64,000 nt of DNA from assembly GCF_002163855.1 (NCBI RefSeq), contig NZ_CP019332.1, positions 1,095,145-1,159,144 of the forward strand. Direction: 5' to 3'. The notes beneath the pieces were generated by a model that saw only the letters and a list, made by a program, of their open reading frames with translations, ran no database searches and was not told where the DNA came from. The position numbers and the translations under genes were made by a program. Shown here piece by piece: positions 1-64,000 of the stretch (its first letter is position 1; every line of letters starts with the position of its first letter). The stretch is from Winogradskyella sp. PC-19 (GTDB lineage Bacteria; Bacteroidota; Bacteroidia; Flavobacteriales; Flavobacteriaceae).

Positions 1-1065
1 TATCCTTTTAACTTAACAGGTATTTTATATTTTCCGAAAATGTCTGCAGATATGCAGATCCAAAAAGATAAAATTCAATTATACCAAAATCAAGTATTTG
101 TAACGGATAATGTCGAAGGTATTGTACCAGAATTCTTAACCATGCTTCGTGGTGTTATTGACTCGCCAGACATTCCTTTAAATGTGTCACGTAGTTACTT
201 ACAGGCAGATGGTGCGGTTAAGAAAATTTCGTCTTACATAACTCGTAAAGTGGCTGATAAGCTTAAGTCAATCTTTAATAATAGTCGTGAAGATTTTGAG
301 GCCAAGTGGAATGACATTAAAATAGTTATTGAATACGGAATGCTATCTGAAGAAAAATTCTTTGAGAAAGCAGATGCTTTTGCATTATACCCAACTGTAG
401 ATGGCAAGTATTATACTTTTGAGGAGTTGACAAATGCTATAAAAGCAAAGCAGACAGATGAGGATGATAAAATGGTAATTCTTTATGCTTCTGAGAAAGA
501 TGCGCAACATGCATATATCGAAGCTGCAAAGGCAAAAGATTACGAAGTTTTATTGTTAGACTCGCCTATCGTTTCTCACCTAATTCAAAAATTAGAAACC
601 ACAAAAGAGAACATTTCTTTTGCTCGTGTAGATGGTGACCACATTGATAACTTAATCAAAAAAGAAGATACCGCTATTTCGAAATTATCTGAAGACGAAA
701 AGAAATCTTTGGATGAGTTGTTGAAAGAAGTTGTACCATCAGAGAAGTTTATGGTGCAATTGGAAGCTATGGATAGTAATGCGTCACCATTTATGATTAC
801 ACAACCAGAGTTTATGCGTCGTATGAAAGAGATGCAACAATCTGGTGGTGGCGGAATGTTTGGAATGGGCAACATGCCAGAAATGTATAACCTTGTTGTT
901 AATACAAATTCTGAATTGGTTGGAGAAATCTTAAACACAAAAACCAAAAAGAAACAAGAACGCTTAATCAATCAAAGTCTCGATTTGGCACGTTTGTCTC
1001 AAGGTCTTTTAAAAGGAGAAGAGTTAACAAACTTTATTAAGCGTAGCTACGATATGATTAGATAG
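1..1065 (+). CDS. htpG: Molecular chaperone HtpG (Hsp90), 3' part
   Basis: ATP-dependent cytosolic chaperone of the Hsp90 family. The reading frame is open from base 1, so the gene starts outside the window and only about 354 C-terminal residues are seen. They begin YPFNLTGILYFPK, then NVSRSYLQAD, which belongs to the conserved middle domain of HtpG. The N-terminal GHKL ATPase domain is missing only because of the window edge. The C-terminal dimerisation part has a short Gly/Met-rich stretch (GGGGMFGMGNMP) common in Bacteroidota HtpG. An internal ATG at base 40 is not the true start. A strong intrinsic terminator follows about 30 bp after the stop. Confidence 0.96.
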   Translation, partial: YPFNLTGILYFPKMSADMQIQKDKIQLYQNQVFVTDNVEGIVPEFLTMLRGVIDSPDIPLNVSRSYLQADGAVKKISSYITRKVADKLKSIFNNSREDFEAKWNDIKIVIEYGMLSEEKFFEKADAFALYPTVDGKYYTFEELTNAIKAKQTDEDDKMVILYASEKDAQHAYIEAAKAKDYEVLLLDSPIVSHLIQKLETTKENISFARVDGDHIDNLIKKEDTAISKLSEDEKKSLDELLKEVVPSEKFMVQLEAMDSNASPFMITQPEFMRRMKEMQQSGGGGMFGMGNMPEMYNLVVNTNSELVGEILNTKTKKKQERLINQSLDLARLSQGLLKGEELTNFIKRSYDMIR

Positions 1066-1094
1066 TTTTTCATTAAAAAACTAATATATAGACA

Positions 1095-1126
1095 AAACCA
1101 CTTTGCAAAAACAAAGTGGTTTTTTT
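1095..1126 (+). terminator. Intrinsic terminator of htpG
   Basis: A hairpin with arms AAACCACTTTG and CAAAGTGGTTT and a short A-rich loop is followed by a run of T. It lies just after htpG. Confidence 0.85.
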
Positions 1127-1206
1127 GTGACTATCTCTAAAGTGTTTTTCACTCATCAAAAGGTAGTGTTTACTAAATATCGGTTTTAAAAAGTAAAATA
1201 GAAGTC

Positions 1207-1214
1207 TAGGTTTG
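1207..1214 (+). promoter_or_regulatory. Candidate -7 promoter element (TAGGTTTG)
   Basis: Matches the Bacteroidota -7 consensus TAnnTTTG and lies 28 bp before the start at 1243. The -33 element is weak. It would drive the 1243-2912 gene pair. Confidence 0.45.
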
Positions 1215-1242
1215 ATTTATAATAACACTAAAACTATTTATT

Positions 1243-1902
1243 ATGAAAAATCAATTAAACCTTAAGGTTAACAAACCTTGTTTAGAAAATTTCAATCAAT
1301 TCGCACCTACAGAAAAAGGTGGGTTTTGTAATTCTTGCACAAAAGAAGTCATCGACTTTACAGCAATGAAAGATGCCGAAATTGTAAACTATTTTAAAAC
1401 AAACTCAGACGAAAATACGTGTGGAAGATTTAGGAGTCATCAACTAAAAACTTATGAAGATCCAAACAAAATAGAAACAAGATTCAGTTTTGCAAGCCGA
1501 ATTGGTATTGCTTGTCTCGCTTTATTTTCTTTTGGAGTAATACAAGGGCAAAATACTAAAACCGGTAAGGTAAAGGTGACAAATACAATACAAAATGAAG
1601 GTATTGTAGTAAAAGGTAATGTCTCTGAAGGCACAATCCCATTACCTGGCGTAAATGTAATCCTTAAGGGTACCAAAATTGGGACTCAAACAGATTTTGA
1701 TGGTAACTTCACTTTTCCTCAAAAACTAAAAAAAGGAGACGTCTTACTATTTAGCTACGTAGGTATGGAATCTCAAAAAGTAGTTATTAATGACGGGAAA
1801 TCAGCTTCTAAAATTGCTTTGAAGGTAAACATGGAACTCGACGAAATTATAATCATGGGAGATGTAGCCTCAAAAAGAGTATTTAAATCTAGAAGAAACT
1901 AA
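1243..1902 (+). CDS. Carboxypeptidase-like regulatory domain protein with N-terminal cysteine motif
   Basis: A 219-aa protein of a type common in Flavobacteriaceae. The N-terminal 70 residues hold a conserved cysteine pattern (PC at about 12-13, CNSC at about 29-32, TCGRF at about 59-63) followed by a single hydrophobic segment (about 84-101). The C-terminal part is a CarboxypepD_reg-like beta-sandwich (about 122-205) with the typical LPGVNVILKGT and TDFDGNFTF segments also seen before TonB-dependent receptor barrels. The cysteines are probably cytoplasmic and the beta-domain periplasmic (inference). The exact role is unknown. It is 11 bp upstream of the transglutaminase gene, so the two are probably one operon. 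Confidence 0.75.
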   Translation: MKNQLNLKVNKPCLENFNQFAPTEKGGFCNSCTKEVIDFTAMKDAEIVNYFKTNSDENTCGRFRSHQLKTYEDPNKIETRFSFASRIGIACLALFSFGVIQGQNTKTGKVKVTNTIQNEGIVVKGNVSEGTIPLPGVNVILKGTKIGTQTDFDGNFTFPQKLKKGDVLLFSYVGMESQKVVINDGKSASKIALKVNMELDEIIIMGDVASKRVFKSRRN

Positions 1903-1913
1903 TCCGTATTGCT

Positions 1914-2912
1914 ATGAAAAAGATTCTTCTTTTATGTCTTATTGTGCACTCATTGAGCATTGCTCAAGTTTCGGATTTTAAATCTATCGATTTTACTAAA
2001 GCCGATAATATTGCAAAGCTAAACAAAGGCGCTAGTCTAAAAAATATGGGCAAGTTAGTTCACAATTTAACTTACAAACTTCCTACAGAAATTGAGAAAT
2101 TTAGAGCTATACATACTTGGGTTTGTGAGAATATAAAAGGAGATTATTCGCAAACATCAAAAGCACTAAGAAAAAAAAGACGTTTTAAGGATAATCCTGA
2201 AACCTATCTTGTTTGGAATAAAAGGTATCGAAAAAAAGCTTACAAAAAGCTATTACGTTACAAACGCACCATGTGTACAGGTTATGCTTACATTGTTAAA
2301 GAATTATGCTTCTTAGCAGGCATAGAAGCCAAAATCATAGATGGTTATGCTAGGACATTTGATGCAAATATAGATGCTTTAGAGTTTCAAAATCATTCAT
2401 GGAATGCCATAAAGATTAATAACAAATGGTATTTGTGTGACACGACTTGGTCTAGTGGCTATATGAATGAAAATTCAGTATTTATAAAAGACTATAACGA
2501 TGGCTACTTTTTAGCTGACCCTTTGTTATTTTCAAAAAACCACTACCCGATTGAAAAAAAATGGCTTTTGGTAGACACCTTGACTAACTCAGACTTTGTC
2601 CCTGGACCAATAGTTTATGGAGAAGCTTTTAAATATAATGCAACACCTATTTTTCCGATAGAGATGGAAGTAAAAACCGCAAAGGGTAATGCAGTAAATT
2701 TTAGTGTTAAATCTGAAGATGTTGCTTCAGAAAAGGTTTCGTTGTTGCACACATTTCGCAATGGTGAAAAAAAACTTGATATAACAGATGTATCTAACGA
2801 AAAAGGGTTAATAAAGTTTAAACACCGTTTTAAGAGAAGAGGTTATTACGATATACATCTAAAAATTGAAGATGACATTATTGCAACTTATACGATTAAT
2901 GTGACCAATTAA
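1914..2912 (+). CDS. Secreted transglutaminase-like domain protein
   Basis: A 332-aa protein with a short signal peptide (about 1-17). The transglutaminase/protease-like core has the Cys-His-Asp triad at C121 (in MCTGYAY), H161 (in NHSWNAIK) and D176 (in CDTTWSSG). This places it in the superfamily of papain-like transglutaminase-core enzymes that cleave or crosslink peptides. The C-terminal third is beta-rich and may be an accessory domain. Residues 85-115 are unusually rich in Lys/Arg. It probably acts in the periplasm or at the outer membrane. Substrate unknown. Co-transcribed with the preceding gene and closed by a terminator. Confidence 0.8.
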   Translation: MKKILLLCLIVHSLSIAQVSDFKSIDFTKADNIAKLNKGASLKNMGKLVHNLTYKLPTEIEKFRAIHTWVCENIKGDYSQTSKALRKKRRFKDNPETYLVWNKRYRKKAYKKLLRYKRTMCTGYAYIVKELCFLAGIEAKIIDGYARTFDANIDALEFQNHSWNAIKINNKWYLCDTTWSSGYMNENSVFIKDYNDGYFLADPLLFSKNHYPIEKKWLLVDTLTNSDFVPGPIVYGEAFKYNATPIFPIEMEVKTAKGNAVNFSVKSEDVASEKVSLLHTFRNGEKKLDITDVSNEKGLIKFKHRFKRRGYYDIHLKIEDDIIATYTINVTN

Positions 2913-2934
2913 GCATTACACTAAAACACAGATT

Positions 2935-2967
2935 AAAACCACTCTAAATACTTGGAGTGGTTTTTTT
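2935..2967 (+). terminator. Intrinsic terminator after transglutaminase gene
   Basis: Arms AAAACCACTC and GAGTGGTTTT with a 10-nt loop, then seven T residues. Confidence 0.85.
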
Positions 2968-2997
2968 ATTAAGAAAATATGCTTGATATTTATACTA

Positions 2998-3553
2998 ATG
3001 AAAGTCAATCTCAAAGACCGTATCAATTTTTGTAAAACTGCAGTAAAAAAACACTTGTTTTTGATACTTGGCGGATTTCTCTTTATTAGTATCGGATGTA
3101 TTTTAATCTACATTGGTACTATAGTCAATAAGGACAGTGTTTTCTTTTATATTTTCGGAGGTTTTTTTTATCTCTTTCATTCTATTTATATGGATTTACA
3201 CATTGCCTTCTAGCTTTATGTTTTACTACGAAAAAGCCTTATTTAAAAAATACGGAAGCTATACAACAGCGACTATTATAAGTAAAACCAAAGAAGACCA
3301 CTCTTACGAAGATGGTATTGGGAAGCATAAAAAGCATGTCGAGTTTTACATGTATCTAATCGAATATCAATTTAACTACAACTCAAAGGATTACACTAAT
3401 CATTTTTATTTAAATGAAAAAAAAGTTTTTGATAAGTTAGAAATAGGTAACGACATACCTATAAAATTCTTAAGAACCAATCCCAAAGAGTCAGATCCAA
3501 GGCGACAAAAGCTATGCATTAACATAGGTCTAAAAAGAACCCTATGTAGTTAA
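2998..3553 (+). pseudogene. DUF3592-like membrane protein, frameshifted
   Basis: Two overlapping open frames join into one protein if a single T is removed from the T8 run at 3162-3169. The first frame starts at ATG 2998 (MKVNLKDRINF) and gives a transmembrane helix (LILGGFLFISIGCILIYIG) and the start of a second one. The second frame continues that helix and then the soluble part: TTATIISKTK, FYMYLIEYQF, NYNSKDYTNHF, and IPIKFLRTNPKESDP. This order (two membrane helices around a beta-rich domain ending in a 'Y.P.NP..S' turn) is that of DUF3592 proteins. The intact product would be about 185 aa. It may be a true lesion, transcript slippage on the T run, or a base-calling error. Function unknown. 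Confidence 0.65.
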
Positions 3554-3626
3554 AAACTTGCTAATCAACCATTTATTTTGTCACAATAACATCTTTTCAC
3601 TAACTTATAAGGGATATGTTAAGTAT

Positions 3627-4256
3627 GTGAAAAGCGATAATTCTAAAATATTGACAATCCTAAAAGGCCTTTCTTTTTCAGAATCCGAAATTGAGATTAT
3701 AGAGTCTGTATTCCATAAAGCAAGCTACTCAAAAGGGACTATCATATTAAAAACAGATGATGAAGTAAACTACCAGTATTATACATTAAAAGGCAGTTTA
3801 CACTCATATTACTTAGATAATGACGGAAAAGAACATACTGTTCAATTTGCAATTAAGGATTGGTGGATAAGTGATTATACTGGTTTTTTTACGGACTCTA
3901 AAGCCATACTTAATATAGAAGTAATACAAGATGCCATACTATACAAAATCAGTAAACAGGATAAGGAAAAGCTTTACGAAAGGATACCTAAAATAGAATC
4001 ATTTTTTAGAAAAAAACTTGAAAGTGCTTTTGCAGCTTTTCAAAAAAGAATTCTTGGTACTATCTCTCAAACAGCCACGCAACGGTATTTAAACTTTATA
4101 AATACATATCCAGATATAGAAAAGAGTGTTAAGAATTACCACATAGCTTCATACTTTAGGTATAACAACAGAGAGTTTAAGCCGAATACGGAAAGAGTTA
4201 TCTTCAAGATGAATAAATTAACATACATCAATTTAGTTCATCATTCAATATTGTAA
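3627..4256 (+). pseudogene. Crp/Fnr family regulator, frameshifted in the HTH
   Basis: The protein starts most plausibly at GTG 3627 (KSDNSKILTILKGL) and has a cyclic-nucleotide-binding-like beta-barrel (about 10-115) and a dimerisation helix. The expected winged-helix end is broken: after KNYHIASY the frame reads FRYNNREFKPN. Removing one T from the TTT at 4155-4157 restores LGITTESLSRIRKELSS and a stop at 4210-4212, the exact ending of flavobacterial Crp/Fnr regulators (about 194 aa). The encoded protein therefore lacks its DNA-recognition helix and carries an unrelated tail of about 35 residues. Real mutation or sequence error cannot be separated here. A strong terminator follows at 4310. 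Confidence 0.8.
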
Positions 4257-4309
4257 ATTTGCAAAATACTCAGGAAAATACCCCCATTTTCCTAAATGAA
4301 TAATAGCTG

Positions 4310-4344
4310 AAAAAGCGCAATTTCTTATACAAATTGCGCTTTTT
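4310..4344 (+). terminator. Intrinsic terminator after the Crp/Fnr pseudogene
   Basis: Fourteen-bp arms AAAAAGCGCAATTT and AAATTGCGCTTTTT with a 7-nt loop. A TATATTTG -7-like box (4344-4351) overlaps its end and could serve the epimerase gene at 4452. Confidence 0.85.
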
Positions 4345-4451
4345 ATATTTGTACCTAAATAGTCGTCCTTACACAAAAGTTTTTACTCAGCAAATTAGAG
4401 AATATTTGAGATTTATTCTATTTATTTTAAATTTATAGAAATCTAACATCT

Positions 4452-5633
4452 ATGAGAAAGAAAAACACAAGGCGTGACTTTATAAAAAAAACGACATTGG
4501 CAGCAATGGGAATGCCTTTAATAGGGTCGTCACTCGTAAGTTGTTTAGAGAATAACACTTCAGCAAAGACTTTAACAGATATTAATGACATCAAAAGACT
4601 AAAGATACTCATACTTGGAGGTACTAGTTTTTTAGGTCCACACCAGGTCAATTATGCGGTTAAAAGAGGTCATGAGGTATCAATATTTACTCGTGGAAAA
4701 ACTAAGCCAAAATTATTCAAAAATGCTTTTGAAAAAGTAGAACATTTAATCGGAGATCGCGAAGACAATCTCACAGCATTAAAAAATAGAAAATGGGATG
4801 TAGTTATAGACAACTCTGGCAGAAAAGTACAGTGGACAAAAGACACAGCAAATCTTCTTAAGGACAATGTTGGCATGTATATGTACACATCGTCAACAGG
4901 TGTTTATTACCCATATTTAGATGCTTCAATAAGCACAAAAACTCCAATTGTTTTAGAATTACCGAAAGGTCTGACTGAGGACGAAAAATATGAGCATGAC
5001 TATGGCATTATGAAGGCAAAATCAGAGTTAGAAGCTTTGAGTATTTTTGGCAAAAACAGATTTGTAGCAATTAGACCAACTTATATGCTTGGCCCAGGAG
5101 ACAGAACTGACCGATTTGTACATTGGCCCTTACGTCTTTCTAAAGGTGAAGAAATATTGGTGCCTGGCAAAAAAAATGACCTAGTGCAATACGTAGATGT
5201 TCGTGATGTTGCCGAATGGTTTATTAGACTTGCCGAAAATAGTCAAGCTGGTACATTTAACGCTGTTGGCCCAAAAGAAAAGCAAAACGTATTGGATTTT
5301 GTAAAAGAAGCTTCAACAACATTTAATAAAGCATCTACATTTGTACTAGTTGATGATTACGATTTTTTAAAAGAAAATAATATCTACTTTCAGATTCCTT
5401 GGGTAATGCCTGATAAAAAGCATTTTGGTTCTGCTAGAATTGATAACAAAAATGCAATTGCTGCAGGATTAACCTTTAGACCATTGAAAGAGACAATCTT
5501 AGATACTTATAATTGGTGGAATTCTGATATAATTGATGCAGTTAGAAAAGAAAATTATGAAACAAATAAAAACACTTTATTAGCAAAAGAGAAAGCTTTA
5601 TTAGCAGAGTGGTCAGAGTTACATAAAGGTTAA
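4452..5633 (+). CDS. NAD-dependent epimerase/dehydratase family protein with Tat-type signal
   Basis: A 393-aa extended short-chain dehydrogenase. The N-terminus has a twin-arginine motif (TRRDFIKK), a hydrophobic stretch and a lipobox-like LVSC at about 31-34, so it is probably exported folded and perhaps lipid-anchored. The Rossmann motif GGTSFLGPH lies at about 56-64, STGVYY at about 150, and the catalytic pair in HDYGIMKAK (YxxxK) at about 180. Homologues with a Tat signal are usually annotated as NAD-dependent epimerases, with substrates probably nucleotide-sugar-like or unknown. It stands alone on the plus strand between a terminator and rlmF. Confidence 0.8.
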   Translation: MRKKNTRRDFIKKTTLAAMGMPLIGSSLVSCLENNTSAKTLTDINDIKRLKILILGGTSFLGPHQVNYAVKRGHEVSIFTRGKTKPKLFKNAFEKVEHLIGDREDNLTALKNRKWDVVIDNSGRKVQWTKDTANLLKDNVGMYMYTSSTGVYYPYLDASISTKTPIVLELPKGLTEDEKYEHDYGIMKAKSELEALSIFGKNRFVAIRPTYMLGPGDRTDRFVHWPLRLSKGEEILVPGKKNDLVQYVDVRDVAEWFIRLAENSQAGTFNAVGPKEKQNVLDFVKEASTTFNKASTFVLVDDYDFLKENNIYFQIPWVMPDKKHFGSARIDNKNAIAAGLTFRPLKETILDTYNWWNSDIIDAVRKENYETNKNTLLAKEKALLAEWSELHKG

Positions 5634-5667
5634 AACGCTTACCTTTACAGCATAAAACGAACATACA

Positions 5668-6573
5668 TTGCCCAAAAACAATAAGCCTCAAGAAACAAAA
5701 TCAAAACTTCATCCTAGAAGTCAACATCGCGAACGTTATAATTTTGATATTCTGATTGAAAAATCACCGGAACTTAAAGCATTTGTTTCACCAAATAAAT
5801 ACGGTGATTTGTCAGTTAATTTCTTTGACCCAAAAGCTGTAAAAGCCTTAAACAAAGCATTATTAAATCACCATTATAATATAGCGTATTGGGATATCCC
5901 AAACCAGTTTTTGTGCCCACCTATTCCTGGACGAGCAGATTACATTCATTACGTTGCTGATTTACTTGGCGATACATCACGAAATACAAAAATTAAAGGC
6001 TTAGATATTGGTACTGGTGCAAATTGTATTTATCCATTAATTGGTCATCAGAGTTATGGTTGGCAATTTGTAGGAACAGATATTGACGAAAGTGCAGTAG
6101 AATGCGCAAAAGATATTATCTCTAAAAACAAAAATTTAAATGATTATATTGAAATTAGGCTTCAAGAAAATACGGCTAATAAACTAAAAGGTATTTTGCA
6201 TTCTGACGAACAAATTACATTTGTCATGTGTAATCCCCCATTTCATGCTTCGGCAGAAGAAGCTAAAAAAGCAACGCTTAGAAAATTAAGGAACTTAAAA
6301 GGTAAAAACCATAATAAAGCAACTCTTAATTTTGGCGGACAGCATAACGAATTATGGTGTAAAGGTGGCGAATCTCGTTTTATTAAAGATCTTATTTATG
6401 AAAGTAGGCACTTTTCAAAACAATGCAAGTGGTTTACAACTTTGGTTTCAAAAGAATCTACTTTAAAAGGTATATATACAGATTTAAAAAAAGTAAAAGC
6501 TAAAGAAGTGAAAACAATTGACATGGGACAAGGCCAAAAGATAAGTCGTATTGTTGCTTGGAGCTTCGAATAA
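5668..6573 (+). CDS. rlmF: 23S rRNA (adenine(1618)-N(6))-methyltransferase RlmF
   Basis: Methylates N6 of A1618 of 23S rRNA using S-adenosylmethionine. At 301 aa it has the usual family length. The N-terminus is basic, with HPRSQHRERYNF. The SAM-binding motif GLDIGTGANCIYPL is at about 112-125 and the catalytic N6-adenine motif NPPF at 189-192, followed by GGESRFI. The start is TTG at 5668, because no ATG gives the conserved N-terminus. It is convergent with the next gene, with one base between the stops. Confidence 0.93.
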   Translation: MPKNNKPQETKSKLHPRSQHRERYNFDILIEKSPELKAFVSPNKYGDLSVNFFDPKAVKALNKALLNHHYNIAYWDIPNQFLCPPIPGRADYIHYVADLLGDTSRNTKIKGLDIGTGANCIYPLIGHQSYGWQFVGTDIDESAVECAKDIISKNKNLNDYIEIRLQENTANKLKGILHSDEQITFVMCNPPFHASAEEAKKATLRKLRNLKGKNHNKATLNFGGQHNELWCKGGESRFIKDLIYESRHFSKQCKWFTTLVSKESTLKGIYTDLKKVKAKEVKTIDMGQGQKISRIVAWSFE

Positions 6574-6574
6574 C

Positions 6575-7480
6575 TTAATTTAACAAGTCTTGAAGTGCAG
6601 GTTCTAAATTGGGAAATGTAAATTCAAAACCTTCTTGCTCTATTTTTGAAGAACTTACACGCTGACTTTCAAATAATAAAATATGCATTTCTCCAAGTGC
6701 TAGTTTCATCGCAAATTTTGGAATATTAGGTAAAATCAATGGCTTGCTTAAAACTTTAGCAGATGATTTTGTGAGTTCTGTATTGCTTACTGGATTTGGA
6801 GCAACTGCATTATAAACACCCGTCAAACCATGTTTAACAGCATATAAAAATAAGTGGGCTAAATCTGTAACGTGAATCCAACTTTGCCATTGCTCTCCAC
6901 TACCAAAAGCTGCACCAGCACCAAACTTTATAGGTTTTATAATTTCAGGTAGCGCACCACCATTTTCTGACAAGACTAACCCAATTCTAATTTTACAAAC
7001 ATCAAGTCCAGAAGATTTGAAGCCATCTACAGCCTCTTCCCATTTCTCAACGACTTCACCTAAAAATGTATCAGAAACAGTATCAAAATCCTCTTCGTAA
7101 TAGTTAACCAAAGACGATGGATATATACCAATAGCACTTGCTGAAACTATTTGTTTAATATTAAAACTGTTGTCCTCTATTGATTTTTTTAAAAGCTTTG
7201 CTGTTAGTGTTCTACTTTCTAAGATTTCTTTTTTGTAAGTATCTGTCCAGCGTTTAGAAATAGATGCTCCTACTAAATTTATAATAGCATCAACGTCTTC
7301 AAAGCATGACTTATCGATTTCACCTGCAACAGGATTCCAATAAAACCCTTTATAGTTATCTTGGCTTTTTAATTTTGATTTAGATGTGGTTAAGTAATTA
7401 ACTGCAATACCATCTTTGAGACAAAGTTTAACTATTTTTTTCCCTACTAAACCTGTTGCACCTGTAATTAAAACCCTCAT
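6575..7480 (-). CDS. TIGR01777 family epimerase (YfcH/SulA-like)
   Basis: A 301-aa NAD(P)-dependent SDR-fold protein. The Rossmann loop GATGLVG is at 7-13, NLVGASIS at about 68-75, and the family motif QWQSWIHVTDLAHLF at about 198-212. The C-terminal DUF1731-like tail contains SNTELTKSSAKVL and LGEMHILLFESQRV. Cellular role not defined; family members are conserved in bacteria and plants. It has its own -7 element just upstream. Confidence 0.88.
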   Translation of the reverse strand: MRVLITGATGLVGKKIVKLCLKDGIAVNYLTTSKSKLKSQDNYKGFYWNPVAGEIDKSCFEDVDAIINLVGASISKRWTDTYKKEILESRTLTAKLLKKSIEDNSFNIKQIVSASAIGIYPSSLVNYYEEDFDTVSDTFLGEVVEKWEEAVDGFKSSGLDVCKIRIGLVLSENGGALPEIIKPIKFGAGAAFGSGEQWQSWIHVTDLAHLFLYAVKHGLTGVYNAVAPNPVSNTELTKSSAKVLSKPLILPNIPKFAMKLALGEMHILLFESQRVSSSKIEQEGFEFTFPNLEPALQDLLN

Positions 7481-7497
7481 ATTTATAAATCTTAAAA

Positions 7498-7505
7498 CAA
7501 AGATA
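7498..7505 (-). promoter_or_regulatory. Candidate -7 promoter element (TATCTTTG on minus strand)
   Basis: Plus-strand CAAAGATA, an exact TAnnTTTG match 18 bp before the epimerase start at 7480. Confidence 0.5.
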
Positions 7506-7544
7506 CATGAGGTGAAATTCGCATATACAGACTTTAATTAAGAT

Positions 7545-8216
7545 TTAACGTTTTATAGCACGAAGCATATGCCGTTTATTTGGTGGCCCTTCAAGACGCT
7601 TGACAATAAAACCTACTGCTCTTAATGCTCGCTTAACGGTACCTTGCACTGAGTATGTAACCAAAACACCATTTGGTTTTAAAGCTTCATACATGAGTTT
7701 AAAAATATCTTCAGTCCATAATTCTGGCTGAACTCTCGGTCCAAAAGCATCAAAATAAATGACGTCAAAATTTTCAGTATAATTTATATCTTTAAATAAA
7801 ACATGCTCTTTTTTTAGTTTAAAAAAGTCTGAAATTTTGACATCCTTATGCCATGACGATCTATGAAGTTCTTCAAATTTAACTTTATGCTTTGCAGAAA
7901 TTAATTCGACATAGTTTAAAACTTCTATTTCCTCCTGTAAAACAGGATAAGCTTCTACTCCAACATAACTAATACTTAAATTGCGTTTTTCGGCTTCAAT
8001 AAGTGTCAAAAAAGCATTTAATCCAGTGCCAAATCCCATTTCAAGAATTGAAATATTTTTTTCATTAAGTTCTGAATTAAAAAAAAGCAAACCATGTTTT
8101 AGATACACATGATTTGCTTCGTTTATTGCACCATGAACAGAATGGTATTGTTCATTCCACTCTTCAATCTGAATGGTTTTAGAACCGTCTGCCGTAGTTA
8201 TGATTTTTCGTTTCAC
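7545..8216 (-). CDS. mnmD: tRNA 5-methylaminomethyl-2-thiouridine(34) methyltransferase MnmD
   Basis: Stand-alone MnmD/DUF752 methyltransferase, which completes the mnm5s2U modification at the wobble base of some tRNAs. It has 223 aa. The SAM motif LEMGFGTGLNAF is at about 58-69, YFDAFGPR..PELWT at about 149-160, and GVLVTYSVQGTVKRAL near the C-terminus. In enterobacteria this domain is fused to MnmC's oxidase; here it is single, as usual in Bacteroidota. Its start codon overlaps the stop of the DUF4920 gene by one base, so the two are translated from one mRNA. Confidence 0.9.
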   Translation of the reverse strand: MKRKIITTADGSKTIQIEEWNEQYHSVHGAINEANHVYLKHGLLFFNSELNEKNISILEMGFGTGLNAFLTLIEAEKRNLSISYVGVEAYPVLQEEIEVLNYVELISAKHKVKFEELHRSSWHKDVKISDFFKLKKEHVLFKDINYTENFDVIYFDAFGPRVQPELWTEDIFKLMYEALKPNGVLVTYSVQGTVKRALRAVGFIVKRLEGPPNKRHMLRAIKR

Positions 8217-8731
8217 TAATTTGCTAATAAAACACCATCTGCTTCAAAAGACAAAGTCACTTCTGGCTCTGTAATTTTAGCAATTTCTTCTGGAGTCTTA
8301 CCTGCATCTTCTGCATAATGTTTTAAATCCTCAACAGAAGTTTCCTTAACAAAGGCTATTCCATTTACAACAACTTCTCCAGTAGCATCTAATGGCATAA
8401 AAAAGCCATAGTCTTTAAAGGTTACTCGTACAATTTTATCATTACCCATATCAAGCTTCATCCAGCATCCTTTTTTTGAGCATACTTCAGTAATTTTTCC
8501 TTTCATTTTTGCATTAACAGTATCTCCAACCTTTATGGCATCAAAGTGAGCCATCATACGTTCTGATGTTAAAGCATCTGCATCAGTTATTTCTTTTCCA
8601 AAACTACTGTAAGCTAACTCTTTAGATACTTCTTCTGTACTTACATCTTGTTCTACTTCATTAGATTTAGTTTCATTTTTACAAGAAACTAGTAATCCAA
8701 ATACTAGTAATAGGGTTAAAATATTTTTCAT
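8216..8731 (-). CDS. DUF4920 lipoprotein
   Basis: A 171-aa lipoprotein with signal and lipobox GLLVSC (Cys at 17). The mature part contains SSFGKEITDADALT and the DUF4920 core GKITEVCSKKGCWMKLD, with two cysteines in CSKKGC, then VRVTFKDYGFFMPLD. This domain resembles an OB-like fold and may bind a metal or small ligand through the cysteines (inference). First gene of the DUF4920-mnmD operon. Confidence 0.85.
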   Translation of the reverse strand: MKNILTLLLVFGLLVSCKNETKSNEVEQDVSTEEVSKELAYSSFGKEITDADALTSERMMAHFDAIKVGDTVNAKMKGKITEVCSKKGCWMKLDMGNDKIVRVTFKDYGFFMPLDATGEVVVNGIAFVKETSVEDLKHYAEDAGKTPEEIAKITEPEVTLSFEADGVLLAN

Positions 8732-8764
8732 TTTTATTTTGATTATTGTTAATAAATAGTATTA

Positions 8765-8772
8765 CAAATTTA
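8765..8772 (-). promoter_or_regulatory. Candidate -7 promoter element (TAAATTTG on minus strand)
   Basis: Plus-strand CAAATTTA, 34 bp before the DUF4920 start. It is part of a divergent promoter region shared with ilvE. Confidence 0.5.
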
Positions 8773-8817
8773 CTAAATTTTAAGGTAAAATTAGGCTTTA
8801 AAGCGGTAATCATTGCG

Positions 8818-8825
8818 TATTTTTG
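8818..8825 (+). promoter_or_regulatory. Candidate -7 promoter element of ilvE (TATTTTTG)
   Basis: Exact TAnnTTTG match, 24 bp before the ilvE ATG. Confidence 0.5.
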
Positions 8826-8849
8826 CAGCATTAAAAACAGCACATACCT

Positions 8850-9920
8850 ATGAGTATAATTACATCTAGCGATATCGATTTAGTAAAAGCACAGACTTCA
8901 AAAATAAACGCTGTTGATTTTGACAATTTAGCCTTTGGACGTGTTTTTACCGATCATATGTTTACATGTGATTTTAAGGATGGTGAATGGCAAAAACCAA
9001 AAATTATACCTTACCAAGCAATGACGCTTGAGCCTTCTGCTCGTGTGTTTCATTACGGTCAAGCAGTTTTTGAAGGTATGAAAGCTTACAAGGACGACAA
9101 TGGCAAAGTATTTCTATTTAGACCAGACCAAAATTTTGAAAGAATAAATAAGTCTGCTGCTAGAATGGCGATTCCAGAATTTCCGAAAAAACACTTTTTT
9201 AACGGTCTAGAAACCCTATTAAATTTAGATAAAAATTGGATTAAACCTGGTGTTGGTAGTTCTTTATATTTAAGACCTTTTGTTATTGCAACTGAACCAG
9301 CAATTGCAGCTTCTCCAGCTGCAGAATATCGTTTTATGATTATATGTTCTCCTGCTAAAGCTTATTACAATGAACCCGTACGTGTTTTATTTGCTGAGAA
9401 ATACAGCCGCTCAGCTGATGGAGGTGTAGGTTTTGCAAAAGCTGCTGGTAATTATGGAGCGCAATTTTACCCAACAAATTTGGCACAAAAACTAGGTTTT
9501 CAGCAAATTATATGGACGGATGCAAGTACTCACGACTACTTAGAAGAAGCAGGTACAATGAATATATTCTTTAGAATAGGTGATAAATTATTAACAGCTC
9601 CTAAAAACGATAGAATATTAGACGGTATAACTCGAAAAAGTATTATTCAACTAGCCGAAGATTTAGATATAGAGTGTGAGGTGAGGCGTGTTAGTGTGAA
9701 AGAAATAAAAGATGCTGCAAAAAATGGCAGTCTAAAAGAAATTTTCGGAGCAGGAACGGCTGCTGTAATAAGCCCAGTATCTGCTTTTGGACATAAAGGA
9801 GAAGTTTTTGAACTTCAAGAAAAAGAAGATTCTTATGCTAAGCTGTTTAAATCCAAATTATTAAACATACAGCATAATCTTGCTGAAGATAAACATAATT
9901 GGAGACACGAAGTAAAATAA
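8850..9920 (+). CDS. ilvE: Branched-chain amino acid aminotransferase
   Basis: PLP-dependent class IV aminotransferase that interconverts Leu/Ile/Val and their 2-oxo acids. The 356-aa length and motifs fit the family: ARVFHYGQAVFEGMKAY (about 63-79), SLYLRPF, GVGFAKAAGNYGA with the PLP lysine (about K199), YLEEAGTMNIFF and GITRKSI. It is of the longer BCAT type (eukaryote-like and Bacteroidota). Cytosolic. It is divergent from the DUF4920 gene and ends at a bidirectional terminator. Confidence 0.95.
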   Translation: MSIITSSDIDLVKAQTSKINAVDFDNLAFGRVFTDHMFTCDFKDGEWQKPKIIPYQAMTLEPSARVFHYGQAVFEGMKAYKDDNGKVFLFRPDQNFERINKSAARMAIPEFPKKHFFNGLETLLNLDKNWIKPGVGSSLYLRPFVIATEPAIAASPAAEYRFMIICSPAKAYYNEPVRVLFAEKYSRSADGGVGFAKAAGNYGAQFYPTNLAQKLGFQQIIWTDASTHDYLEEAGTMNIFFRIGDKLLTAPKNDRILDGITRKSIIQLAEDLDIECEVRRVSVKEIKDAAKNGSLKEIFGAGTAAVISPVSAFGHKGEVFELQEKEDSYAKLFKSKLLNIQHNLAEDKHNWRHEVK

Positions 9921-9949
9921 AAAAGGGAGCCAAATGGCTCCTTTTTTTA
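9919..9949. terminator. Bidirectional intrinsic terminator
   Basis: GGAGCC-aaat-GGCTCC stem flanked by A and T runs. It serves ilvE on the plus strand and the convergent pyrophosphohydrolase on the minus strand. Confidence 0.85.
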
Positions 9950-9951
9950 TT

Positions 9952-10338
9952 TTATGATTCTAATATTTCTTTAATATTGGGTTTAAAATAGTTTGGCCCT
10001 TTTAAAACCTTCCCGTCTTCTCTGTAAATTGGCTCTCCATCTTCGCCAAGTTTACTCATATTACTGCGTTGAATTTCTTTAAATACTTCTTCAATTTTGT
10101 ATTGCATTCCATGCTCTATGATTGTACCACATAAAATGTACAGCATATCTCCTAAAGCATCTGCTACCTCAACTAAATCATTTTCATTTGCCGCCTCTAA
10201 ATATTCTTCGTTTTCTTCACGCATAAGTTTATAACGAAGCATATTCTTTTCTAATCCTAAATCTGCCTTTGGTGTTTCTCTATGTCCTATTTTAAAAGCT
10301 TTATGAAATGCTTTAACAGCATTGATTTTATCTTGCAT
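9952..10338 (-). CDS. MazG-like nucleoside triphosphate pyrophosphohydrolase family protein
   Basis: A 128-aa all-alpha NTP-PPase protein. The metal-binding pattern ExxE...ExxD is visible as REENEEYLEA (about 35-44) and LVEVADALGDMLYILCG (about 55-71). Such proteins hydrolyse nucleotide triphosphates to monophosphates, often as house-cleaning enzymes; the exact substrate cannot be told. The C-terminal GEPIYREDGKVLKGPNYF motif is typical of the phage-like PRA-PH subgroup. Single-gene unit. Confidence 0.85.
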   Translation of the reverse strand: MQDKINAVKAFHKAFKIGHRETPKADLGLEKNMLRYKLMREENEEYLEAANENDLVEVADALGDMLYILCGTIIEHGMQYKIEEVFKEIQRSNMSKLGEDGEPIYREDGKVLKGPNYFKPNIKEILES

Positions 10339-10368
10339 ATCTTGTTGGTTTATTACTATGGTTATCCT

Positions 10369-10376
10369 TAAATTTG
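10369..10376 (+). promoter_or_regulatory. Candidate -7 promoter element (TAAATTTG)
   Basis: Exact TAnnTTTG match. It overlaps an in-frame TTG at 10374, so that codon cannot be the start, which supports ATG 10392. Confidence 0.5.
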
Positions 10377-10391
10377 CATAAAAATAAGAAG

Positions 10392-10577
10392 ATGTTTACG
10401 ACTGGTCAATTAGTTTTTGGAATATTATTTTTTATTGCCTTTGCTACGGTAATCGCATTTCAGTATCGTAAAGATTTAAAACTTCACAAAAAATACTATA
10501 AAGGCACCATTTGGATACTTCTAGCTTTTATTGGTTTTATTGCGCTAATAGCTGCAGTGAAATTTATGTATATGTAA
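10392..10577 (+). CDS. Small two-helix membrane protein, unknown function
   Basis: A 61-aa protein from ATG 10392 (MFTTGQLVFGILFF). It has two transmembrane helices (about 7-22 and 38-58) joined by a basic loop (QYRKDLKLHKKYYKG). Similar short proteins occur widely in Flavobacteriaceae but I cannot assign a role. The start was chosen because an upstream in-frame TTG lies inside the predicted promoter element. It is followed by a hairpin terminator. Confidence 0.65.
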   Translation: MFTTGQLVFGILFFIAFATVIAFQYRKDLKLHKKYYKGTIWILLAFIGFIALIAAVKFMYM

Positions 10578-10607
10578 AAAGCAGCTACTTTCGTAACTGC
10601 CCTTTTT
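10576..10607. terminator. Hairpin between convergent genes
   Basis: Arms GCAGcTAC and GTAaCTGC (one mismatch) around TTTC, with A5 before and T5 after. A likely bidirectional terminator for the small membrane protein and the DPP III gene. Confidence 0.6.
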
Positions 10608-10629
10608 AAATTATAATATCGTTTTATAA

Positions 10630-12651
10630 TTAATTCTTAACCGGCAAGAAACTATATGTCTTACTGTACTCAAGCATTTGCTGAGGAAAACCTTCTGGTT
10701 GTGTTACTTTTATTGCAGTAATCTCACCTTCATCATTCATCTCTGGAACTAAAACAGGATTTACAAAACCACTGTAAGGTGCAGAAGTAAATTGTTTGTT
10801 ACGCTCTAAAACTTCAGCATGTATTGCTTGATCTACTTTGACACCATAACCTTCTACCAAAGCTTCAACAGCAGCATAGTCACCTTCAGATTTTATACGT
10901 TGCGTTTCGCGTAGTAACTGCCCAAAAAGGTCGTGTAATTTTTCGTAATCATTAATATTAAAATACGTTTTACCGTCTCTAGTTACTTTTTCGATTACAT
11001 TATCAGCTTTTCCTTTTTCAAAAGCCCAAGCCGATACCCATTGTCTGTTTACCATATGTGCTTCTTCAACATCATCACCTAAGTTTAGTCTAATTAATTG
11101 TGTCATTAAACCATTTCTAATATAACCATCGTATGCAGCTTTTCCTACAGACTTCCAATCATCAACTAATCCCAATTCTTGTAATTTTGGGCTGTATAAA
11201 TAATAAAGCCCAACTAAATCTGCACGACCTTCTTCTAAAGTAGATGCGTACTTTTTAAGAGTTTCTTTAGTCTCTCCTACTCCTGGATTTAATTGTCCAG
11301 AAGCGTGACCGATTACTTCGTGTAAAGCTGTATGTAATTTATCTCCTATTTGACCATACTCTTCTTCTAATTTTAACTCTTCTTCATCATGAACAAACTC
11401 TTTTAAGCGTCCTGTACTTCCTGCATTGTTATAGGCATTGATAATATTTCCAAGTGATACAGATTTACTTCCGACTTCTTTACGTATCCAGTTAGCATTT
11501 GGCAAGTTTACTCCTATTGGTGTACTTGGTGACGCATCACCAGCTTCGCCAGCAACAGTTACAACTTTATAAGTCACGCCAACAACGCTATCTTTTTTGT
11601 GCTCATCCATTAGAGGAGAGTTATCCTCAAACCATTGTGCGTTTTCTGATAATACAGACATCTTTTTTGACATATCAAAATCATTAATCTGCACTATAGT
11701 TTCGTAACTTCCTCTATAACCAGATGGGTCATTATATACTTCAATAAAACTATTAATGTAATCTACATTACCATCTGTTGCCGCAGTCCAAGCCACATTA
11801 TAATCGTCCCAAATTTGTAAATCTCCTGTTTTGTAATAATCTATTAAAAGACCAAGTGCATTACCCTGAGCTTCATTCTCAGCAACTCCTTTTGCTTTTT
11901 CCAACCACTTTACAATTTCATCTATAGCATTACCGTATAAACCGCCTGATTTATAAACACGTTCTTTTAACTCACCATTCTCTTTAACCAGTTGAGAATT
12001 CAATCCATATGATAACGGTCTGTCTGGATTAGGTGATTTTTTCTTTTTATAAAAACTTTCGACATCTGCTGTAGTAACATCAGGGCCATAAAAATTTACG
12101 GCAGATTCTAATACATTATCAATACCATTAGCTAAGTTAACTTTCTTTGAATCGGCATCGCTAAAAATAGCGTTATAAGCCATCCCATCTAACTTGGTGT
12201 TTGTCGCTTTAAGTATTTCATTAAAATATCCCTCATCAAAATCAGGCTTTAATTTATCGTTTGAATAGTGATGATGAATCCCGTTACTAAACCAAACACG
12301 TTTTAGATAAACGTCAAAAGCTTTCCAGTTATCAGTCGTTTTGTCACCAGAATAATTGGTGTAGATGTTTTCTAAAGCAGCTCTAATAGCCAGATTATGA
12401 CGGTAATTTTGGTCCCACATAATATCACGACCAGCTAAACCTGCTTGCGTTAAATAGTATACTAATTTTTGCTCTTTTAGAGTTAAATTCTCCCATCCTG
12501 GAATTTTGTAGCGTAAGATTTTAATATCAGCGAATTGCTCGACATTATAACTGAATTCTTGAGTTTCTTTGACATCTTCTTTCTTATCTTCTCCGCATGA
12601 AAAGAAAAGTGAAGACACTAAAGCAATACTCAATATTGATTTTAATTTCAT
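10630..12651 (-). CDS. Dipeptidyl-peptidase III family zinc peptidase (M49), lipoprotein
   Basis: Removes dipeptides from the N-terminus of oligopeptides. At 673 aa it has a signal peptide ending in the lipobox LFFSC (Cys19), followed by GEDKKEDVKE, an acidic stretch of the sort linked to surface export in Bacteroidota (inference). The M49 zinc motif HEVIGH is at 444-449 and the second motif EEGRAD at 473-478 supplies the third ligand. Length and motif spacing (about 25 residues) fit M49. It probably acts outside the cytoplasm in peptide utilisation. Own promoter, monocistronic. Confidence 0.92.
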   Translation of the reverse strand: MKLKSILSIALVSSLFFSCGEDKKEDVKETQEFSYNVEQFADIKILRYKIPGWENLTLKEQKLVYYLTQAGLAGRDIMWDQNYRHNLAIRAALENIYTNYSGDKTTDNWKAFDVYLKRVWFSNGIHHHYSNDKLKPDFDEGYFNEILKATNTKLDGMAYNAIFSDADSKKVNLANGIDNVLESAVNFYGPDVTTADVESFYKKKKSPNPDRPLSYGLNSQLVKENGELKERVYKSGGLYGNAIDEIVKWLEKAKGVAENEAQGNALGLLIDYYKTGDLQIWDDYNVAWTAATDGNVDYINSFIEVYNDPSGYRGSYETIVQINDFDMSKKMSVLSENAQWFEDNSPLMDEHKKDSVVGVTYKVVTVAGEAGDASPSTPIGVNLPNANWIRKEVGSKSVSLGNIINAYNNAGSTGRLKEFVHDEEELKLEEEYGQIGDKLHTALHEVIGHASGQLNPGVGETKETLKKYASTLEEGRADLVGLYYLYSPKLQELGLVDDWKSVGKAAYDGYIRNGLMTQLIRLNLGDDVEEAHMVNRQWVSAWAFEKGKADNVIEKVTRDGKTYFNINDYEKLHDLFGQLLRETQRIKSEGDYAAVEALVEGYGVKVDQAIHAEVLERNKQFTSAPYSGFVNPVLVPEMNDEGEITAIKVTQPEGFPQQMLEYSKTYSFLPVKN

Positions 12652-12674
12652 TTTAATTAGATTTTAGTTGTACA

Positions 12675-12682
12675 CAAATGTA
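12675..12682 (-). promoter_or_regulatory. Candidate -7 promoter element (TACATTTG on minus strand)
   Basis: Plus-strand CAAATGTA, 24 bp before the DPP III start. Divergent with the plus-strand element at 12711. Confidence 0.5.
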
Positions 12683-12710
12683 ACATTTAAAAGACATATC
12701 ATAAAATTGC

Positions 12711-12718
12711 TATCTTTG
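12711..12718 (+). promoter_or_regulatory. Candidate -7 promoter element (TATCTTTG)
   Basis: Exact match 22 bp before the SRPBCC start at 12741. Confidence 0.5.
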
Positions 12719-12740
12719 ATTATTAACTGAAATCAATCCT

Positions 12741-13760
12741 ATGAAAGCTCTAAAATATATTCTTTTTCTGCTTCTAATTTTAGCCATTGGACTCGCCATA
12801 TATATAGCTGTGCAACCCAACTCTTTTGAAGTTGAAAGAAGTCGAACTATAGATGCACCTGCGCAAGTCGTATATAATAATGTTATTGATTTTAAAAACT
12901 GGGAAGCATGGAACTCTTGGAAAGATGAAGACCCTACTATTGTAATGACAATGTCAGATAAAACAGATGGTGTTGGAGGCTCATATTCTTGGACAGATGA
13001 AGACGGTATCGGTACTATGAAAACAACAGATGCAGTTACCAATACATCAATAACGCAAGAAATGCAATTTGGAGATTTCCCTAAATCAGATGTAAAATGG
13101 TCGTTTACACCTAACGAAGATGGCAGTACAAAAGTCACATGGAATATCTCAGGAAAAGACTTACCATTCGGTTTTAAAGCTTTTGCTACACTAATGGGTG
13201 GTATGGAAAAACAAATTGGTCCTCATTACGAAAGAGGTTTAGAAATGCTTGACGACGTAATTATGCAAGATATGAAGCGCTATTCGATAAAAGTTGAAGG
13301 ACTTACTGAACACAGTGGCGGTTTTTATCTTTACAATACAACATCTTGTAAAATGGGAGATTTCAAACAAAAAATGCAAGAAATGCTTCCTAAAGTTGGC
13401 GGCTACGCCATAAGTAATAATATTAGAATGGCTGGTGCGCCTTTTGTTATTTACCACAAATGGGACGAAGCCAATGATGCTGTTATGTTCTCTTGTGCAA
13501 TCCCGACAAGTTCAAAAATTACGACTACAGAATCAGAAATATTAACAGGGCAATTACAATCTTTTAAGGCTGTGAAAACTATACTTTACGGAGACTATGA
13601 GAATCTTAAAGAAGCTTGGGAAAAGACCATGACTTATGTAGAAGATAATAATCTTGAAAGTCCAATAGACGCAATAACTCTAGAATCTTATTTGACTGAC
13701 CCAACTAGTCAACCTAATCCAGCAGATTGGATTACAGAAATTTATATCGAAGTAAAATAG
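12741..13760 (+). CDS. SRPBCC (START-like) + GyrI-like effector-binding protein
   Basis: A 339-aa protein with one N-terminal membrane helix (about 5-24). It is followed by an SRPBCC/polyketide-cyclase-like hydrophobic-pocket domain (about 30-175; RTIDAPAQVVYNNVIDFKNWEAWNSW) and a GyrI/AraC-type effector-binding domain (about 180-339). Both domains bind small hydrophobic ligands in other proteins; the ligand here is unknown. The stop is directly followed by the crcB ATG (no gap), so the two are translationally coupled. Confidence 0.78.
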   Translation: MKALKYILFLLLILAIGLAIYIAVQPNSFEVERSRTIDAPAQVVYNNVIDFKNWEAWNSWKDEDPTIVMTMSDKTDGVGGSYSWTDEDGIGTMKTTDAVTNTSITQEMQFGDFPKSDVKWSFTPNEDGSTKVTWNISGKDLPFGFKAFATLMGGMEKQIGPHYERGLEMLDDVIMQDMKRYSIKVEGLTEHSGGFYLYNTTSCKMGDFKQKMQEMLPKVGGYAISNNIRMAGAPFVIYHKWDEANDAVMFSCAIPTSSKITTTESEILTGQLQSFKAVKTILYGDYENLKEAWEKTMTYVEDNNLESPIDAITLESYLTDPTSQPNPADWITEIYIEVK

Positions 13761-14126
13761 ATGAAACAATTTTTACTTGTATTCTTAGGTGGTGGTTTTG
13801 GAAGCGGATTACGTTTTTTAGTCGGAAAATGGCTTAATAGTTCTGAGAGCGGGATACCATATGGCACTTTTGCTGCCAATATAATTGGTAGTTTACTCAT
13901 CGGAATAATACTTGGTATAGCAGCAAAGAATGATGGCTTATCAGAATCTCAAACTCTACTTTTAGCAACTGGATTTTGTGGAGGCTTTACAACCTTCTCG
14001 ACCTTTGCTTACGAGAATCATATTTTTCTAAAATCTGGTGATTTTACATCGTTTGCCTTATATACGATAGGCAGCTTTATAATTGGTTTTCTTGCTGTTT
14101 TTGGAGGAATGTATTTGGTGAAATAG
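13761..14126 (+). CDS. crcB: Fluoride efflux channel CrcB/Fluc
   Basis: A 121-aa inner-membrane protein of four helices that works as an antiparallel dimer to export fluoride. The motifs are clear: GGGFGSGLRFLVGKWL (about 10-25), PYGTFAANIIGSLLIG (about 33-48), and LATGFCGGFTTFSTFAYEN (about 68-86). No fluoride riboswitch was recognised upstream; the gene is instead attached to the SRPBCC gene. Confidence 0.95.
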   Translation: MKQFLLVFLGGGFGSGLRFLVGKWLNSSESGIPYGTFAANIIGSLLIGIILGIAAKNDGLSESQTLLLATGFCGGFTTFSTFAYENHIFLKSGDFTSFALYTIGSFIIGFLAVFGGMYLVK

Positions 14127-14180
14127 ACTTTTTAGATGAGTTAGACTCTTTAGATGCTTAAATCATTAACTCTCTAACTT

Positions 14181-14780
14181 CTACTTTTTGAAATTTTTAA
14201 CTCCTGCCTCAACCTTTAAATCTAGATAATTAACACGCGGAACAATTGGGCAAGAGTATTTTTCATTGTATGCACATAAAGGATTTTTAGCCTTATTAAA
14301 ATCTATTTCAATACTATCACTTTCAGAAATTCTTAAGTCAAGAAAGCGACCTCCAGCATAAGTTCCCTCTCCGTTTGTATTATCTAGAAAAGGTAAGAAA
14401 AGATAATCCTTATATTCTTCTGAATTCATGTTCTCTTCACCTTGATATATGTTTAAGGTAAAATCTCTTCCTTTTAATTTAAAACTTGCTACTGCATAGA
14501 TACGCTCACGAGACAATCGACTTGTTGTCGTTTTCATATTAAACCATTTTGACTCTGGTTTTCTTTCAATCTTAGCATTTACTATATAAGTTGAGTCAAA
14601 AGAAAAAAAGTTTAGACCTTCAAAATTCTTTAAATCTTTGGCTTTTAAAGGTGATTTTGATGCATCCTTAAATGTGTTATTTAACTTAATTTGAAAAGGC
14701 GTTTCTCCAACAGTAGCAGACTTTTTTTGAGAACATGCTAAAACAAAAAAGAACACTATTAAAAACTTTATAAACTTCAT
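14181..14780 (-). CDS. DUF1684 lipoprotein
   Basis: A 199-aa protein with a signal and lipobox FVLAC (Cys16). The DUF1684 signature is seen in FLPFLDNTNGEGTYAGGRFLD (in part), IDFNKAKNPLCAYNEKYSCP and the ending VPRVNYLDLKVEAGVKNF. The conserved NP.CAY...CP segment carries paired cysteines. The biochemical function of the family is not known. Monocistronic, with a -7 element at 14801. Confidence 0.88.
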   Translation of the reverse strand: MKFIKFLIVFFFVLACSQKKSATVGETPFQIKLNNTFKDASKSPLKAKDLKNFEGLNFFSFDSTYIVNAKIERKPESKWFNMKTTTSRLSRERIYAVASFKLKGRDFTLNIYQGEENMNSEEYKDYLFLPFLDNTNGEGTYAGGRFLDLRISESDSIEIDFNKAKNPLCAYNEKYSCPIVPRVNYLDLKVEAGVKNFKK

Positions 14781-14800
14781 TATTTAATCTTTTTCAGTTT

Positions 14801-14808
14801 CAAAAATA
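14801..14808 (-). promoter_or_regulatory. Candidate -7 promoter element (TATTTTTG on minus strand)
   Basis: Plus-strand CAAAAATA, 21 bp before the DUF1684 start. Confidence 0.45.
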
Positions 14809-14965
14809 CAACTTATACATTTTTTTAATAGCTTTGGTTTCAAATTAAATGAAAGATCCAATGAAATTTTCGATTGTGACATGTAATCAAAAACAGTCTT
14901 CTTTATATAGAAGGAGGACTTTTTGTGTGTTATGATATTGATATATTTAACTAACCAAAACCATG

Positions 14966-14997
14966 AAAAGTCCGACAATTATTTGTTGGACTTTTTG
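14966..14997 (+). terminator. Orphan hairpin before the MFS gene
   Basis: AAAAGTCCGACAA pairs with TTGTTGGACTTTT (one G-T pair). A weaker similar hairpin, also ending in GGACTTTTTG, lies at about 14896-14925. No gene on the plus strand ends just before them, so they may close a short unannotated transcript or regulate the MFS gene. Confidence 0.45.
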
Positions 14998-15011
14998 CTT
15001 TTATAGAACTA

Positions 15012-16223
15012 ATGAAAAAATTATACGCTAACTACATTGAATCTTTTACAGGCTTATCTAAAGAGATTTGGTATTTATCATTTATATCTCTAATAAATAG
15101 AGCTGGGACAATGGTTATCCCATTCTTATCTTTGTATCTGAAAAATGATTTAAAATATGACGAATCACAAATAAAATGGTTTTTTGTATGCTTTGGTATT
15201 GGTTCTGTATTAGGCTCATGGCTAGGCGGAAAATTAACTGACAAGGTTGGTTTTTATAAAGTAATGATTTTCAGTTTATTCTTAACAGGTATTAACTTCA
15301 TCATTCTGCAGTATATAACTTCTTTTACATATTTATGCCTAGCTATACTGATTACTATGAGTATTGCAGATAGCTTTCGTCCAGCTGTTTTTGTATCTAT
15401 TAAAGCTTATAGCAAACCAGAAAATCAAACAAGGTCAATAGCGTTATTGAGACTTGCTATAAATGCAGGTATGGGAATTGGGCCTACGTTAGCAGGATTA
15501 ATAATTGTAACTAATAATTATAGTTCTTTATTTTGGATAGACGGCATTACGTGTATTGTAGCCATTATTTTATTTTATAATCTTGTAAAAGCACCTACAA
15601 AAAAATTAGTTTCAACTAATAACATAATAACAAAAAGAGATAAAAACAGTGTTTATAAAGACTTTTCTTTCTGGATATTTTCTAGTATTTGTTTCTTATT
15701 CGGAATGGCATTTTTTCAGTTATTCACTATATTTCCACTATACTACAATCAAATATTTGAGCTCAACGAGTTTAAGATTGGACTCATAATGTTTATCAAT
15801 GTGGCGATAATTGTAGTATTCGAAATGCCGTTTATTAATTATTTAGAAAAAAGAATAATACTAGTTACCAAATACATTGCTATGTCTTGCTTGCTATTAA
15901 GTTTAAGCTTCTTTGTACTATATCAAAACTATTGGATTGGTATACTTATAATTAGTATAGTTATTATTACATTTAGTGAAATGTTGGGTTTTCCATACAC
16001 TAATAAATTTGCAATAAAAAGAGCTAAAGAAGGCTTAGAAGGTAGTTATATGGCAATGTATAGTGTGTCTTTTTCACTAGCTCATATATTTTGCCCTTTA
16101 CTAAGTTTTAGTATAATTGAAACCTATGGGTATCAGTCAAATTGGCTTATAACAGGTTGCTATTGCTTATTAGCTGTCGCACTATCGTATTGGCTCAATA
16201 ATCGAATAAAAAATAAATTGTGA
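15012..16223 (+). CDS. MFS transporter
   Basis: A 403-aa, 12-helix major facilitator. The loop 2-3 signature appears as GSWLGGKLTDKVGFYKVM (about 71-88). LLRLAINAGMGIGPTLAGLI in helix 5 fits drug/metabolite efflux subfamilies (motif C-like GxxxGPxxAG). Substrate not predictable. The following glyoxalase-like gene starts on the base after the stop, which suggests a shared detoxification or drug-resistance unit (inference). Confidence 0.88.
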   Translation: MKKLYANYIESFTGLSKEIWYLSFISLINRAGTMVIPFLSLYLKNDLKYDESQIKWFFVCFGIGSVLGSWLGGKLTDKVGFYKVMIFSLFLTGINFIILQYITSFTYLCLAILITMSIADSFRPAVFVSIKAYSKPENQTRSIALLRLAINAGMGIGPTLAGLIIVTNNYSSLFWIDGITCIVAIILFYNLVKAPTKKLVSTNNIITKRDKNSVYKDFSFWIFSSICFLFGMAFFQLFTIFPLYYNQIFELNEFKIGLIMFINVAIIVVFEMPFINYLEKRIILVTKYIAMSCLLLSLSFFVLYQNYWIGILIISIVIITFSEMLGFPYTNKFAIKRAKEGLEGSYMAMYSVSFSLAHIFCPLLSFSIIETYGYQSNWLITGCYCLLAVALSYWLNNRIKNKL

Positions 16224-16600
16224 ATGAACTTAAACCAAGTCACTATCCCATCATTAGATGTAGAGAAAGCAACAGAATTTTATAAAACCTTGGGGTTAAC
16301 CTTAATTGTAGAGGCTTTACCAAGATATGTACGTTTTGAATGTCCTAACGGCGACTCGACTTTTCAATTCACAAAGTAGATACTTTGCCAAAAGGTGATG
16401 CTATCGTTTTATATTTTGAAGTGCAAAACCTTAAGAAAGAAGTAGAAAATCTGAAGCAAAAAGGCATTCGCTTTAGCACTAAAATTATAGAGCAATCATG
16501 GCTTTGGAATGAAGCTCATTTATCTGATTTAGATGGAAATAAAATCATTATTTTTCATGCAGGTAAAAATCGTAAAAGTCCACCTTGGAGAATAAAATAA
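16224..16600 (+). pseudogene. VOC/glyoxalase-like protein, frameshifted
   Basis: From ATG 16224 the frame gives MNLNQVTIPSLDVEKATEFY...FECPNGDSTF and then stops at 16377-16379. Adding one T to the TTTT at 16361-16364 restores SIHKVDTLPKGDAIVLYFEV and continues to the stop at 16600 (about 125 aa in total). The rebuilt protein has the two beta-alpha-beta units of the vicinal oxygen chelate fold and the end HLSDLDGNKIIIFHAGKNR, typical of VOC proteins. It begins directly after the MFS stop. True pseudogene or single-base error cannot be separated here. Confidence 0.82.
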
Positions 16601-16610
16601 TCATCAAAAA

Positions 16611-17354
16611 ATGAAAAAGATATTAATCTTACTAATTGCGCTGATTTACATTAGTTGTAATAATAAAGTTGAACCAACACAAGACCAAGTTGAAAACACT
16701 TTTACAAAAAAGCTATTGCCAAAATTAGAACCCAACCGCTATAATGTAGCGTTCTTAGTTATGGATGGCACTTATAATACAGAGTTAACAGCACCTTATG
16801 ACATTTTTCAACATACAATTTTTAGAGAAAACATTAAGGCGATGAATGTGTTTACTGTTGCTAATACAGATGAACCGATTACAACGTTTGAAGGTATGCG
16901 TATACTTCCAGATTACAATTATTTATCTGATGACCTGCCTAAGATTGACATATTGGTCGTACCAAGCGCAGAGCATCATTTGGACACAGATTTGGAAGAC
17001 GAAGCGATGATGAATTTTGTGAAAAAGGTAGATAAAGATGCTGAATTTATAACCTCACATTGCGATGGCGCTTTTGTTTTAGCTGAAGCTGGATTACTAG
17101 ATGAAAAAGTATCTACAACCTTTCCGAGTGATGTAGATAAGATGCGTGAAAGATATCCAAATCTAGATATTAGAAAAGAAGTGCTTTTTATTCATGACGG
17201 AAAATACATCACCTCAGCTGGTGGTGCCAAAAGTTTTGAAGCTGCATTATATCTATGCGAATATCTATACGGAAAAGAAATTGCTCAAAGTCTCGCTGGT
17301 GGTTTAGTGATTGATTGGAATGTGGATGATGTACCGCACGTTGTAGTTAAGTAA
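16611..17354 (+). CDS. DJ-1/PfpI family lipoprotein
   Basis: A 247-aa member of the class I glutamine-amidotransferase-like superfamily. The N-terminus has a signal with lipobox IYISC (Cys16). The nucleophile-elbow cysteine is in ITSHCDGAFVLAEAGLLD (about 146-163), preceded by VLVVPSAEHH and followed by SAGGAKSFEAALYL. Members act on small molecules or proteins, or regulate transcription when fused to an HTH; here it is a periplasmic lipoprotein. It is ten bases after the VOC gene in the same orientation. Confidence 0.85.
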   Translation: MKKILILLIALIYISCNNKVEPTQDQVENTFTKKLLPKLEPNRYNVAFLVMDGTYNTELTAPYDIFQHTIFRENIKAMNVFTVANTDEPITTFEGMRILPDYNYLSDDLPKIDILVVPSAEHHLDTDLEDEAMMNFVKKVDKDAEFITSHCDGAFVLAEAGLLDEKVSTTFPSDVDKMRERYPNLDIRKEVLFIHDGKYITSAGGAKSFEAALYLCEYLYGKEIAQSLAGGLVIDWNVDDVPHVVVK

Positions 17355-17356
17355 AA

Positions 17357-17800
17357 TTACTTCAACTGTTTTACTGGATTCTGTCTAACAACATCACTTA
17401 ATACTATTTGTGTTTTGGTTTCGCCATAAACGATTAATTGGTCTATAAATCTCTCGAGATGTTGTTGATTTTTAAGCACAACTTCCATGACAATATTTTC
17501 GTTGCCTGTGACACGATAGCAATTAATTACCTCATCGTAGTTTTTTACTTTCTCTAAAAAAGGTTTCAACATACCCATAAAAGCACGTAATGTGATAATA
17601 GCTTTTAATTGGTTACCTGCTTTTAATGGCGAAATTAAAATTGTATAAGATTCAATAATTTCGGCATCTTCCATCTTTTTTATACGCTCAGCAACTGCTG
17701 GCGAACTAACACCGACACGTCTTCCAATTTCAGAATTATTCATTCTCGCGTTTTCCTGTAAACACTTTAATATCTGCCAATTAAGAGAATCTATAGCCAT
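17357..17800 (-). CDS. Lrp/AsnC family transcriptional regulator
   Basis: A 147-aa protein with an N-terminal winged HTH (about 3-62: ILKCLQENARMNNSEIGRRV, SPAVAERIKKMEDAEII) and a C-terminal RAM ligand-binding domain (about 68-142) with YRVTGNENIVMEVVLKN. Such proteins bind amino acids and form octamers. Target unknown. It ends 2 bp from the stop of the convergent DJ-1 gene. Confidence 0.92.
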   Translation of the reverse strand: MAIDSLNWQILKCLQENARMNNSEIGRRVGVSSPAVAERIKKMEDAEIIESYTILISPLKAGNQLKAIITLRAFMGMLKPFLEKVKNYDEVINCYRVTGNENIVMEVVLKNQQHLERFIDQLIVYGETKTQIVLSDVVRQNPVKQLK

Positions 17801-17837
17801 TTAATGTTTTTAATAAAAATTAACTTATAATTTAAAG

Positions 17838-17845
17838 CAAATATA
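17838..17845 (-). promoter_or_regulatory. Candidate -7 promoter element (TATATTTG on minus strand)
   Basis: Plus-strand CAAATATA, 38 bp before the Lrp start. Confidence 0.45.
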
Positions 17846-17915
17846 ACTATTTACCTTAAATACTAAAGCTATAAATGCTTTTGAGTGACTAAATTCGTTT
17901 GAAATTACTATTAAT

Positions 17916-18311
17916 TTGAATTATTCCTTGCCATCACATTTGTCTAATATTCCGCTATATCAAAAAGCGATGGACATTTTTATTTTATCTCGAAGTATTT
18001 CGACATATCTTAATGATGATTTATGTTTACTAGACATTGATGGAAAAGAAAATAGCGACATCTACTTTACTGGTGATATTATTCAGCAATCTCAAAGTTT
18101 AGCCCCAGAAATTATTAATGCAGAACTCGAACGTTTTTCTGATAAAAAGAATAAGCATATCGAAAGTTTAGACAGACTAACGCAAAGACTTTATAATAAC
18201 TGTAAGCGCTTAGAAAGTTCAAAAAGTAATGGTAAAGACTATCTGCCTATTTTACGCAATGAGCTGAAAAAATTCAAGAAACTGCAGCGTACTTGGATGT
18301 TGACGCTTTAA
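17916..18311 (+). CDS. Hypothetical helical protein (four-helix type)
   Basis: A 131-aa soluble protein starting at TTG 17916 (NYSLPSHLSNIPLYQKAMDIFILSRSI). It is predicted all-helical with a Lys-rich C-terminal half, like small four-helix-bundle proteins, but no family could be fixed. It overlaps the last 4 bp of the convergent symporter gene. TTG was taken because no ATG lies near the beginning of the conserved-looking region; the first internal Met (AMDIF) would remove 18 residues. Confidence 0.6.
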   Translation: MNYSLPSHLSNIPLYQKAMDIFILSRSISTYLNDDLCLLDIDGKENSDIYFTGDIIQQSQSLAPEIINAELERFSDKKNKHIESLDRLTQRLYNNCKRLESSKSNGKDYLPILRNELKKFKKLQRTWMLTL

Positions 18312-19858
18312 TTTTCCAGCTTCTTTCTAATTAAGTTTTTATACTTTTTTAATTCGCTTAAAACCTTTTTTCGTAATAAAAATAAGCCAATCATATTAGG
18401 CACCATCATAGCAAAAACCATAGCGTCACTAAAATCGACAACGGCATTTAAAGTTGCAGCTGCTCCTATGATTGTAAATACACAGAATATTATTTTGTAA
18501 ACATACTCGGTAGATTTTTTTCTTCCAAATAGAAAACTCCACGATTGGTAACCATAGTAAGACCAAGAAATCATTGAAGAAAACGCGAATAAAATCACAG
18601 CTACCGAAAGTAAATAAGGAAACCATGAAATACCACTTTCTAAAGCCGTAGCCGTTAAAATAACACCTTCTTCACTATTTAAGGCTATAGTTGTATCAAC
18701 GCTTCCAGTAATAATCAAAACCAAAGCCGTCATAGTACAAACAACTACAGTATCTATAAATGGCTCAAGAAGTGCTACTAAACCTTCAGATGCAGGATAA
18801 TTGGTTTTTACAGCACTATGAGCAATTGAAGAACTTCCTATACCAGCTTCGTTACTAAAAGCGGCACGTTTAAATCCTTGTATTAAAACGCCAACAAAAC
18901 CACCACCAATACCTTCAGGACTAAATGCACCATCCCAAATCGCTACGAATGCATCTGGTATTTTTGAAAAATTTAAACCTAAAATGGTTAAGACAGCTAA
19001 TATGTATACCACTACCATTAAAGGCACAACCTTATCTGTGACTTTAGCAATTTTTTTGATTCCGCCAATTATGACGATTCCAACACAAATGGCCATAACC
19101 AAACCAAAAATCCAACCTTGCCCAAATAGGAAACTTTCTTCACCACCAGTTACATATTCAAAAAGTTTGAAGGCTTGATTAACTTGAAACATATTTCCGC
19201 CACCAAACGAACCTCCGATACACATTACTGCAAAGAGTACTGCCAGTACTTTCCCAAACTTCTCAAAACCTTTTTCCTTAAGTCCTTTTTTTAGATAATA
19301 CATAGGACCGCCATAAACGGTTCCATTTTCATCTACTTCGCGATATTTAACACCAAGTGTACATTCTACAAACTTTGACGACATACCTAACAATCCTGCT
19401 AAAACCATCCAAAATGTGGCGCCTGCACCACCAATAGACAGTGCTATGGCTACACCAGCAATATTTCCTAACCCAACGGTTGCAGAAACTGCTGCAGTTA
19501 ATGCTTGAAAATGACTTACTTCACCTTCGGCCTGGCCTTCTACTCTAATTGTATCTGGCTGGTCACCATCTATCGTAGATACCGAATCTGAGACTGAGAC
19601 TTTTCCATCTGACTCAAACTCATCATAATCGCCTTTTACAACTTTAATTGCGGTTAAAAATTCTCGGAAGTTTATAAGCTTGAAATAATAGGTGAAATAG
19701 CCTGCTCCTAAAACTAAAACAATAAGTACCCAAGGAATGCCTATAGTTTCTGTTATAGGAATTTCGGCTAAAATGGCATCTACAAACCATTGTGTAGCAT
19801 TACCAAATTGTGTGTTGATTTGTTCGTCTAAAGATTGATTCTGAAATGATAAAAACAT
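18308..19858 (-). CDS. Alanine/glycine:cation symporter (AGCS family)
   Basis: A 516-aa inner-membrane Na+(or H+)-coupled amino acid carrier. The family pattern is clear: TVGLGNIAGVAIALSIGGAG (about 127-146), GGPMYYLKKGL, GGSFGGGNMFQVNQ, and the hallmark QGFKRAAFSNEAGIGSSSIA (about 331-350). The cytosolic loop near residue 85-110 is longer than usual. Monocistronic; the gene is preceded by a 94-bp non-coding stretch. Confidence 0.92.
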   Translation of the reverse strand: MFLSFQNQSLDEQINTQFGNATQWFVDAILAEIPITETIGIPWVLIVLVLGAGYFTYYFKLINFREFLTAIKVVKGDYDEFESDGKVSVSDSVSTIDGDQPDTIRVEGQAEGEVSHFQALTAAVSATVGLGNIAGVAIALSIGGAGATFWMVLAGLLGMSSKFVECTLGVKYREVDENGTVYGGPMYYLKKGLKEKGFEKFGKVLAVLFAVMCIGGSFGGGNMFQVNQAFKLFEYVTGGEESFLFGQGWIFGLVMAICVGIVIIGGIKKIAKVTDKVVPLMVVVYILAVLTILGLNFSKIPDAFVAIWDGAFSPEGIGGGFVGVLIQGFKRAAFSNEAGIGSSSIAHSAVKTNYPASEGLVALLEPFIDTVVVCTMTALVLIITGSVDTTIALNSEEGVILTATALESGISWFPYLLSVAVILFAFSSMISWSYYGYQSWSFLFGRKKSTEYVYKIIFCVFTIIGAAATLNAVVDFSDAMVFAMMVPNMIGLFLLRKKVLSELKKYKNLIRKKLEN

Positions 19859-19952
19859 CTGATATTATTTTTTGGCAAATTGTTCAGAATCTCAAAAAAG
19901 GGAAAGGTTAAGCAGTGTTCATTTTTTTTACCATTAATGCTTAAGCACATGC

Positions 19953-21071
19953 TTAATCACTAGAGTCTAATGTAGAATACTGGAGCAAATCATTAGATTC
20001 AGCATAATTAATAAGTTGCTCTTTCCCTGCATTACCACTAATATTCAAAAGTTTTTTTATCTGATAAATATGCGTCTGAAAACCATCTAAACTTATATGC
20101 ATTGCTTCGGCAATTTCAGGATATGATTTGTCTTTTCCGAGTAAAGCTAAATTTGCCAATACTTCTTTTTGTCTATCCGAAAGCTCGATCAAGCTTAATT
20201 TTTGAAGTTCTTTAAGTTCCACTTTCATGGATTTAATGGTATCTAAATGGCTTTCGTTTGCTAATTCGACTTTAGATATTTTTTTATTTAAAATTGAATT
20301 TTCTTCGGTTAAGTCTTGAACTAAAGATTGCTGTTGCTCTTTTTCAGATAAAAATTTCCAACTATAAAGTAATATTGAAAACAATAGGATAAATAAAAAC
20401 TTAAATGAAATCGATGTGATGCTACCAACAACTGCCCAAAAACCTTGGTCTATAATTTGAACAACCTGGTCTTGAGGAATAATTCTGTGAGAAACTGCTA
20501 TGATAATTAGTAAGAAAAGTGCAAAAGTTGGCAAATACATAAACTTCATCTGGCGGCTTTTGAAAGCTTTATTTAACTCAAACAAAAGCGAAATTGCCAC
20601 AAAAACTGAAATTGGTATATCAATGAGCCAAATAAAATTATTGCTTATGTTTTCGTTACTGTAAGATGTCGCTATAAATACAAAAGCTATCATACCTAAA
20701 ACAGCAGAAAATAAACCGATGAATTCTTTTGTTGTAAAACGTTCTACTAATCTAACAAGAATACTACGTTCTTGATTATGTTCTATTGAAGGCAAAGACA
20801 ATAAAATACATAAGGAGTTTGCTAAAGATATCACAACACCGAAATAAATAAGAGACTTATCTGTACTTGACCAACCAATAATATTCACAAATAACACATT
20901 GTAAAATGCACCAAGGCCCCAAACAAGAATTGCCAATCCAAACCACTTGATTCCATTAATAGCATCAAGCTTTGTACCTCGTTTTTTTTCTTTCACATAA
21001 ATACGCTGAATGACAATAGCTGTAATTAAACAGACAATCATTGTCACAGTATATTCAATAGTTTCGAGCAT
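19953..21071 (-). CDS. Membrane-anchored LuxR-type HTH regulator
   Basis: A 372-aa protein with about seven transmembrane segments in residues 5-245. These are followed by a coiled coil (about 250-300; SEKEQQQSLVQDLTEENSIL) and a C-terminal LuxR/GerE-like HTH (about 300-355; ELSDRQKEVLANLALL, YPEIAEAMHISLDGFQTHIY). The plan suggests a one-component sensor that stays in the membrane and contacts DNA or RNA polymerase directly (inference). The signal is unknown. It is separated from the upstream helicase by a terminator. Confidence 0.75.
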   Translation of the reverse strand: MLETIEYTVTMIVCLITAIVIQRIYVKEKKRGTKLDAINGIKWFGLAILVWGLGAFYNVLFVNIIGWSSTDKSLIYFGVVISLANSLCILLSLPSIEHNQERSILVRLVERFTTKEFIGLFSAVLGMIAFVFIATSYSNENISNNFIWLIDIPISVFVAISLLFELNKAFKSRQMKFMYLPTFALFLLIIIAVSHRIIPQDQVVQIIDQGFWAVVGSITSISFKFLFILLFSILLYSWKFLSEKEQQQSLVQDLTEENSILNKKISKVELANESHLDTIKSMKVELKELQKLSLIELSDRQKEVLANLALLGKDKSYPEIAEAMHISLDGFQTHIYQIKKLLNISGNAGKEQLINYAESNDLLQYSTLDSSD

Positions 21072-21095
21072 AAAATATTTTGAATTATTAAATAT

Positions 21096-21123
21096 AAAAA
21101 AATCCCTTGATGAAAAGGGATTT
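21096..21123 (-). terminator. Intrinsic terminator of the icmF-helicase operon
   Basis: AAATCCCTT and AAGGGATTT arms. On the minus strand the stem is followed by a T run. It lies about 25 bp after the helicase stop. Confidence 0.8.
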
Positions 21124-21148
21124 AGATATATAATGTTGTCTGGACTAA

Positions 21149-21772
21149 TTATTTATTTGTCTTCATTTTTAGAACTTGTGCATTGGACATATAACCATTT
21201 TGGTAGTTCTTAATCTTAGAGTTAAGCTCTTCAGCTATAATCACTGATTGAAATTTATCCATACTTTCGGTAAGTCTAAGAATATGGTTATAAGCATTAT
21301 TACGACCCATAAAATCTGCATCTTCAATTACAAATAATTGAATCTGTCCTAAGTGTAATGCATTCTGAAAATAAAGTTTAGAAATAAAAGCTGGAGTTCC
21401 TATAACAATGTCTTGCCCGTAATAAATTTCAACTTTTTGTTTTTCAAAATCATATCGCTCACTTGTCCCATAAACACGTAAATCAGTGTTTTTTGTGAAT
21501 TTTTCGAATTCTTCTTTAAGCTCTACTATTTTTTGCTGATTTTCGACAATAAATAAGGCTCTTGGCGAATCTTCAAAAGCTTCTGCTTTTAGTTTGTGAA
21601 TTGTATGTATAATTAAGGCTGTTGTTTTACCACTTCCTTTTTTACCAATAACGTAAGCATCTGCACCACCTTTTATTACTGGCAGTACTTCTTTTTGAAA
21701 CGGTAGAGGCGCCTCAAATTTTAAATCTTCAAGCGACTCTTTTAATAATAGATTTAGCTTTTTGAATGACAT
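21149..21772 (-). CDS. Single-domain DEAD/DEAH-box helicase-like protein
   Basis: A 207-aa protein that contains only the first RecA-like domain. It has a Q-motif-like start (FKKLNLLLKESLEDLKFEAPLPFQKEVLP), a Walker-A-like GKKGSGKTT (about 43-51), GTPAFISKL (motif Ib-like) and a Walker-B-like VIEDADFM in place of DEAD. The second RecA domain needed for helicase activity is absent, and the flanking sequence (terminator) gives no sign of a lost 3' half. The length and position look genuine. It is 5 bp after icmF, so it is co-transcribed. Confidence 0.75.
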   Translation of the reverse strand: MSFKKLNLLLKESLEDLKFEAPLPFQKEVLPVIKGGADAYVIGKKGSGKTTALIIHTIHKLKAEAFEDSPRALFIVENQQKIVELKEEFEKFTKNTDLRVYGTSERYDFEKQKVEIYYGQDIVIGTPAFISKLYFQNALHLGQIQLFVIEDADFMGRNNAYNHILRLTESMDKFQSVIIAEELNSKIKNYQNGYMSNAQVLKMKTNK

Positions 21773-21777
21773 ATAAA

Positions 21778-24700
21778 TTACATGTTTCTTCTATATTGTC
21801 CACCTACCTCAAATAATGCACTTGTAATTTGTCCTAGAGAACATACTTTACAAACTTCCATCAATACTTCAAAAATATTTTGATTATTTACCGCTTTATG
21901 CTGTAAATCTTTCAATAATTCTGTAGTATCATGAGCCGCATTCAAGCTCTTTAAAGTTTGTATTTGGAATTCTTTTTCTTCTTCTGTAGCTCTAATGACT
22001 TCTGCTGGTTGAACAGTTGGCGAACCTTTACTACTTAAGAATGTATTTACACCAATAATTGGAAATTCCCCATTATGTTTTAGTGTTTCGTAATACAAAC
22101 TTTCTTCCTGAATCTTACTACGTTGGTACATAGTTTCCATAGCGCCTAATACACCTCCACGCTCAGTAATTCTGTCAAACTCTAACAGTACAGCTTCCTC
22201 TACTAAGTCAGTAAGTTCTTCTATTATAAATGCGCCTTGGATTGGATTTTCGTTTTTAGCTAAACCCAATTCTTTATTTATGATTAATTGTATTGCCATT
22301 GCACGACGCACAGACTCTTCTGTTGGTGTTGTAATAGCCTCGTCATAAGCGTTTGTGTGTAACGAGTTACAGTTATCATTAATCGCATATAATGCTTGTA
22401 GCGTTGTACGGATATCATTAAAATCAATTTCTTGAGCGTGCAAACTACGACCTGAAGTCTGGATATGATATTTCAGCATTTGTGCTCTAGGATTGGCGCC
22501 ATATTTATTCTTAAGAGCTTTTGCCCAAATTCGTCTTGCCACACGACCAATTACTGAATATTCTGGATCGATTCCATTTGAAAAGAAGAATGACAGGTTT
22601 GGCCCAAACTTATTGATATCCATTCCACGGCTTAGGTAATATTCTACATAAGTGAATCCGTTAGACAATGTCAATGCCAATTGTGTTATTGGGTTAGCGC
22701 CAGCTTCGGCAATATGATACCCAGAAATTGAAACTGAATAAAAATTTCGAACGCCGTTATTTATAAAATACTCTTGAACGTCACCCATTAAACGAAGTGC
22801 GAATTCCGTTGAAAAAATACAGGTGTTTTGTGCCTGGTCTTCCTTTAGAATATCAGCTTGAACTGTTCCTCTAACTTGAGAAATCGTTTTTGCTTTAATT
22901 TCTGAATAAATATGTGATGGTAAAACCTGGTCACCAGTGACTCCAAGAAGCATTAAGCCTAAGCCGTCATTACCTTCAGGTAAATCGCCATTGTATTTTG
23001 GTCGCTCTTTACCTTTGTAAATATCAACTATCTTCTTCTCTACCTCTTTTTTAAGGTTATTTTCTTTAATGTAGATTTCGCATTGTTGGTCAATGGCAGC
23101 ATTCATAAAGAATCCAAGCAACATTGGTGCTGGTCCATTAATTGTCATACTTACAGATGTCATTGCATCAGCAAGGTTAAAGCCAGAATATAGTTTCTTT
23201 GCATCGTCTAAACAACAAATAGAAACACCTGCATTACCAATTTTCCCATAAATATCAGGTCTATAATCTGGGTCATTACCGTAAAGCGTTACACTATCAA
23301 AAGCTGTAGACAAACGCTTTGCTGGTAAGCCCATACTGACGTAATGGAAACGTCTATTGGTACGCTCAGGTCCGCCTTCACCAGCAAACATTCGTGTTGG
23401 ATCTTCGCCAGTTCTTTTAAAAGGATATAAACCTGCTGTATAAGGGAATTCACCGGGTACATTTTCTTGTAATGTCCATTTTAAGATATCGCCCCAAGCT
23501 GAGTATTTCGGTAACGCTACTTTAGGAATTTGTGTGTGTGATAATGACTCTGTATGTGTATCAATTTTTATTTCCTTGTCTCTAACCTTAAATGTGTAAA
23601 CAGGATTTTTGTATTTATTTACTTTATCGTCCCAACCAGTAATGACTTCCCAATTATAAGGATCAAGGTTCATTTTCACACGGTCAAATTCTGCAATTAA
23701 CATTCGAACAAAATCTTTTCTCTCAGCTTCGTTAGTATGTGAAAAGTCAATTTCCAATCCAGACTTATCCAGACTTGGTGTTGAACCAACTACAGACTCT
23801 ACAGTCTTAAATATTCCATATAATTTTTGTGCAACTTCGACTTGAGTTAGAGCAGTTTGGTCGTACGCACGATTACTCTCTGCAATTTCAGAAAGGTAGC
23901 GTGTACGGTTTGGTGGAATCACAAAAATCTTCTCGCTCATTTCTTTAGAAATCTCGAATGTCGATTTTAATTCAGCATCTGTTTTCTCTACCAATTTATC
24001 CATAATAGATTTGTAGAGTGTATTCATTCCTGGATCATTGAATTGAGATGCAATGGTTCCAAAAACTGGTAAGTCATCTTGATGTACATCCCAAAGATTG
24101 TTATTACGCATGTATTGTTTTTTCACATCGCGTAATGCATCAAGAGCACCTCTTTTATCAAATTTGTTTATGGCTACTAAGTCCGCAAAATCAAGCATAT
24201 CGATTTTTTCGAGTTGGGTTGCAGCACCAAATTCTGGGGTCATTACATATAAAGCTACATCACTATGCTCCATGATTTCAGTATCAGATTGACCAATACC
24301 AGAAGTTTCTAAAATAATTAAATCAAACTCAGCAGCTTTTAAAACTTCAATGGCTTCATTTACATATTTTGATAATGCTAAGTTTGATTGACGTGTTGCC
24401 AAACTACGCATGTAGACACGAGGTGAGTTAATAGCATTCATACGAATTCTATCACCTAAAAGAGCTCCACCAGTTTTACGTTTTGAAGGATCCACAGAAA
24501 CTAACCCTATCGTTTTATTAGGAAAGTCTATTAAAAAACGTCTTACAAGCTCATCAACTAATGAGGATTTACCTGCACCACCAGTTCCCGTAATTCCTAA
24601 GACTGGTGTTTTTGAGGTTTTATTCTTTTCTTCAATAATTGATAATGCATTTTTTGCTACATCTGGAAAATTCTCTGCTGCTGAGATAACACGAGCTATA

Positions 24701-25194
24701 TGCTTTGGATTTTTCTCATTAAGTGTATTTACTTCACCATTTAAACTATCTCCTATTGCATAATCAGCAGTTTGTACCAAATCATTAATCATACCTTGAA
24801 GTCCCATTGCTCTTCCATCATCTGGCGAATAAATTCTAGTTATACCGTAATCCATCAATTCTTTGATTTCTTCTGGTAAAATAACGCCGCCACCGCCGCC
24901 AAATATCTTTATATGCCCAGCACCTTTTTCTTTAAGTAGGTCATACATGTATTTGAAATATTCATTATGTCCTCCTTGATAAGACGTCATCGCTATTGCA
25001 TTTGCATCTTCTTGGATAGCTGTATTCACAACTTCTTCTACACTTCTATCATGACCTAAATGAATAACTTCTACTCCAGTTGATTGTATGATACGACGCA
25101 TTATATTGATTGCAGCATCATGCCCATCAAAAAGAGAGGCTGCTGTAACTATACGTACTTTATTCTTTGGTTTATAGGGTGCGACTTGTTCCAT
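21778..25194 (-). CDS. icmF: Fused isobutyryl-CoA mutase / methylmalonyl-CoA mutase-type protein
   Basis: A 1138-aa adenosylcobalamin-dependent acyl-CoA mutase. Order of domains: B12-binding (about 10-145; DGHDAAIN with cobalt ligand H25), MeaB-like G-protein chaperone (about 175-420; P-loop GTGGAGKSS 203-211), and mutase TIM barrel with small C-terminal part (about 560-1138). [18 protein letters not shown] and [19 protein letters not shown] match IcmF rather than methylmalonyl-CoA mutase, so isobutyryl-CoA/n-butyryl-CoA (and possibly isovaleryl-/pivalyl-CoA) is the likely substrate. Own promoter at 25222. First gene of a two-gene operon. Confidence 0.93.
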
Positions 25195-25221
25195 TCGTAA
25201 AATTGTTGCTTTTTAGAGCTG

Positions 25222-25229
25222 CAAATTTA
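25222..25229 (-). promoter_or_regulatory. Candidate -7 promoter element of icmF (TAAATTTG)
   Basis: Plus-strand CAAATTTA, 28 bp before the icmF start. Confidence 0.5.
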
Positions 25230-25479
25230 CTGAATTTAAAAAAATCATAAGCTTTTGTTATGAAATGTTTAATTTAAAAAATATCAATAAAAATTTTACA
25301 GTCAAATTCTTCGTTTATCATTGGTTTATTTAAATAAAAAAAGAAGCGTTTTTTTGCAAAAAAAGTCAAAAACACTAAGCCAACTCATATATAATAGCTT
25401 TAAACAGTAAAAAAAGGCACTTAATCGAAAAAAAAAGGAGCCATAATTAATGTGGAAACTTTAAAAGTAAACTAACATA

Positions 25480-25487
25480 TAGATTTG
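25480..25487 (+). promoter_or_regulatory. Candidate -7 promoter element for the OmpA gene (TAGATTTG)
   Basis: Exact TAnnTTTG match 153 bp before the ATG at 25641, which implies a leader of about 150 nt. Confidence 0.4.
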
Positions 25488-25520
25488 CAATACAATTGGG
25501 GAGATTGAGTGATTCTTTAA

Positions 25521-25554
25521 AAAATCTAAAAATTTTGTTAATTTTTTAGATTTT
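25521..25554 (+). promoter_or_regulatory. Hairpin in the leader of the OmpA gene
   Basis: AAAATCTAAAAA pairs perfectly with TTTTTAGATTTT around a 10-nt loop. It lies between the -7 element and the ORF and could stabilise the mRNA or act as an attenuator; it lacks a clean T run. Confidence 0.4.
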
Positions 25555-25640
25555 ACTTACATTTAAAATTCTATTAATTTAAAAATCAACTTTTTACAAA
25601 CAAAGAATTAATTAACACGAACCATTAACAAAAACAAATT

Positions 25641-26738
25641 ATGAAACAAAAATTATTATTATTCTGCTTTTTAGCAGGTGTAGCTTTTACCTACGCTCAA
25701 GACTTACCAAGCAATCCTACTCCAGGAAAATGCTACGTTAAATGTATAACTAAAGATACTTTTAAAGAGGTTACTGATACATATCAGGCTTCACCAGAGT
25801 ACACTACATTAAAAGTTCAACCAGAAACATACAAAACTGTTGAAGAACGTGTATTAGTAAAAGAAGCAAGCAAGCGTTTTGAATACATTCCTGCTGTTTA
25901 TGAAACTGTTGAAGTATCTTATGTAAAAAAAGAGGCTGGTACTGCTCTTAGCATCATACCTGCAACTTTTGGAACTAGTTCTAAAACATATGAAACTTAT
26001 CCAGCTACATCTGGTTGGGAATATAAAGTTTTAGAAGATTGTCCTTCAGTAAATAAGGATGATTGTGTTGCTGCGTGTTTTGTTGAGTATCCAGCACAAT
26101 TTAGAGAAGTATCATTTACAACTCTAGCTTCTGATGCAAAGACAACTAGCGAACCTGTTCCTAGCAGAAATGCTACCTACAAAAAGAGAGTTGTTAAAAC
26201 TCCAGCTAGAATGAATGAAATTGCAATCCCAGCAGAATATAAAACTATCACAAGACAAGTTGTTGACACTCCTGCTAGAACAGTACCTTCTACTATATCT
26301 TCGAGATCTGATACAGTAACTAGAACAGTATTAGACCAAAAAGGTGGAATTTCTACTTGGGAAGAAGTTGATTGTGAGTTATTAGACCCTAATGTATTAC
26401 CTGTATATTACGAACTAGGTAGTGCTCGTTTAACTGGCGCTTCTAAGAAGACTATTGATGAAACATTATTACCTATGATGAGAGATTCTAAAGTAAGTGT
26501 TGAGATTATGTCCCATACAGATTCTAGAGGTAATGATTCTTTTAACCAATCTTTATCACAACAACGTGCTAATTCTGTAGTTAACTATTTAGTATCTAAA
26601 GGAATCTCTAGAAGTAGATTAACTGCTAGAGGTTTTGGAGAAACTAGATTAAAAAACAGATGTGCAAACGGTGTAGATTGTTCAGAAAACCAACACCAAC
26701 AAAACAGACGTACAGAGTTTAGAGTTTTATCTAACTAA
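25641..26738 (+). CDS. OmpA family outer-membrane/peptidoglycan-binding protein
   Basis: A 365-aa protein with a signal peptide (about 1-19). Two related Cys-containing segments are seen (GKCYVKCITKDTFKEVTDTY and DDCVAACFVEYPAQFREVSF), each followed by beta-rich repeats with a Y.T....V pattern (EYTTLKVQPETYKTVEER, EYKTITRQVVDTPARTV). The OmpA C-terminal domain covers about 250-365 (MSHTDSRGNDSFNQSLSQQR, SRLTARGFGE, RRTEFRVLS) and should bind peptidoglycan non-covalently. Some homologues sit beside gliding/T9SS genes, but no such gene is here. It has a long leader, which suggests strong or regulated expression. Confidence 0.85.
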   Translation: MKQKLLLFCFLAGVAFTYAQDLPSNPTPGKCYVKCITKDTFKEVTDTYQASPEYTTLKVQPETYKTVEERVLVKEASKRFEYIPAVYETVEVSYVKKEAGTALSIIPATFGTSSKTYETYPATSGWEYKVLEDCPSVNKDDCVAACFVEYPAQFREVSFTTLASDAKTTSEPVPSRNATYKKRVVKTPARMNEIAIPAEYKTITRQVVDTPARTVPSTISSRSDTVTRTVLDQKGGISTWEEVDCELLDPNVLPVYYELGSARLTGASKKTIDETLLPMMRDSKVSVEIMSHTDSRGNDSFNQSLSQQRANSVVNYLVSKGISRSRLTARGFGETRLKNRCANGVDCSENQHQQNRRTEFRVLSN

Positions 26739-26760
26739 TCTGAATTAAGTTTTAATATAA

Positions 26761-26789
26761 AAAAAGCGCCTTTTTAAGGTGCTTTTTTT
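26761..26789. terminator. Bidirectional terminator
   Basis: AAAGCGCC and GGTGCTTT arms flanked by A and T runs, between the convergent OmpA and thioredoxin-like genes. It overlaps the last codons of the minus-strand gene. Confidence 0.8.
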
Positions 26790-27901
26790 GTTATAACATA
26801 TTTAGGATAATCTGCAGTTTCTTTATTGACTTTAATACCATATTCCTCTAGATTACTTTGCATAAACTCAAAGTACTTGTAGTGTATTTGCCAATCGTGT
26901 CTACTGTATAAATGCTTATCACTTGCAGAAACTACAACTGGTATATCTAAAGCTTTTGCCAATTGGTAAGAAACATCTTTAAGACTTACATTATCGGCTT
27001 GTATATCATTATCACTAACCAAATATTTAGATTCTGACCCAGCCCAATTTATTTGAGTTGTATCCCAAAATTTTGGACTTCTAACCTTTAGAGCTATTAC
27101 CTCACCAGTTGCTATACTTTCAGTAACCTGAAGCCCCATTTTGTCTAGTACTTGTAAATCAATATTTTCTTCATCAGCCTTTGTCTTATTTATATAAACA
27201 GTATATGATTTATTGAAAGATGGAGAAACACCGATTTGTTTATGATATATATTAGATAAATAACTTAATATTTCTTTTACGCTACCTGTTAATTTTAAAT
27301 AACCGTAACTATAACTTACGCCTAATCCTTCAGTTATAGTCTTATTAGATTTTATTTCTATATCATTTTTAGGTCTATATTCTTTTACGAAAGATTCCCT
27401 TGAATTAATAACTTTTAGAAATCTATTAAGTGGTTTTCTCACTCTATTTCCCCTAAGAAATCTACTTAGTTGACTTGGTTTTAAATCAGACGGATGACCT
27501 TGCCAAAGCTTATCACCTTTTGCATTAAATAATATACCAGCAGGAAGCGAAGTAATATTATACTGATTAAAAGTACTTTTATTATCATCAACAACTATAG
27601 TCAATTCTGTTGGATTTTTATTTATGAATTTTTCAACTTTTGCAGGATTTTCACTTGAAATTGATATGACATGAAAATCTTTAGGATATTGCTTCTGCAA
27701 TACTGTAAGTAGCTTTTTTGAATATACACATGGCCCGCACCAGGTTGCCCAAAAATCTACAAAGTAAAGTTTATTAGACTCAGTTTCTACAATACTAGAT
27801 TGTTGTAATATTTCTGAAACTCTAATTTGAGCATTGCTAGAAAACACAACTCCCATAAAACATATGAGAAAAAAAATAGTTTTTAATCCTAATCTCTTCA
27901 T
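26774..27901 (-). CDS. Secreted TlpA-like thioredoxin fold protein with C-terminal extension
   Basis: A 375-aa protein with a signal peptide (about 1-24). The redoxin domain (about 30-150) carries the active site in FWATWCGPCVYSKKLL, with the cis-Pro region ITSLPAGILF. The C-terminal 200 residues are unlike thioredoxin. They hold two similar-looking halves (SVKEILSYLSNIYHKQIGVS and SLKDVSYQLAKALDIPVVVS) followed by beta-strands, close in style to DUF3738-type domains of Bacteroidota. A periplasmic thiol-disulfide role is likely; partner unknown. Monocistronic. Confidence 0.82.
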   Translation of the reverse strand: MKRLGLKTIFFLICFMGVVFSSNAQIRVSEILQQSSIVETESNKLYFVDFWATWCGPCVYSKKLLTVLQKQYPKDFHVISISSENPAKVEKFINKNPTELTIVVDDNKSTFNQYNITSLPAGILFNAKGDKLWQGHPSDLKPSQLSRFLRGNRVRKPLNRFLKVINSRESFVKEYRPKNDIEIKSNKTITEGLGVSYSYGYLKLTGSVKEILSYLSNIYHKQIGVSPSFNKSYTVYINKTKADEENIDLQVLDKMGLQVTESIATGEVIALKVRSPKFWDTTQINWAGSESKYLVSDNDIQADNVSLKDVSYQLAKALDIPVVVSASDKHLYSRHDWQIHYKYFEFMQSNLEEYGIKVNKETADYPKYVITKKAP

Positions 27902-28017
27902 AATATAATCATATGACCATTTAAGTCAAATACCGTGCTAAAGTTACCATTATTATTAATAAATATTATCACTCAAACATATTTACAATATTTATGTATT
28001 AACGCTAGTTTTATATT

Positions 28018-28025
28018 TAAATTTG
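28018..28025 (+). promoter_or_regulatory. Candidate -7 promoter element (TAAATTTG)
   Basis: Exact match 30 bp before the DUF4197 start. Confidence 0.5.
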
Positions 28026-28055
28026 AATTTCAATTAAATTATAAACATCAGTATT

Positions 28056-28760
28056 ATGAAAAAATATATTCTTTTATTAGTATTTACTATGATTATTACA
28101 TCTTGTGCTGAATTACAGCAAGTCGTTAATCAACTACCACAAGCAGGTACAATAAGCAATACCGACATAGCAACTGGTCTTAGGCAAGCACTAGATTTAG
28201 GGATTGACAAACAAGTTACAAAGCTTACCCAAAAAGATGGTTTTTTCAAAAATGAATTGGTAAAAATCTTACTGCCTGAAGAATTACAAAAGGTTGATAA
28301 AACACTACGTAGTATTGGATTAGCAAGTCTAGCAGATGAAGGCCTGAAAGTACTGAACCGAGCAGCTGAGGACGCAGTAAAAGAGGCGACTCCAATCTTT
28401 GTAAGTGCTGTAAAAGGAATAACGTTTGATGATGCAAAAAATATTTTATTAGGTACTGAAGATGCAGCTACACAGTATTTGGCATCAAAAACACAAACAG
28501 AACTATACAATAAATTTAAACCTGTTATTAATAATTCCTTTAGTAAGGTAGGCGCTGACCAAATATGGACTAACCTTATTACAAAATATAATAATTTACC
28601 CTTAACTAATAATGTCAATCCAGACCTTACAGATTATGTTACAGGTGAAGCTCTGAAAGGTGTTTATAAGATGATAGCCGTTGAAGAAAAGGAAATCAGA
28701 AATAAAATTTCTTCAAGAACCACAGGTTTACTTAAAAAAGTATTTGCATTGCAAGATTAA
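28056..28760 (+). CDS. DUF4197 lipoprotein
   Basis: A 234-aa protein with signal and lipobox IITSC (Cys17). The mature part is helical and matches DUF4197: IATGLRQALDLGIDKQV, LPEELQKVDKTLRSIGL, EDAVKEATPIFVSAVKGI, AATQYLASKTQTELY. No function is known for this widespread family of periplasmic proteins. It is followed by a small gene in the same direction. Confidence 0.9.
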   Translation: MKKYILLLVFTMIITSCAELQQVVNQLPQAGTISNTDIATGLRQALDLGIDKQVTKLTQKDGFFKNELVKILLPEELQKVDKTLRSIGLASLADEGLKVLNRAAEDAVKEATPIFVSAVKGITFDDAKNILLGTEDAATQYLASKTQTELYNKFKPVINNSFSKVGADQIWTNLITKYNNLPLTNNVNPDLTDYVTGEALKGVYKMIAVEEKEIRNKISSRTTGLLKKVFALQD

Positions 28761-28811
28761 TAACACTTATTTTTGATATTTTTATGTTCTAAATGTTAAA
28801 CTAACACAACC

Positions 28812-29006
28812 ATGTCTAGTGAACAAGCCTTAATCTCAAAAAAAAGAAAACTAAAACAAAAGTATTTGTTTTTAATTGAAGACGCCTATAACCACAAACA
28901 AATAGATCAGGCATACAGTGATTTATCAGAATTTAAAGCTATTAAAGTTTTGAATAAAATCAACCAATTAAAGTTTGTTATTTCAGACAGTCAATTTAGG
29001 ATTTAA
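28812..29006 (+). CDS. Small hypothetical protein
   Basis: A 64-aa, lysine-rich, probably helical cytosolic protein (SSEQALISKKRKLKQKYLFLIEDAYNHKQ). No family recognised. It has an ATG start, follows DUF4197 by about 50 bp and ends just before a small hairpin (GCCG-aagt-CGGC at about 29014-29025). Confidence 0.5.
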   Translation: MSSEQALISKKRKLKQKYLFLIEDAYNHKQIDQAYSDLSEFKAIKVLNKINQLKFVISDSQFRI

Positions 29007-29048
29007 TTGATGAGCCGAAGTCGGCAAATTAATTATTGGCTTCTTTTT

Positions 29049-29831
29049 TTAATGGCTTAATGTTCTGAAATAATTGTAAGCATATTTTAGTCTGCTTCCG
29101 TACCACGAAAACATTTCGCCATCTACTACTATAATTTTTTTATTAGGAAATAAAATATTCATTTCTTTTATGTGAACATCTTTAAATGGAAATGGCTCAC
29201 TAGAAAGGATTATAATCTCAACTTCTTTTAATCTTAAATTATCTAGTTTTACTTCAGGGTAACGTGTTTGAGCCTTAAATACGTTTTCAAATCCAGCTTC
29301 ACCTAACATATAATCTATATATGTATTTAATCCCGCCACCATCCAAGGTTTTTTCCAGATAAAATAGGCTGCTTTTTTCTTGCTTGATTCCTTAGTTTCA
29401 ATCTGAAATTGTTCACGTTCATCCTTAATACTTTTTACTAATAATGCAGCCTTTTTATCAACCTGAAATAATTTCCCATAAGAATTAATTAATTGATAAA
29501 CATCGTCTATATCGTAAATATCACTAACATGAATTGGAGCAATCTCTTTTAAAGCATCAATAATCTCTTTTGAATTCTCTTCCTTATTACAAAGAATAAT
29601 GTCAGGGTTTAGTTTCTTTATCTTCTGAAGATTAATATTTTTAGTACCACCAACAACTGTCTTTTGTTTTAGTAATTCCTTTGGGTGAATGCAAAATTTA
29701 GTTATACCTACAATTGAATCTATTAAACCCAAATCCACCAACAACTCTGTTTGTGATGGAACTAAAGAAATTATACGATTTGGTGTTTCTTCTAATTGAA
29801 TTTTTCGATTTAGTTGGTCAATGTATATCAT
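29049..29831 (-). CDS. Helical-backbone metal receptor (BtuF/FhuD-like substrate-binding protein)
   Basis: A 260-aa class III periplasmic-binding-protein fold: PNRIISLVPSQTELLVDLGL (about 17-36), DSIVGITKFCIHP, KKLNPDIILCNKEEN, and the C-terminal SWYGSRLKYAYNYF. The family binds cobalamin, haem or siderophores for ABC importers. No signal peptide is present, so the protein may be cytosolic or use another export route. No permease or ATPase gene is next to it. It follows pyrF on the minus strand. Confidence 0.82.
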   Translation of the reverse strand: MIYIDQLNRKIQLEETPNRIISLVPSQTELLVDLGLIDSIVGITKFCIHPKELLKQKTVVGGTKNINLQKIKKLNPDIILCNKEENSKEIIDALKEIAPIHVSDIYDIDDVYQLINSYGKLFQVDKKAALLVKSIKDEREQFQIETKESSKKKAAYFIWKKPWMVAGLNTYIDYMLGEAGFENVFKAQTRYPEVKLDNLRLKEVEIIILSSEPFPFKDVHIKEMNILFPNKKIIVVDGEMFSWYGSRLKYAYNYFRTLSH

Positions 29832-29867
29832 GATGAGATGCTGAATCTAGTCCTGCATGGCAATTAC

Positions 29868-30683
29868 TTATTTTGAAAGTATGGATTGCATTTGCTGTTG
29901 CAATTCTTCAGCTTTTTTAGCAGCAGCGTCTGCAAAACTTTCATCTTGTGATGCATAAATAATCCCTCGAGACGAGTTGATTAGCAACCCAATATCTTTT
30001 GTCATTCCGTATTTACAAACTTCTTGAAGATTTCCACCTTGAGCACCAACTCCAGGGACTAGTAAAAAACTGTTTGGAATTATATTTCGAATATCGGCTA
30101 AATATTCGGCTTTTGTAGCACCAACAACGTACATAAGGTTTTCAGAATTTTTCCAAGTCTTGGAAGTTTTTAAAACTTCTTTGTAGACTTCTACTTCATC
30201 AATGGTTTTTGTCTGAAAATCGAAAGCACCTTGATTAGACGTTAATGCTAGTAAAATAGTATGTTTGTCTTTAAAAGCTAAAAAAGGTTCAACAGAATCT
30301 TTACCCATATATGGCGCCACAGTAACGCTATCAAAACCTAAATCATCAAAAAAAGCTTTTGCATACATAGTGCTAGTGTTACCAATATCACCTCGTTTGG
30401 CATCAGCAATTGTGTAAATTTCAGGATGGTTTTCGCTTAAATAATTAATGGTCTTTTCTAAAGCCTTCCAACCTTTAATACCGTAAGCTTCGTAAAAAGC
30501 TGTGTTAGGTTTATAGGCCACACAAAGATGATGGGTTGCATCGATAATTGCTTTATTGAAAGCAAATATTGGATCTTCTTCTTCCAATAAATACTTAGGA
30601 ATTTTATTTAAATCTACATCTAATCCTATACAAAGAAAGGATTGTTTTTTATGGATTTGTGCTATGAGTTGTTGTGTTGTCAT
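29868..30683 (-). CDS. pyrF: Orotidine 5'-phosphate decarboxylase
   Basis: Decarboxylates OMP to UMP in pyrimidine synthesis. It has 271 aa and the type-2 (longer) OMPDC pattern [17 protein letters not shown], the catalytic [15 protein letters not shown] (D..K..D triad) and [23 protein letters not shown] is the phosphate-binding region. It lies downstream of prfA on the same strand, a neighbourhood seen in other Bacteroidota. Confidence 0.94.
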
Positions 30684-30688
30684 TGTAT

Positions 30689-30712
30689 AAAAAGAGCCTC
30701 AATAAAGAGGCT
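30689..30712 (-). terminator. Intrinsic terminator after prfA
   Basis: AGCCTC and GAGGCT arms. On the minus strand they are followed by TCTTTTTAT. It lies between prfA and pyrF, so pyrF may depend on read-through or its own promoter. Confidence 0.75.
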
Positions 30713-30717
30713 GAAAT

Positions 30718-31794
30718 TCAAATTACATCATCGTTAGCTTTCAATAACTCTGTATTTTCGGCTAACATTAATTCGTCTACTATTTTTTGAATATCTCCAT
30801 TTATGATATTTGACAAATCATAAAGTGTCAAACCTATTCTGTGATCTGTAACACGTCCTTGAGGATAATTATAAGTTCTAATCTTTGCACTTCTGTCTCC
30901 AGAACTAACCATACTTTTTCGTTTTTCAGAATCAGCAGCCTGTTGTTTTGCTAACTCTAAATCATATAAACGAGAACGTAAAACTTTTAAAGCCTTTTCT
31001 AAGTTTTTATGAGATGATTTTTGATCTTGACAGCTTACTATCATTCCAGTTGGTTCGTGATGTAATTTAATTGCCGAATACGTTGTATTTACAGATTGAC
31101 CACCAGGACCAGTAGATGTTGTACGCTCAATACGGACTTCTGTCATATCCAACTCATAATCAAACTCTTCTGCTTCTGGTAAAACCATTACAGTAGCTGC
31201 ACTTGTATGCACACGACCTTGAGTTTCTGTTTGAGGTACACGCTGCACTCGATGCACACCAGCTTCAAACTTCATTGTTCCGTAAACATCTTCACCAGAT
31301 ACCTCAAAAATTATTTCCTTAAAACCACCAGAAGTTCCATCACTTGTGCTAACTACATCAACACGCCATCCTTTGTCACTACAATATTTTGAATACATAC
31401 GGTACAAATCGCCAGCAAAAATACTTGCTTCATCACCGCCAGTTCCTGCTCTAACTTCAACAACAACATTTTTTGCATCGTCAGGATCTTTTGGGATAAG
31501 CATAAACCTAATATCTTCTTCGAGTTTATCAATAGATGCCTTTGCTTCATCAAGTTGCATTTTGGCCATCTCTACCATTTCGGCATCAGAACCATCTGCA
31601 ATAATCTCTTCTGCTTCGGCCATATTGTCTAATGACTCTTTATAAATAACACCTTTATCAACGATTAATTTAAGATCTTTATATTCTTTCATCAGCTTTG
31701 TATAACGCTTCTGATCTGATATAATATCTGGTTGTATGATAAGGTCATTAACCTCATCGAATCGTTGTTTAATTATCTGTAATTTCTCTAACAT
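30718..31794 (-). CDS. prfA: Peptide chain release factor 1
   Basis: Recognises UAA and UAG stop codons. It has 358 aa, the usual length. The GGQ peptidyl-hydrolysis motif is in [18 protein letters not shown] (about 228-245). The stop-codon 'PxT' tripeptide is PQT in [10 protein letters not shown] (RF1-like, not the SPF of RF2). The family end [13 protein letters not shown] is intact. Confidence 0.96.
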
Positions 31795-31903
31795 CTATCA
31801 TCAAAATTGAGGGATAAAAATACGATAAATATTCAATTTTACTTGGTGTTTCTTAACTACATATCAACAACAAAAAATAATTTAAAATTGTCTACGTTAT
31901 CAA

Positions 31904-32197
31904 ATGTATATGCATCGTCTCCTAGCTATACTTGCATTTTATAAGCCGTTTGTGGTTTGGTCATTAGTTATAACTGCCGTGATTGGATTTTTAAATTCAC
32001 ATCTAGCACCTGCACTAATTATTAAATTATTTCTTACGGTTTTTGCGTGGTATTACGTTCACGAAACCTCTCAGAGAAGAAAATTAACCTTTTACAAGAA
32101 TTTAGGAATATCTCCGCTAAAGCTATTTTCAATTATATTTATGATTGATTGTATATTGACTATTGTTTTTCTAACTATTTTTAAAGAATTCACATAA
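31904..32197 (+). CDS. Small membrane protein next to ABC ATPase
   Basis: A 97-aa protein with three hydrophobic segments (about 10-27, 32-50, 74-93) and a central basic loop (HETSQRRKLTFYKNLGISPLKLF). The loop resembles the coupling region of an ABC-2-type half permease. It lies 42 bp before an ABC ATPase gene, so the two may form a minimal ABC system (inference). Confidence 0.6.
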   Translation: MYMHRLLAILAFYKPFVVWSLVITAVIGFLNSHLAPALIIKLFLTVFAWYYVHETSQRRKLTFYKNLGISPLKLFSIIFMIDCILTIVFLTIFKEFT

Positions 32198-32239
32198 AAA
32201 TAAAACCGCTTATTAATTTATGATATAACAATTACTCTA

Positions 32240-32956
32240 ATGATTTTCGAAATTGACAATGTAGAACTGTACTTTAAAAACAAACGTATTTTAAACGGTA
32301 TTTACCTAAAAGCAGAAACTGGAAAAGTGACAGGAATTTTAGGCAGAAACGGTTGTGGAAAAACAAGTCTTCTGGATATTGCTTTTGGAAACTTGAAACC
32401 AAAGTACAAGCTTGTCAGAATTGATAGCAAACCCGTTTTAAAATCATTATATAAAACAGGATTTGTAAAATACTTGCCTCAATACGATTCTGCTCCAAAG
32501 GGTTATAAACTTAATAGGCTTTTTGATTTATTTAAAGTTAATTGGAATGGTTTTACAGAACAGTTCGAAGAGTTTTCCACCTATCATAATCATAAATTTG
32601 GTAAGCTCTCTGGCGGCCAACGTCGATTTATTGAAATTTATCTCATTTTGAAAAGTAAAAGTGAAATTGCATTTTTAGACGAACCTTTCAATGATATTTC
32701 GCCACTAATGATTGATGGTGTAAAAGCTTTAATTACTGAAGAAAAAGCCAATAAGATAATTATCTTAACCGACCATAAATACGAAGATGTTATTGATATT
32801 ACGGACGACCTTTATTTTTTAAACAACGGCAGCACAAAATTAATAGATAAGCTTACTGAGCTTGAAGATTATGGGTATCTACCAACTAATTCACTTATTA
32901 ATTGTACTTTGCTTTTGCAGGACTTCATTGAGGTTAACTACAAATCCTATACCTAA
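32240..32956 (+). CDS. ABC transporter ATP-binding protein
   Basis: A 238-aa nucleotide-binding subunit. Walker A GRNGCGKTS (about 34-42), signature KLSGGQRRFIEIY (about 126-138), Walker B IAFLDEPFNDISP (about 149-161) and the switch H (ILTDHKYEDV) are intact. Pairs with the 97-aa membrane protein upstream. The last 22 codons overlap the 3' end of the convergent DUF3078 gene by 66 bp; the C-terminal LLLQDFIEVNYKSYT is therefore less certain. Confidence 0.88.
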   Translation: MIFEIDNVELYFKNKRILNGIYLKAETGKVTGILGRNGCGKTSLLDIAFGNLKPKYKLVRIDSKPVLKSLYKTGFVKYLPQYDSAPKGYKLNRLFDLFKVNWNGFTEQFEEFSTYHNHKFGKLSGGQRRFIEIYLILKSKSEIAFLDEPFNDISPLMIDGVKALITEEKANKIIILTDHKYEDVIDITDDLYFLNNGSTKLIDKLTELEDYGYLPTNSLINCTLLLQDFIEVNYKSYT

Positions 32957-33898
32957 AAGCTGTTTCCATTGTAATTTTGGTCCATCAATTACTATTGTTT
33001 CGTTAGTTATCTCGTTTTGTGTGACTGCGGTTTTTATGTCATCATCGTAACGTAAATGAGAACCAAACATCGCGCTAATGTATTTATTTACCTTAAAATC
33101 AAAGTTAATTTCCCACTCAATATCAATGTTACCAAATCGATTAAGGTAATCTGTATATAGACGTATCAAGCTATTTACTTTAACGTTTTCAAATATTTCA
33201 TCTTCAAATTGATTGGTCAACAATATGCCAAACTCTGTTCTTACGCTTTCACCTGATTCCAAAAGGTTTCCATCCATATCAAAAATAGCTGGATTGACAC
33301 CAAACGCCCCAGAATTTGCTAAACTTTGATCTAAAACAAAAGTGGTTTTTAGTGTAACTGGTGAAGCGTAAAAGGATAGTTTTTCAATATGCCTACCATA
33401 CTCTAATCCAGTTCCTAAAAACAAATATGCAGGAGCCATGAAACGAGAAATAGGGTCTTCGTCTGGATTATTAAAACCATCAGCAAACTGAGTATTAAAA
33501 CTGAATCTAGTTGAATAAAACCAATTACTATTCTCACTTTTTTCATACCCGAAATTTGAAATTATTGATATAGCATCTTCCGTTTTTTGAATAGGTTGCG
33601 CTTGTTGTTTATTTAATCCATAACGTAATTGCAGTGATGAGTTCCAGAATAGTTTTGCGTTTTTATAATTTGCAGTAGCTTTACCATTAAGGATGGCTGA
33701 GATAGAATTTACACCACCGGAATTCCAGTTTGTAAAGGACACTTGATTAAAATACAAACCTAAATCTTCATTAGTTTTCCAACCATAATCTTTGGTTTTA
33801 TCAATTACAGGATTAATAAATAAATCGCTTGGTTGAGACCACAAATTACAAGAGATAAAACCTAAAAAAAGGAAACTAAAAATTTTAGAAACACTCAT
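32891..33898 (-). CDS. DUF3078 outer-membrane-type protein
   Basis: A 335-aa secreted protein with signal peptide (about 1-21). DUF3078 features: GLYFNQVSFTNWNSGGVNSIS (in part), YKNAKLFWNSSLQLRYGL, alternating aromatic/polar beta-strands typical of an outer-membrane barrel, and KLQWKQLLGIGF near the end. The function of the family is unknown. It follows purM by 5 bp. Confidence 0.87.
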   Translation of the reverse strand: MSVSKIFSFLFLGFISCNLWSQPSDLFINPVIDKTKDYGWKTNEDLGLYFNQVSFTNWNSGGVNSISAILNGKATANYKNAKLFWNSSLQLRYGLNKQQAQPIQKTEDAISIISNFGYEKSENSNWFYSTRFSFNTQFADGFNNPDEDPISRFMAPAYLFLGTGLEYGRHIEKLSFYASPVTLKTTFVLDQSLANSGAFGVNPAIFDMDGNLLESGESVRTEFGILLTNQFEDEIFENVKVNSLIRLYTDYLNRFGNIDIEWEINFDFKVNKYISAMFGSHLRYDDDIKTAVTQNEITNETIVIDGPKLQWKQLLGIGFVVNLNEVLQKQSTINK

Positions 33899-33903
33899 AC
33901 CTA

Positions 33904-35082
33904 TTAATAAGTAAATTTACCGTAAGAACTTTTGATAGTTAACCTTTTAGTTTCTGAAGCTTTGACACGACCAATAATTTGTGCATCTACATTGAATGAT
34001 TTTGAAATAGCTATTATATCTTCGGCAACTTCTGGCTTAACATATAATTCCATACGATGACCACAGTTAAATACTTGGTACATTTCTTTCCAATCAGTCT
34101 TTGATTGTTCTTGTATAAGTTTAAATAATGGAGGAATCGGGAACATATTGTCTTTGACAATATGCAAATTATCTATAAAGTGTAAAATTTTTGTTTGTGC
34201 ACCACCACTACAATGAACCATACCGTGAATACTATCACTTTTATACTTGTTCAAAATTGCTTTTATGATTGGTGCGTATGTCCGTGTTGGCGATAGCACC
34301 AATTTACCTGCATCAATTGGTGAATCTTCTACAGAATCAGTTAATTTTGTTTGTCCTGAATACACTAAATCTTCTGGTACAGCGGCATCGAAACTTTCAG
34401 GATACTTTTTTACTAAATATTTATGAAATACATCATGACGCGCAGAGGTTAAGCCATTACTTCCCATACCACCGTTGTATTCTGTCTCGTAGGATGCTTG
34501 ACCAAAGGACTCTAAACCAACGATTACGTCACCTTCAGAAATATTAGCATTATCAATTACATCACTACGTTTCATTCTAGCAGTAACTGTAGAATCTACA
34601 ATTATTGTACGTACTAAATCTCCAACATCTGCAGTTTCGCCTCCGGTAGAATGAATAGTAACTCCAAAGGATTTTAAATCTTCAATCAATTCTTCAGTAC
34701 CATTAATAATTGCAGAAATAACTTCACCTGTTATTAAGTTTTTATTTCTTCCTATCGTAGAAGATAGCATAATATTATCTGTAGCTCCTACGCATAGTAA
34801 GTCGTCGATATTCATAATCAACGCATCTTGAGCTATACCTTTCCATACAGAAACATCTCCTGTTTCTTTCCAGTACATATAAGCCAAAGAAGATTTTGTA
34901 CCCGCACCATCTGCATGCATTATTAAACAGTAGTCATCATCATTTGTTAAATAATCAGGCACTATTTTGCAAAATGCTTTTGGAAATAAACCTTTATCTA
35001 TATTCTTAATAGCGTTATGTACGTCTTCCTTAGAGGCTGAAACGCCACGTTGGGCATATCGTTTACTGATGTCTTGGCTCAT
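33904..35082 (-). CDS. purM: Phosphoribosylformylglycinamidine cyclo-ligase (AIR synthase), Bacteroidota type
   Basis: Makes 5-aminoimidazole ribonucleotide from FGAM with ATP in purine synthesis. It has 392 aa, longer than proteobacterial PurM (about 345). Motifs: MHADGAGTKSSLAYMYW (about 54-70), AQDALIMNIDDLLCVGAT (about 83-100), HSTGGETADVGD, and FNCGHRMELYV. The order purM-prfA-pyrF is common in Bacteroidota, here separated by other genes. Own -7 element at 35101. Confidence 0.88.
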   Translation of the reverse strand: MSQDISKRYAQRGVSASKEDVHNAIKNIDKGLFPKAFCKIVPDYLTNDDDYCLIMHADGAGTKSSLAYMYWKETGDVSVWKGIAQDALIMNIDDLLCVGATDNIMLSSTIGRNKNLITGEVISAIINGTEELIEDLKSFGVTIHSTGGETADVGDLVRTIIVDSTVTARMKRSDVIDNANISEGDVIVGLESFGQASYETEYNGGMGSNGLTSARHDVFHKYLVKKYPESFDAAVPEDLVYSGQTKLTDSVEDSPIDAGKLVLSPTRTYAPIIKAILNKYKSDSIHGMVHCSGGAQTKILHFIDNLHIVKDNMFPIPPLFKLIQEQSKTDWKEMYQVFNCGHRMELYVKPEVAEDIIAISKSFNVDAQIIGRVKASETKRLTIKSSYGKFTY

Positions 35083-35100
35083 TATTAATTTTATTTACCA

Positions 35101-35108
35101 CAAAAATA
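35101..35108 (-). promoter_or_regulatory. Candidate -7 promoter element of purM (TATTTTTG)
   Basis: Plus-strand CAAAAATA, 19 bp before the purM start. Confidence 0.45.
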
Positions 35109-35142
35109 ATTTAATAAATGTCTATATCTAATTACTGGAACA

Positions 35143-35177
35143 AAAAAAGCATTCAAAAATAATTGAATGCTTTTTTT
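35143..35177 (-). terminator. Intrinsic terminator of the curli-type operon
   Basis: AAAAAAAGCATTCAA and TTGAATGCTTTTTTT arms. It follows the last gene of the minus-strand curli locus and could also act on the plus strand. Confidence 0.85.
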
Positions 35178-35194
35178 GTATTTCAAATTGTTTA

Positions 35195-36715
35195 TTATTC
35201 AAAGTCTGGCATGCGTGCATCTTCAGCAAATATGAGTCTCGCAAAACCAACATCGACTGGTGAAGTATCTGTTATTAAGATATTTTTCTGAGAAACACCA
35301 TCATTTGATGTATTCGTAAAAATTATTTCGGCCTCGTTAGGTGTAAAGCGACAATCAAAATCATTAGTTCCTGCTATTTTAGTATCAGAGAGATCGTTAG
35401 TTATAACTGTTGCTCTTTCGTAAGTAAAAATCCTCGAATCTAATTGCCTGTAATTAGGACTTTCAAATCCGGAAACATCGTGCCAGTATAATATAAATTG
35501 ATTGTCTATAGAAATATCTAATCCTCCAGCAGCTCCAGAAACTCCAGATAATACAGTATCTAATACAGTGCCTGAGCTATCAATAGTAAATATTGAAACA
35601 TTATAACCATTGACATCATTCGTTTTTAAAGCAATTATAGATTCGTCTGCACTTATAGAAACTTCTGTAATAAAACTTCCATCTGAAGTTTGATAGATTT
35701 CTTGTAAACCTGTACCATCAACATTAATGCTATATAATCTATCAAAATTAGGATAGATTAGTTGTCCGCCATTTTGCGTCCAAGAAAAGTCTACTTCATT
35801 TAGGTTAAAAGCATTTACAGGTACTTGTGAGGTAATTTGTTGTTTATTAGAACCATCCTTATCCATAATAAAAATGTGAGTCTCTGAACCTGCGTTAGAC
35901 AAAAATGCTATTTTATCTGCAGCTGTATTTTGTCGTGGTCTATAACTATTAATACTAGATGATGTTAAAAATAAGTCATTTCCTAAATCGTCAGTTGAAA
36001 AAATAACATTATTACCATCAATTTCTCTAACTAACACGTGTCTGTTATCTGGAGCCTCTATAGTTTCAAAAACACTAACTTCACTTTGAATAACCTCTTC
36101 ATTAATATTGTCTTTTGCTCCTACTTGCCAGAAATACTTCAGCCCAAATCTTAAACCAGATATATCTACCATTGTATCGTTTACTATTGAAAATGACAGG
36201 ATTTCCTCATCAAAATTATTTCTCAACTCTATTGAGTATGTAATCTCATCTTCATCTGGGTCACTACCTATCCAGACCAAAGTTGTATTTAACTCAACAT
36301 CGATAGCATTATCAGATGGTGTTACTAATATTGGTGTATTTGGAGGTCTATTATTAGCAGTCTCAACATCTAACTCAAAAACAACATTTACAGTTCCGTC
36401 TGAAGTAATTTCAGCAGCTTCAAACGCAGATAAAAAACCATCTAACTCTGCTTGAACTGAATATTGGTCTACCGGTATTTCTTCAATTATAAATTCCCCG
36501 TTTTCGTCTGTAAATACTGTACTAGAGTTTGGATTTGTAGAGATTTTAACATTCTCTAAAGGAGTATTAGTACCATTAGTTACCACTATACCTGTTAATG
36601 TTCCTTTTTCAAAATCGCTTATGGCGTCTTCGCTACAACTATAAAGAATTACAGCCACGCACATTACAATTGTATACTTAACATACCTCGTGATATTCTT
36701 CATATTAGTTTTCAT
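35195..36715 (-). CDS. Surface-type lipoprotein with CarboxypepD_reg, FN3-like and TolB-like propeller domains
   Basis: A 506-aa lipoprotein, last gene of the curli locus. Signal and lipobox ILYSC (about Cys27), followed by SEDAISDFEKG, which resembles the acidic lipoprotein export signal that sends Bacteroidota lipoproteins to the cell surface (inference). Domains: CarboxypepD_reg-like (about 37-115; GTLTGIVVTNG, VFTDENGEFIIEEIPV), an FN3-like module (about 120-215; PSDNAIDVELNTTLVWIG) and a WD40/PD40 TolB-like propeller (about 225-490; THIFIMDKDGSNKQQIT, YSINVDGTGLQEIY). The ATG overlaps the csgG stop by 11 bp, so it is tightly coupled. It may be a new fibre-anchoring or capping part. Confidence 0.8.
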   Translation of the reverse strand: MKTNMKNITRYVKYTIVMCVAVILYSCSEDAISDFEKGTLTGIVVTNGTNTPLENVKISTNPNSSTVFTDENGEFIIEEIPVDQYSVQAELDGFLSAFEAAEITSDGTVNVVFELDVETANNRPPNTPILVTPSDNAIDVELNTTLVWIGSDPDEDEITYSIELRNNFDEEILSFSIVNDTMVDISGLRFGLKYFWQVGAKDNINEEVIQSEVSVFETIEAPDNRHVLVREIDGNNVIFSTDDLGNDLFLTSSSINSYRPRQNTAADKIAFLSNAGSETHIFIMDKDGSNKQQITSQVPVNAFNLNEVDFSWTQNGGQLIYPNFDRLYSINVDGTGLQEIYQTSDGSFITEVSISADESIIALKTNDVNGYNVSIFTIDSSGTVLDTVLSGVSGAAGGLDISIDNQFILYWHDVSGFESPNYRQLDSRIFTYERATVITNDLSDTKIAGTNDFDCRFTPNEAEIIFTNTSNDGVSQKNILITDTSPVDVGFARLIFAEDARMPDFE

Positions 36716-38279
36716 TATTTTTTTTAGTTTCTTTCTGTGATTTCTTATTCGCTTTTCTAAGATTTTTTAACTTTTTGCGATCTTCTTTTTCAGCAGCTTT
36801 CATTTCGTCTTCAGCAGTTTTACCAAAGTTTCTTTGGCTTTCTATGTTAGAGTCTCTTAGTATTTTTAGCTCTTTCTCCTTGAGTCTTCTTAACTCTCGT
36901 TCTCTTGTACCTTCATATTTAGGTGGATTTAGATAAAAATTTAGTCCTAATCCAAATCTGTAATAAAAGTCATCTCTTTTTCCACTAATTACACCATCTA
37001 CCTCGTCACTAAATGTTATGTTGTGCTCACCAAATATATTAATACCTAGCTTATCAGAAAGCATATATTCTAATCCTAAACCATATTGAAACTTTAAATC
37101 GATTTCTGATAAATCATTTCTACCGTTAGCTCCAAATCCGGAATAAATAAATGGCGTTAAATTATCATAGGGTAAAATTGTAAACTCAGCATTAAAATCT
37201 AAGGATGTAAATGATTCATCTAAGAAACCTTCATTTCTTAAGTTAAACTGATTTAAAGAAGTATTAATATTAAGAAATGGCATGAGGTATCTTTTGTAAC
37301 CAACACGGCCAAAGATTTCCGGCCTTGGGTTAGGTAAATCACCATCTATTATACTTGTTCCTGCAGCAATGTTTACTACAGACTTTCCTCTTCTGTCTCT
37401 ATACAGTCTTTCGTTAAGCTTCGTAGTTCTTGCCAAACTTTTTTCTTCGTAATAATCTTTTAATAAAGCATTAACCTGATTCTCATCGTTATTTTTTGGA
37501 GACCAAAGCTTATCTGAAATACCTTCAATCACCAACGAATGTACTGCTTTCTCAATGGCTTCTGTTACTGCTAATTGTATTGGCTCGTTGCGAGTAAATC
37601 CAGTTTCAGCTTCTAATAATCTTTGAAAGCTTACAAATCTGAAATAATTTGCATCCAATGCTTGAGACAAAATTGTTTTTGAAACATATACTGTTTTTAA
37701 AATTTCTCCCGTTGAAGTAGATACAGCTCTTAAATATATAGTAACTCTGTCTTGTCTATATTTTGTTGAGCCACCAATACCAAAATATCGAGCACCAATA
37801 CCACCTGTTATGGTGTTAGTATCGTAAGAGACTATTCCTCCTTCTAATAGAATTCCTGCAAATAATAGAGGTCGTAATCGCTCTGGTGTAGTTCCGTTTA
37901 CTTGAGCATATTCATCACGAGTAGACTTAATGATTTGTCTTTCATTAAGAAGGTTACTTAAATTCTCTCTTTCTGTTGCTACAAACCATTTAGAATCCTC
38001 TAGTGCTTTTAATAAAATTGATGTTGAGCCTTGTGTTACAGCAGTACTGAATGTACTACCATTTTCTGTAGGCTTAAACTGTCCTGTTTGGTCTCTAAAA
38101 TTATAGACACCAACTACAACAGGCTGCTGTGGCTCAGGTAAAGTAGATAACAATTTACTTACTCTAGTGTCTTCTCCTAAGCGAGCAATCTCCTCAGTTA
38201 CAGGCTGATTAAAGTAAGTACCACAACTAAATATAAATATCATTGAAAACAACGATATATATAATTTACAATTTTTCAT
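36705..38279 (-). CDS. csgG: CsgG/HfaB curli secretion channel with C-terminal beta-barrel extension
   Basis: Outer-membrane lipoprotein that forms the nonameric curli export pore. The lipobox IFSCG lies at about 17-21. The CsgG core (about 45-270) includes VVVGVYNFRDQTGQFKP, STAVTQGSTSILLKALEDS, FVATERENLSNLLNERQII, YFGIGGSTKYRQDRVTIYLRAV (in part) and STSTGEILKTVYVSKTI. After about 295 comes a second region of beta-strands (SVVNIAAGTSII ... DDFYYRFGLGLNFYLN) that looks like a small outer-membrane barrel, and then a highly charged helical tail (about 465-524). Length 524 aa, about twice E. coli CsgG (277 aa). Confidence 0.92.
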   Translation of the reverse strand: MKNCKLYISLFSMIFIFSCGTYFNQPVTEEIARLGEDTRVSKLLSTLPEPQQPVVVGVYNFRDQTGQFKPTENGSTFSTAVTQGSTSILLKALEDSKWFVATERENLSNLLNERQIIKSTRDEYAQVNGTTPERLRPLLFAGILLEGGIVSYDTNTITGGIGARYFGIGGSTKYRQDRVTIYLRAVSTSTGEILKTVYVSKTILSQALDANYFRFVSFQRLLEAETGFTRNEPIQLAVTEAIEKAVHSLVIEGISDKLWSPKNNDENQVNALLKDYYEEKSLARTTKLNERLYRDRRGKSVVNIAAGTSIIDGDLPNPRPEIFGRVGYKRYLMPFLNINTSLNQFNLRNEGFLDESFTSLDFNAEFTILPYDNLTPFIYSGFGANGRNDLSEIDLKFQYGLGLEYMLSDKLGINIFGEHNITFSDEVDGVISGKRDDFYYRFGLGLNFYLNPPKYEGTRERELRRLKEKELKILRDSNIESQRNFGKTAEDEMKAAEKEDRKKLKNLRKANKKSQKETKKNNEN

Positions 38280-38304
38280 AGGTTTGGTCTAGTAAATATT
38301 AGGG

Positions 38305-38730
38305 TTAGTTGCCTCCACCAGGAATAACAACTTGAGTTTGGTCTCCGTTATTAGTATCTAAAATATCAATAACTAGCCCTTCTGTAGATTCGAAAATTTC
38401 AACAACCAAGGAACCAAATGAAAACGTCCCTGGAGCTAATTGCCCATCATCTCCAAATTGTTGACTAAATAACGATCTAGATATTTGATTTAACAATTGG
38501 TTATTAAGATTCTGACTAAAACGCTCAAGCTCGCTTTGTTGTTGATTCCTTGTTTCTTCGTTTGGGTCTGTAAAGGAATTCTGTGCTTGGGCACTTTGTA
38601 ATAAAAATTGGTAATTAAAGGTATCACCACCAAAAAAAGGATTTACTGCGCGGTAAACAAATTGTTGTGAGTAACTATTTTGGATAGAAAAACCACCTAT
38701 AAAACAAGCGATTAACAGTATTTTTTTCAT
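38305..38730 (-). CDS. csgF: Curli assembly protein CsgF
   Basis: A 141-aa protein with signal peptide (about 1-21). The mature N-terminus QQFVYRAVNPFFGGDTFNYQFLLQSAQAQN is the conserved CsgF segment that inserts into the CsgG pore (FVYRAVNPFFGG is the diagnostic part). CsgF tethers the nucleator to the cell surface. It is 14 bp after csgE and 25 bp before csgG. Confidence 0.93.
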   Translation of the reverse strand: MKKILLIACFIGGFSIQNSYSQQFVYRAVNPFFGGDTFNYQFLLQSAQAQNSFTDPNEETRNQQQSELERFSQNLNNQLLNQISRSLFSQQFGDDGQLAPGTFSFGSLVVEIFESTEGLVIDILDTNNGDQTQVVIPGGGN

Positions 38731-38744
38731 AATGATGTTATTAG

Positions 38745-39485
38745 TTAGTATTGTTTAATATAATTTTTTTGACGCTCCAAAATAGTAAAATATTTTGAAA
38801 CATTTTCTATGGCTATTGCTGTCTGCTGTTTAATATAATCTCTTTTGGGTTGGGTGAAAAATTTATGTACTAATTTATCACCAACACTAATTTCCATAAT
38901 TGTACTTCTACCAAAACTAAATTGCTCAACAATTTTTACAACTTCTTTACCATTTATTCCTTTTAACCTATAAGCTGAATAAAACTCGACATAAAAATCT
39001 CGACCCGGTTTTGTTTTTGTGTTTTCTGTAACCAAACCTCTTAATCCAATGTAATCATTTTTTTTGTTAGATTTAGTTGAAGAATTATCATTTTCGTCAT
39101 CATTTAATAAAACGCGCCGATCTTTTGCAACTAACTTATTTTCTGAATCAAAAACTAGTATTACGGCGGTAATCTTGTCCTTCGTATTTGGATTAATACT
39201 CACTTCTTCTAATGTTATCTTTTCATTAGGCTTCAAAACAAAACGCTTAGATTTTTCAGCTTTAAGAACATCTCCTGTTTGGAAATTCTTTCTATAGATA
39301 AACATTTGGTATCTTAAACTTTTAATAAGGTCTGTTTTACTGGAAACAGTTCCCATAATGCCTAATAATTCTGAAACATTTTTTGTTTCAATTTTTGCTA
39401 TGATTTCTCTATTTGTTTCTTGAGATATGGCACTGATATTATATAAGAAAGAAAGAAAGAAAAATATGTACTTGGTTATTTTCAA
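38745..39485 (-). CDS. csgE: CsgE-type curli adaptor with N-terminal CsgH-like domain
   Basis: A 246-aa protein with signal peptide (about 1-21). The C-terminal half (about 145-240) is CsgE-like: LRGLVTENTKTKPGRDFYVE, IVEQFSFGRSTIMEISVGDK, VHKFFTQPKRDYIKQQT. CsgE caps the CsgG pore and brings substrates. The N-terminal half (about 26-125; AKIETKNVSELLGIMGTVSS, LRYQMFIYRKNFQTGD, SKRFVLKPNEKITLEEVSIN) has the beta-sandwich pattern of CsgH, the periplasmic chaperone that stops early amyloid formation. A fusion of CsgH- and CsgE-like parts in one protein is inferred; the CsgE part is firm, the CsgH part is less so. Confidence 0.82.
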   Translation of the reverse strand: MKITKYIFFFLSFLYNISAISQETNREIIAKIETKNVSELLGIMGTVSSKTDLIKSLRYQMFIYRKNFQTGDVLKAEKSKRFVLKPNEKITLEEVSINPNTKDKITAVILVFDSENKLVAKDRRVLLNDDENDNSSTKSNKKNDYIGLRGLVTENTKTKPGRDFYVEFYSAYRLKGINGKEVVKIVEQFSFGRSTIMEISVGDKLVHKFFTQPKRDYIKQQTAIAIENVSKYFTILERQKNYIKQY

Positions 39486-39505
39486 AACCTGTAATTTTGG
39501 TAGAG

Positions 39506-40039
39506 TTAGAAACTACGAATAATTAAGGTCTGATTATTTCCGGTGATTCGGAATGAGAGATTTTCCGTTAAACTATTTGTCCCAAACTTCTCGAAACGTA
39601 AATTATTTCCGTTTTGTAAAACTTGGAGTGATGAGTTACTTACATTACCAAAAGAGAAATTAGTTATAGCATTATCATTTCCATTTTGTATGAGACGTTC
39701 TGTAGTTTGAAGAATAGAATTACTACTTTTTATTGTATTTCTGTCACCTATTTGTATGTACTCAAGACTAGAATTAGCTGAATTTGTTTGTGAAACAGCT
39801 ATATTACTATCACCTATTTGATTAATGACCACGATATTTCTATCACCTATATTTGTATTTGATTGTCTTCTTTGAATTGCCTCAACTTGATTTAGTAGAA
39901 GATAGTTTGAAGTAGATTGTTTGAAATTATATATTTCAGAAACACGTTTTGTTTTACTATTATCTGTTTCAGTCTTATCTTGAGACAACACATAAGATGG
40001 TAATAAGCAAAATATCATAAGGAATATTAAGTGTCTCAT
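39506..40039 (-). CDS. csgB: Curlin-repeat protein, minor subunit/nucleator-like (CsgB-like)
   Basis: A 177-aa protein with signal peptide (about 1-19). It contains irregular curlin repeats: NIGDRNIVVINQIGDSNIAV, SLEYIQIGDRNTIKSS, RLIQNGNDNAITNFS, SLQVLQNGNNLRFEKFG, with the Q-x-G-x-x-N pattern. The last part (SLTENLSFRITGNNQTLII) departs from the repeat and may bind the cell surface, as the last repeat of CsgB does. Nucleation role inferred. It follows the major subunit and an intervening hairpin. Confidence 0.8.
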   Translation of the reverse strand: MRHLIFLMIFCLLPSYVLSQDKTETDNSKTKRVSEIYNFKQSTSNYLLLNQVEAIQRRQSNTNIGDRNIVVINQIGDSNIAVSQTNSANSSLEYIQIGDRNTIKSSNSILQTTERLIQNGNDNAITNFSFGNVSNSSLQVLQNGNNLRFEKFGTNSLTENLSFRITGNNQTLIIRSF

Positions 40040-40073
40040 TCTTTTTTGTTTATTTTTATTTAAATATAAACAA

Positions 40074-40101
40074 AAGAAAGGAGATTATACTCTCCTTTCT
40101 T
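40074..40101 (-). terminator. Hairpin between major curlin gene and the rest of the operon
   Basis: Perfect 10-bp arms AAGAAAGGAG and CTCCTTTCTT with an 8-nt loop. On the minus strand it is followed by TTTGTTTATA, a partial T tract. It could be a leaky terminator or an mRNA stabiliser that keeps fibre-subunit mRNA in excess. Confidence 0.65.
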
Positions 40102-40175
40102 CTGTTTTTGAAGATATTGTTGTCTTTTAAAAGGATAACATTATCTAAAAAATTATACCTAATTAATTGTTATAA

Positions 40176-41372
40176 TTAGTTAGACTGTAATGTAAATGCA
40201 GTATTTGATACACCAGTTTGTCTGATGATGCTAGAATGGAATTCTCCCATTTGAGCAACTCGTGCATAGTTAGCATCTCCTCTTTGTCTTACAAAACTAC
40301 CGTTTAAGAAACCATTTTGCATAGATAATACACCGTTAAAATCACCTCTTTGTAATACATCAGAAGAGTTAGCCTCACCTATTTGTAAGTTGTTAGAAGA
40401 GTTATTATCACCACGTTGTACTGTTAATGCCCAGTTATCTACACCTTCTTGGCCTTGACCACTTTGGTTGTTATCACCTTTTTGGTCAGCGTCAGCAGTG
40501 TTAAAAGCACCTAATTGTAATTGTAAAGCATCGTTCCCATTACCATCTTGAAGAACATCAGCATCATTCATGAAACCTTCTTGGTCTTGAGTTGAAACGT
40601 TACCGTTACCATATTGTGATGTCAATGCATTATTTGCAACTATAGATTGGGTTTGAGTAGTTGTGTTACCGTTACCTTGAGAAAGATTACCAGCATAGTT
40701 ATCATCACCAGCCTGCGTTTGTGTAGAAACATTGTCGTTTCCAAATTGGAATGACTCAGCAGTGTTAAAAGCACCATCTTGGTCTTGTGTAGCACTATTA
40801 CGGTTTCCTACTTGCCATACATCTCCGTAATTACCAGGACCTCTTTGGTTTTGGTCAGAAGCATTACGGTTACCTTGTTGTGTAGACCATGCAAAATTAC
40901 CTGTAGCCATATTACTACCTGTACTTTGATCTTGTACAGCATCATTACCATTACCATACTGTTCTACAATAGCAGTATTGTTATCGTAACGTTGCTTTTG
41001 GTAAGAATCATTTCTGTCACCTATTTGCTCAACAGTAGCACTGTTAAACTCAGCCCAACCAACACCTTGATCAATTTCAGCGTCATTTCTAACACCATCT
41101 TGGAAAACATCAGCAAAGTTAAAATCGCCGTCTTGTTTTACAGTAGATCTGTTTTTTGTACCTTCTTGTAAAACAAAAGTAAGATTTCCAACTCCTCCTA
41201 GTGGATTCATTTTACCATCTTGTGTAACTTTAGATTTGTTCTCATCTCCGAATTGAGCAACATAAGCTTCGTTACCAACACCATCTTGGTCAGTATTACT
41301 TTTGTTACCCTGAGCAAGAGAAACTCCTCCGCACAATAATAATGCCGCAGCACCTAATACATAATTTTTCAT
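40176..41372 (-). CDS. csgA: Curlin-repeat amyloid fibre protein, major subunit (CsgA-like)
   Basis: A 398-aa protein with signal peptide (about 1-21) and then about 33 half-repeats of 11 residues covering the whole mature chain. The pattern is xxxVxQxGxxN, for example EAYVAQFGDEN, FADVFQDGVRN, YGDVWQVGNRN, TAESFQFGNDN and GSFVRQRGDAN. Alternating Q and N at fixed positions build the stacked beta-solenoid of curli amyloid. E. coli CsgA has five 22-residue repeats; this one has about sixteen. First gene of the operon, with a 740-bp upstream region. CsgA rather than CsgB was chosen because of repeat regularity. Confidence 0.93.
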   Translation of the reverse strand: MKNYVLGAAALLLCGGVSLAQGNKSNTDQDGVGNEAYVAQFGDENKSKVTQDGKMNPLGGVGNLTFVLQEGTKNRSTVKQDGDFNFADVFQDGVRNDAEIDQGVGWAEFNSATVEQIGDRNDSYQKQRYDNNTAIVEQYGNGNDAVQDQSTGSNMATGNFAWSTQQGNRNASDQNQRGPGNYGDVWQVGNRNSATQDQDGAFNTAESFQFGNDNVSTQTQAGDDNYAGNLSQGNGNTTTQTQSIVANNALTSQYGNGNVSTQDQEGFMNDADVLQDGNGNDALQLQLGAFNTADADQKGDNNQSGQGQEGVDNWALTVQRGDNNSSNNLQIGEANSSDVLQRGDFNGVLSMQNGFLNGSFVRQRGDANYARVAQMGEFHSSIIRQTGVSNTAFTLQSN

Positions 41373-41433
41373 AATTTTTAATTTAATGGATTATTTAATT
41401 AATTTTTAATATTCGTCATAATAACTAAAATGC

Positions 41434-41445
41434 AAAAGCGCTTTT
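41434..41445. promoter_or_regulatory. Palindrome upstream of csgA
   Basis: AAAAGCGCTTTT is a perfect 12-bp palindrome 62 bp before the csgA start. A possible operator for the curli locus; no regulator gene (no csgD) lies beside it. Confidence 0.3.
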
Positions 41446-42076
41446 AATCAATATGATTTTCTGACTCATTCATTAAGAATGAAATATTTTACAAATAGTG
41501 ATGGCTAACCAAAAATATTTACATTAAAAATTTTAATGTTTAACCATAACTATTAATTAATAATTATTGCTTCATTTTTTTCAAAATGAAAATATTTTTT
41601 GGGGGAAGGGATTTATTGGAAAGATGTGTAAAATTTAAATCTTAGCCAATGGATTTATTAATAGCTTTTTTTGTGTCTATTATTTAACAATAAACAACAT
41701 TACAAATCTAGCTTATAATATTTAAAGTAAAAAAGTAGATAAACGAGTATTTATAGTTTTTCATCGAAAAGTGCAAAATACATGCATTATTCTCAAAAAA
41801 AAAAGTCTTGAAGACACATATTTTAGGAAATCATTAAATTAATGTATTAATTACGTAAACACTACATAACCAGTAAGTTTAGGTAAAATCTTACACCAAG
41901 TCCAATTATAAGTTAAAAGCATTACAGTTATAATTAAGCGATTTAATATTAACTACTAATTCTACATTTTAGAAGCAAAAAATTATAATTAAAAAAGTGA
42001 TATGCCACTTCTAGTGAGAATTTCATAAAAACAACCAGACACTCACAATTTATTATTACAAAAGTTAAAAAAAAAT

Positions 42077-42084
42077 TATATTTG
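42077..42084 (+). promoter_or_regulatory. Candidate -7 promoter element of glnA (TATATTTG)
   Basis: Exact match 28 bp before the glutamine synthetase ATG. Confidence 0.5.
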
Positions 42085-42112
42085 ATCTTTCGTAAATTTA
42101 ACACAACACAAA

Positions 42113-43126
42113 ATGAGCAAATCCAAGTTAGAGTACATTTGGTTAGATGGTTACAAACCAACACAAAACATGAGAAGTAAAACTAAAGTTGAAGAAGACT
42201 TTAGTGGAAAACTTGAAGATTGTCCTGTTTGGTCTTTTGATGGATCGTCAACAAAACAAGCCGAAGGTGGATCTTCTGATTGTTTATTAAAACCAGTAGC
42301 AATCTATCCTGATCCAGCAAGAGATAACGGATATTTAGTAATGACTGAAGTTTTAAATGCAGATGGAACTCCGCATGAATCAAACGGCCGTGCTACAATT
42401 GACGACGATGACAACGACTTCTGGTTCGGTTTTGAGCAAGAATACTTTATAATGGATAAAGATACGCAGTTACCACTTGGTTTTCCAATTGGTGGTTATC
42501 CAGGACCTCAAGGTATGTATTATTGTTCTGTTGGTGGAAGAAATACTCATGGTAGAGATTTTGTAGAAGAACATGCAGATTTATGTATTGCAGCGGGTCT
42601 TAACTTTGAAGGCATAAATCAAGAAGTTGCTTCTGGTCAGTGGGAATATCAATTATTTGCTAAAGGCGCAAAAAAAGCAGGTGATGAAATTTGGGTTTCA
42701 CGTTATTTACTAGATAGACTCACTGAACAATATGGGTATTACATAGAGTACCACCCAAAACCTGTAAAAGGAGATTGGAATGGTTCTGGTATGCACGCAA
42801 ATTTCTCAAATACGACATTAAGAACTTGCGGTTCTCAAGAAACTTATGAGAAAATATGTGAAGCATTTAGACCAGTTGTTAAAGAACATATGGCTGTTTA
42901 CGGAGAGTTTAACGATGAGCGTTTAACTGGATTACATGAAACAGCTCACGTTGATGACTTTTCTTATGGTATTTCTGATAGAGGAGCTTCAATTAGAATT
43001 CCAATAATTACTGTAGAAAAAGGTTGGAAAGGCTGGTTAGAAGATCGTCGACCAGCTTCTAATGGCGACCCTTATAAAATTGCAGGTCGTATTATAAAAA
43101 CTGTAAAATCAGCAGACATTTCTTAA
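42113..43126 (+). CDS. glnA: Glutamine synthetase type II (eukaryote-like)
   Basis: Makes glutamine from glutamate, ammonia and ATP. The 337-aa length matches GSII (not the 450-aa GSI or 720-aa GSIII). Motifs: LEYIWLDGYKPTQNMRSKTK (about 6-25), VWSFDGSSTKQAEGGSSD (about 39-56), FGFEQEYFIMD with metal-binding glutamates, GDWNGSGMHANFSNT, and DRGASIRIPIIT. Single gene with promoter and strong terminator. No GlnB gene or adenylylation system is nearby. Confidence 0.94.
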   Translation: MSKSKLEYIWLDGYKPTQNMRSKTKVEEDFSGKLEDCPVWSFDGSSTKQAEGGSSDCLLKPVAIYPDPARDNGYLVMTEVLNADGTPHESNGRATIDDDDNDFWFGFEQEYFIMDKDTQLPLGFPIGGYPGPQGMYYCSVGGRNTHGRDFVEEHADLCIAAGLNFEGINQEVASGQWEYQLFAKGAKKAGDEIWVSRYLLDRLTEQYGYYIEYHPKPVKGDWNGSGMHANFSNTTLRTCGSQETYEKICEAFRPVVKEHMAVYGEFNDERLTGLHETAHVDDFSYGISDRGASIRIPIITVEKGWKGWLEDRRPASNGDPYKIAGRIIKTVKSADIS

Positions 43127-43142
43127 ATAATCTTATATAAAT

Positions 43143-43174
43143 AAAAAAGCGACTCAAAATTGAGTCGCTTTTTT
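43143..43174 (+). terminator. Intrinsic terminator of glnA
   Basis: Perfect 14-bp arms AAAAAAGCGACTCA and TGAGTCGCTTTTTT with an AAAT loop. Confidence 0.92.
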
Positions 43175-43179
43175 ATTTA

Positions 43180-43187
43180 TATATTTG
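43180..43187 (+). promoter_or_regulatory. Candidate -7 promoter element (TATATTTG)
   Basis: Exact match 33 bp before the OmpA/TSP3 gene, right after the glnA terminator. Confidence 0.5.
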
Positions 43188-43220
43188 AGCCTATTATTCA
43201 AAATAACTAATGTTTAAATT

Positions 43221-44612
43221 ATGGGGAATTTATACAAAATAGTTTTAGTTTCTTTTTTATTTTTCAGCTTTCAAAACACTAATGCTCAGGACGAATATAA
43301 TCCTTGGGCTATAAGTGTCGGATTCAATGCTGTAGATTACTTTCCTGTTGGTCAACCAGATCCACAAGGTGATTTATTTGATGAATTTTTTAATGTTAAC
43401 GACCACTGGAATATTTTTCCTATGCTCACAAAGATTGAAGTATCTAAATACTGGAAGAATCGAATTTCATTTTCTGCTTCAGCTTCTTTTAACAGAATCA
43501 AAAAATTTGGCACCAACATAAATCCATCATCCGGTAAGGAAGAAAATAACATCGTTGATAATCTAGCATATTACGCTTTAGACGGCTCAATAAATTATAG
43601 TTTTACAGACGCTACAATTAACAATTTAGAACCATATATCGGTGCAGGTGGTGGTTATACATGGCTAAACTCAATTGGTTCTGGAACATTAAATGGTTCT
43701 TTAGGATTACGCTATTGGTTTAGCGAAAAAGTTGCTTTTAATCTTCAAAGTACGTATAAACATGTTTTTGAAGTATATGGATTTAGACATTTTCAGCATA
43801 CAGCTTCGGTTGTTTATAAATTTGGCGGGAAAAAAGATACCGATCGTGATGGGATTAGTGATGATATAGACGCTTGTCCTGAAAAACCAGGTCTGCTAAA
43901 ATATAATGGTTGTCCTGATACAGACGAAGATGGCATTAGTGACCCTAATGATAATTGTCCAAAAACACCTGGATTAGAAGCATTAAATGGTTGTCCTGAT
44001 GCTGATAACGACGGTATTACCGACAGAAATGACAAGTGTCCAAATACAGCGGGTCTAGCGGCTCTAAATGGCTGTCCTGATGCTGATAATGATGGCATTA
44101 CAGACCAACAGGATAAATGTCCTGAAATAGCTGGACCTTTTAAAAATTACGGTTGTCCTTGGCCAGATACAGATGGAGACGGTGTACCAGATAAAGATGA
44201 CAAGTGCCCAACTGAAACCGGCACTTTAGCTAATGGTGGTTGTAAAGAATTTACAAGAGAAGAAGAAAATCTAATCAATCAATACGCTAGAGTTATCCTT
44301 TTCAATCCTGGCAGAACAGATATTAAAGAAGAATCAAAAAATATATTGCAAGATATTATAACCATAATGAAAAATAACTCTACTGCAAGATTTTACATCA
44401 ATGGATACACTGATAGCGTTGGTCCAGCTTCACAAAATCTAAAATTATCAGAAGAGCGTGCAATTGCAGTTAAAAATTACTTGGTTATAAACGGAATTAA
44501 TCCAAACAGATTAAGATCTCAAGGCTTTGGAGAAGAAAACCCAATAGCAACTAATATGGTTATTGAAGGTAGACGAAAGAATAGACGTGTAGAAATTATA
44601 TTAGCTAAATAA
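43221..44612 (+). CDS. OmpA family protein with beta-barrel and thrombospondin type 3 repeats
   Basis: A 463-aa outer-membrane protein. Signal peptide about 1-22, an eight-strand-like barrel (about 25-205; PYIGAGGGYTWLNSIGSG), then five calcium-binding TSP3 repeats (about 210-340; DTDRDGISDDIDACPEKPG, DADNDGITDRNDKCPNTAG, DTDGDGVPDKDDKCPTETG), and the OmpA peptidoglycan-binding domain (about 345-463; INGYTDSVGPASQNLKLSEE, RLRSQGFGEENP, RRKNRRVEII). Links outer membrane to peptidoglycan. The TSP3 segment should be stiffened by Ca2+. Monocistronic. Confidence 0.93.
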   Translation: MGNLYKIVLVSFLFFSFQNTNAQDEYNPWAISVGFNAVDYFPVGQPDPQGDLFDEFFNVNDHWNIFPMLTKIEVSKYWKNRISFSASASFNRIKKFGTNINPSSGKEENNIVDNLAYYALDGSINYSFTDATINNLEPYIGAGGGYTWLNSIGSGTLNGSLGLRYWFSEKVAFNLQSTYKHVFEVYGFRHFQHTASVVYKFGGKKDTDRDGISDDIDACPEKPGLLKYNGCPDTDEDGISDPNDNCPKTPGLEALNGCPDADNDGITDRNDKCPNTAGLAALNGCPDADNDGITDQQDKCPEIAGPFKNYGCPWPDTDGDGVPDKDDKCPTETGTLANGGCKEFTREEENLINQYARVILFNPGRTDIKEESKNILQDIITIMKNNSTARFYINGYTDSVGPASQNLKLSEERAIAVKNYLVINGINPNRLRSQGFGEENPIATNMVIEGRRKNRRVEIILAK

Positions 44613-44621
44613 ATACTATAA

Positions 44622-44669
44622 CCAGAACAAAAAAAGAGCAACAAAAAAGTTGCTCTTTTTTTGTTCTGG
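44622..44669. terminator. Long bidirectional terminator (21-bp perfect inverted repeat)
   Basis: Arms of 21 bp each pair without mismatch (44622-44642 with 44649-44669; core GAGCAAC/GTTGCTC plus A7/T7) around an A6 loop. It ends at the stop codon of the convergent antiporter gene. Confidence 0.9.
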
Positions 44670-45620
44670 TTAACTAAACGCTAAGCCTATAAAAATGAGA
44701 TAAGCTACAAATAGTAAAAGACCTTTTTTACGACCTATTGAAAAACGTTTTCCTAAAAAAACTAAAGGAATCAAAACAGCAGCAAAGCCAATCATCCAAA
44801 AGATATTTGTAGATAGTATTTTTGGTGACTCCACGGCTATCGGTTTAATCATTGCTGTTAAACCTAATACTGAAGCTATATTAAATATGTTAGAACCTAT
44901 TAGATTACCTAAAGATATAGCTTTCTCCTTTTTTAATGCGGCAATTACTGAGGCAGCCAATTCTGGCACACTTGTACCAATAGCAATTACTGTAACAGAT
45001 ATTGCATAATCACTAATACCAACAGCTTGAGCTAAGCCTTTAGCACCATCAACCAACCATTCAGAACCATAGTATAGTCCTGCAGCTCCAATAATAAGCC
45101 ATATTCCTATTTTAAAATTTGAAACTACTGCTAAACTTTCATCTATATCTTCAGCTATAATACTTGCTTTTGTTTTCTTTCTAGAATCTCTGATAAGTAA
45201 AATCAAAAACATAACTAATACCGTAAATAAAATCGCACCCTCAACTGCTGAAAGTAGGTTATCATTACTCAGAAAAAAATATAAAGCAAATGACATAAAC
45301 ATAAGCATAGGCCAGTTAAGCTTATAAAATTCTCTATCAACTATTAAAGGTGATATAATTGCAGTAATTCCTAATACTAAACCGATGTTTGCAATATTAG
45401 AGCCTATTACATTACCTAAAGCGATATCACTTACACCATCTAAAGCGGCTTGTAAACTAACTAATAACTCAGGTGCCGATGTCGCAAAGGAGACAACCGT
45501 CATACCTATAACAAGCTTTGAAAGTTTTAATTTAAATGAGAGCCCAACCGATGCTCTTACCAAAAACTCACCTCCTACTACAAGTAAAACTAATCCTAAG
45601 ATTATGAGTAATACATTCAT
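44670..45620 (-). CDS. Calcium/sodium antiporter (CaCA family, YrbG-like)
   Basis: A 316-aa inner-membrane antiporter of about ten helices with the two inverted alpha-repeats of the family. Repeat 1: SFATSAPELLVSLQAAL (about 45-61) and GNVIGSNIANIGLVLG (about 72-87). Repeat 2: AIGTSVPELAASVIAALKKE and GNLIGSNIFNIASVLGL. The conserved glutamates in PELL and PELA bind cation. Exports Ca2+ using Na+ or K+ gradients. Confidence 0.93.
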   Translation of the reverse strand: MNVLLIILGLVLLVVGGEFLVRASVGLSFKLKLSKLVIGMTVVSFATSAPELLVSLQAALDGVSDIALGNVIGSNIANIGLVLGITAIISPLIVDREFYKLNWPMLMFMSFALYFFLSNDNLLSAVEGAILFTVLVMFLILLIRDSRKKTKASIIAEDIDESLAVVSNFKIGIWLIIGAAGLYYGSEWLVDGAKGLAQAVGISDYAISVTVIAIGTSVPELAASVIAALKKEKAISLGNLIGSNIFNIASVLGLTAMIKPIAVESPKILSTNIFWMIGFAAVLIPLVFLGKRFSIGRKKGLLLFVAYLIFIGLAFS

Positions 45621-45711
45621 TTATATTCAATTTTTTGCGAAGATAGTATTTCCTTTTCAACTATATCTTCTATTCTTTTTGAAAGGATAAAAACTAAATT
45701 TTTCGTTAAAT

Positions 45712-45754
45712 AACTACAAAAATAGTTTAATAACTATAAAAATAGTTATATTTG
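45712..45754 (+). promoter_or_regulatory. blaI promoter with two palindromic operators
   Basis: Two near-identical 16-bp palindromes, AACTACAAAAATAGTT (45712-45727) and AACTATAAAAATAGTT (45732-45747), start 20 bp apart (two helical turns). The second runs into the -7 element TATATTTG (45747-45754). This is the layout expected for autorepression by the BlaI-type repressor encoded next. Confidence 0.8.
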
Positions 45755-45784
45755 AAATCTATTCATTATCTAAAAAAACAAACA

Positions 45785-46144
45785 ATGCAAAAGCTTACTA
45801 ATAAAGAAGAAGAAATCATGCACATCTTATGGCAACTTAAAAAGTCTTTTGTAAAAGATGTTTTAGCAGAAATAAAAACTGACAAACCACATTATAATAC
45901 ATTATCGACAATCATAAGACATCTTGAAGAAAAAGGATATGTTGCTTATAATGCTTACGGAAAAACGCATCAATACTACCCTATTATAAGTAAAGAAGAT
46001 TATAAATCTAAATTTATGAATACTGCAATTGCCAACTACTTTAACAGCTCTTATAAAAACATGGTATCCTTTTTTGCAAAAGAAGAAAAGATTAGTGTAG
46101 ATGAGCTTAAAGAAATTATTGACCTCATAGAAAAAAAGAAGTAA
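45785..46144 (+). CDS. BlaI/MecI/CopY family transcriptional repressor
   Basis: A 119-aa winged-helix repressor from ATG 45785 (MQKLTNKEEEIMHILWQLKK). The HTH covers about 5-75 (KDVLAEIKTDKPHYNTLSTIIRHLEEKGYV), followed by a helical dimerisation tail (FFAKEEKISVDELKEIIDL). The upstream in-frame TTG at 45752 lies in the promoter element, so it is not the start. It works with the M56 peptidase encoded one base after its stop: the sensor is expected to inactivate the repressor. Target signal unknown; the twin operators support autoregulation. Confidence 0.93.
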   Translation: MQKLTNKEEEIMHILWQLKKSFVKDVLAEIKTDKPHYNTLSTIIRHLEEKGYVAYNAYGKTHQYYPIISKEDYKSKFMNTAIANYFNSSYKNMVSFFAKEEKISVDELKEIIDLIEKKK

Positions 46145-46145
46145 C

Positions 46146-48497
46146 ATGGAATACTTAATCAAAGTAAGTGCACTTATTGTATTACTCTATTTAGGTTATA
46201 CGATTTTTCTAAAAAAGGAAACTTTCTTTAGCCATAATCGTTGGTTTTTACTTTTAGGATTAGTGGCTGCATTGATTTTACCTTTAATCGTGATACCTAT
46301 ATATATTTCTGTTGAGCCTATCTCTATTTCTGAAACACCTATGAATTTTATTATAGATAACTCTACAGGCATAGTTCAAGAAACACCTTTTGATTGGTCA
46401 CAACTACTAAAATTAATTTATGTTATTGGTGTTATAATTTGTTTGACACAATTTGTATTGCAATTTGGTTCACTTTTAATTTTATTATTAAACAATACTA
46501 AAAACAAAGATGGCATTTACACATACGTTATTGTAAAAAATAGAATATCTCCTTTTTCATTTTTTAAATGGATAGTATATAACCCAAATCTATTTTCTAA
46601 TGAAGAATTGCAACTTATTATAAATCACGAAAAAGTGCATGTACGCCAATGGCACTCATTAGATATAATTGTTTCTAGACTAGCCTGTGTATTCTTTTGG
46701 TTTAATCCGTTAATATGGTTTTACCATAAAGATATTCAACAAAATCTTGAATATATCGCTGACGAAAATGCACAGCGTAATTCTGACTCAGAGAAAAATT
46801 ATCAACACTTGTTACTTAAAACTAGTGTTGGTAACAACAACAGCAATCTTACATCAAATTTTTATAATTCATTAATCAAAAAACGAATCGTTATGTTACA
46901 AAAAAGCCGATCAAAATCAGTTAATCGCTGGAAATCGATATTTATTTTACCTCTTTTTACCATTTTTCTAATGAGCTTTAATACTGAAGAAGTTTTCATA
47001 GAAGCTGAAAAACCTTTAGTAGAAAATGCAATAAGTGAAAACACACCAGATTTTAAAAACCTAAAGCTTATCGAAATCATTTTTTCAAAGGATACTTCTA
47101 ACGAAGAGATTAAAAGGTTAAAAGCCGAATTAAAGGCTCAAGACATAGATATGATAATCAAAAACATCAAAAGAAATAAAAAGGAAGAAATTATAAAAAT
47201 TAATATTTCATTTGAGTCTAAAAATAGCTCAACAAATTACAGTGTTAGTGATAACAATGCGATAGCTCCTTTTTATTTCAAACTAGATGACAATAATAAC
47301 ATGAGTGTTGGTGCTTTTAAGAATGAAATCATTGAAGTTGAAGAGCAAGAAATTATTGAAGTCATTGAGGAACCACAAGTCATTGAGGAACCACAAGTCA
47401 TTGAAGAAATAATAGAAGTCATCGAAGAAGAAGAAGGAAACAAAAGGAAAACCAAAACCTTTGTAATACGTCAAAATGGTAATACTACTAAAATAACTGG
47501 AGATACAATTCATATTATCGAAAGTAACCCAAAGACCAAAGGAAAATATATTTTTAGAACAAAAGATTCTATTGTAGTTGGAAAACCAAACACTGCTTAC
47601 ACATTTAAGTCTAATGGTAATGCAAAGGTTAGTTCAAATAGCTTTACAATAAAGACGGACTCTATTAATTACAAAAACACCATCAGATTCAGAAATTCTA
47701 AAGGTAAGAACCCTATTTATATCGTAAACGGTAAAGTAGCTTCTAAAAAAGATTTGAAAAAAATGAATCCAAATAAAATTGCTGAAGTCAATGTAATAAA
47801 AGGTGATAAAGCTACTACCTTATATGGTAAAAATGCAAAAGATGGAGTAATAGAAATAAAGACTAAAGGGAAAGCGAGTAAAAAGAAGAACCCATGGCAA
47901 ATCTCCAAAATTGAAGCCACTGATGTTTTTAAAACTTCAACAAAAGAAGAGCTAAAAAAGTTCCTAAGTACAGCGAACAAACCTTTAATTGCTATTAATG
48001 GAGATATTTTAGAAAATATAGATGTTAAAGATTTAGATTATTCGATTATTAAATCTATTTCTATCGTTGACGATAAAACAGCTACAGAAATATATGGCAA
48101 TCAAGGAAAAAATGGCATAGTAGTCATAACTACTAATGAAGCAAAAAACAGATTTGAAAGATTAACACAAAACAACGAAGACTATAATGTACAAGTTGGT
48201 TCTATTAGATTTGTAGATGATAACAAGGACAATAAAATGGTTTTACATTTTATTACTAAAAACACTCCGAACAACTTAATGGAAACTCATAAAAAAGACC
48301 TTGCCGCTAATGGGATTACTGTAAAATATTCAAAATTAAAGCGCAACAAAGAAGGTGAAATTATACGACTCAAAGTATCGGTTAAGGATGAGGACGGAAA
48401 TTCGAGTGTAGGTTCTTTTAATAACGCAAATGGCATACCTACGATTAATTTCGGAAAATATGGTGATGATTTGGTGGTAAGTTCTAAACCGCTTTAA
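46146..48497 (+). CDS. BlaR1-like M56 metallopeptidase with TonB-plug-like repeats
   Basis: A 783-aa membrane sensor peptidase. Helices lie at about 4-22, 34-55, 88-118 and 265-281. The zinc motif HEKVH is at 161-165 and the third ligand in EYIADENA (about 202-209). The large extracytoplasmic part has two plug-like segments of TonB receptors: NPIYIVNGKVASKKDLKKMN ... YGKNAKDGVIEIKTKG (about 522-575) and KPLIAINGDILEN ... YGNQGKNGIVVITTNE (about 612-666). Between them and the protease is a Glu/Ile/Val-rich segment coded by tandem repeats (near 47361). Directly follows blaI; the pair resembles BlaR1-BlaI signalling, but no beta-lactamase is here. Confidence 0.88.
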   Translation: MEYLIKVSALIVLLYLGYTIFLKKETFFSHNRWFLLLGLVAALILPLIVIPIYISVEPISISETPMNFIIDNSTGIVQETPFDWSQLLKLIYVIGVIICLTQFVLQFGSLLILLLNNTKNKDGIYTYVIVKNRISPFSFFKWIVYNPNLFSNEELQLIINHEKVHVRQWHSLDIIVSRLACVFFWFNPLIWFYHKDIQQNLEYIADENAQRNSDSEKNYQHLLLKTSVGNNNSNLTSNFYNSLIKKRIVMLQKSRSKSVNRWKSIFILPLFTIFLMSFNTEEVFIEAEKPLVENAISENTPDFKNLKLIEIIFSKDTSNEEIKRLKAELKAQDIDMIIKNIKRNKKEEIIKINISFESKNSSTNYSVSDNNAIAPFYFKLDDNNNMSVGAFKNEIIEVEEQEIIEVIEEPQVIEEPQVIEEIIEVIEEEEGNKRKTKTFVIRQNGNTTKITGDTIHIIESNPKTKGKYIFRTKDSIVVGKPNTAYTFKSNGNAKVSSNSFTIKTDSINYKNTIRFRNSKGKNPIYIVNGKVASKKDLKKMNPNKIAEVNVIKGDKATTLYGKNAKDGVIEIKTKGKASKKKNPWQISKIEATDVFKTSTKEELKKFLSTANKPLIAINGDILENIDVKDLDYSIIKSISIVDDKTATEIYGNQGKNGIVVITTNEAKNRFERLTQNNEDYNVQVGSIRFVDDNKDNKMVLHFITKNTPNNLMETHKKDLAANGITVKYSKLKRNKEGEIIRLKVSVKDEDGNSSVGSFNNANGIPTINFGKYGDDLVVSSKPL
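47361..47408 (+). repeat. 18-bp tandem repeat inside the M56 gene
   Basis: GTCATTGAGGAACCACAA occurs twice in tandem (47361-47378, 47379-47396), followed by a partial third copy. It codes for VIEEPQ repeats, with related degenerate VIEEE units around. A likely site of length variation. Confidence 0.8.
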
Positions 48498-48505
48498 CTT
48501 TAAAT

Positions 48506-48539
48506 AAAAAAAGCCTGAACATTTGTTCAGGCTTTTTTT
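48506..48539. terminator. Bidirectional terminator
   Basis: Perfect 15-bp arms AAAAAAAGCCTGAAC and GTTCAGGCTTTTTTT with an ATTT loop, between the M56 gene and the convergent endonuclease gene. Confidence 0.92.
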
Positions 48540-48541
48540 AT

Positions 48542-50581
48542 TTATTTGATTACTAATCTTTTTGTCTCTATTAAACTACCATCAGTAAATCTCAAAAGAT
48601 AGACACCCGAAGCTAAATCTATATTAACAGTATTGGAAGTGTTTGGTTTTAAAGTTTCAACTTTTCGACCTTCAATAGACAAAACTTCAATTATCGTCAA
48701 AGATGTTATACCTTCAAATTTCAAACTATTTTTTGCTGGGTTAGGAAAGAAAGTAAAACGATTTAACTCCTTATTATCTGTACTTAAAGCTCCATTATAT
48801 ATCATTCCTACTTTATCTCCCCAAATGTAGTCAACCAAATCTGGTAAGTCAATAAACGGATTTCTATTACGTTGCCACTCAAAGACAATATTATTTCTAT
48901 TCATTTCAAAATCATCAGGAGCATCATCTTCGTGCCATTGTAAAAGTGTTGCTAAATCGCCCAATTCTCCTGTACGAGGAAAAGGTAATTCTGGAAAACC
49001 ATTCACTAAAGACAAACCGTTATACCTTAGCTCCATATACATGGTAGTTCTAGCAACATCACCTCTAAAACTTGTAGATACTGACATATCGCTTTTTATA
49101 GCGCCATTATATTCCTCATCTCCAAAATTATTACTGTAGTTTCTATTATTTCTACGGCTATTTTCTGGTCCATCAGCAACTCTTAAGGCGTGTGCATCAG
49201 AATAGCCATGCCTTAAAGAATCAGCATTTGTATTTAAAAATCCAAAATTCATTTCAGTTGGTACCTCATCATAATCTTCCCATTCATCAAAATCGCCTCT
49301 GGATCTAGGAAAAGTATGTTCTCTGTTCCATTTTCCTGTACTACTACCTGTATTTTGACGGTCTAGTTTAGCTCTTGTCTGTTCCGTGTATAACATCCAG
49401 ACTTCATTACTATTTGATGGATTTTGGTCTGCATCTTCCAAAATATTATAGACTGTTGCATAACTATAGTTTCTAACAACACCTTCTTCTGCAATAATTG
49501 CTGTAATAGCATCTCGTAATTGCTGACCAGACTTGCCGTTTAAACTACTGTAATAATCTGCAGGTTGTGTACTCGTTACCTGATCGTAAGTTGGATTTAA
49601 TGGTGATCCCCAAGCTGCCATTGTAAAATCGTTATCTACGACTCTTACCAATATAAAATTGTTTCCTGCAACTGGTGGATTAGTCACTGTTGTGGGCTGA
49701 AACTCTTCTTCTAAATTCTGAATTTCGATAATAAGTTCCTCATCTCCTTCATCTAAAACGTCATCTAACAGCACAATAAACGTAGTTGCAGTTTGCTCAC
49801 CTGCTAGAAACGTAATATTTGTAGAACCCGAAAAATCTCCTGTTGTAAAACCATCATTATCCAATGTAATATTAAATGTTGTGGTCTCCGAAACTGGCAA
49901 CTCTGAAGTGAAAGTTATCGTAAAATTATCACCTTCTTCATAAGCAGTTTCATCAACAGATACTGATATAGGATTAAGTATTACGCCACTACCTTCATTA
50001 ATCTGTCTTGGCGATGGTAAACCCACAGAATAGGTTCCATCATTATTTCGCTTAATTGAATTTGTGTTATTACCTGAACCTTCATTAATTTGCTGTAAAC
50101 TTGAAAATCTTGGATCTGCTCTAAACGTATTTAATAAAACTGTATCATCCGCATCAGAAGTATCATAAACAATCACATCCATTAAATTATTGATGGTCGC
50201 TGGTGTTAAATTTGGAAAATCATCTGGCGTTCCTGTATAAATAGCAACAGCATCTGCTCCATTTTGTATTACACTTACAGGAATAATAATTTGAGGGTAC
50301 GGCGAAACAGATGTACTACCAATTAATAAAATACCGTTGCCATCGGTTTTTTGCCCATCTAAATCAATGACTAGGTAACTAGAATCGTTACCACTATTAG
50401 AACCATTAAAAAAAACTAAAACTCGGTTAGATATAACCTGATTTGGCATAGCTGATTTTATTTCGATAAACTCCAGATTGTCTGTTCCAGGTGTATCGCA
50501 ATCTAGTTCATTAATTACCAAATCTTGAGATGAAGCTAATGCCGATAAAAACAACAACACAAAAAGGGGAAAATTTCGCAT
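48542..50581 (-). CDS. Secreted endonuclease I with lamin-tail, Calx-beta and T9SS sorting domain
   Basis: A 679-aa secreted nuclease. Signal peptide about 1-18; lamin-tail-like domain (about 19-190; LVINELDCDTPGTDNLEFIE); Calx-beta (about 205-320; TTFNITLDNDGFTTGDFSG); Endonuclease_1 domain (about 340-600) with the catalytic segment KWNREHTFPRSRG; C-terminal type A T9SS sorting domain (about 610-679; FFPNPAKNSLKFEG, SGVYLLRFTDGS). It degrades DNA outside the cell, for phosphate or biofilm matrix turnover (inference). The CTD means export through PorSS and cell-surface attachment or release. Confidence 0.92.
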   Translation of the reverse strand: MRNFPLFVLLFLSALASSQDLVINELDCDTPGTDNLEFIEIKSAMPNQVISNRVLVFFNGSNSGNDSSYLVIDLDGQKTDGNGILLIGSTSVSPYPQIIIPVSVIQNGADAVAIYTGTPDDFPNLTPATINNLMDVIVYDTSDADDTVLLNTFRADPRFSSLQQINEGSGNNTNSIKRNNDGTYSVGLPSPRQINEGSGVILNPISVSVDETAYEEGDNFTITFTSELPVSETTTFNITLDNDGFTTGDFSGSTNITFLAGEQTATTFIVLLDDVLDEGDEELIIEIQNLEEEFQPTTVTNPPVAGNNFILVRVVDNDFTMAAWGSPLNPTYDQVTSTQPADYYSSLNGKSGQQLRDAITAIIAEEGVVRNYSYATVYNILEDADQNPSNSNEVWMLYTEQTRAKLDRQNTGSSTGKWNREHTFPRSRGDFDEWEDYDEVPTEMNFGFLNTNADSLRHGYSDAHALRVADGPENSRRNNRNYSNNFGDEEYNGAIKSDMSVSTSFRGDVARTTMYMELRYNGLSLVNGFPELPFPRTGELGDLATLLQWHEDDAPDDFEMNRNNIVFEWQRNRNPFIDLPDLVDYIWGDKVGMIYNGALSTDNKELNRFTFFPNPAKNSLKFEGITSLTIIEVLSIEGRKVETLKPNTSNTVNIDLASGVYLLRFTDGSLIETKRLVIK

Positions 50582-50603
50582 ATTACTATTCTTTTAATTT
50601 TTG

Positions 50604-50611
50604 CAAATATA
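50604..50611 (-). promoter_or_regulatory. Candidate -7 promoter element (TATATTTG on minus strand)
   Basis: Plus-strand CAAATATA, 23 bp before the endonuclease start. Confidence 0.5.
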
Positions 50612-51018
50612 CACTTAATACTCGCTCATAAACGTTAAATAATAATCGCCAAAACTTTTAGAAAAAACGGAGTCGCATTAATTACATGTTTTGCAAAAAT
50701 TATTTTGAAAAAAAGATAGAATACTTAAAAACACCTCTTTTAAAGTAAAAATTTCCCTTGGTTTTCAAAAACCACTACAAAAACACCCTACAATTATTAC
50801 ATATATTAATTAAAATTAAACTTTTTTGTTACATATTATAATTTAAATTAAGAATACAATGTTTAAATATGAAACTTAATTCATTTTTATAGTTATAAAT
50901 ACATATTCAAATTCATAGATATATTAAAAAGTATTTGGTAGAAGGTAATTAGCCTATATATATTGAAAACTCAATCAAGAAATTATAGTAAAATATTAAC
51001 CTTTAAAACCTCTAAAAC
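50612..51018. other. Intergenic stretch of about 400 bp
   Basis: Very A+T-rich. No gene, tRNA or repeat was recognised. It probably holds the promoter of the small unit at 51.0-51.13 kb, with a TATATATTG element near 50957. Confidence 0.4.
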
Positions 51019-51066
51019 ATGCTAACTATTGTAAAAGTAATTGTAGAAATCATTTTCTCAATTTAA
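51019..51066 (+). CDS. Possible 15-aa peptide ORF
   Basis: ATG 51019 to TAA 51066 codes for MLTIVKVIVEIIFSI, a short hydrophobic peptide. A strong terminator follows at 51102. The unit might instead be a small RNA; no function can be given. Confidence 0.3.
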   Translation: MLTIVKVIVEIIFSI

Positions 51067-51101
51067 AAACCAAACCAACCAATTAAATTCAATCAATCAA
51101 A

Positions 51102-51134
51102 AAAACTTAGCCAAAAGCTAAGTTTTCTTTTTTT
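51102..51134 (+). terminator. Intrinsic terminator of the small unit
   Basis: AAAACTTAGC and GCTAAGTTTT arms with a CAAAA loop, then C and seven T. No annotated gene ends upstream on this strand, which marks the presence of a short transcript. Confidence 0.85.
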
Positions 51135-51137
51135 AGA

Positions 51138-51145
51138 TATATTTG
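51138..51145 (+). promoter_or_regulatory. Candidate -7 promoter element (TATATTTG)
   Basis: Exact match 15 bp before the 50-aa gene at 51161, directly after the previous terminator. Confidence 0.5.
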
Positions 51146-51160
51146 AAAACTGAAATTATT

Positions 51161-51313
51161 ATGAAGAAAACAGTTTTTAAATTTTTAGCTAAAGTCAACA
51201 AAGTAGTATTACCATCTTATACTAAGAGAAGACTTGACCTTACAAAAGCAACAAAATTACAATTGGCAATTTTTGGTTGGCGATTGTATGTTACTAAAAA
51301 TGCTTTGGATTAA
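51161..51313 (+). CDS. Conserved 50-aa small protein of Flavobacteriaceae
   Basis: A 50-aa basic protein, MKKTVFKFLAKVNKVVLPSY up to WRLYVTKNALD. I recall near-identical short proteins in many flavobacterial genomes, often wrongly labelled SsrA-binding protein; this is memory, not a search. It has an amphipathic N-terminus with lysines and a Trp near the end. Promoter directly upstream. Function unknown. Confidence 0.7.
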   Translation: MKKTVFKFLAKVNKVVLPSYTKRRLDLTKATKLQLAIFGWRLYVTKNALD

Positions 51314-51323
51314 TGAAATAAAA

Positions 51324-51350
51324 AAAGCAAACTATAATATAGTTTGCTTT
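51324..51350 (-). terminator. Terminator of tRNA-Arg
   Basis: AAAGCAAACTA and TAGTTTGCTTT arms. On the minus strand it is followed by a T run, so it closes the tRNA transcript rather than the small protein gene. Confidence 0.8.
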
Positions 51351-51357
51351 AAATCAG

Positions 51358-51431
51358 TGACCTCGACAGGATTCAAACCTGTAACCTCTTGAGCCGTAAT
51401 CAAGTGCGCTATTCAGTTGCGCCACGAGGCC
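51358..51431 (-). tRNA. tRNA-Arg (anticodon ACG)
   Basis: A 74-nt cloverleaf on the minus strand: acceptor GGCCTCG/CGAGGTC, anticodon stem CTTGA/TCAAG around loop TTACGGC (anticodon ACG, reads CGN after deamination to inosine), T stem ACAGG/CCTGT with TTTGAAT loop. CCA is not encoded. A -7 element lies at 51448. Confidence 0.95.
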
Positions 51432-51447
51432 TTTTTTTAATTGGGTG

Positions 51448-51455
51448 CAAATATA
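51448..51455 (-). promoter_or_regulatory. Candidate -7 promoter element of tRNA-Arg (TATATTTG)
   Basis: Plus-strand CAAATATA, 16 bp before the 5' end of the tRNA. Confidence 0.5.
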
Positions 51456-51506
51456 ATACAATATTTAAAAACCCACCAAACAATTTATTCCAAAAATCGA
51501 AATGTT

Positions 51507-51514
51507 TATTTTTG
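51507..51514 (+). promoter_or_regulatory. -7 element giving a leaderless Crp/Fnr mRNA
   Basis: TATTTTTG ends only 4 bp before the ATG at 51519, so transcription would begin at or next to the start codon (leaderless message). Confidence 0.4.
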
Positions 51515-51518
51515 AAAC

Positions 51519-52154
51519 ATGATTTCAAAGAACACTCTTCAACCTTTTGGCTACTTATTTGATTCTGAATTAATAACAAAAATCTCAGAAGTAGCTCGCT
51601 TGGTATCATTTAAAAAAAATGATATCATCATAGATATAGGACAAAGCTTAGAACATATTCCCTTATTAATTAACGGAAATATTAAGGTATTGCGAGAAGA
51701 CAAAAATGGCGAGGAACTATTACTTTATGTTCTCGAATCTGGTGATACTTGCGCCATGTCACTAACGTGTTGTATGGCAAAATCCGCAAGCAAAATTAGA
51801 GCAGTAGCAGATGAAGACACTAGTGTTATAATGATACCTATATCATACATGCAACTATGGTTTAACACTAATCAAAGTTGGAGAAATTTTATTTTAGAAA
51901 GTTATCAAGAACGTTTTGATGAAATGCTAGAAACTATTGATTCTATTGCATTTCTTAAAATGGATGCGCGATTGTATAAATACCTGACTGACAAAGTAAA
52001 ACTGACCGCTTCAACCACATTAAATATTACACATCAAGAAATATCCGAAGATTTACACACCTCTAGAGTTGTAATTTCTAGACTTCTAAAACAAATTGAA
52101 AACGAAAAGAAAATAAAACTTGGACGGCATAAAATTGAAATACTTAAGTTTTAG
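51519..52154 (+). CDS. Crp/Fnr family regulator of the sulfur cluster
   Basis: A 211-aa regulator. N-terminal cyclic-nucleotide-binding-like barrel (about 15-120), long dimer helix (about 125-150), and winged HTH (about 165-211; LNITHQEISEDLHTSRVVIS, RLLKQIENEKKIKLGRHKIE). The effector-domain loop holds cysteines C78, C84 and C85 (DTCAMSLTCCMAK), which might sense persulfide or redox state (inference). Its stop overlaps the predicted operator before the YeeE genes. Two nearby promoters carry Crp-type sites at the class-II position. Confidence 0.92.
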   Translation: MISKNTLQPFGYLFDSELITKISEVARLVSFKKNDIIIDIGQSLEHIPLLINGNIKVLREDKNGEELLLYVLESGDTCAMSLTCCMAKSASKIRAVADEDTSVIMIPISYMQLWFNTNQSWRNFILESYQERFDEMLETIDSIAFLKMDARLYKYLTDKVKLTASTTLNITHQEISEDLHTSRVVISRLLKQIENEKKIKLGRHKIEILKF

Positions 52155-52196
52155 TAACTTTTGTAACATTAACTAAGCTTCAGAATTATATTTTTG
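52153..52196 (+). promoter_or_regulatory. Crp-type site and promoter of the YeeE operon
   Basis: GTAAC-TTTT-GTAAC (52154-52167), a degenerate copy of the GTGAC-N4-GTCAC site at 53995. Its centre (52160.5) lies 28.5 bp before the -7 box TATTTTTG (52189-52196), the same distance as in the other promoter. Confidence 0.6.
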
Positions 52197-52212
52197 CTTA
52201 AAAATTATATTC

Positions 52213-52770
52213 ATGGAATACCTTTTACAACCTTGGCCTTGGTATATATCAGGACCACTTATCGCTCTAATAATGTTTACACTTCTGTATTTCGGAAGAA
52301 CTTTTGGAATGTCCTCTAATCTTAGAACACTATGTGCCATTGGTGGTGCAGGTAAAAAAGTCACCTTTTTTAAGTTTGATTGGAAAGCGCAACGCTGGAA
52401 CTTAATTGTTGTTCTTGGGGCAATTTTTGGTGGATTTATTGCACATTATTTTTTATCAAATCCAACTGATATTAATTTAAGCCAAGAAACTATTGCAGAC
52501 TTGACTGCCTTAGGATTTAATGATGCTGGCAAAACACTTTTACCTCCAGAATTATTTAGTTGGGAAAATATTTTTACAGTAAAAGGAATGCTTATCCTAA
52601 TTATTGGTGGTTTTCTTGTTGGCTTCGGAACACGTTATGCTGGTGGTTGTACTTCTGGCCATGCAATTACTGGTTTGAGTAGTTTACAATTACCGTCTTT
52701 AATCGCAGTAATTGGCTTTTTTATTGGCGGTTTAATTATGATTCATCTTATTTATCCAATCCTATTTTAA
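52213..52770 (+). CDS. YeeE/YedE family sulfur transporter, first half
   Basis: A 185-aa membrane protein with about four or five helices. The family motif RYAGGCTSGHAITGLSSLQ (about 142-160) contains the conserved Cys thought to bind thiosulfate or another sulfane sulfur, as in E. coli TsuA (YeeE). Together with the next gene it makes a two-subunit transporter. Its start is 3 bp before the next gene. Confidence 0.9.
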   Translation: MEYLLQPWPWYISGPLIALIMFTLLYFGRTFGMSSNLRTLCAIGGAGKKVTFFKFDWKAQRWNLIVVLGAIFGGFIAHYFLSNPTDINLSQETIADLTALGFNDAGKTLLPPELFSWENIFTVKGMLILIIGGFLVGFGTRYAGGCTSGHAITGLSSLQLPSLIAVIGFFIGGLIMIHLIYPILF

Positions 52771-52772
52771 TT

Positions 52773-53189
52773 ATGAGTAAGTATATAAAATTCTTTATAG
52801 TAGGTATCATTTTTGGAATTGTTTTGGTAAAATCCGAGGCTGTTTCATGGTATAGGATTTTTGAAATGTTTAAATTTCAATCTTTCCATATGTATGGTAT
52901 TATTGGTTCGGCAGTAACAACAGGTATTGTATTATTGTTAATCTCAAAAAAATTAAAAATAAAAACAATTGAAGACCAATATTTAAAAGTCCCAAAAAAA
53001 GCTGATGGTTTTAGAAGATATATCATTGGAGGAAGCATTTTTGGTCTTGGTTGGGCACTTGCAGGAGCATGTCCTGGCCCAATGTATATTTTATTGGGTA
53101 CTGGAGTATTTTCAATATTAATAGTTATTGCAGCAGCAATTCTTGGCACATATACATATGGTGTCTTAAAAGATAAATTACCGCATTAA
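52773..53189 (+). CDS. YeeE/YedE family sulfur transporter, second half (DUF6691)
   Basis: A 138-aa membrane protein with four helices. It holds the second Cys motif LAGACPGPMYILLGTG (about 92-107) and the start FFIVGIIFGIVLVKSEAVSW typical of this half. Its stop codon overlaps the ATG of the TauE gene (one base shared). Expected to pair with the preceding protein. Confidence 0.9.
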   Translation: MSKYIKFFIVGIIFGIVLVKSEAVSWYRIFEMFKFQSFHMYGIIGSAVTTGIVLLLISKKLKIKTIEDQYLKVPKKADGFRRYIIGGSIFGLGWALAGACPGPMYILLGTGVFSILIVIAAAILGTYTYGVLKDKLPH

Positions 53190-53989
53190 TGGATAATCAT
53201 GAGATATTAGGTTATACGGCTTCGGTAATTGCAGGAGTGATAATGGGTTTAATTGGCGGCGGTGGTTCTATATTGACTGTTCCAATTCTTGTATATTTAT
53301 TAGCATTTAATCCAATCGTTGCAACAGCCTATTCCCTATTTGTTGTAGGTGCAACATCTACTATTGGTGCTTTACAGAGTTTAAGACGTGGACTTGTAGA
53401 TTATAAAGCAGCAATTATTTTTGCTATCCCATCGATTATTGGTGTATATCTTACCCGTAAGTTTTTAGTTCCTGCATTACCAGATGTCATGTTTGTAATT
53501 GGTGACTTTAAAGTTACAAGTGGCATTTTTATAATGCTAGTTTTTGCCATTGTAATTTTGTTGGCAAGTATATCAATGATTACTAAAAAAGTAAACAGCA
53601 TTGATGATGGTGAGTCAGATATAAGTTATAATACTTTTATAGTATTAATATTAGGTTTAGCTACAGGAATCATTAGTGGTTTTGTCGGAGCAGGCGGCGG
53701 ATTTTTAAACATTCCTGTTTTGGTATTCTTTGTAAGACTACCCATGAAAAAGGCAATTGGAACATCTTTATTTATAATTTCTATTAAATCTTTGATAGGT
53801 TTCCTTGGTGATATCGAACATATAGATATCGATTGGGTATTTCTCTTAAAGTTTACCTTTTTCTCGATAATTGGAATACTTATAGGTATATATCTTTCTA
53901 AATTTATCAATGGCAAAAAACTAAAAAAAGGCTTTGGCTTTTTTACATTAGTTATGGGTACTTATATCATCCTTAAAGAACTGTTTTGA
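53189..53989 (+). CDS. Sulfite exporter TauE/SafE family protein
   Basis: A 266-aa protein of about eight helices. Motif GLIGGGGSILTVPILVYLL (about 20-38) is repeated in the second half as GFVGAGGGFLNIPVLVFF (about 163-180), the internal duplication of TauE/SafE. It probably exports sulfite or another product of persulfide oxidation. Translationally coupled to the YeeE half upstream. Confidence 0.9.
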   Translation: MDNHEILGYTASVIAGVIMGLIGGGGSILTVPILVYLLAFNPIVATAYSLFVVGATSTIGALQSLRRGLVDYKAAIIFAIPSIIGVYLTRKFLVPALPDVMFVIGDFKVTSGIFIMLVFAIVILLASISMITKKVNSIDDGESDISYNTFIVLILGLATGIISGFVGAGGGFLNIPVLVFFVRLPMKKAIGTSLFIISIKSLIGFLGDIEHIDIDWVFLLKFTFFSIIGILIGIYLSKFINGKKLKKGFGFFTLVMGTYIILKELF

Positions 53990-53992
53990 GCT

Positions 53993-54037
53993 ATGTGACA
54001 AATGTCACATTCCAAAACAACAAGTTTATTAAATTTG
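53993..54037 (+). promoter_or_regulatory. Palindromic Crp-type operator and promoter of the persulfide dioxygenase gene
   Basis: TGTGA-N6-TCACA (53994-54009), a perfect palindrome (ATGTGAC-AAAT-GTCACAT) identical to the classic CRP half-sites. The -7 element TAAATTTG starts at 54030, 28.5 bp from the centre. If transcription starts about 6 bp after the box, the site is centred near -41.5 (class II activator position). Confidence 0.85.
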
Positions 54038-54057
54038 TATTACGAAAAAATTAAAAC

Positions 54058-55464
54058 ATGAAAATAGAACAATTATATACAGGTTGCCTCGCACAAGGTG
54101 CCTATTACATAGAATCCGAAGGAGAAGTTGCTATTATTGACCCTTTAAGAGAGACACAGCAATACGTAGATAAAGTTGAAGCTAATAATGCTAAAATCAA
54201 ATATATTTTTGAAACTCACTTTCACGCTGATTTTGTTTCAGGTCATGTTGATTTAGCAAAAAAAACTGGTGCGACTATCGTTTTTGGACCAGGAGCAAGC
54301 ACCGAATACGACATACATTCTGCATCAGATAATGAAGAATTTAAACTTGGTAAACTAACAATTAAAGTACTTCATACACCAGGTCACACTTTAGAATCAT
54401 CGACTTATTTATTGATTGACGAAAACGGGAAAGATCATGCGATTTTTTCTGGTGACACTTTATTTTTAGGAGATGTAGGACGTCCTGATTTGGCCATAAA
54501 GTCAGACTTAACAAAAGAAGATTTAGCCGCAATGCTTTTTGATTCTTTACGTAACAAAATCATGCCTCTAGCTGATGATGTTATCGTATATCCTGCTCAT
54601 GGTGCAGGTTCTGCTTGCGGAAAAAACTTAAGCAAAGAAACTGTTGGTCTATTGGGCGAGCAGAAAAAAACAAATTATGCTTTACGTCCTGACATGACTA
54701 AAGCAGAATTTGTAGAAGAAGTTTTGGATGGTATTGCACCACCTCCGCAATATTTTGCTAAAAATGCAATGATGAATAAAACAGGCTATTCAACTTTTGA
54801 AGATGTTTTGAAGAAAGGAGATTCTCCACTAAACCCAGAAGAGTTTGAGGCCTTAGCAAACCACGAATCCGCTTTAGTTTTAGATGTACGCCCTCAATCT
54901 GAATTTATAAAAAGTCATATCCCAAATTCAATTTTCATTGGATTAAATGGAGGATTTGCACCTTGGGTTGGCGCCTTAATAACTGATATAAAACAACCGA
55001 TAATTTTAGTTGCGCCTAACGGCAAGGAAGCAGAAGCCGTAACACGTTTATCTCGTGTAGGTTACGATAACACATTAGGTTATTTACAAGGCGGAATAGA
55101 TGCCTGGATAGGCTCAGGAAGAGATATAGAAACATTAGAATCTATTTCTGCAGATACATTTGCCGAACGCGTAAAATCAGGTGACATTAATATTTTGGAC
55201 GTACGCAAAGACGGAGAATATACGGCATCACATCTTGAAGATGCTCAACATTTTGCATTAGACTTTATCAACGACAATATGAATGAAGTTGATAAAAACA
55301 AAACTTATCACATCCATTGTGCAGGCGGTTATCGTTCTGTTATCGCTGCTTCTATACTAAAAGCTAGAGGTTACAATAATTTGGTTGATGTTGCTGGTGG
55401 TTTTGGAGCTATTAAAAAAACAGATTTACCGACGACAGACTTTGTCTGTCCTTCAACTCTGTAA
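54058..55464 (+). CDS. CstB-like persulfide dioxygenase-rhodanese fusion
   Basis: A 468-aa three-domain enzyme. The N-terminal metallo-beta-lactamase fold (about 1-250) has the ETHE1-type iron ligands THFHADF (H54, H56, D58), H63, LHTPGHT, and SGDTLFLGDVGRPDL. The middle rhodanese-like domain (about 262-365; VLDVRPQSEF) has lost the catalytic Cys (APNGKEA in its place). The C-terminal rhodanese (about 368-465) is active-type, with HCAGGYRS. This is the order of Staphylococcus aureus CstB, which turns persulfide into thiosulfate. Cytosolic. Driven by its own Crp-type promoter. Confidence 0.93.
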   Translation: MKIEQLYTGCLAQGAYYIESEGEVAIIDPLRETQQYVDKVEANNAKIKYIFETHFHADFVSGHVDLAKKTGATIVFGPGASTEYDIHSASDNEEFKLGKLTIKVLHTPGHTLESSTYLLIDENGKDHAIFSGDTLFLGDVGRPDLAIKSDLTKEDLAAMLFDSLRNKIMPLADDVIVYPAHGAGSACGKNLSKETVGLLGEQKKTNYALRPDMTKAEFVEEVLDGIAPPPQYFAKNAMMNKTGYSTFEDVLKKGDSPLNPEEFEALANHESALVLDVRPQSEFIKSHIPNSIFIGLNGGFAPWVGALITDIKQPIILVAPNGKEAEAVTRLSRVGYDNTLGYLQGGIDAWIGSGRDIETLESISADTFAERVKSGDINILDVRKDGEYTASHLEDAQHFALDFINDNMNEVDKNKTYHIHCAGGYRSVIAASILKARGYNNLVDVAGGFGAIKKTDLPTTDFVCPSTL

Positions 55465-55478
55465 ACAAATTTATTATT

Positions 55479-55685
55479 ATGAAAAAAAATGTAAGTAACA
55501 TTGACAAAGGACTTAGGGTTCTTATCGCTTTGATTATAACACTACTATATTATTTTAATATTATTGATGACACACTTGCATACATATTAATGGGACTTGC
55601 GATTGTTTTACTGATAACTGGTCTAATTAATTTTTGTCCTTTATACAAGATTCTAGGTGTTAGTACGTGTAAAATAAAAAACTAA
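55479..55685 (+). CDS. DUF2892 (YgaP-like) membrane protein
   Basis: A 68-aa protein with two membrane helices (about 10-28, 33-50) and the end INFCPLYKILGVSTCKIK, where two Cys flank a GxS turn. This is the DUF2892 transmembrane part of YgaP-type rhodaneses, here as a separate gene next to a rhodanese. May dimerise in the membrane and deliver or accept sulfane sulfur (inference). Confidence 0.88.
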   Translation: MKKNVSNIDKGLRVLIALIITLLYYFNIIDDTLAYILMGLAIVLLITGLINFCPLYKILGVSTCKIKN

Positions 55686-55688
55686 AAG

Positions 55689-55961
55689 ATGGAAAAAAAA
55701 GCTTTAAAAATTCAGAATCTGAAGTGTCATGGTTGTGCAAACACGATTATAAAGCAACTTTTAAAATTAGATGGTATTTCGGATGTAACTGTTAATAACG
55801 ATACAGATGAAGTTTTTTTAAATGTTGAAACTGACAATCAATTGGAGTTGGTAACTAAAAAGCTTTCTGACTTGGGTTATCCATTAGTTAGCCAAAACAA
55901 CTCTTTACCAAAAAAAGCTAAATCTTACGTGAGTTGTGCTGTTGGTAGAATGAGTAAATAA
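55689..55961 (+). CDS. Heavy-metal-associated (HMA) domain protein
   Basis: A 90-aa protein with the HMA fold (about 4-68): LKIQNLKCHGCANTIIKQLLKL, with a CxxC site (C14, C17) expected to bind Cu(I) or a similar soft metal. It has an added C-terminal tail (KSYVSCAVGRMSK) with a third cysteine. Last gene of the sulfur cluster, 3 bp after DUF2892. A metallochaperone or a thiol carrier for sulfane sulfur are both possible. Confidence 0.88.
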   Translation: MEKKALKIQNLKCHGCANTIIKQLLKLDGISDVTVNNDTDEVFLNVETDNQLELVTKKLSDLGYPLVSQNNSLPKKAKSYVSCAVGRMSK

Positions 55962-55985
55962 TTAATAGCAAACTATATATAAAAT

Positions 55986-56011
55986 AAAATCCCGCAATTG
56001 CGGGATTTTTT
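55986..56011. terminator. Bidirectional terminator
   Basis: Perfect 10-bp arms AAAATCCCGC and GCGGGATTTT with an AATT loop, between the sulfur cluster and clpS. Confidence 0.92.
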
Positions 56012-56014
56012 AGT

Positions 56015-56290
56015 TTATTGAATTTCTGCACTCAGGCCAGCTTGCAATAATTTGGAACATCGTGGTTTTAAATCATCATAAGAACCTGTTTTTACGGCAC
56101 ATTTTCCTTTATAGTGAACAAGCATTGCGCACTGCTCTGCTTGTAGCGGTTCGTGATCACATGCATATATCAAAGTATCGATGACATGGTCAAACGTGTT
56201 AACATCGTCATTAAACAAAACTATTTCATTCTGTTTGACTACTTCCTCTTCAATTAATAACTGTTCTTTTACTTTCTCTTGAAAATCCAT
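56015..56290 (-). CDS. clpS: ATP-dependent Clp protease adaptor ClpS
   Basis: A 91-aa N-end-rule adaptor that delivers substrates to ClpA/ClpC with ClpP. The conserved surface is seen in NEIVLFNDDVNTFDHVIDTL (about 20-39) and EQCAMLVHYKGKCAVKTG (about 56-73). Confidence 0.93.
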   Translation of the reverse strand: MDFQEKVKEQLLIEEEVVKQNEIVLFNDDVNTFDHVIDTLIYACDHEPLQAEQCAMLVHYKGKCAVKTGSYDDLKPRCSKLLQAGLSAEIQ

Positions 56291-56420
56291 TAAATAAAGC
56301 TCTATTAAGCTAATTTATAAAATATTAGTTATTAAAACGTAAAATAGTTATAATCTCGCATCCCAAATATGTTAAAGTTTAGGCTTCGCTATTAGTTACT
56401 ATACTTTTTCATTCCTTAAA

Positions 56421-56463
56421 AACAAAAATGAGTTACTTCCCTATTAAAGGAAAGTAACTCATT
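56421..56463 (-). terminator. Terminator of the M57 protease gene
   Basis: AATGAGTTACTTcCC and GGaAAGTAACTCATT arms. On the minus strand followed by TTTTTGTTTTT. Confidence 0.85.
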
Positions 56464-56481
56464 TCATTAAATTAAGAGATT

Positions 56482-57516
56482 TTAGTTACAAGGACCTAAC
56501 AATGTCCAGCCACTAGATACGCGCTCATATAAGTTTCCAAAATAAGTAACACGGTCACCAATGCTATAGCTTACACCACTTTGCCACTCAGAAACACCAT
56601 CGCAAGGACCAGTTGGAGCTTCCGGATACATAAACTCTAAAGCTATTATATCATTTCCATTAAATTCTCCATCTTCACTTGTAGAGAAACAAGCTTGCAT
56701 TACGGATGTCAAATCTCTTCCTGTTGGCGTACCTGGAATATGAACTGCACCGTCTGAACCTGTACCTTCATTACCTTGAGAAGAGGCTGGACAACTTAAT
56801 CTATCAAACCAATCAGAGTGTCTAAATCCAACAGAATGACCAATTTCGTGAGTAATTACATGCTCATTTACGTTTGTAGAAAACTGTTCGATATTATAAA
56901 TCTGAACAAACTTATTTGGCTCTCCACTAGAATTTGGAAAACCAGCAACGCCACCTTGACTATTTGGCGTATTTACTGTATTGTCATAAACCACCATATC
57001 AGCAGCTTGAAAATTTGTTCCAAAAGTTAAATTAAATTGTAAGGTAGTATTTAAGTTATTATAATTGTTAACTGACCATTGCAAGGCAGTTTGTGCTTTT
57101 GAAGATAGTGCTTGACTACCGCCAGTATAACCTAAAATATCTATTGTTCTATTGGCTCCTTCTACCAAATTAAACGTGCGATATTGACGACCATTACTTT
57201 CTGGATTTATTAGTAATTCTAGCTCATCTCTAGTGAATGTAATATCGTTACCAATGTAAATTCTTTCTTCTACTGTTCCATCTGGTAAATGAAAATTACC
57301 TACAGATACTGTACCTACATCTATGTCTAAAGATTTTATCGAGTTCAATAAAGCCGTATCGGTTATTACAGTTCTATTCTCTAAGTTAGTCGTATTAAGA
57401 AAGCTATCATCAATATTTAATACTTCTTCTTCCGCATTTCCGTCCTTTTCACAGGCAGTAAAAGTTAATGCTAACGCAGATAAAAGTATGAGCCAATTTT
57501 TGGTTAAATTCTTCAT
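56482..57516 (-). CDS. M57 family zinc metalloprotease with C-terminal carbohydrate-binding module
   Basis: A 344-aa lipoprotein protease. The signal carries lipobox FTAC (Cys22), then EKDGNAEEEV (acidic, surface-type). The catalytic zinc site HEIGHSVGFRHSDW (HExGHxxGxxH, about 223-236) and the Met-turn area (SVMQACF) define a metzincin-like M57/dual-action HEIGH peptidase. The last 45 residues (VSEWQSGVSYSIGDRVTYFG ... SGWTLLGPC) are a CBM5/12 chitin-binding-like module. Digests proteins bound to chitinous or other polysaccharide surfaces (inference). It lies between prmA and clpS. Confidence 0.9.
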   Translation of the reverse strand: MKNLTKNWLILLSALALTFTACEKDGNAEEEVLNIDDSFLNTTNLENRTVITDTALLNSIKSLDIDVGTVSVGNFHLPDGTVEERIYIGNDITFTRDELELLINPESNGRQYRTFNLVEGANRTIDILGYTGGSQALSSKAQTALQWSVNNYNNLNTTLQFNLTFGTNFQAADMVVYDNTVNTPNSQGGVAGFPNSSGEPNKFVQIYNIEQFSTNVNEHVITHEIGHSVGFRHSDWFDRLSCPASSQGNEGTGSDGAVHIPGTPTGRDLTSVMQACFSTSEDGEFNGNDIIALEFMYPEAPTGPCDGVSEWQSGVSYSIGDRVTYFGNLYERVSSGWTLLGPCN

Positions 57517-57762
57517 TTTTGAGTGTTTTTTTGTTAATAATTTGTTTTGGGTTGTTTACGTAAAACAAAACATAGGAAGGTTAGCGAGTCATCAATTAAT
57601 GCTCTTAAATAGTTCCTAAAAGTGAATAATATTATCTCTTCTAAATTACATCTAGAAAACGAGAAAGTGTTACGGAAAAACCGCATATTTTTAACAATTC
57701 CTTAACTTTTTAGTTAAAATTATAAGCAGTTAATCGATAACAAACAAAAATGTTAAAAAGTG

Positions 57763-58599
57763 TTAATTATTAAACATTAAAGAAGCCCAATTATTTCTAA
57801 TAATTTTGTCATTAAGATGCAATGAGTTTTTGGCACACTCAGCTTCAATAATTGAAATATCGTCTTCATAAAAACCGCTTAAAAAGAGATAGCCATTTTT
57901 ATTTAAAGATTTTGCATATTTAGATATATCAGCTAACAGAATATTACGATTAATATTCGCTATAATGATATCGTAGTTTTTTTCATCTAGAAGCTTAACA
58001 TCACCTTCATAAACTGAAATTTTATTACAGTCGTTTCGCTCTACATTTTCTAAACTGTTTATATAGCACCAATTATCAATGTCTATAGCATCTAGCTTAT
58101 TGGCACCAACTTTTTCTGCTAAGATTGCTAAAACACCGGTTCCACAACCCATATCTAAAACCGATTTATCTTTAAAATCATTTTTTAGAATATGCTGAAT
58201 CATCATATGCGTCGTTTCATGATGTCCAGTACCAAAACTCATTTTTGGTTCTATAACCAAATCATATGCAGTTTCGGGCTTATCATGAAAAGGTGCGCGA
58301 ACTGTAACTTGATTATCTACAACTATTGGCTTAAAGTTCTTCTCCCATTCAGCATTCCAATTGGTTTGCTCAATTTCATTAAATTCAAAAGTAATTTGAA
58401 ATTCATCAGAATCTAAAACTTGAATATTATCTAAAACATCTGTGTGCCATTCTTCTTTTTGAATGTATGCTGTAACACCGTCTTGATTTTCTACAAAACT
58501 CTCAAAACCAGCATAACCTAATTCCGCAATTAGAATTTCAACAGCTGGTTGTAAAGGTGAAACTTTAAACTCGTAACCTATATAAATTGTGTTTGACAT
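57763..58599 (-). CDS. prmA: Ribosomal protein L11 methyltransferase
   Basis: Methylates lysines of ribosomal protein L11. It has 278 aa. The SAM-binding motif SVLDMGCGTGVLAILAEKVG is at about 147-166, preceded by MSFGTGHHETTHMMIQ (the PrmA substrate-side motif) and followed by IIANINRNILL, with NIN in place of the more usual NIL. The C-terminus LSGFYEDD is conserved. Confidence 0.93.
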   Translation of the reverse strand: MSNTIYIGYEFKVSPLQPAVEILIAELGYAGFESFVENQDGVTAYIQKEEWHTDVLDNIQVLDSDEFQITFEFNEIEQTNWNAEWEKNFKPIVVDNQVTVRAPFHDKPETAYDLVIEPKMSFGTGHHETTHMMIQHILKNDFKDKSVLDMGCGTGVLAILAEKVGANKLDAIDIDNWCYINSLENVERNDCNKISVYEGDVKLLDEKNYDIIIANINRNILLADISKYAKSLNKNGYLFLSGFYEDDISIIEAECAKNSLHLNDKIIRNNWASLMFNN

Positions 58600-58615
58600 T
58601 TTAACCTAAATTTTG

Positions 58616-58712
58616 GTCATTTCGAAGTGAGAATTTATTCGATTGAGAAATCTCATAATTTCGAAAATAGTTTTATGTGAGATTCCTCGTCGCTGCGCTC
58701 TGTCGGAATGAC
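58616..58712. repeat. Palindromic interspersed repeat element (about 97 bp)
   Basis: The ends GTCATTTCGA and TCGGAATGAC are inverted (one G-T pair). Inside, GAGAAATCTCA and TGTGAGATTCCTC form a second stem. The right part (CTCGTCGCTGCGCTCTGTCG) is far more G+C-rich than its surroundings. Similar GTCATTCCGA...TCGGAATGAC elements are, to my knowledge, dispersed in Flavobacteriaceae chromosomes. It lies between prmA and tpiA and could be cut or form a hairpin in the mRNA. Confidence 0.75.
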
Positions 58713-58730
58713 AAATTTTATTTTTTTAAA

Positions 58731-59480
58731 TCAAAATGCATTAACGATTGCAAAGAAATCTTCCGCTTTTAGTGATGCACCACCAATCAAACCACCATCT
58801 ACGTCTGGTTTTGAAAAAATCTCTTTGGCATTGTTTGGTTTTACGCTTCCGCCATAAAGGATAGAAACACTGTCAGCAACTTTATCTCCATACTTACTAG
58901 CTAATGTTTTACGTATAAAAGCGTGCATGTCTTGAGCTTGGTCAGGGCTTGCTGTTTCGCCAGTACCGATTGCCCAAACTGGCTCATAAGCCAATACAAT
59001 ATTTTTATAAGCATCAGCATCTAAATGGAATAATGCATTCTCAATTTGGCTACCAACAATAACCTCTTCGTTACCAGATTTTCTATCTGCTAATTCTTCT
59101 CCAAAACAAAAGATAACACGTAAATTATTAGCTAAAGCAGCATCTACCTTTTTAGCTAGAGATGTATCTGTTTCGTTAAAATAAGCACGACGCTCGCTAT
59201 GCCCTAATATTACCGTTTTTACACCAATACTTTTAAGCATACCTGCACTGACTTCACCAGTATATGCGCCGTCTTCTGCAAAATGCATGTTCTGTGCAAT
59301 AACTTCAATATCATCTTGTCTTAGTGACTGAAATGCTTGCCAAAGATTTGTATAGCTTGGAGCTATCATTACCTCAGCATTTGAGGTTTGATTTTGTTTT
59401 TTTAAATCAGAAATCAACGATTGTGTTTGTGACAAACCGTTATTCATTTTCCAGTTACCGGCAACTATATGTTTTCTCAT
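58731..59480 (-). CDS. tpiA: Triosephosphate isomerase
   Basis: Interconverts dihydroxyacetone phosphate and glyceraldehyde 3-phosphate. It has 249 aa. Active-site Lys in AGNWKMN (about 7-13), His in LGHSERR (about 92-98), Glu in AYEPVWAIGTG (about 164-174) and the phosphate loop ILYGGSVKPNN are intact. Confidence 0.97.
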   Translation of the reverse strand: MRKHIVAGNWKMNNGLSQTQSLISDLKKQNQTSNAEVMIAPSYTNLWQAFQSLRQDDIEVIAQNMHFAEDGAYTGEVSAGMLKSIGVKTVILGHSERRAYFNETDTSLAKKVDAALANNLRVIFCFGEELADRKSGNEEVIVGSQIENALFHLDADAYKNIVLAYEPVWAIGTGETASPDQAQDMHAFIRKTLASKYGDKVADSVSILYGGSVKPNNAKEIFSKPDVDGGLIGGASLKAEDFFAIVNAF

Positions 59481-59513
59481 GATATTGATGTATTGAATCT
59501 TATTTTAGAATTA

Positions 59514-59521
59514 CAAAAGTA
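59514..59521 (-). promoter_or_regulatory. Candidate -7 promoter element of tpiA (TACTTTTG)
   Basis: Plus-strand CAAAAGTA, 34 bp before the tpiA start. Confidence 0.45.
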
Positions 59522-59563
59522 AGCGTTTAAAGTCGAAGTTTTATTGACAAATCTCATGTATTA

Positions 59564-60640
59564 CTACGTGAGTTTAACTCGTGGGTCAAGCATAGCATAT
59601 ATCATATCAACTAGTATATTAATAATAATAAAACTTGTAGCAATAACTAATACTGCACCCATAATAACAGGTAAGTCCAAAGTATTTAATGCATTTACAA
59701 TCTCTTTTCCAAGGCCATTCCACCCAAAAATATATTCTACAAAAACAGCACCAGCAAGCATAGAAGCAAACCAACCAGAAATTGCAGTTACTACAGGATT
59801 TAAAGCATTTTTAATTGCATGGTTTTTTATAATCTGAAACTCACTCAAGCCTTTTGCTCTGGCCGTACGAACGTAATCTTGATTCATCACTTCAAGTAAT
59901 GAGTTTCTCATGAGTTGAATAATTACAGCCAAAGGTCTAATACCTAAAACAATTGCTGGCAGAATCAGATTTTTCCATTTAATGTTTACAGTTTCCCCAA
60001 AATCATCAAGCTCGTAAAGACTACCTGTCATTTCTAAATTTGTGTATTTATGTAATACAAAACCAAATAACCAAGCAAACAAAATGGCACTAAAAAAAGA
60101 AGGAACACTCATTCCTAATGTGCTGAAAACTTGAATACTTCTATCAATCCAAGTATCCTTTTTCAACGCCGAAATCACGCCAAAAATCAATCCTAAAATC
60201 ATAGCAATAATTATTGCCGATACTGCTAAAACAAATGTATTTGGTAAGGTCTCGCCAATGACTTGACTTACTTTTTTCCCTTGTTTTGCAAATGACGCTC
60301 TTAAGTAAGGTAATTTGATTGCAGTTGTAGTTTTACTAATAGTGAATAATCTTAAACCTGAATATTTATTATCATCAAAATAAGTATAATCTTCTGTTTT
60401 AGTAGAATGAAATGATATTGGCGATAAATCGTTTAGATAATACAAGTATTGAGTTCCAAGAGGTTTATCAAAGCCATACTTCTTTTTTACAGCTTCGACC
60501 TGCTCTGCTGTTTGATTTTGTCCTAGCATCATTTTTGCTGGGTCACCAGGTAAAACGGTAAACAATAAAAATATAACTGTAACTACTCCTACTAATGTAA
60601 GAACTGCATAAAAGATTTTATTTAGTAAGTAGTTGAGCAG
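59564..60640 (-). CDS. ABC transporter permease (DppB/OppB-type) with non-canonical start
   Basis: Dipeptide/oligopeptide-type inner-membrane permease. The conserved loop is DYVRTARAKGLSEFQIIKNH and the end INILVDMIYAMLDPRVKL. The first usual start codon (TTG 60565) would cut through the first transmembrane helix. Upstream, the frame stays open and codes for LLNYLLNKIFYAVLTLVGVV, the expected first helix, until an in-frame stop at 60656-60658. In that stretch no ATG, GTG or TTG exists; CTG at 60640, one base after the TAG of the upstream gene, is the best start (358 aa). Probably translationally coupled. Partner subunits are not in this window. Confidence 0.85.
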   Translation of the reverse strand: MLNYLLNKIFYAVLTLVGVVTVIFLLFTVLPGDPAKMMLGQNQTAEQVEAVKKKYGFDKPLGTQYLYYLNDLSPISFHSTKTEDYTYFDDNKYSGLRLFTISKTTTAIKLPYLRASFAKQGKKVSQVIGETLPNTFVLAVSAIIIAMILGLIFGVISALKKDTWIDRSIQVFSTLGMSVPSFFSAILFAWLFGFVLHKYTNLEMTGSLYELDDFGETVNIKWKNLILPAIVLGIRPLAVIIQLMRNSLLEVMNQDYVRTARAKGLSEFQIIKNHAIKNALNPVVTAISGWFASMLAGAVFVEYIFGWNGLGKEIVNALNTLDLPVIMGAVLVIATSFIIINILVDMIYAMLDPRVKLT

Positions 60641-60641
60641 A

Positions 60642-61976
60642 CTATTGATTTTCTTTTAAAATTATTTCTACCAAAGAAGTGTAATTAGTTTTATCCACTG
60701 AATTTATTGAATCTAAGAGCCTTTTAACTACTTCTTTATCTTTATAAACATATACTTCTTCTATGTTCTCTTCTGCAATTGAATTCGAAGCTTCTATAGT
60801 AGAAATTTTTCCGTCAATTACATATACAGTTCCATCATCTTTTTTTGCAATTATATCTCTTTCAGACTCTGGAATTTCTTTAAGCTGAATATCTTCAATA
60901 TCATTCCAATGTACTTTATTAACCACTGTTCCGTTTTCAAGGATAAAAATCCCAGGGTTTGCACGCACAATTGTTTTTACCACTTTTTCATCACACAAAT
61001 AGGTTTCAAAATTTAAATTATAGTCTGCTTTTAGTTGCTGCTTAGCTTCATTACCTGAGGCTGATAATCCAATTACCGTATAACCTTTTTTGATAGCATC
61101 GTCCGTAAAGTTTTTTAGCTTTAACAAACCTTCTTTTTCAGAATTATAAACATTATACATTGTAACCATCACAAGATTATCCTTCTCTAAGAAATAATTA
61201 GTCAAATCTTCCTCATCTGATTCAATTGTAAAATCTTGAATTGAAGGAATATAACCTGCATCAATCTCCTTGGTTTCGACACCGATATATTCGCCACCTT
61301 CAACATTAGGGTAACTTCCGTTAGTAACAAATTCTTGTTCTTCGCCGTTAACTTTAAAAGTCCACGTATATTCTATTATTGGTTTAGCTGCATCTTCTGG
61401 GATTGCCATTTCATCCTGCAAATTATTACCAATCTTATAGGCTCTAAAATCTATTGCTGGCAAATGCATCAATACATGGTAAGCAAACCAAAGCGAAACA
61501 ATAAAACTCAACAAGGAAATAATTGAATTTGGTAAACTTTTGAAAATTGGTTTTATATACTTTCTTCCAATATATAACACAAGTATTAAAACTAGAAGTA
61601 CAACATCTTTAGTAAAACTCTCCCATGGTGTTAATTTTAAAGCATCACCGAAACATCCACAGTCTTTTACTTTATCAAAATACGCCGAATAAAACGTTAG
61701 GAATGTAAAAAATACTATCATTCCTAAAAGCATCCAAATTGTAAATTTTTTCTTGTAACCAATTAATAAAAACACACCCAGAACGACTTCTAAGACTACT
61801 ACAAATACAGAAATAGCTAATGCATAAGGCTCTAAAAACGGAATATTTAAAACGTCTGAACTAAAATATTCTTGTAGTTTATAAGAAAAACCAAGAGGGT
61901 CATTAAGTTTTATAAATCCTGATATGATAAATAAAACACCAACAAAAATTCTACAAATTTGAACTATGTATTTCAT
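60642..61976 (-). CDS. BT_3928-type DoxX protein with thioredoxin-like C-terminus
   Basis: A 444-aa protein with an N-terminal four-helix DoxX/MauE-like domain (about 1-135; RIFVGVLFIISGFIKLNDPL; a CGCFGD cysteine pair at about 112), one more helix (about 150-170), then a soluble thioredoxin-like domain (about 240-370) without a CxxC (YLCDEKVVKTIVRANPGIFI). The family is common in Bacteroidota; proposed links with membrane thiol-redox chemistry are inference. Its TAG is one base before the permease CTG. Confidence 0.85.
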   Translation of the reverse strand: MKYIVQICRIFVGVLFIISGFIKLNDPLGFSYKLQEYFSSDVLNIPFLEPYALAISVFVVVLEVVLGVFLLIGYKKKFTIWMLLGMIVFFTFLTFYSAYFDKVKDCGCFGDALKLTPWESFTKDVVLLVLILVLYIGRKYIKPIFKSLPNSIISLLSFIVSLWFAYHVLMHLPAIDFRAYKIGNNLQDEMAIPEDAAKPIIEYTWTFKVNGEEQEFVTNGSYPNVEGGEYIGVETKEIDAGYIPSIQDFTIESDEEDLTNYFLEKDNLVMVTMYNVYNSEKEGLLKLKNFTDDAIKKGYTVIGLSASGNEAKQQLKADYNLNFETYLCDEKVVKTIVRANPGIFILENGTVVNKVHWNDIEDIQLKEIPESERDIIAKKDDGTVYVIDGKISTIEASNSIAEENIEEVYVYKDKEVVKRLLDSINSVDKTNYTSLVEIILKENQ

Positions 61977-61982
61977 ACTTTT

Positions 61983-62525
61983 CTATTTTCCTTCACCTAA
62001 GTGAATCATTGCAAAAACTGCGTAATTAATCATATCTTGATAGTTGGCGTCAATACCTTCACTCACAATTGTTTTGCCAGCATTATCTTCAATTTGTTTA
62101 ACTCGTAATAATTTCTGTAAAATCAAATCTGTTAGGCTACTAACACGCATATCTCGCCATGCTTCGCCATAATCATGATTTTTATCCAACATTAGTTGTT
62201 TTGTTATACCAATATTTTGGTCGTAAAGTTCAGTAGCTTCTTTAGTGTCCATATCTGGCTGTTCGACAACACCTTTTTCGAGTTGCACTAAAGCCATGAC
62301 ACAGTAATTTATAATCCCGATAAACTCACTTACTTCTCCTTCATCTACCTTTCTAACATCGTTTTGTTGCAAACTACGTATACGCTGCGCTTTTATAAAG
62401 ATTTGATCAGTTAAAGATGGTAATCTCAAAATTCGCCATGCACTTCCGTAATCACTCATTTTGTTTATAAATAAGCTTCGACATTTGGCAATTACCGCAT
62501 CGTATTCTTTGGACGTATTAGACAT
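61983..62525 (-). CDS. DUF1599 domain protein
   Basis: A 180-aa protein from ATG 62525 (MSNTSKEYDAVIAKCRSLF); a start 11 codons upstream (62558) adds only MRNLRKNNRKR, so 62525 is preferred. It consists of two similar copies: KMSDYGSAWRILRLPSLTDQ and KNHDYGEAWRDMRVSSLTDL, each followed by a helix ending in R.....QQ/ED. This is the internal duplication of DUF1599. Function unknown. It is adjacent to and divergent from folP, as in many Bacteroidota genomes, and 6 bp before the DoxX gene. Confidence 0.88.
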   Translation of the reverse strand: MSNTSKEYDAVIAKCRSLFINKMSDYGSAWRILRLPSLTDQIFIKAQRIRSLQQNDVRKVDEGEVSEFIGIINYCVMALVQLEKGVVEQPDMDTKEATELYDQNIGITKQLMLDKNHDYGEAWRDMRVSSLTDLILQKLLRVKQIEDNAGKTIVSEGIDANYQDMINYAVFAMIHLGEGK

Positions 62526-62620
62526 TCGTTTCCTATTATTTTTGCGTAAATTTCGCATAAATAAATCAGAAGTTCAAAGTTTTTGGAATTTGGTTTTTAA
62601 CAATTGAAAATAAACGATTT

Positions 62621-63448
62621 ATGACAATCAATTGCAAAGGGCGACTTATAGATATATCACAACCTAAAGTCATGGGTGTTTTGAATGTTACACCAGATTC
62701 GTTTTATGATGGCGGTAGCTATAAAGATAAAGCAGATATACTGAGACAAGTAGAAAAAATCTTGACTGAAGGTGCAACTTTTATTGATGTTGGTGGCTAC
62801 AGTTCGCGTCCTGGTGCTGATTTTGTTTCTGAAGAAGAAGAGTCAAATCGTGTGCTACCTGTTATTGAATTAATATTAAAAGAATTTCCTGAAGCCTTAA
62901 TCTCCATCGATACATTTAGAAGTCAAGTAGCCAAAAAATCTATTGAAACTGGTGCCGCATTGATTAATGATATTTCAGCAGGAAAACTAGACAACAAAAT
63001 GATTGAGACTGTTGGTAAACTTGGTGTACCATACATTATGATGCATATGCGAGGTAATCCAAAAACTATGCAACAACAAACTAATTACGAAGATTTAGTC
63101 AAAGATGTTATTAGTTATTTTGGTGAACGAATAGCAGAAGCCCATAAAGCAAAAATTAACGATATTATTATTGACCCAGGTTTTGGTTTCGCAAAAACAC
63201 TTGAACAAAATTTTAATCTGTTGAATAAAATGGACTTACTTAAAATAACAGACAAACCCATTTTAGCAGGTGTTTCCAGAAAATCAATGATTTACAAAAC
63301 TTTAAACGCAACAGCAAAAGAAGCTTTGAATGGCACAACTGCTCTGAATATGATGGCTTTAGAAAATGGTGCATCTATACTACGCGTACATGATGTCAAA
63401 GAAGCTATGGAATGTATAACACTGTTTAACAAACTAAAATCCAACTAA
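62621..63448 (+). CDS. folP: Dihydropteroate synthase
   Basis: Makes dihydropteroate from p-aminobenzoate and 6-hydroxymethyl-dihydropterin diphosphate in folate synthesis. It has 275 aa. The family motifs MGVLNVTPDSFYDGG (about 18-32), IDVGGYSSRPGA and DPGFGFAKT are intact. Confidence 0.95.
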   Translation: MTINCKGRLIDISQPKVMGVLNVTPDSFYDGGSYKDKADILRQVEKILTEGATFIDVGGYSSRPGADFVSEEEESNRVLPVIELILKEFPEALISIDTFRSQVAKKSIETGAALINDISAGKLDNKMIETVGKLGVPYIMMHMRGNPKTMQQQTNYEDLVKDVISYFGERIAEAHKAKINDIIIDPGFGFAKTLEQNFNLLNKMDLLKITDKPILAGVSRKSMIYKTLNATAKEALNGTTALNMMALENGASILRVHDVKEAMECITLFNKLKSN

Positions 63449-64000
63449 ATGCGGTATTTATCTTTTTTAATTATTCTTGTTTTATTTAGTTGTGATACTA
63501 AAAAAGTTATTCAACTTCCGGAAATTGAAAACACTGAAATAACTGAGGTTCTTGATGTTTCTCCAGCTTATATATTTTATGATGAAACTCAACCAGACTC
63601 CACATTATTCAATAGAAAAAATCTTATAAGTACTACCAATTGGTTGGTCAATGTAGACAAACGATTGACACTTAAACAAGCCATACCGCATATACAATAC
63701 CTGCAGAACAAACGCAAAAAGGCTAGTATGCATAAAAATGAAAATGCTAGAAACTACTTTACCTGTAATGATACTAGTATTGAAAATTTAGGATTTTTGG
63801 AGTTTACGGATGTCGCCTTTTATTTTGGAGACAACAACTTGCAATCTAAATATGAAAACATTGATTCTTGCTGGATAACTTTTGAAAGTTTAAATCTAGT
63901 TACTACATCTTCTTCTTTAGACTTTAATTTCGAGTTTTCGAAAAAAAACTTTACACATGCTTTAGAAATACTTAAACAAGAATGTGATGAATCATCCAAA
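63449..64000 (+). CDS. Hypothetical lipoprotein, truncated by the window end
   Basis: Starts at ATG 63449, directly after the folP stop. Open to the last base (184 codons seen). Signal peptide with lipobox VLFSC (Cys15), then a soluble part (SPAYIFYDETQPDSTLF, NYFTCNDTSIENLGFLEFTD). No family recognised. Confidence 0.75.
   Translation, partial: MRYLSFLIILVLFSCDTKKVIQLPEIENTEITEVLDVSPAYIFYDETQPDSTLFNRKNLISTTNWLVNVDKRLTLKQAIPHIQYLQNKRKKASMHKNENARNYFTCNDTSIENLGFLEFTDVAFYFGDNNLQSKYENIDSCWITFESLNLVTTSSSLDFNFEFSKKNFTHALEILKQECDESSK

What the first reader, a model, noticed from the sequence alone, without database searches (positions are those of the whole stretch)
51519..54058. Two promoters of the sulfur cluster carry Crp-type sites at the same distance from the -7 box
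Upstream of the persulfide dioxygenase gene is a perfect palindrome TGTGA-N6-TCACA centred at 54001.5. Its -7 box TAAATTTG starts at 54030. Upstream of the YeeE operon is GTAAC-N4-GTAAC centred at 52160.5, with the -7 box TATTTTTG starting at 52189. Both spacings are 28.5 bp, which puts the sites near -41.5, the class II activator position. The first gene of the cluster codes for a Crp/Fnr protein. The sites and spacings are seen in the sequence; the link to that protein is inferred.
Basis: partly seen in the sequence, partly recalled or inferred. Interest (0 to 1): 0.85.

Follow-up and report, generated by a model that had tools for sequence, protein, structure and literature searches.

The report
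Crp-type switch for sulfur detoxification genes
Two promoters of a sulfur-detoxification gene cluster in a flavobacterium carry the same kind of DNA docking site at the same distance from the start signal, a layout kept in many related bacteria next to a regulator gene that may sense reactive sulfur through conserved cysteines.

Summary
Both sites and -7 boxes are at the stated coordinates, 28.5 bp apart, and are the only GTnAC-N4-GTnAC matches in 64 kb. Site 1 is not a perfect dyad; relatives fit GTnAY-N4-RTnAC. With the flavobacterial box at -12 to -5 (PMC9723704, passages) the centre is -40.5/-41.5, the class II position. The site goes with the neighbouring Crp/Fnr gene: 57 of 70 pdo regions beside it, 12 of 30 without it nearby, 0 of 13 in genomes lacking a homolog. 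The regulator lacks CRP's cAMP residues and has C78, C84 and C85 in the former cAMP pocket (151, 143 and 142 of 151 sequences). Most likely it is a Crp/Fnr activator of persulfide detoxification. Binding, activation and sulfur sensing are untested. Review passages read here name no Crp/Fnr persulfide sensor, though Acinetobacter Crp is reported persulfidated.

The parts
51507..51514 (+). -7 box TATTTTTG of the crp/fnr gene itself, 4 nt before the ATG (predicted leaderless start); no GTnAC-type site upstream
   Evidence: 51 of 55 loci also have exactly 4 nt
51519..52154 (+). crp/fnr-family regulator gene, 211 aa (cNMP_binding + HTH_Crp_2)
51750..51752 (+). codon of C78 (Cys in 151 of 151 sequences)
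51768..51773 (+). codons of C84 and C85 (Cys in 143 and 142 of 151)
52032..52103 (+). helix-turn-helix, recognition helix SRVVISRLLK (R183, V184, S187, R188)
   Evidence: predicted helices 172-178 and 183-195
52154..52167 (+). proposed activator site 1, GTAACTTTTGTAAC, centre 52160.5
52189..52196 (+). -7 box TATTTTTG of the yeeE operon; predicted +1 at 52201
   Evidence: box position from PMC9723704 (passage)
52213..52770 (+). yeeE-like gene 1 (Sulf_transp)
52773..53189 (+). yeeE/yedE-like gene 2 (DUF6691/Sulf_transp)
53189..53989 (+). tauE-like gene (TauE/SafE)
53993..54010 (+). proposed activator site 2, ATGTGACA-AA-TGTCACAT, centre 54001.5
54030..54037 (+). -7 box TAAATTTG of the persulfide dioxygenase gene; predicted +1 at 54042
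54058..55464 (+). persulfide dioxygenase-type gene (metallo-beta-lactamase + two rhodanese stretches), 468 aa
   Evidence: enzyme name inferred from domains
55479..55685 (+). YgaP-like transmembrane protein gene
55689..55961 (+). heavy-metal-associated (HMA) domain protein gene

Best explanation
The two sites are operators of the Crp/Fnr-family protein encoded by the first gene of the cluster. It binds GTnAY-N4-RTnAC as a dimer centred at -40.5/-41.5 and activates the main RNA polymerase from the class II position, switching on sulfur-compound transport (yeeE pair), TauE and the persulfide dioxygenase. Its own gene is made from a separate promoter without a site, with a leaderless start. The signal is most likely reactive (sulfane) sulfur read by C78 with C84/C85, which sit where CRP holds cAMP. 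Shown by sequence: sites, spacing, conservation, co-occurrence, recognition-helix and cysteine conservation, missing cAMP residues. Inferred: binding, activation rather than repression, start sites, and the sulfur signal.
For: Site and spacing kept: 39 of 50 yeeE1 and 43 of 48 pdo regions with a box, shuffles about 0.006; 153 of 157 pairs pooled, although the leader between box and start codon varies widely. In 920,522 bases of 80 loci, both strands, only 7 further site/box pairs (27.5-30.5 bp allowed) occur outside the promoters already counted, three of them right after crp. In 27 more distant loci 14 have a site near the crp stop, 10 of the 14 at 28.5/29.5, before yeeE, a CoA-disulfide reductase-rhodanese, SulP, rhodanese-like or cytochrome c genes among others. 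Site in 57 of 70 pdo regions with crp in the fetched stretch of about 3.4 kb, 0 of 13 in genomes with no crp homolog at E 1e-35 (Fisher p 2e-8, too small because rows are related). R183, S187, R188 in 151 of 151; R180 of CRP goes with G3 of the site, and Pro at 181 with GTAACnnnnGTTAC, in PMC1274295 (passages). Box at -12 to -5: PMC9723704 (passages).
Against: No binding, expression or 5'-end data exist here. Twelve of 30 pdo regions without crp in the fetched stretch also have the site; three of these have crp about 5 kb upstream, several have a homolog elsewhere in the genome. Thirteen of the 70 with crp lack it. A Winogradskyella subgroup (L013, L021, L029, L041) keeps crp but has neither site. 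Nineteen of 62 yeeE1 and 12 of 58 pdo regions have no relaxed site, and 13 of 27 distant loci have none behind crp. The same promoter type precedes genes outside the cluster, some with no evident tie to sulfur. Thirteen crp-bearing genomes of similar distance gave 29 promoter-model hits in 10 of 13 genomes against 7 in 6 of 13 without crp, a weaker contrast than with close relatives (56 in 13 of 13). Val at the 181 position is not among the cases in the PMC1274295 passages, where Ser and Gln gave other motifs. A missing -33 TTG does not mark these promoters in particular.
Confidence: 0.75

Rival explanations
1. Another Crp/Fnr paralog of the genome, for example an oxygen- or energy-responsive one, uses these sites, and the neighbouring gene regulates something else.
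For: The four genomes tested hold four or five proteins above the HTH_Crp_2 cut-off. A paralog present in all four has R and P at the CRP 180/181 positions (SRPT...), and Pro at 181 goes with GTAACnnnnGTTAC in HcpR2 (PMC1274295 passages). Promoters of the same type precede genes outside the cluster.
Against: The site is absent from pdo in 13 of 13 genomes lacking this regulator, and promoter-model hits are few there. That paralog has T or I, not R, at the 185 position; the FNR-type paralog has T/E at 180/181 (aligned by eye). The site often lies right behind the crp stop codon, also in distant loci. Not all paralog helices were read, and whether the 13 genomes keep the other paralogs was not checked.
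Confidence: 0.12
2. The cluster regulator binds these sites as a repressor that is released by sulfur, as BigR does on a yeeE-yedE-pdo2 operon in Acinetobacter.
For: BigR and SqrR are repressors of comparable genes (PMC7315123, PMC9774590; passages); a site at -41 could also block polymerase.
Against: A rigid 28.5/29.5 bp spacing (153 of 157 pairs) fits activator contacts better than blocking, which should tolerate more positions (inference). The -33 test was inconclusive.
Confidence: 0.12
3. The protein is an activator of these promoters but senses NO, nitrite, oxidants or oxygen rather than sulfur species.
For: HcpR, a Crp/Fnr relative with a similar motif, answers nitrosative stress (PMC1274295 passages); PgRsp, a Porphyromonas Crp/Fnr protein modelled on the E. 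rectale structure, binds heme and acts in redox stress (PMC6955866 passages). Outside-cluster targets include peroxiredoxin, thioredoxin-like and cytochrome bd genes, which fit general thiol stress as well as sulfide.
Against: Gene neighbours are often sulfur genes even in distant loci. No hcp gene was seen among the targets fetched, but hcp was not searched for.
Confidence: 0.25
4. The inverted repeats are RNA hairpins, terminators or chance matches.
For: Site 2 is a strong 8-bp dyad just after the tauE stop; the strict site alone is only mildly enriched in the window.
Against: No terminator-like element at either place; site 1 is not self-complementary over its length; spacing to the -7 box is fixed across the family.
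Confidence: 0.01

Closest known systems
E. coli CRP at class II promoters
   Same: Fold, dyad site of the TGTGA type, site centre near -41.5 (CRP facts recalled)
   Different: No E72, R82 or S83 equivalents for cAMP (alignment to 4bh9); V instead of E at the 181 position; -7 box TAnnTTTG
HcpR2 of Clostridium, Bacteroides and others (PMC1274295, passages)
   Same: Crp/Fnr family, consensus GTAACnnnnGTTAC
   Different: HcpR2 mostly has Pro at 181 and regulates hcp; here V (140 of 151) and sulfur genes
BigR/SqrR (ArsR family) and FisR persulfide regulators (PMC7315123, PMC9774590, passages)
   Same: Control of yeeE-yedE-pdo2 or pdo/sqr-type genes; conserved cysteines
   Different: Unrelated protein families; BigR and SqrR are repressors, FisR a sigma-54 activator
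Acinetobacter baumannii Crp (PMC7315123, passages)
   Different: A close CRP/Vfr relative; the effect of persulfidation is not known, and the passages read do not place it in a sulfur cluster
EUBREC_1222 of Eubacterium rectale (3dv8)
   Same: Nearest solved relative by sequence (E 1e-25) with cysteines aligned to C78 and C84
   Different: Entry title gives no function; E at the 181 position

Membership tests
Class II Crp/Fnr-dependent promoter | Dyad site centred near -41.5 | tested here: met
   28.5/29.5 bp to the box in 153 of 157 pairs, i.e. -40.5/-41.5 with the box at -12 to -5; start sites themselves not mapped
Class II Crp/Fnr-dependent promoter | Activation depends on the regulator | not testable with these tools
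   needs expression data
Crp/Fnr superfamily | cNMP-type sensor domain plus Crp HTH | tested here: met
   PF00027 and PF13545 above cut-off; predicted fold matches CRP-type and NtcA structures
cAMP-binding CRP | E72, R82, S83 cAMP contacts (residue roles recalled) | tested here: not met
   aligned positions are a gap, S89 and A90
FNR [4Fe-4S] sensors | N-terminal cysteine ligands (recalled) | tested here: not met
   the window protein's only cysteines are C78, C84, C85
HcpR2 | Pro at CRP position 181 | tested here: not met
   V184; V 140, E 10, T 1 of 151
HcpR2 | GTAACnnnnGTTAC-type site | tested here: inconclusive
   GTnAY-N4-RTnAC contains it but is broader
Persulfide-sensing regulator | Conserved cysteines that form polysulfide bridges | tested here: inconclusive
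   conservation met; chemistry not testable here

The most novel reading that the evidence does not exclude
A Crp/Fnr protein in which the cAMP pocket has become a cysteine switch for sulfane sulfur is the main sulfide-response regulator of many Bacteroidota. It drives persulfide dioxygenase and sulfur transport, and in Winogradskyella also thioredoxin-reductase-like, peroxiredoxin, thioredoxin-like and cytochrome bd genes, through one rigid class II promoter design.
Probability: 0.4. Interest if true: 0.8.

Novelty: new variant of a known kind. Interest (0 to 1): 0.6.

Why it matters
The sulfane-sulfur regulators named in the review passages read (CstR, SqrR/BigR/PigS, FisR, OxyR, LasR, OhrR) include no Crp/Fnr protein; the nearest hint is that Acinetobacter Crp is persulfidated, with unknown effect. 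No sulfide regulator of Bacteroidota turned up in my searches. A defined operator with fixed geometry, a regulator gene beside it and three conserved cysteines make the question directly testable. The sites also give a concrete class II layout for the TAnnTTTG promoters of this phylum.

Tried and rejected
Hairpin or terminator reading: not supported. A missing -33 TTG as a sign of activator dependence: TTG ending 15-21 nt before the box in 8 of 82 Winogradskyella-group site promoters, 4 of 49 family site promoters and 4 of 10 crp-less pdo promoters with a box, but also only 1 of 53 crp promoters, so inconclusive. Autoregulation: no site seen upstream of crp in the listing read by eye. A link between E/V at 184 and the base at position 5 of the site: too few E184 loci with sites to judge. 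Of the 35 outside-cluster hits fetched, 27 have a relaxed site and an exact box at 28.5/29.5, but they were found with a model that contains the spacing, so this is not independent. The relaxed site pattern was widened after seeing the first listing. In the pooled count 3 of 100 family pdo starts were dropped because the match began after residue 3. The 13 crp-less genomes are those of the 46 without a homolog whose pdo place was listed with its start (G080 lacked it); four of the 13 have genomes under 2 Mb. The 13 crp-bearing genomes and the 13 were chosen by me, by identity of their persulfide dioxygenase. In the whole-genome profile searches the tool scored 150 candidates per genome. Papers: PMC9723704, PMC1274295, PMC6955866, PMC7315123 and PMC9774590 were seen as passages; all others only as search listings.
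Full report
Check of the observation. Site 2 is an 18-bp dyad with 8-bp arms. Site 1 fits GTnAC-N4-GTnAC but is not a perfect dyad. These are the only two matches of that pattern in 64 kb; 0.43 are expected and 7 of 100 shuffles reach two, so the pattern alone is weak and the position is what counts.

The cluster. The genes are crp/fnr, two YeeE-type proteins, TauE, a persulfide dioxygenase-type protein (metallo-beta-lactamase plus rhodanese), a YgaP-like membrane protein and an HMA protein. A search with the regulator found 141 relatives and kept 80 loci, mostly Winogradskyella, most of which hold the same genes in the same order. The window's own genome is not held.

Upstream of yeeE1, 62 regions were examined: 50 have an exact TAnnTTTG box and 39 of these have a relaxed site (GTnAY-N4-RTnAC) at 28.5 or 29.5 bp. 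Upstream of pdo, 58 regions: 48 have a box and 43 of these have the site there. A thousand shuffles of the sequence before the box give a mean of 0.006-0.007 and at most 1. I then took 100 pdo neighbourhoods from a sample of 249 genomes of the family, of which 225 have the enzyme (E 1e-80) and 203 a regulator homolog (E 1e-35). Pooled over 259 regions, 183 have a relaxed site, and 153 of 157 site/box pairs lie at 28.5 (74) or 29.5 (79). In F. psychrophilum the box spans -12 to -5 (PMC9723704, passage), so the centres are -40.5 and -41.5. The predicted start sites here are 52201 and 54042, giving leaders of 12 and 16 nt.

The link to the regulator. Among the 100 pdo regions, 57 of 70 with crp in the fetched stretch have a relaxed site within 200 bp, 41 of them with an exact box at the right distance. 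Of 30 without, 12 have the site (10 with the box), and three of those 12 have crp about 5 kb upstream. In 13 genomes with pdo but no crp homolog at E 1e-35 (8 from the 100, 5 fetched), none has it (57 of 70 against 0 of 13, Fisher p 2e-8; rows are related, so this p is too small). G020 and G153 look like close relatives at this locus: G020, which still has a homolog elsewhere, keeps GTAACAATTATCAC; G153, which has none, shows ATAACATATATCAT at the same place. A sequence profile of 82 promoters finds the two window promoters at E 7e-11 and 1e-8, as it must since both are among the 82. In whole genomes it gives 56 hits in 13 of 13 crp-bearing relatives and 7 hits in 6 of 13 crp-less genomes, but 29 hits in 10 of 13 crp-bearing genomes of similar distance. 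The profile was trained mainly on Winogradskyella, which may explain part of the first contrast.

Distant loci. In 27 loci outside the core group, 14 have a site between 12 bp before and 250 bp after the crp stop, 10 of them with the box at 28.5/29.5. The next genes include yeeE (Lutibacter and a relative), a CoA-disulfide reductase with rhodanese domains (L067), a SulP permease (L068), rhodanese-like genes (L064, L080; by their match to the rhodanese part of the window's dioxygenase) and a cytochrome c gene (L053). The other 13 loci have no such site.

The regulator. It belongs to the Crp/Fnr fold (model pLDDT 88). R183, S187 and R188, at the CRP 180, 184 and 185 positions, are R, S and R in 151 of 151 sequences; the 181 position is V in 140, E in 10, T in 1. 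PMC1274295 (passages) ties R180 to G3 of the site and Pro at 181 to GTAACnnnnGTTAC, with Ser or Gln giving other motifs; Val is not in those passages. Against E. coli CRP (4bh9) C78 falls on I70 and C84/C85 on E77/E78; R82 and S83 are replaced and E72 has no partner. Cys is found at 78 in 151 of 151, at 84 in 143, at 85 in 142; in seven sequences (six Lutibacter, one relative) both 84 and 85 are lost and a cysteine appears at 91. These cysteines and the sulfur gene neighbours are the basis for the sulfur-sensing proposal; it is an inference.

Other targets. Of the promoter-profile hits outside the cluster in 15 genomes I fetched 35. Recurrent ones lie before a thioredoxin-reductase-like FAD protein and DUF983; others before cytochrome bd subunit I, peroxiredoxin, a thioredoxin-like protein, an ArsR gene, uridine kinase and a cytochrome c (one member of each typed, the rest recognised by the same start of the protein). 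Several fit a sulfide or thiol stress response; uridine kinase, DUF983 and some untyped genes do not obviously, and a few hits have no clear gene. The motif is thus shared, and paralogs cannot be ruled out for these.

Comparison with the known. Class II activation by Crp/Fnr proteins and TGTGA- or GTAAC-type sites are known. In Acinetobacter a yeeE-yedE-pdo2 operon is under BigR, an ArsR-family persulfide sensor, and the same paper reports a Crp protein as highly persulfidated with unknown effect (PMC7315123, passages). The regulators named in the review passages read (PMC9774590) are of other families. Searches for a Crp/Fnr sulfur regulator in this setting listed none; only open-licence papers are held and most were seen as listings.

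Limits. No binding, start-site or expression data. Most sequences are relatives, and the relaxed pattern was set after seeing the first listing. One Winogradskyella subgroup keeps the regulator but has neither site, which I cannot explain.

Noticed in passing
51507-51521: The crp/fnr gene has its -7 box exactly 4 nt before the ATG, so its mRNA should start at the A of the start codon (leaderless); 51 of 55 loci examined have the same 4 nt, 2 have 3, 2 have no exact box.
   Followed up: partly
51161-51313: 50-aa open frame (MKKTVFKFLAKVNKVVLPSY...) with no Pfam match; tblastn finds it in 29 of 80 loci, the eight rows printed at 71-78% identity.
   Followed up: partly
51357-51431 (-): tRNA-Arg (acg) just upstream of the cluster; the same sequence precedes crp in many Winogradskyella loci (by eye).
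   Followed up: no
L013, L021, L029, L041: A Winogradskyella subgroup keeps crp with all three cysteines and R183/V184/S187/R188, but has no site and no exact -7 box before yeeE and pdo, with a shorter crp-yeeE gap.
   Followed up: partly
L056-L057, L059-L063 (Lutibacter and a relative): Sites become GTGAT-N4-ATCAC in six of seven, and the regulator swaps C84/C85 for a cysteine at 91 while keeping C78; five of these loci hold a second crp-like gene behind yeeE.
   Followed up: partly
L111, L112, L129 and others: Promoters of the same design before a thioredoxin-reductase-like FAD protein, DUF983 and cytochrome bd genes in Winogradskyella genomes.
   Followed up: partly
L054 12184-12197 and L065 near 12587: In Bizionia a dyad with a box at 29.5 lies before a fatty-acid-hydroxylase-family gene (OlsE-like); in L054 the same dyad, read on the other strand, lies upstream of a separate yeeE gene.
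   Followed up: no
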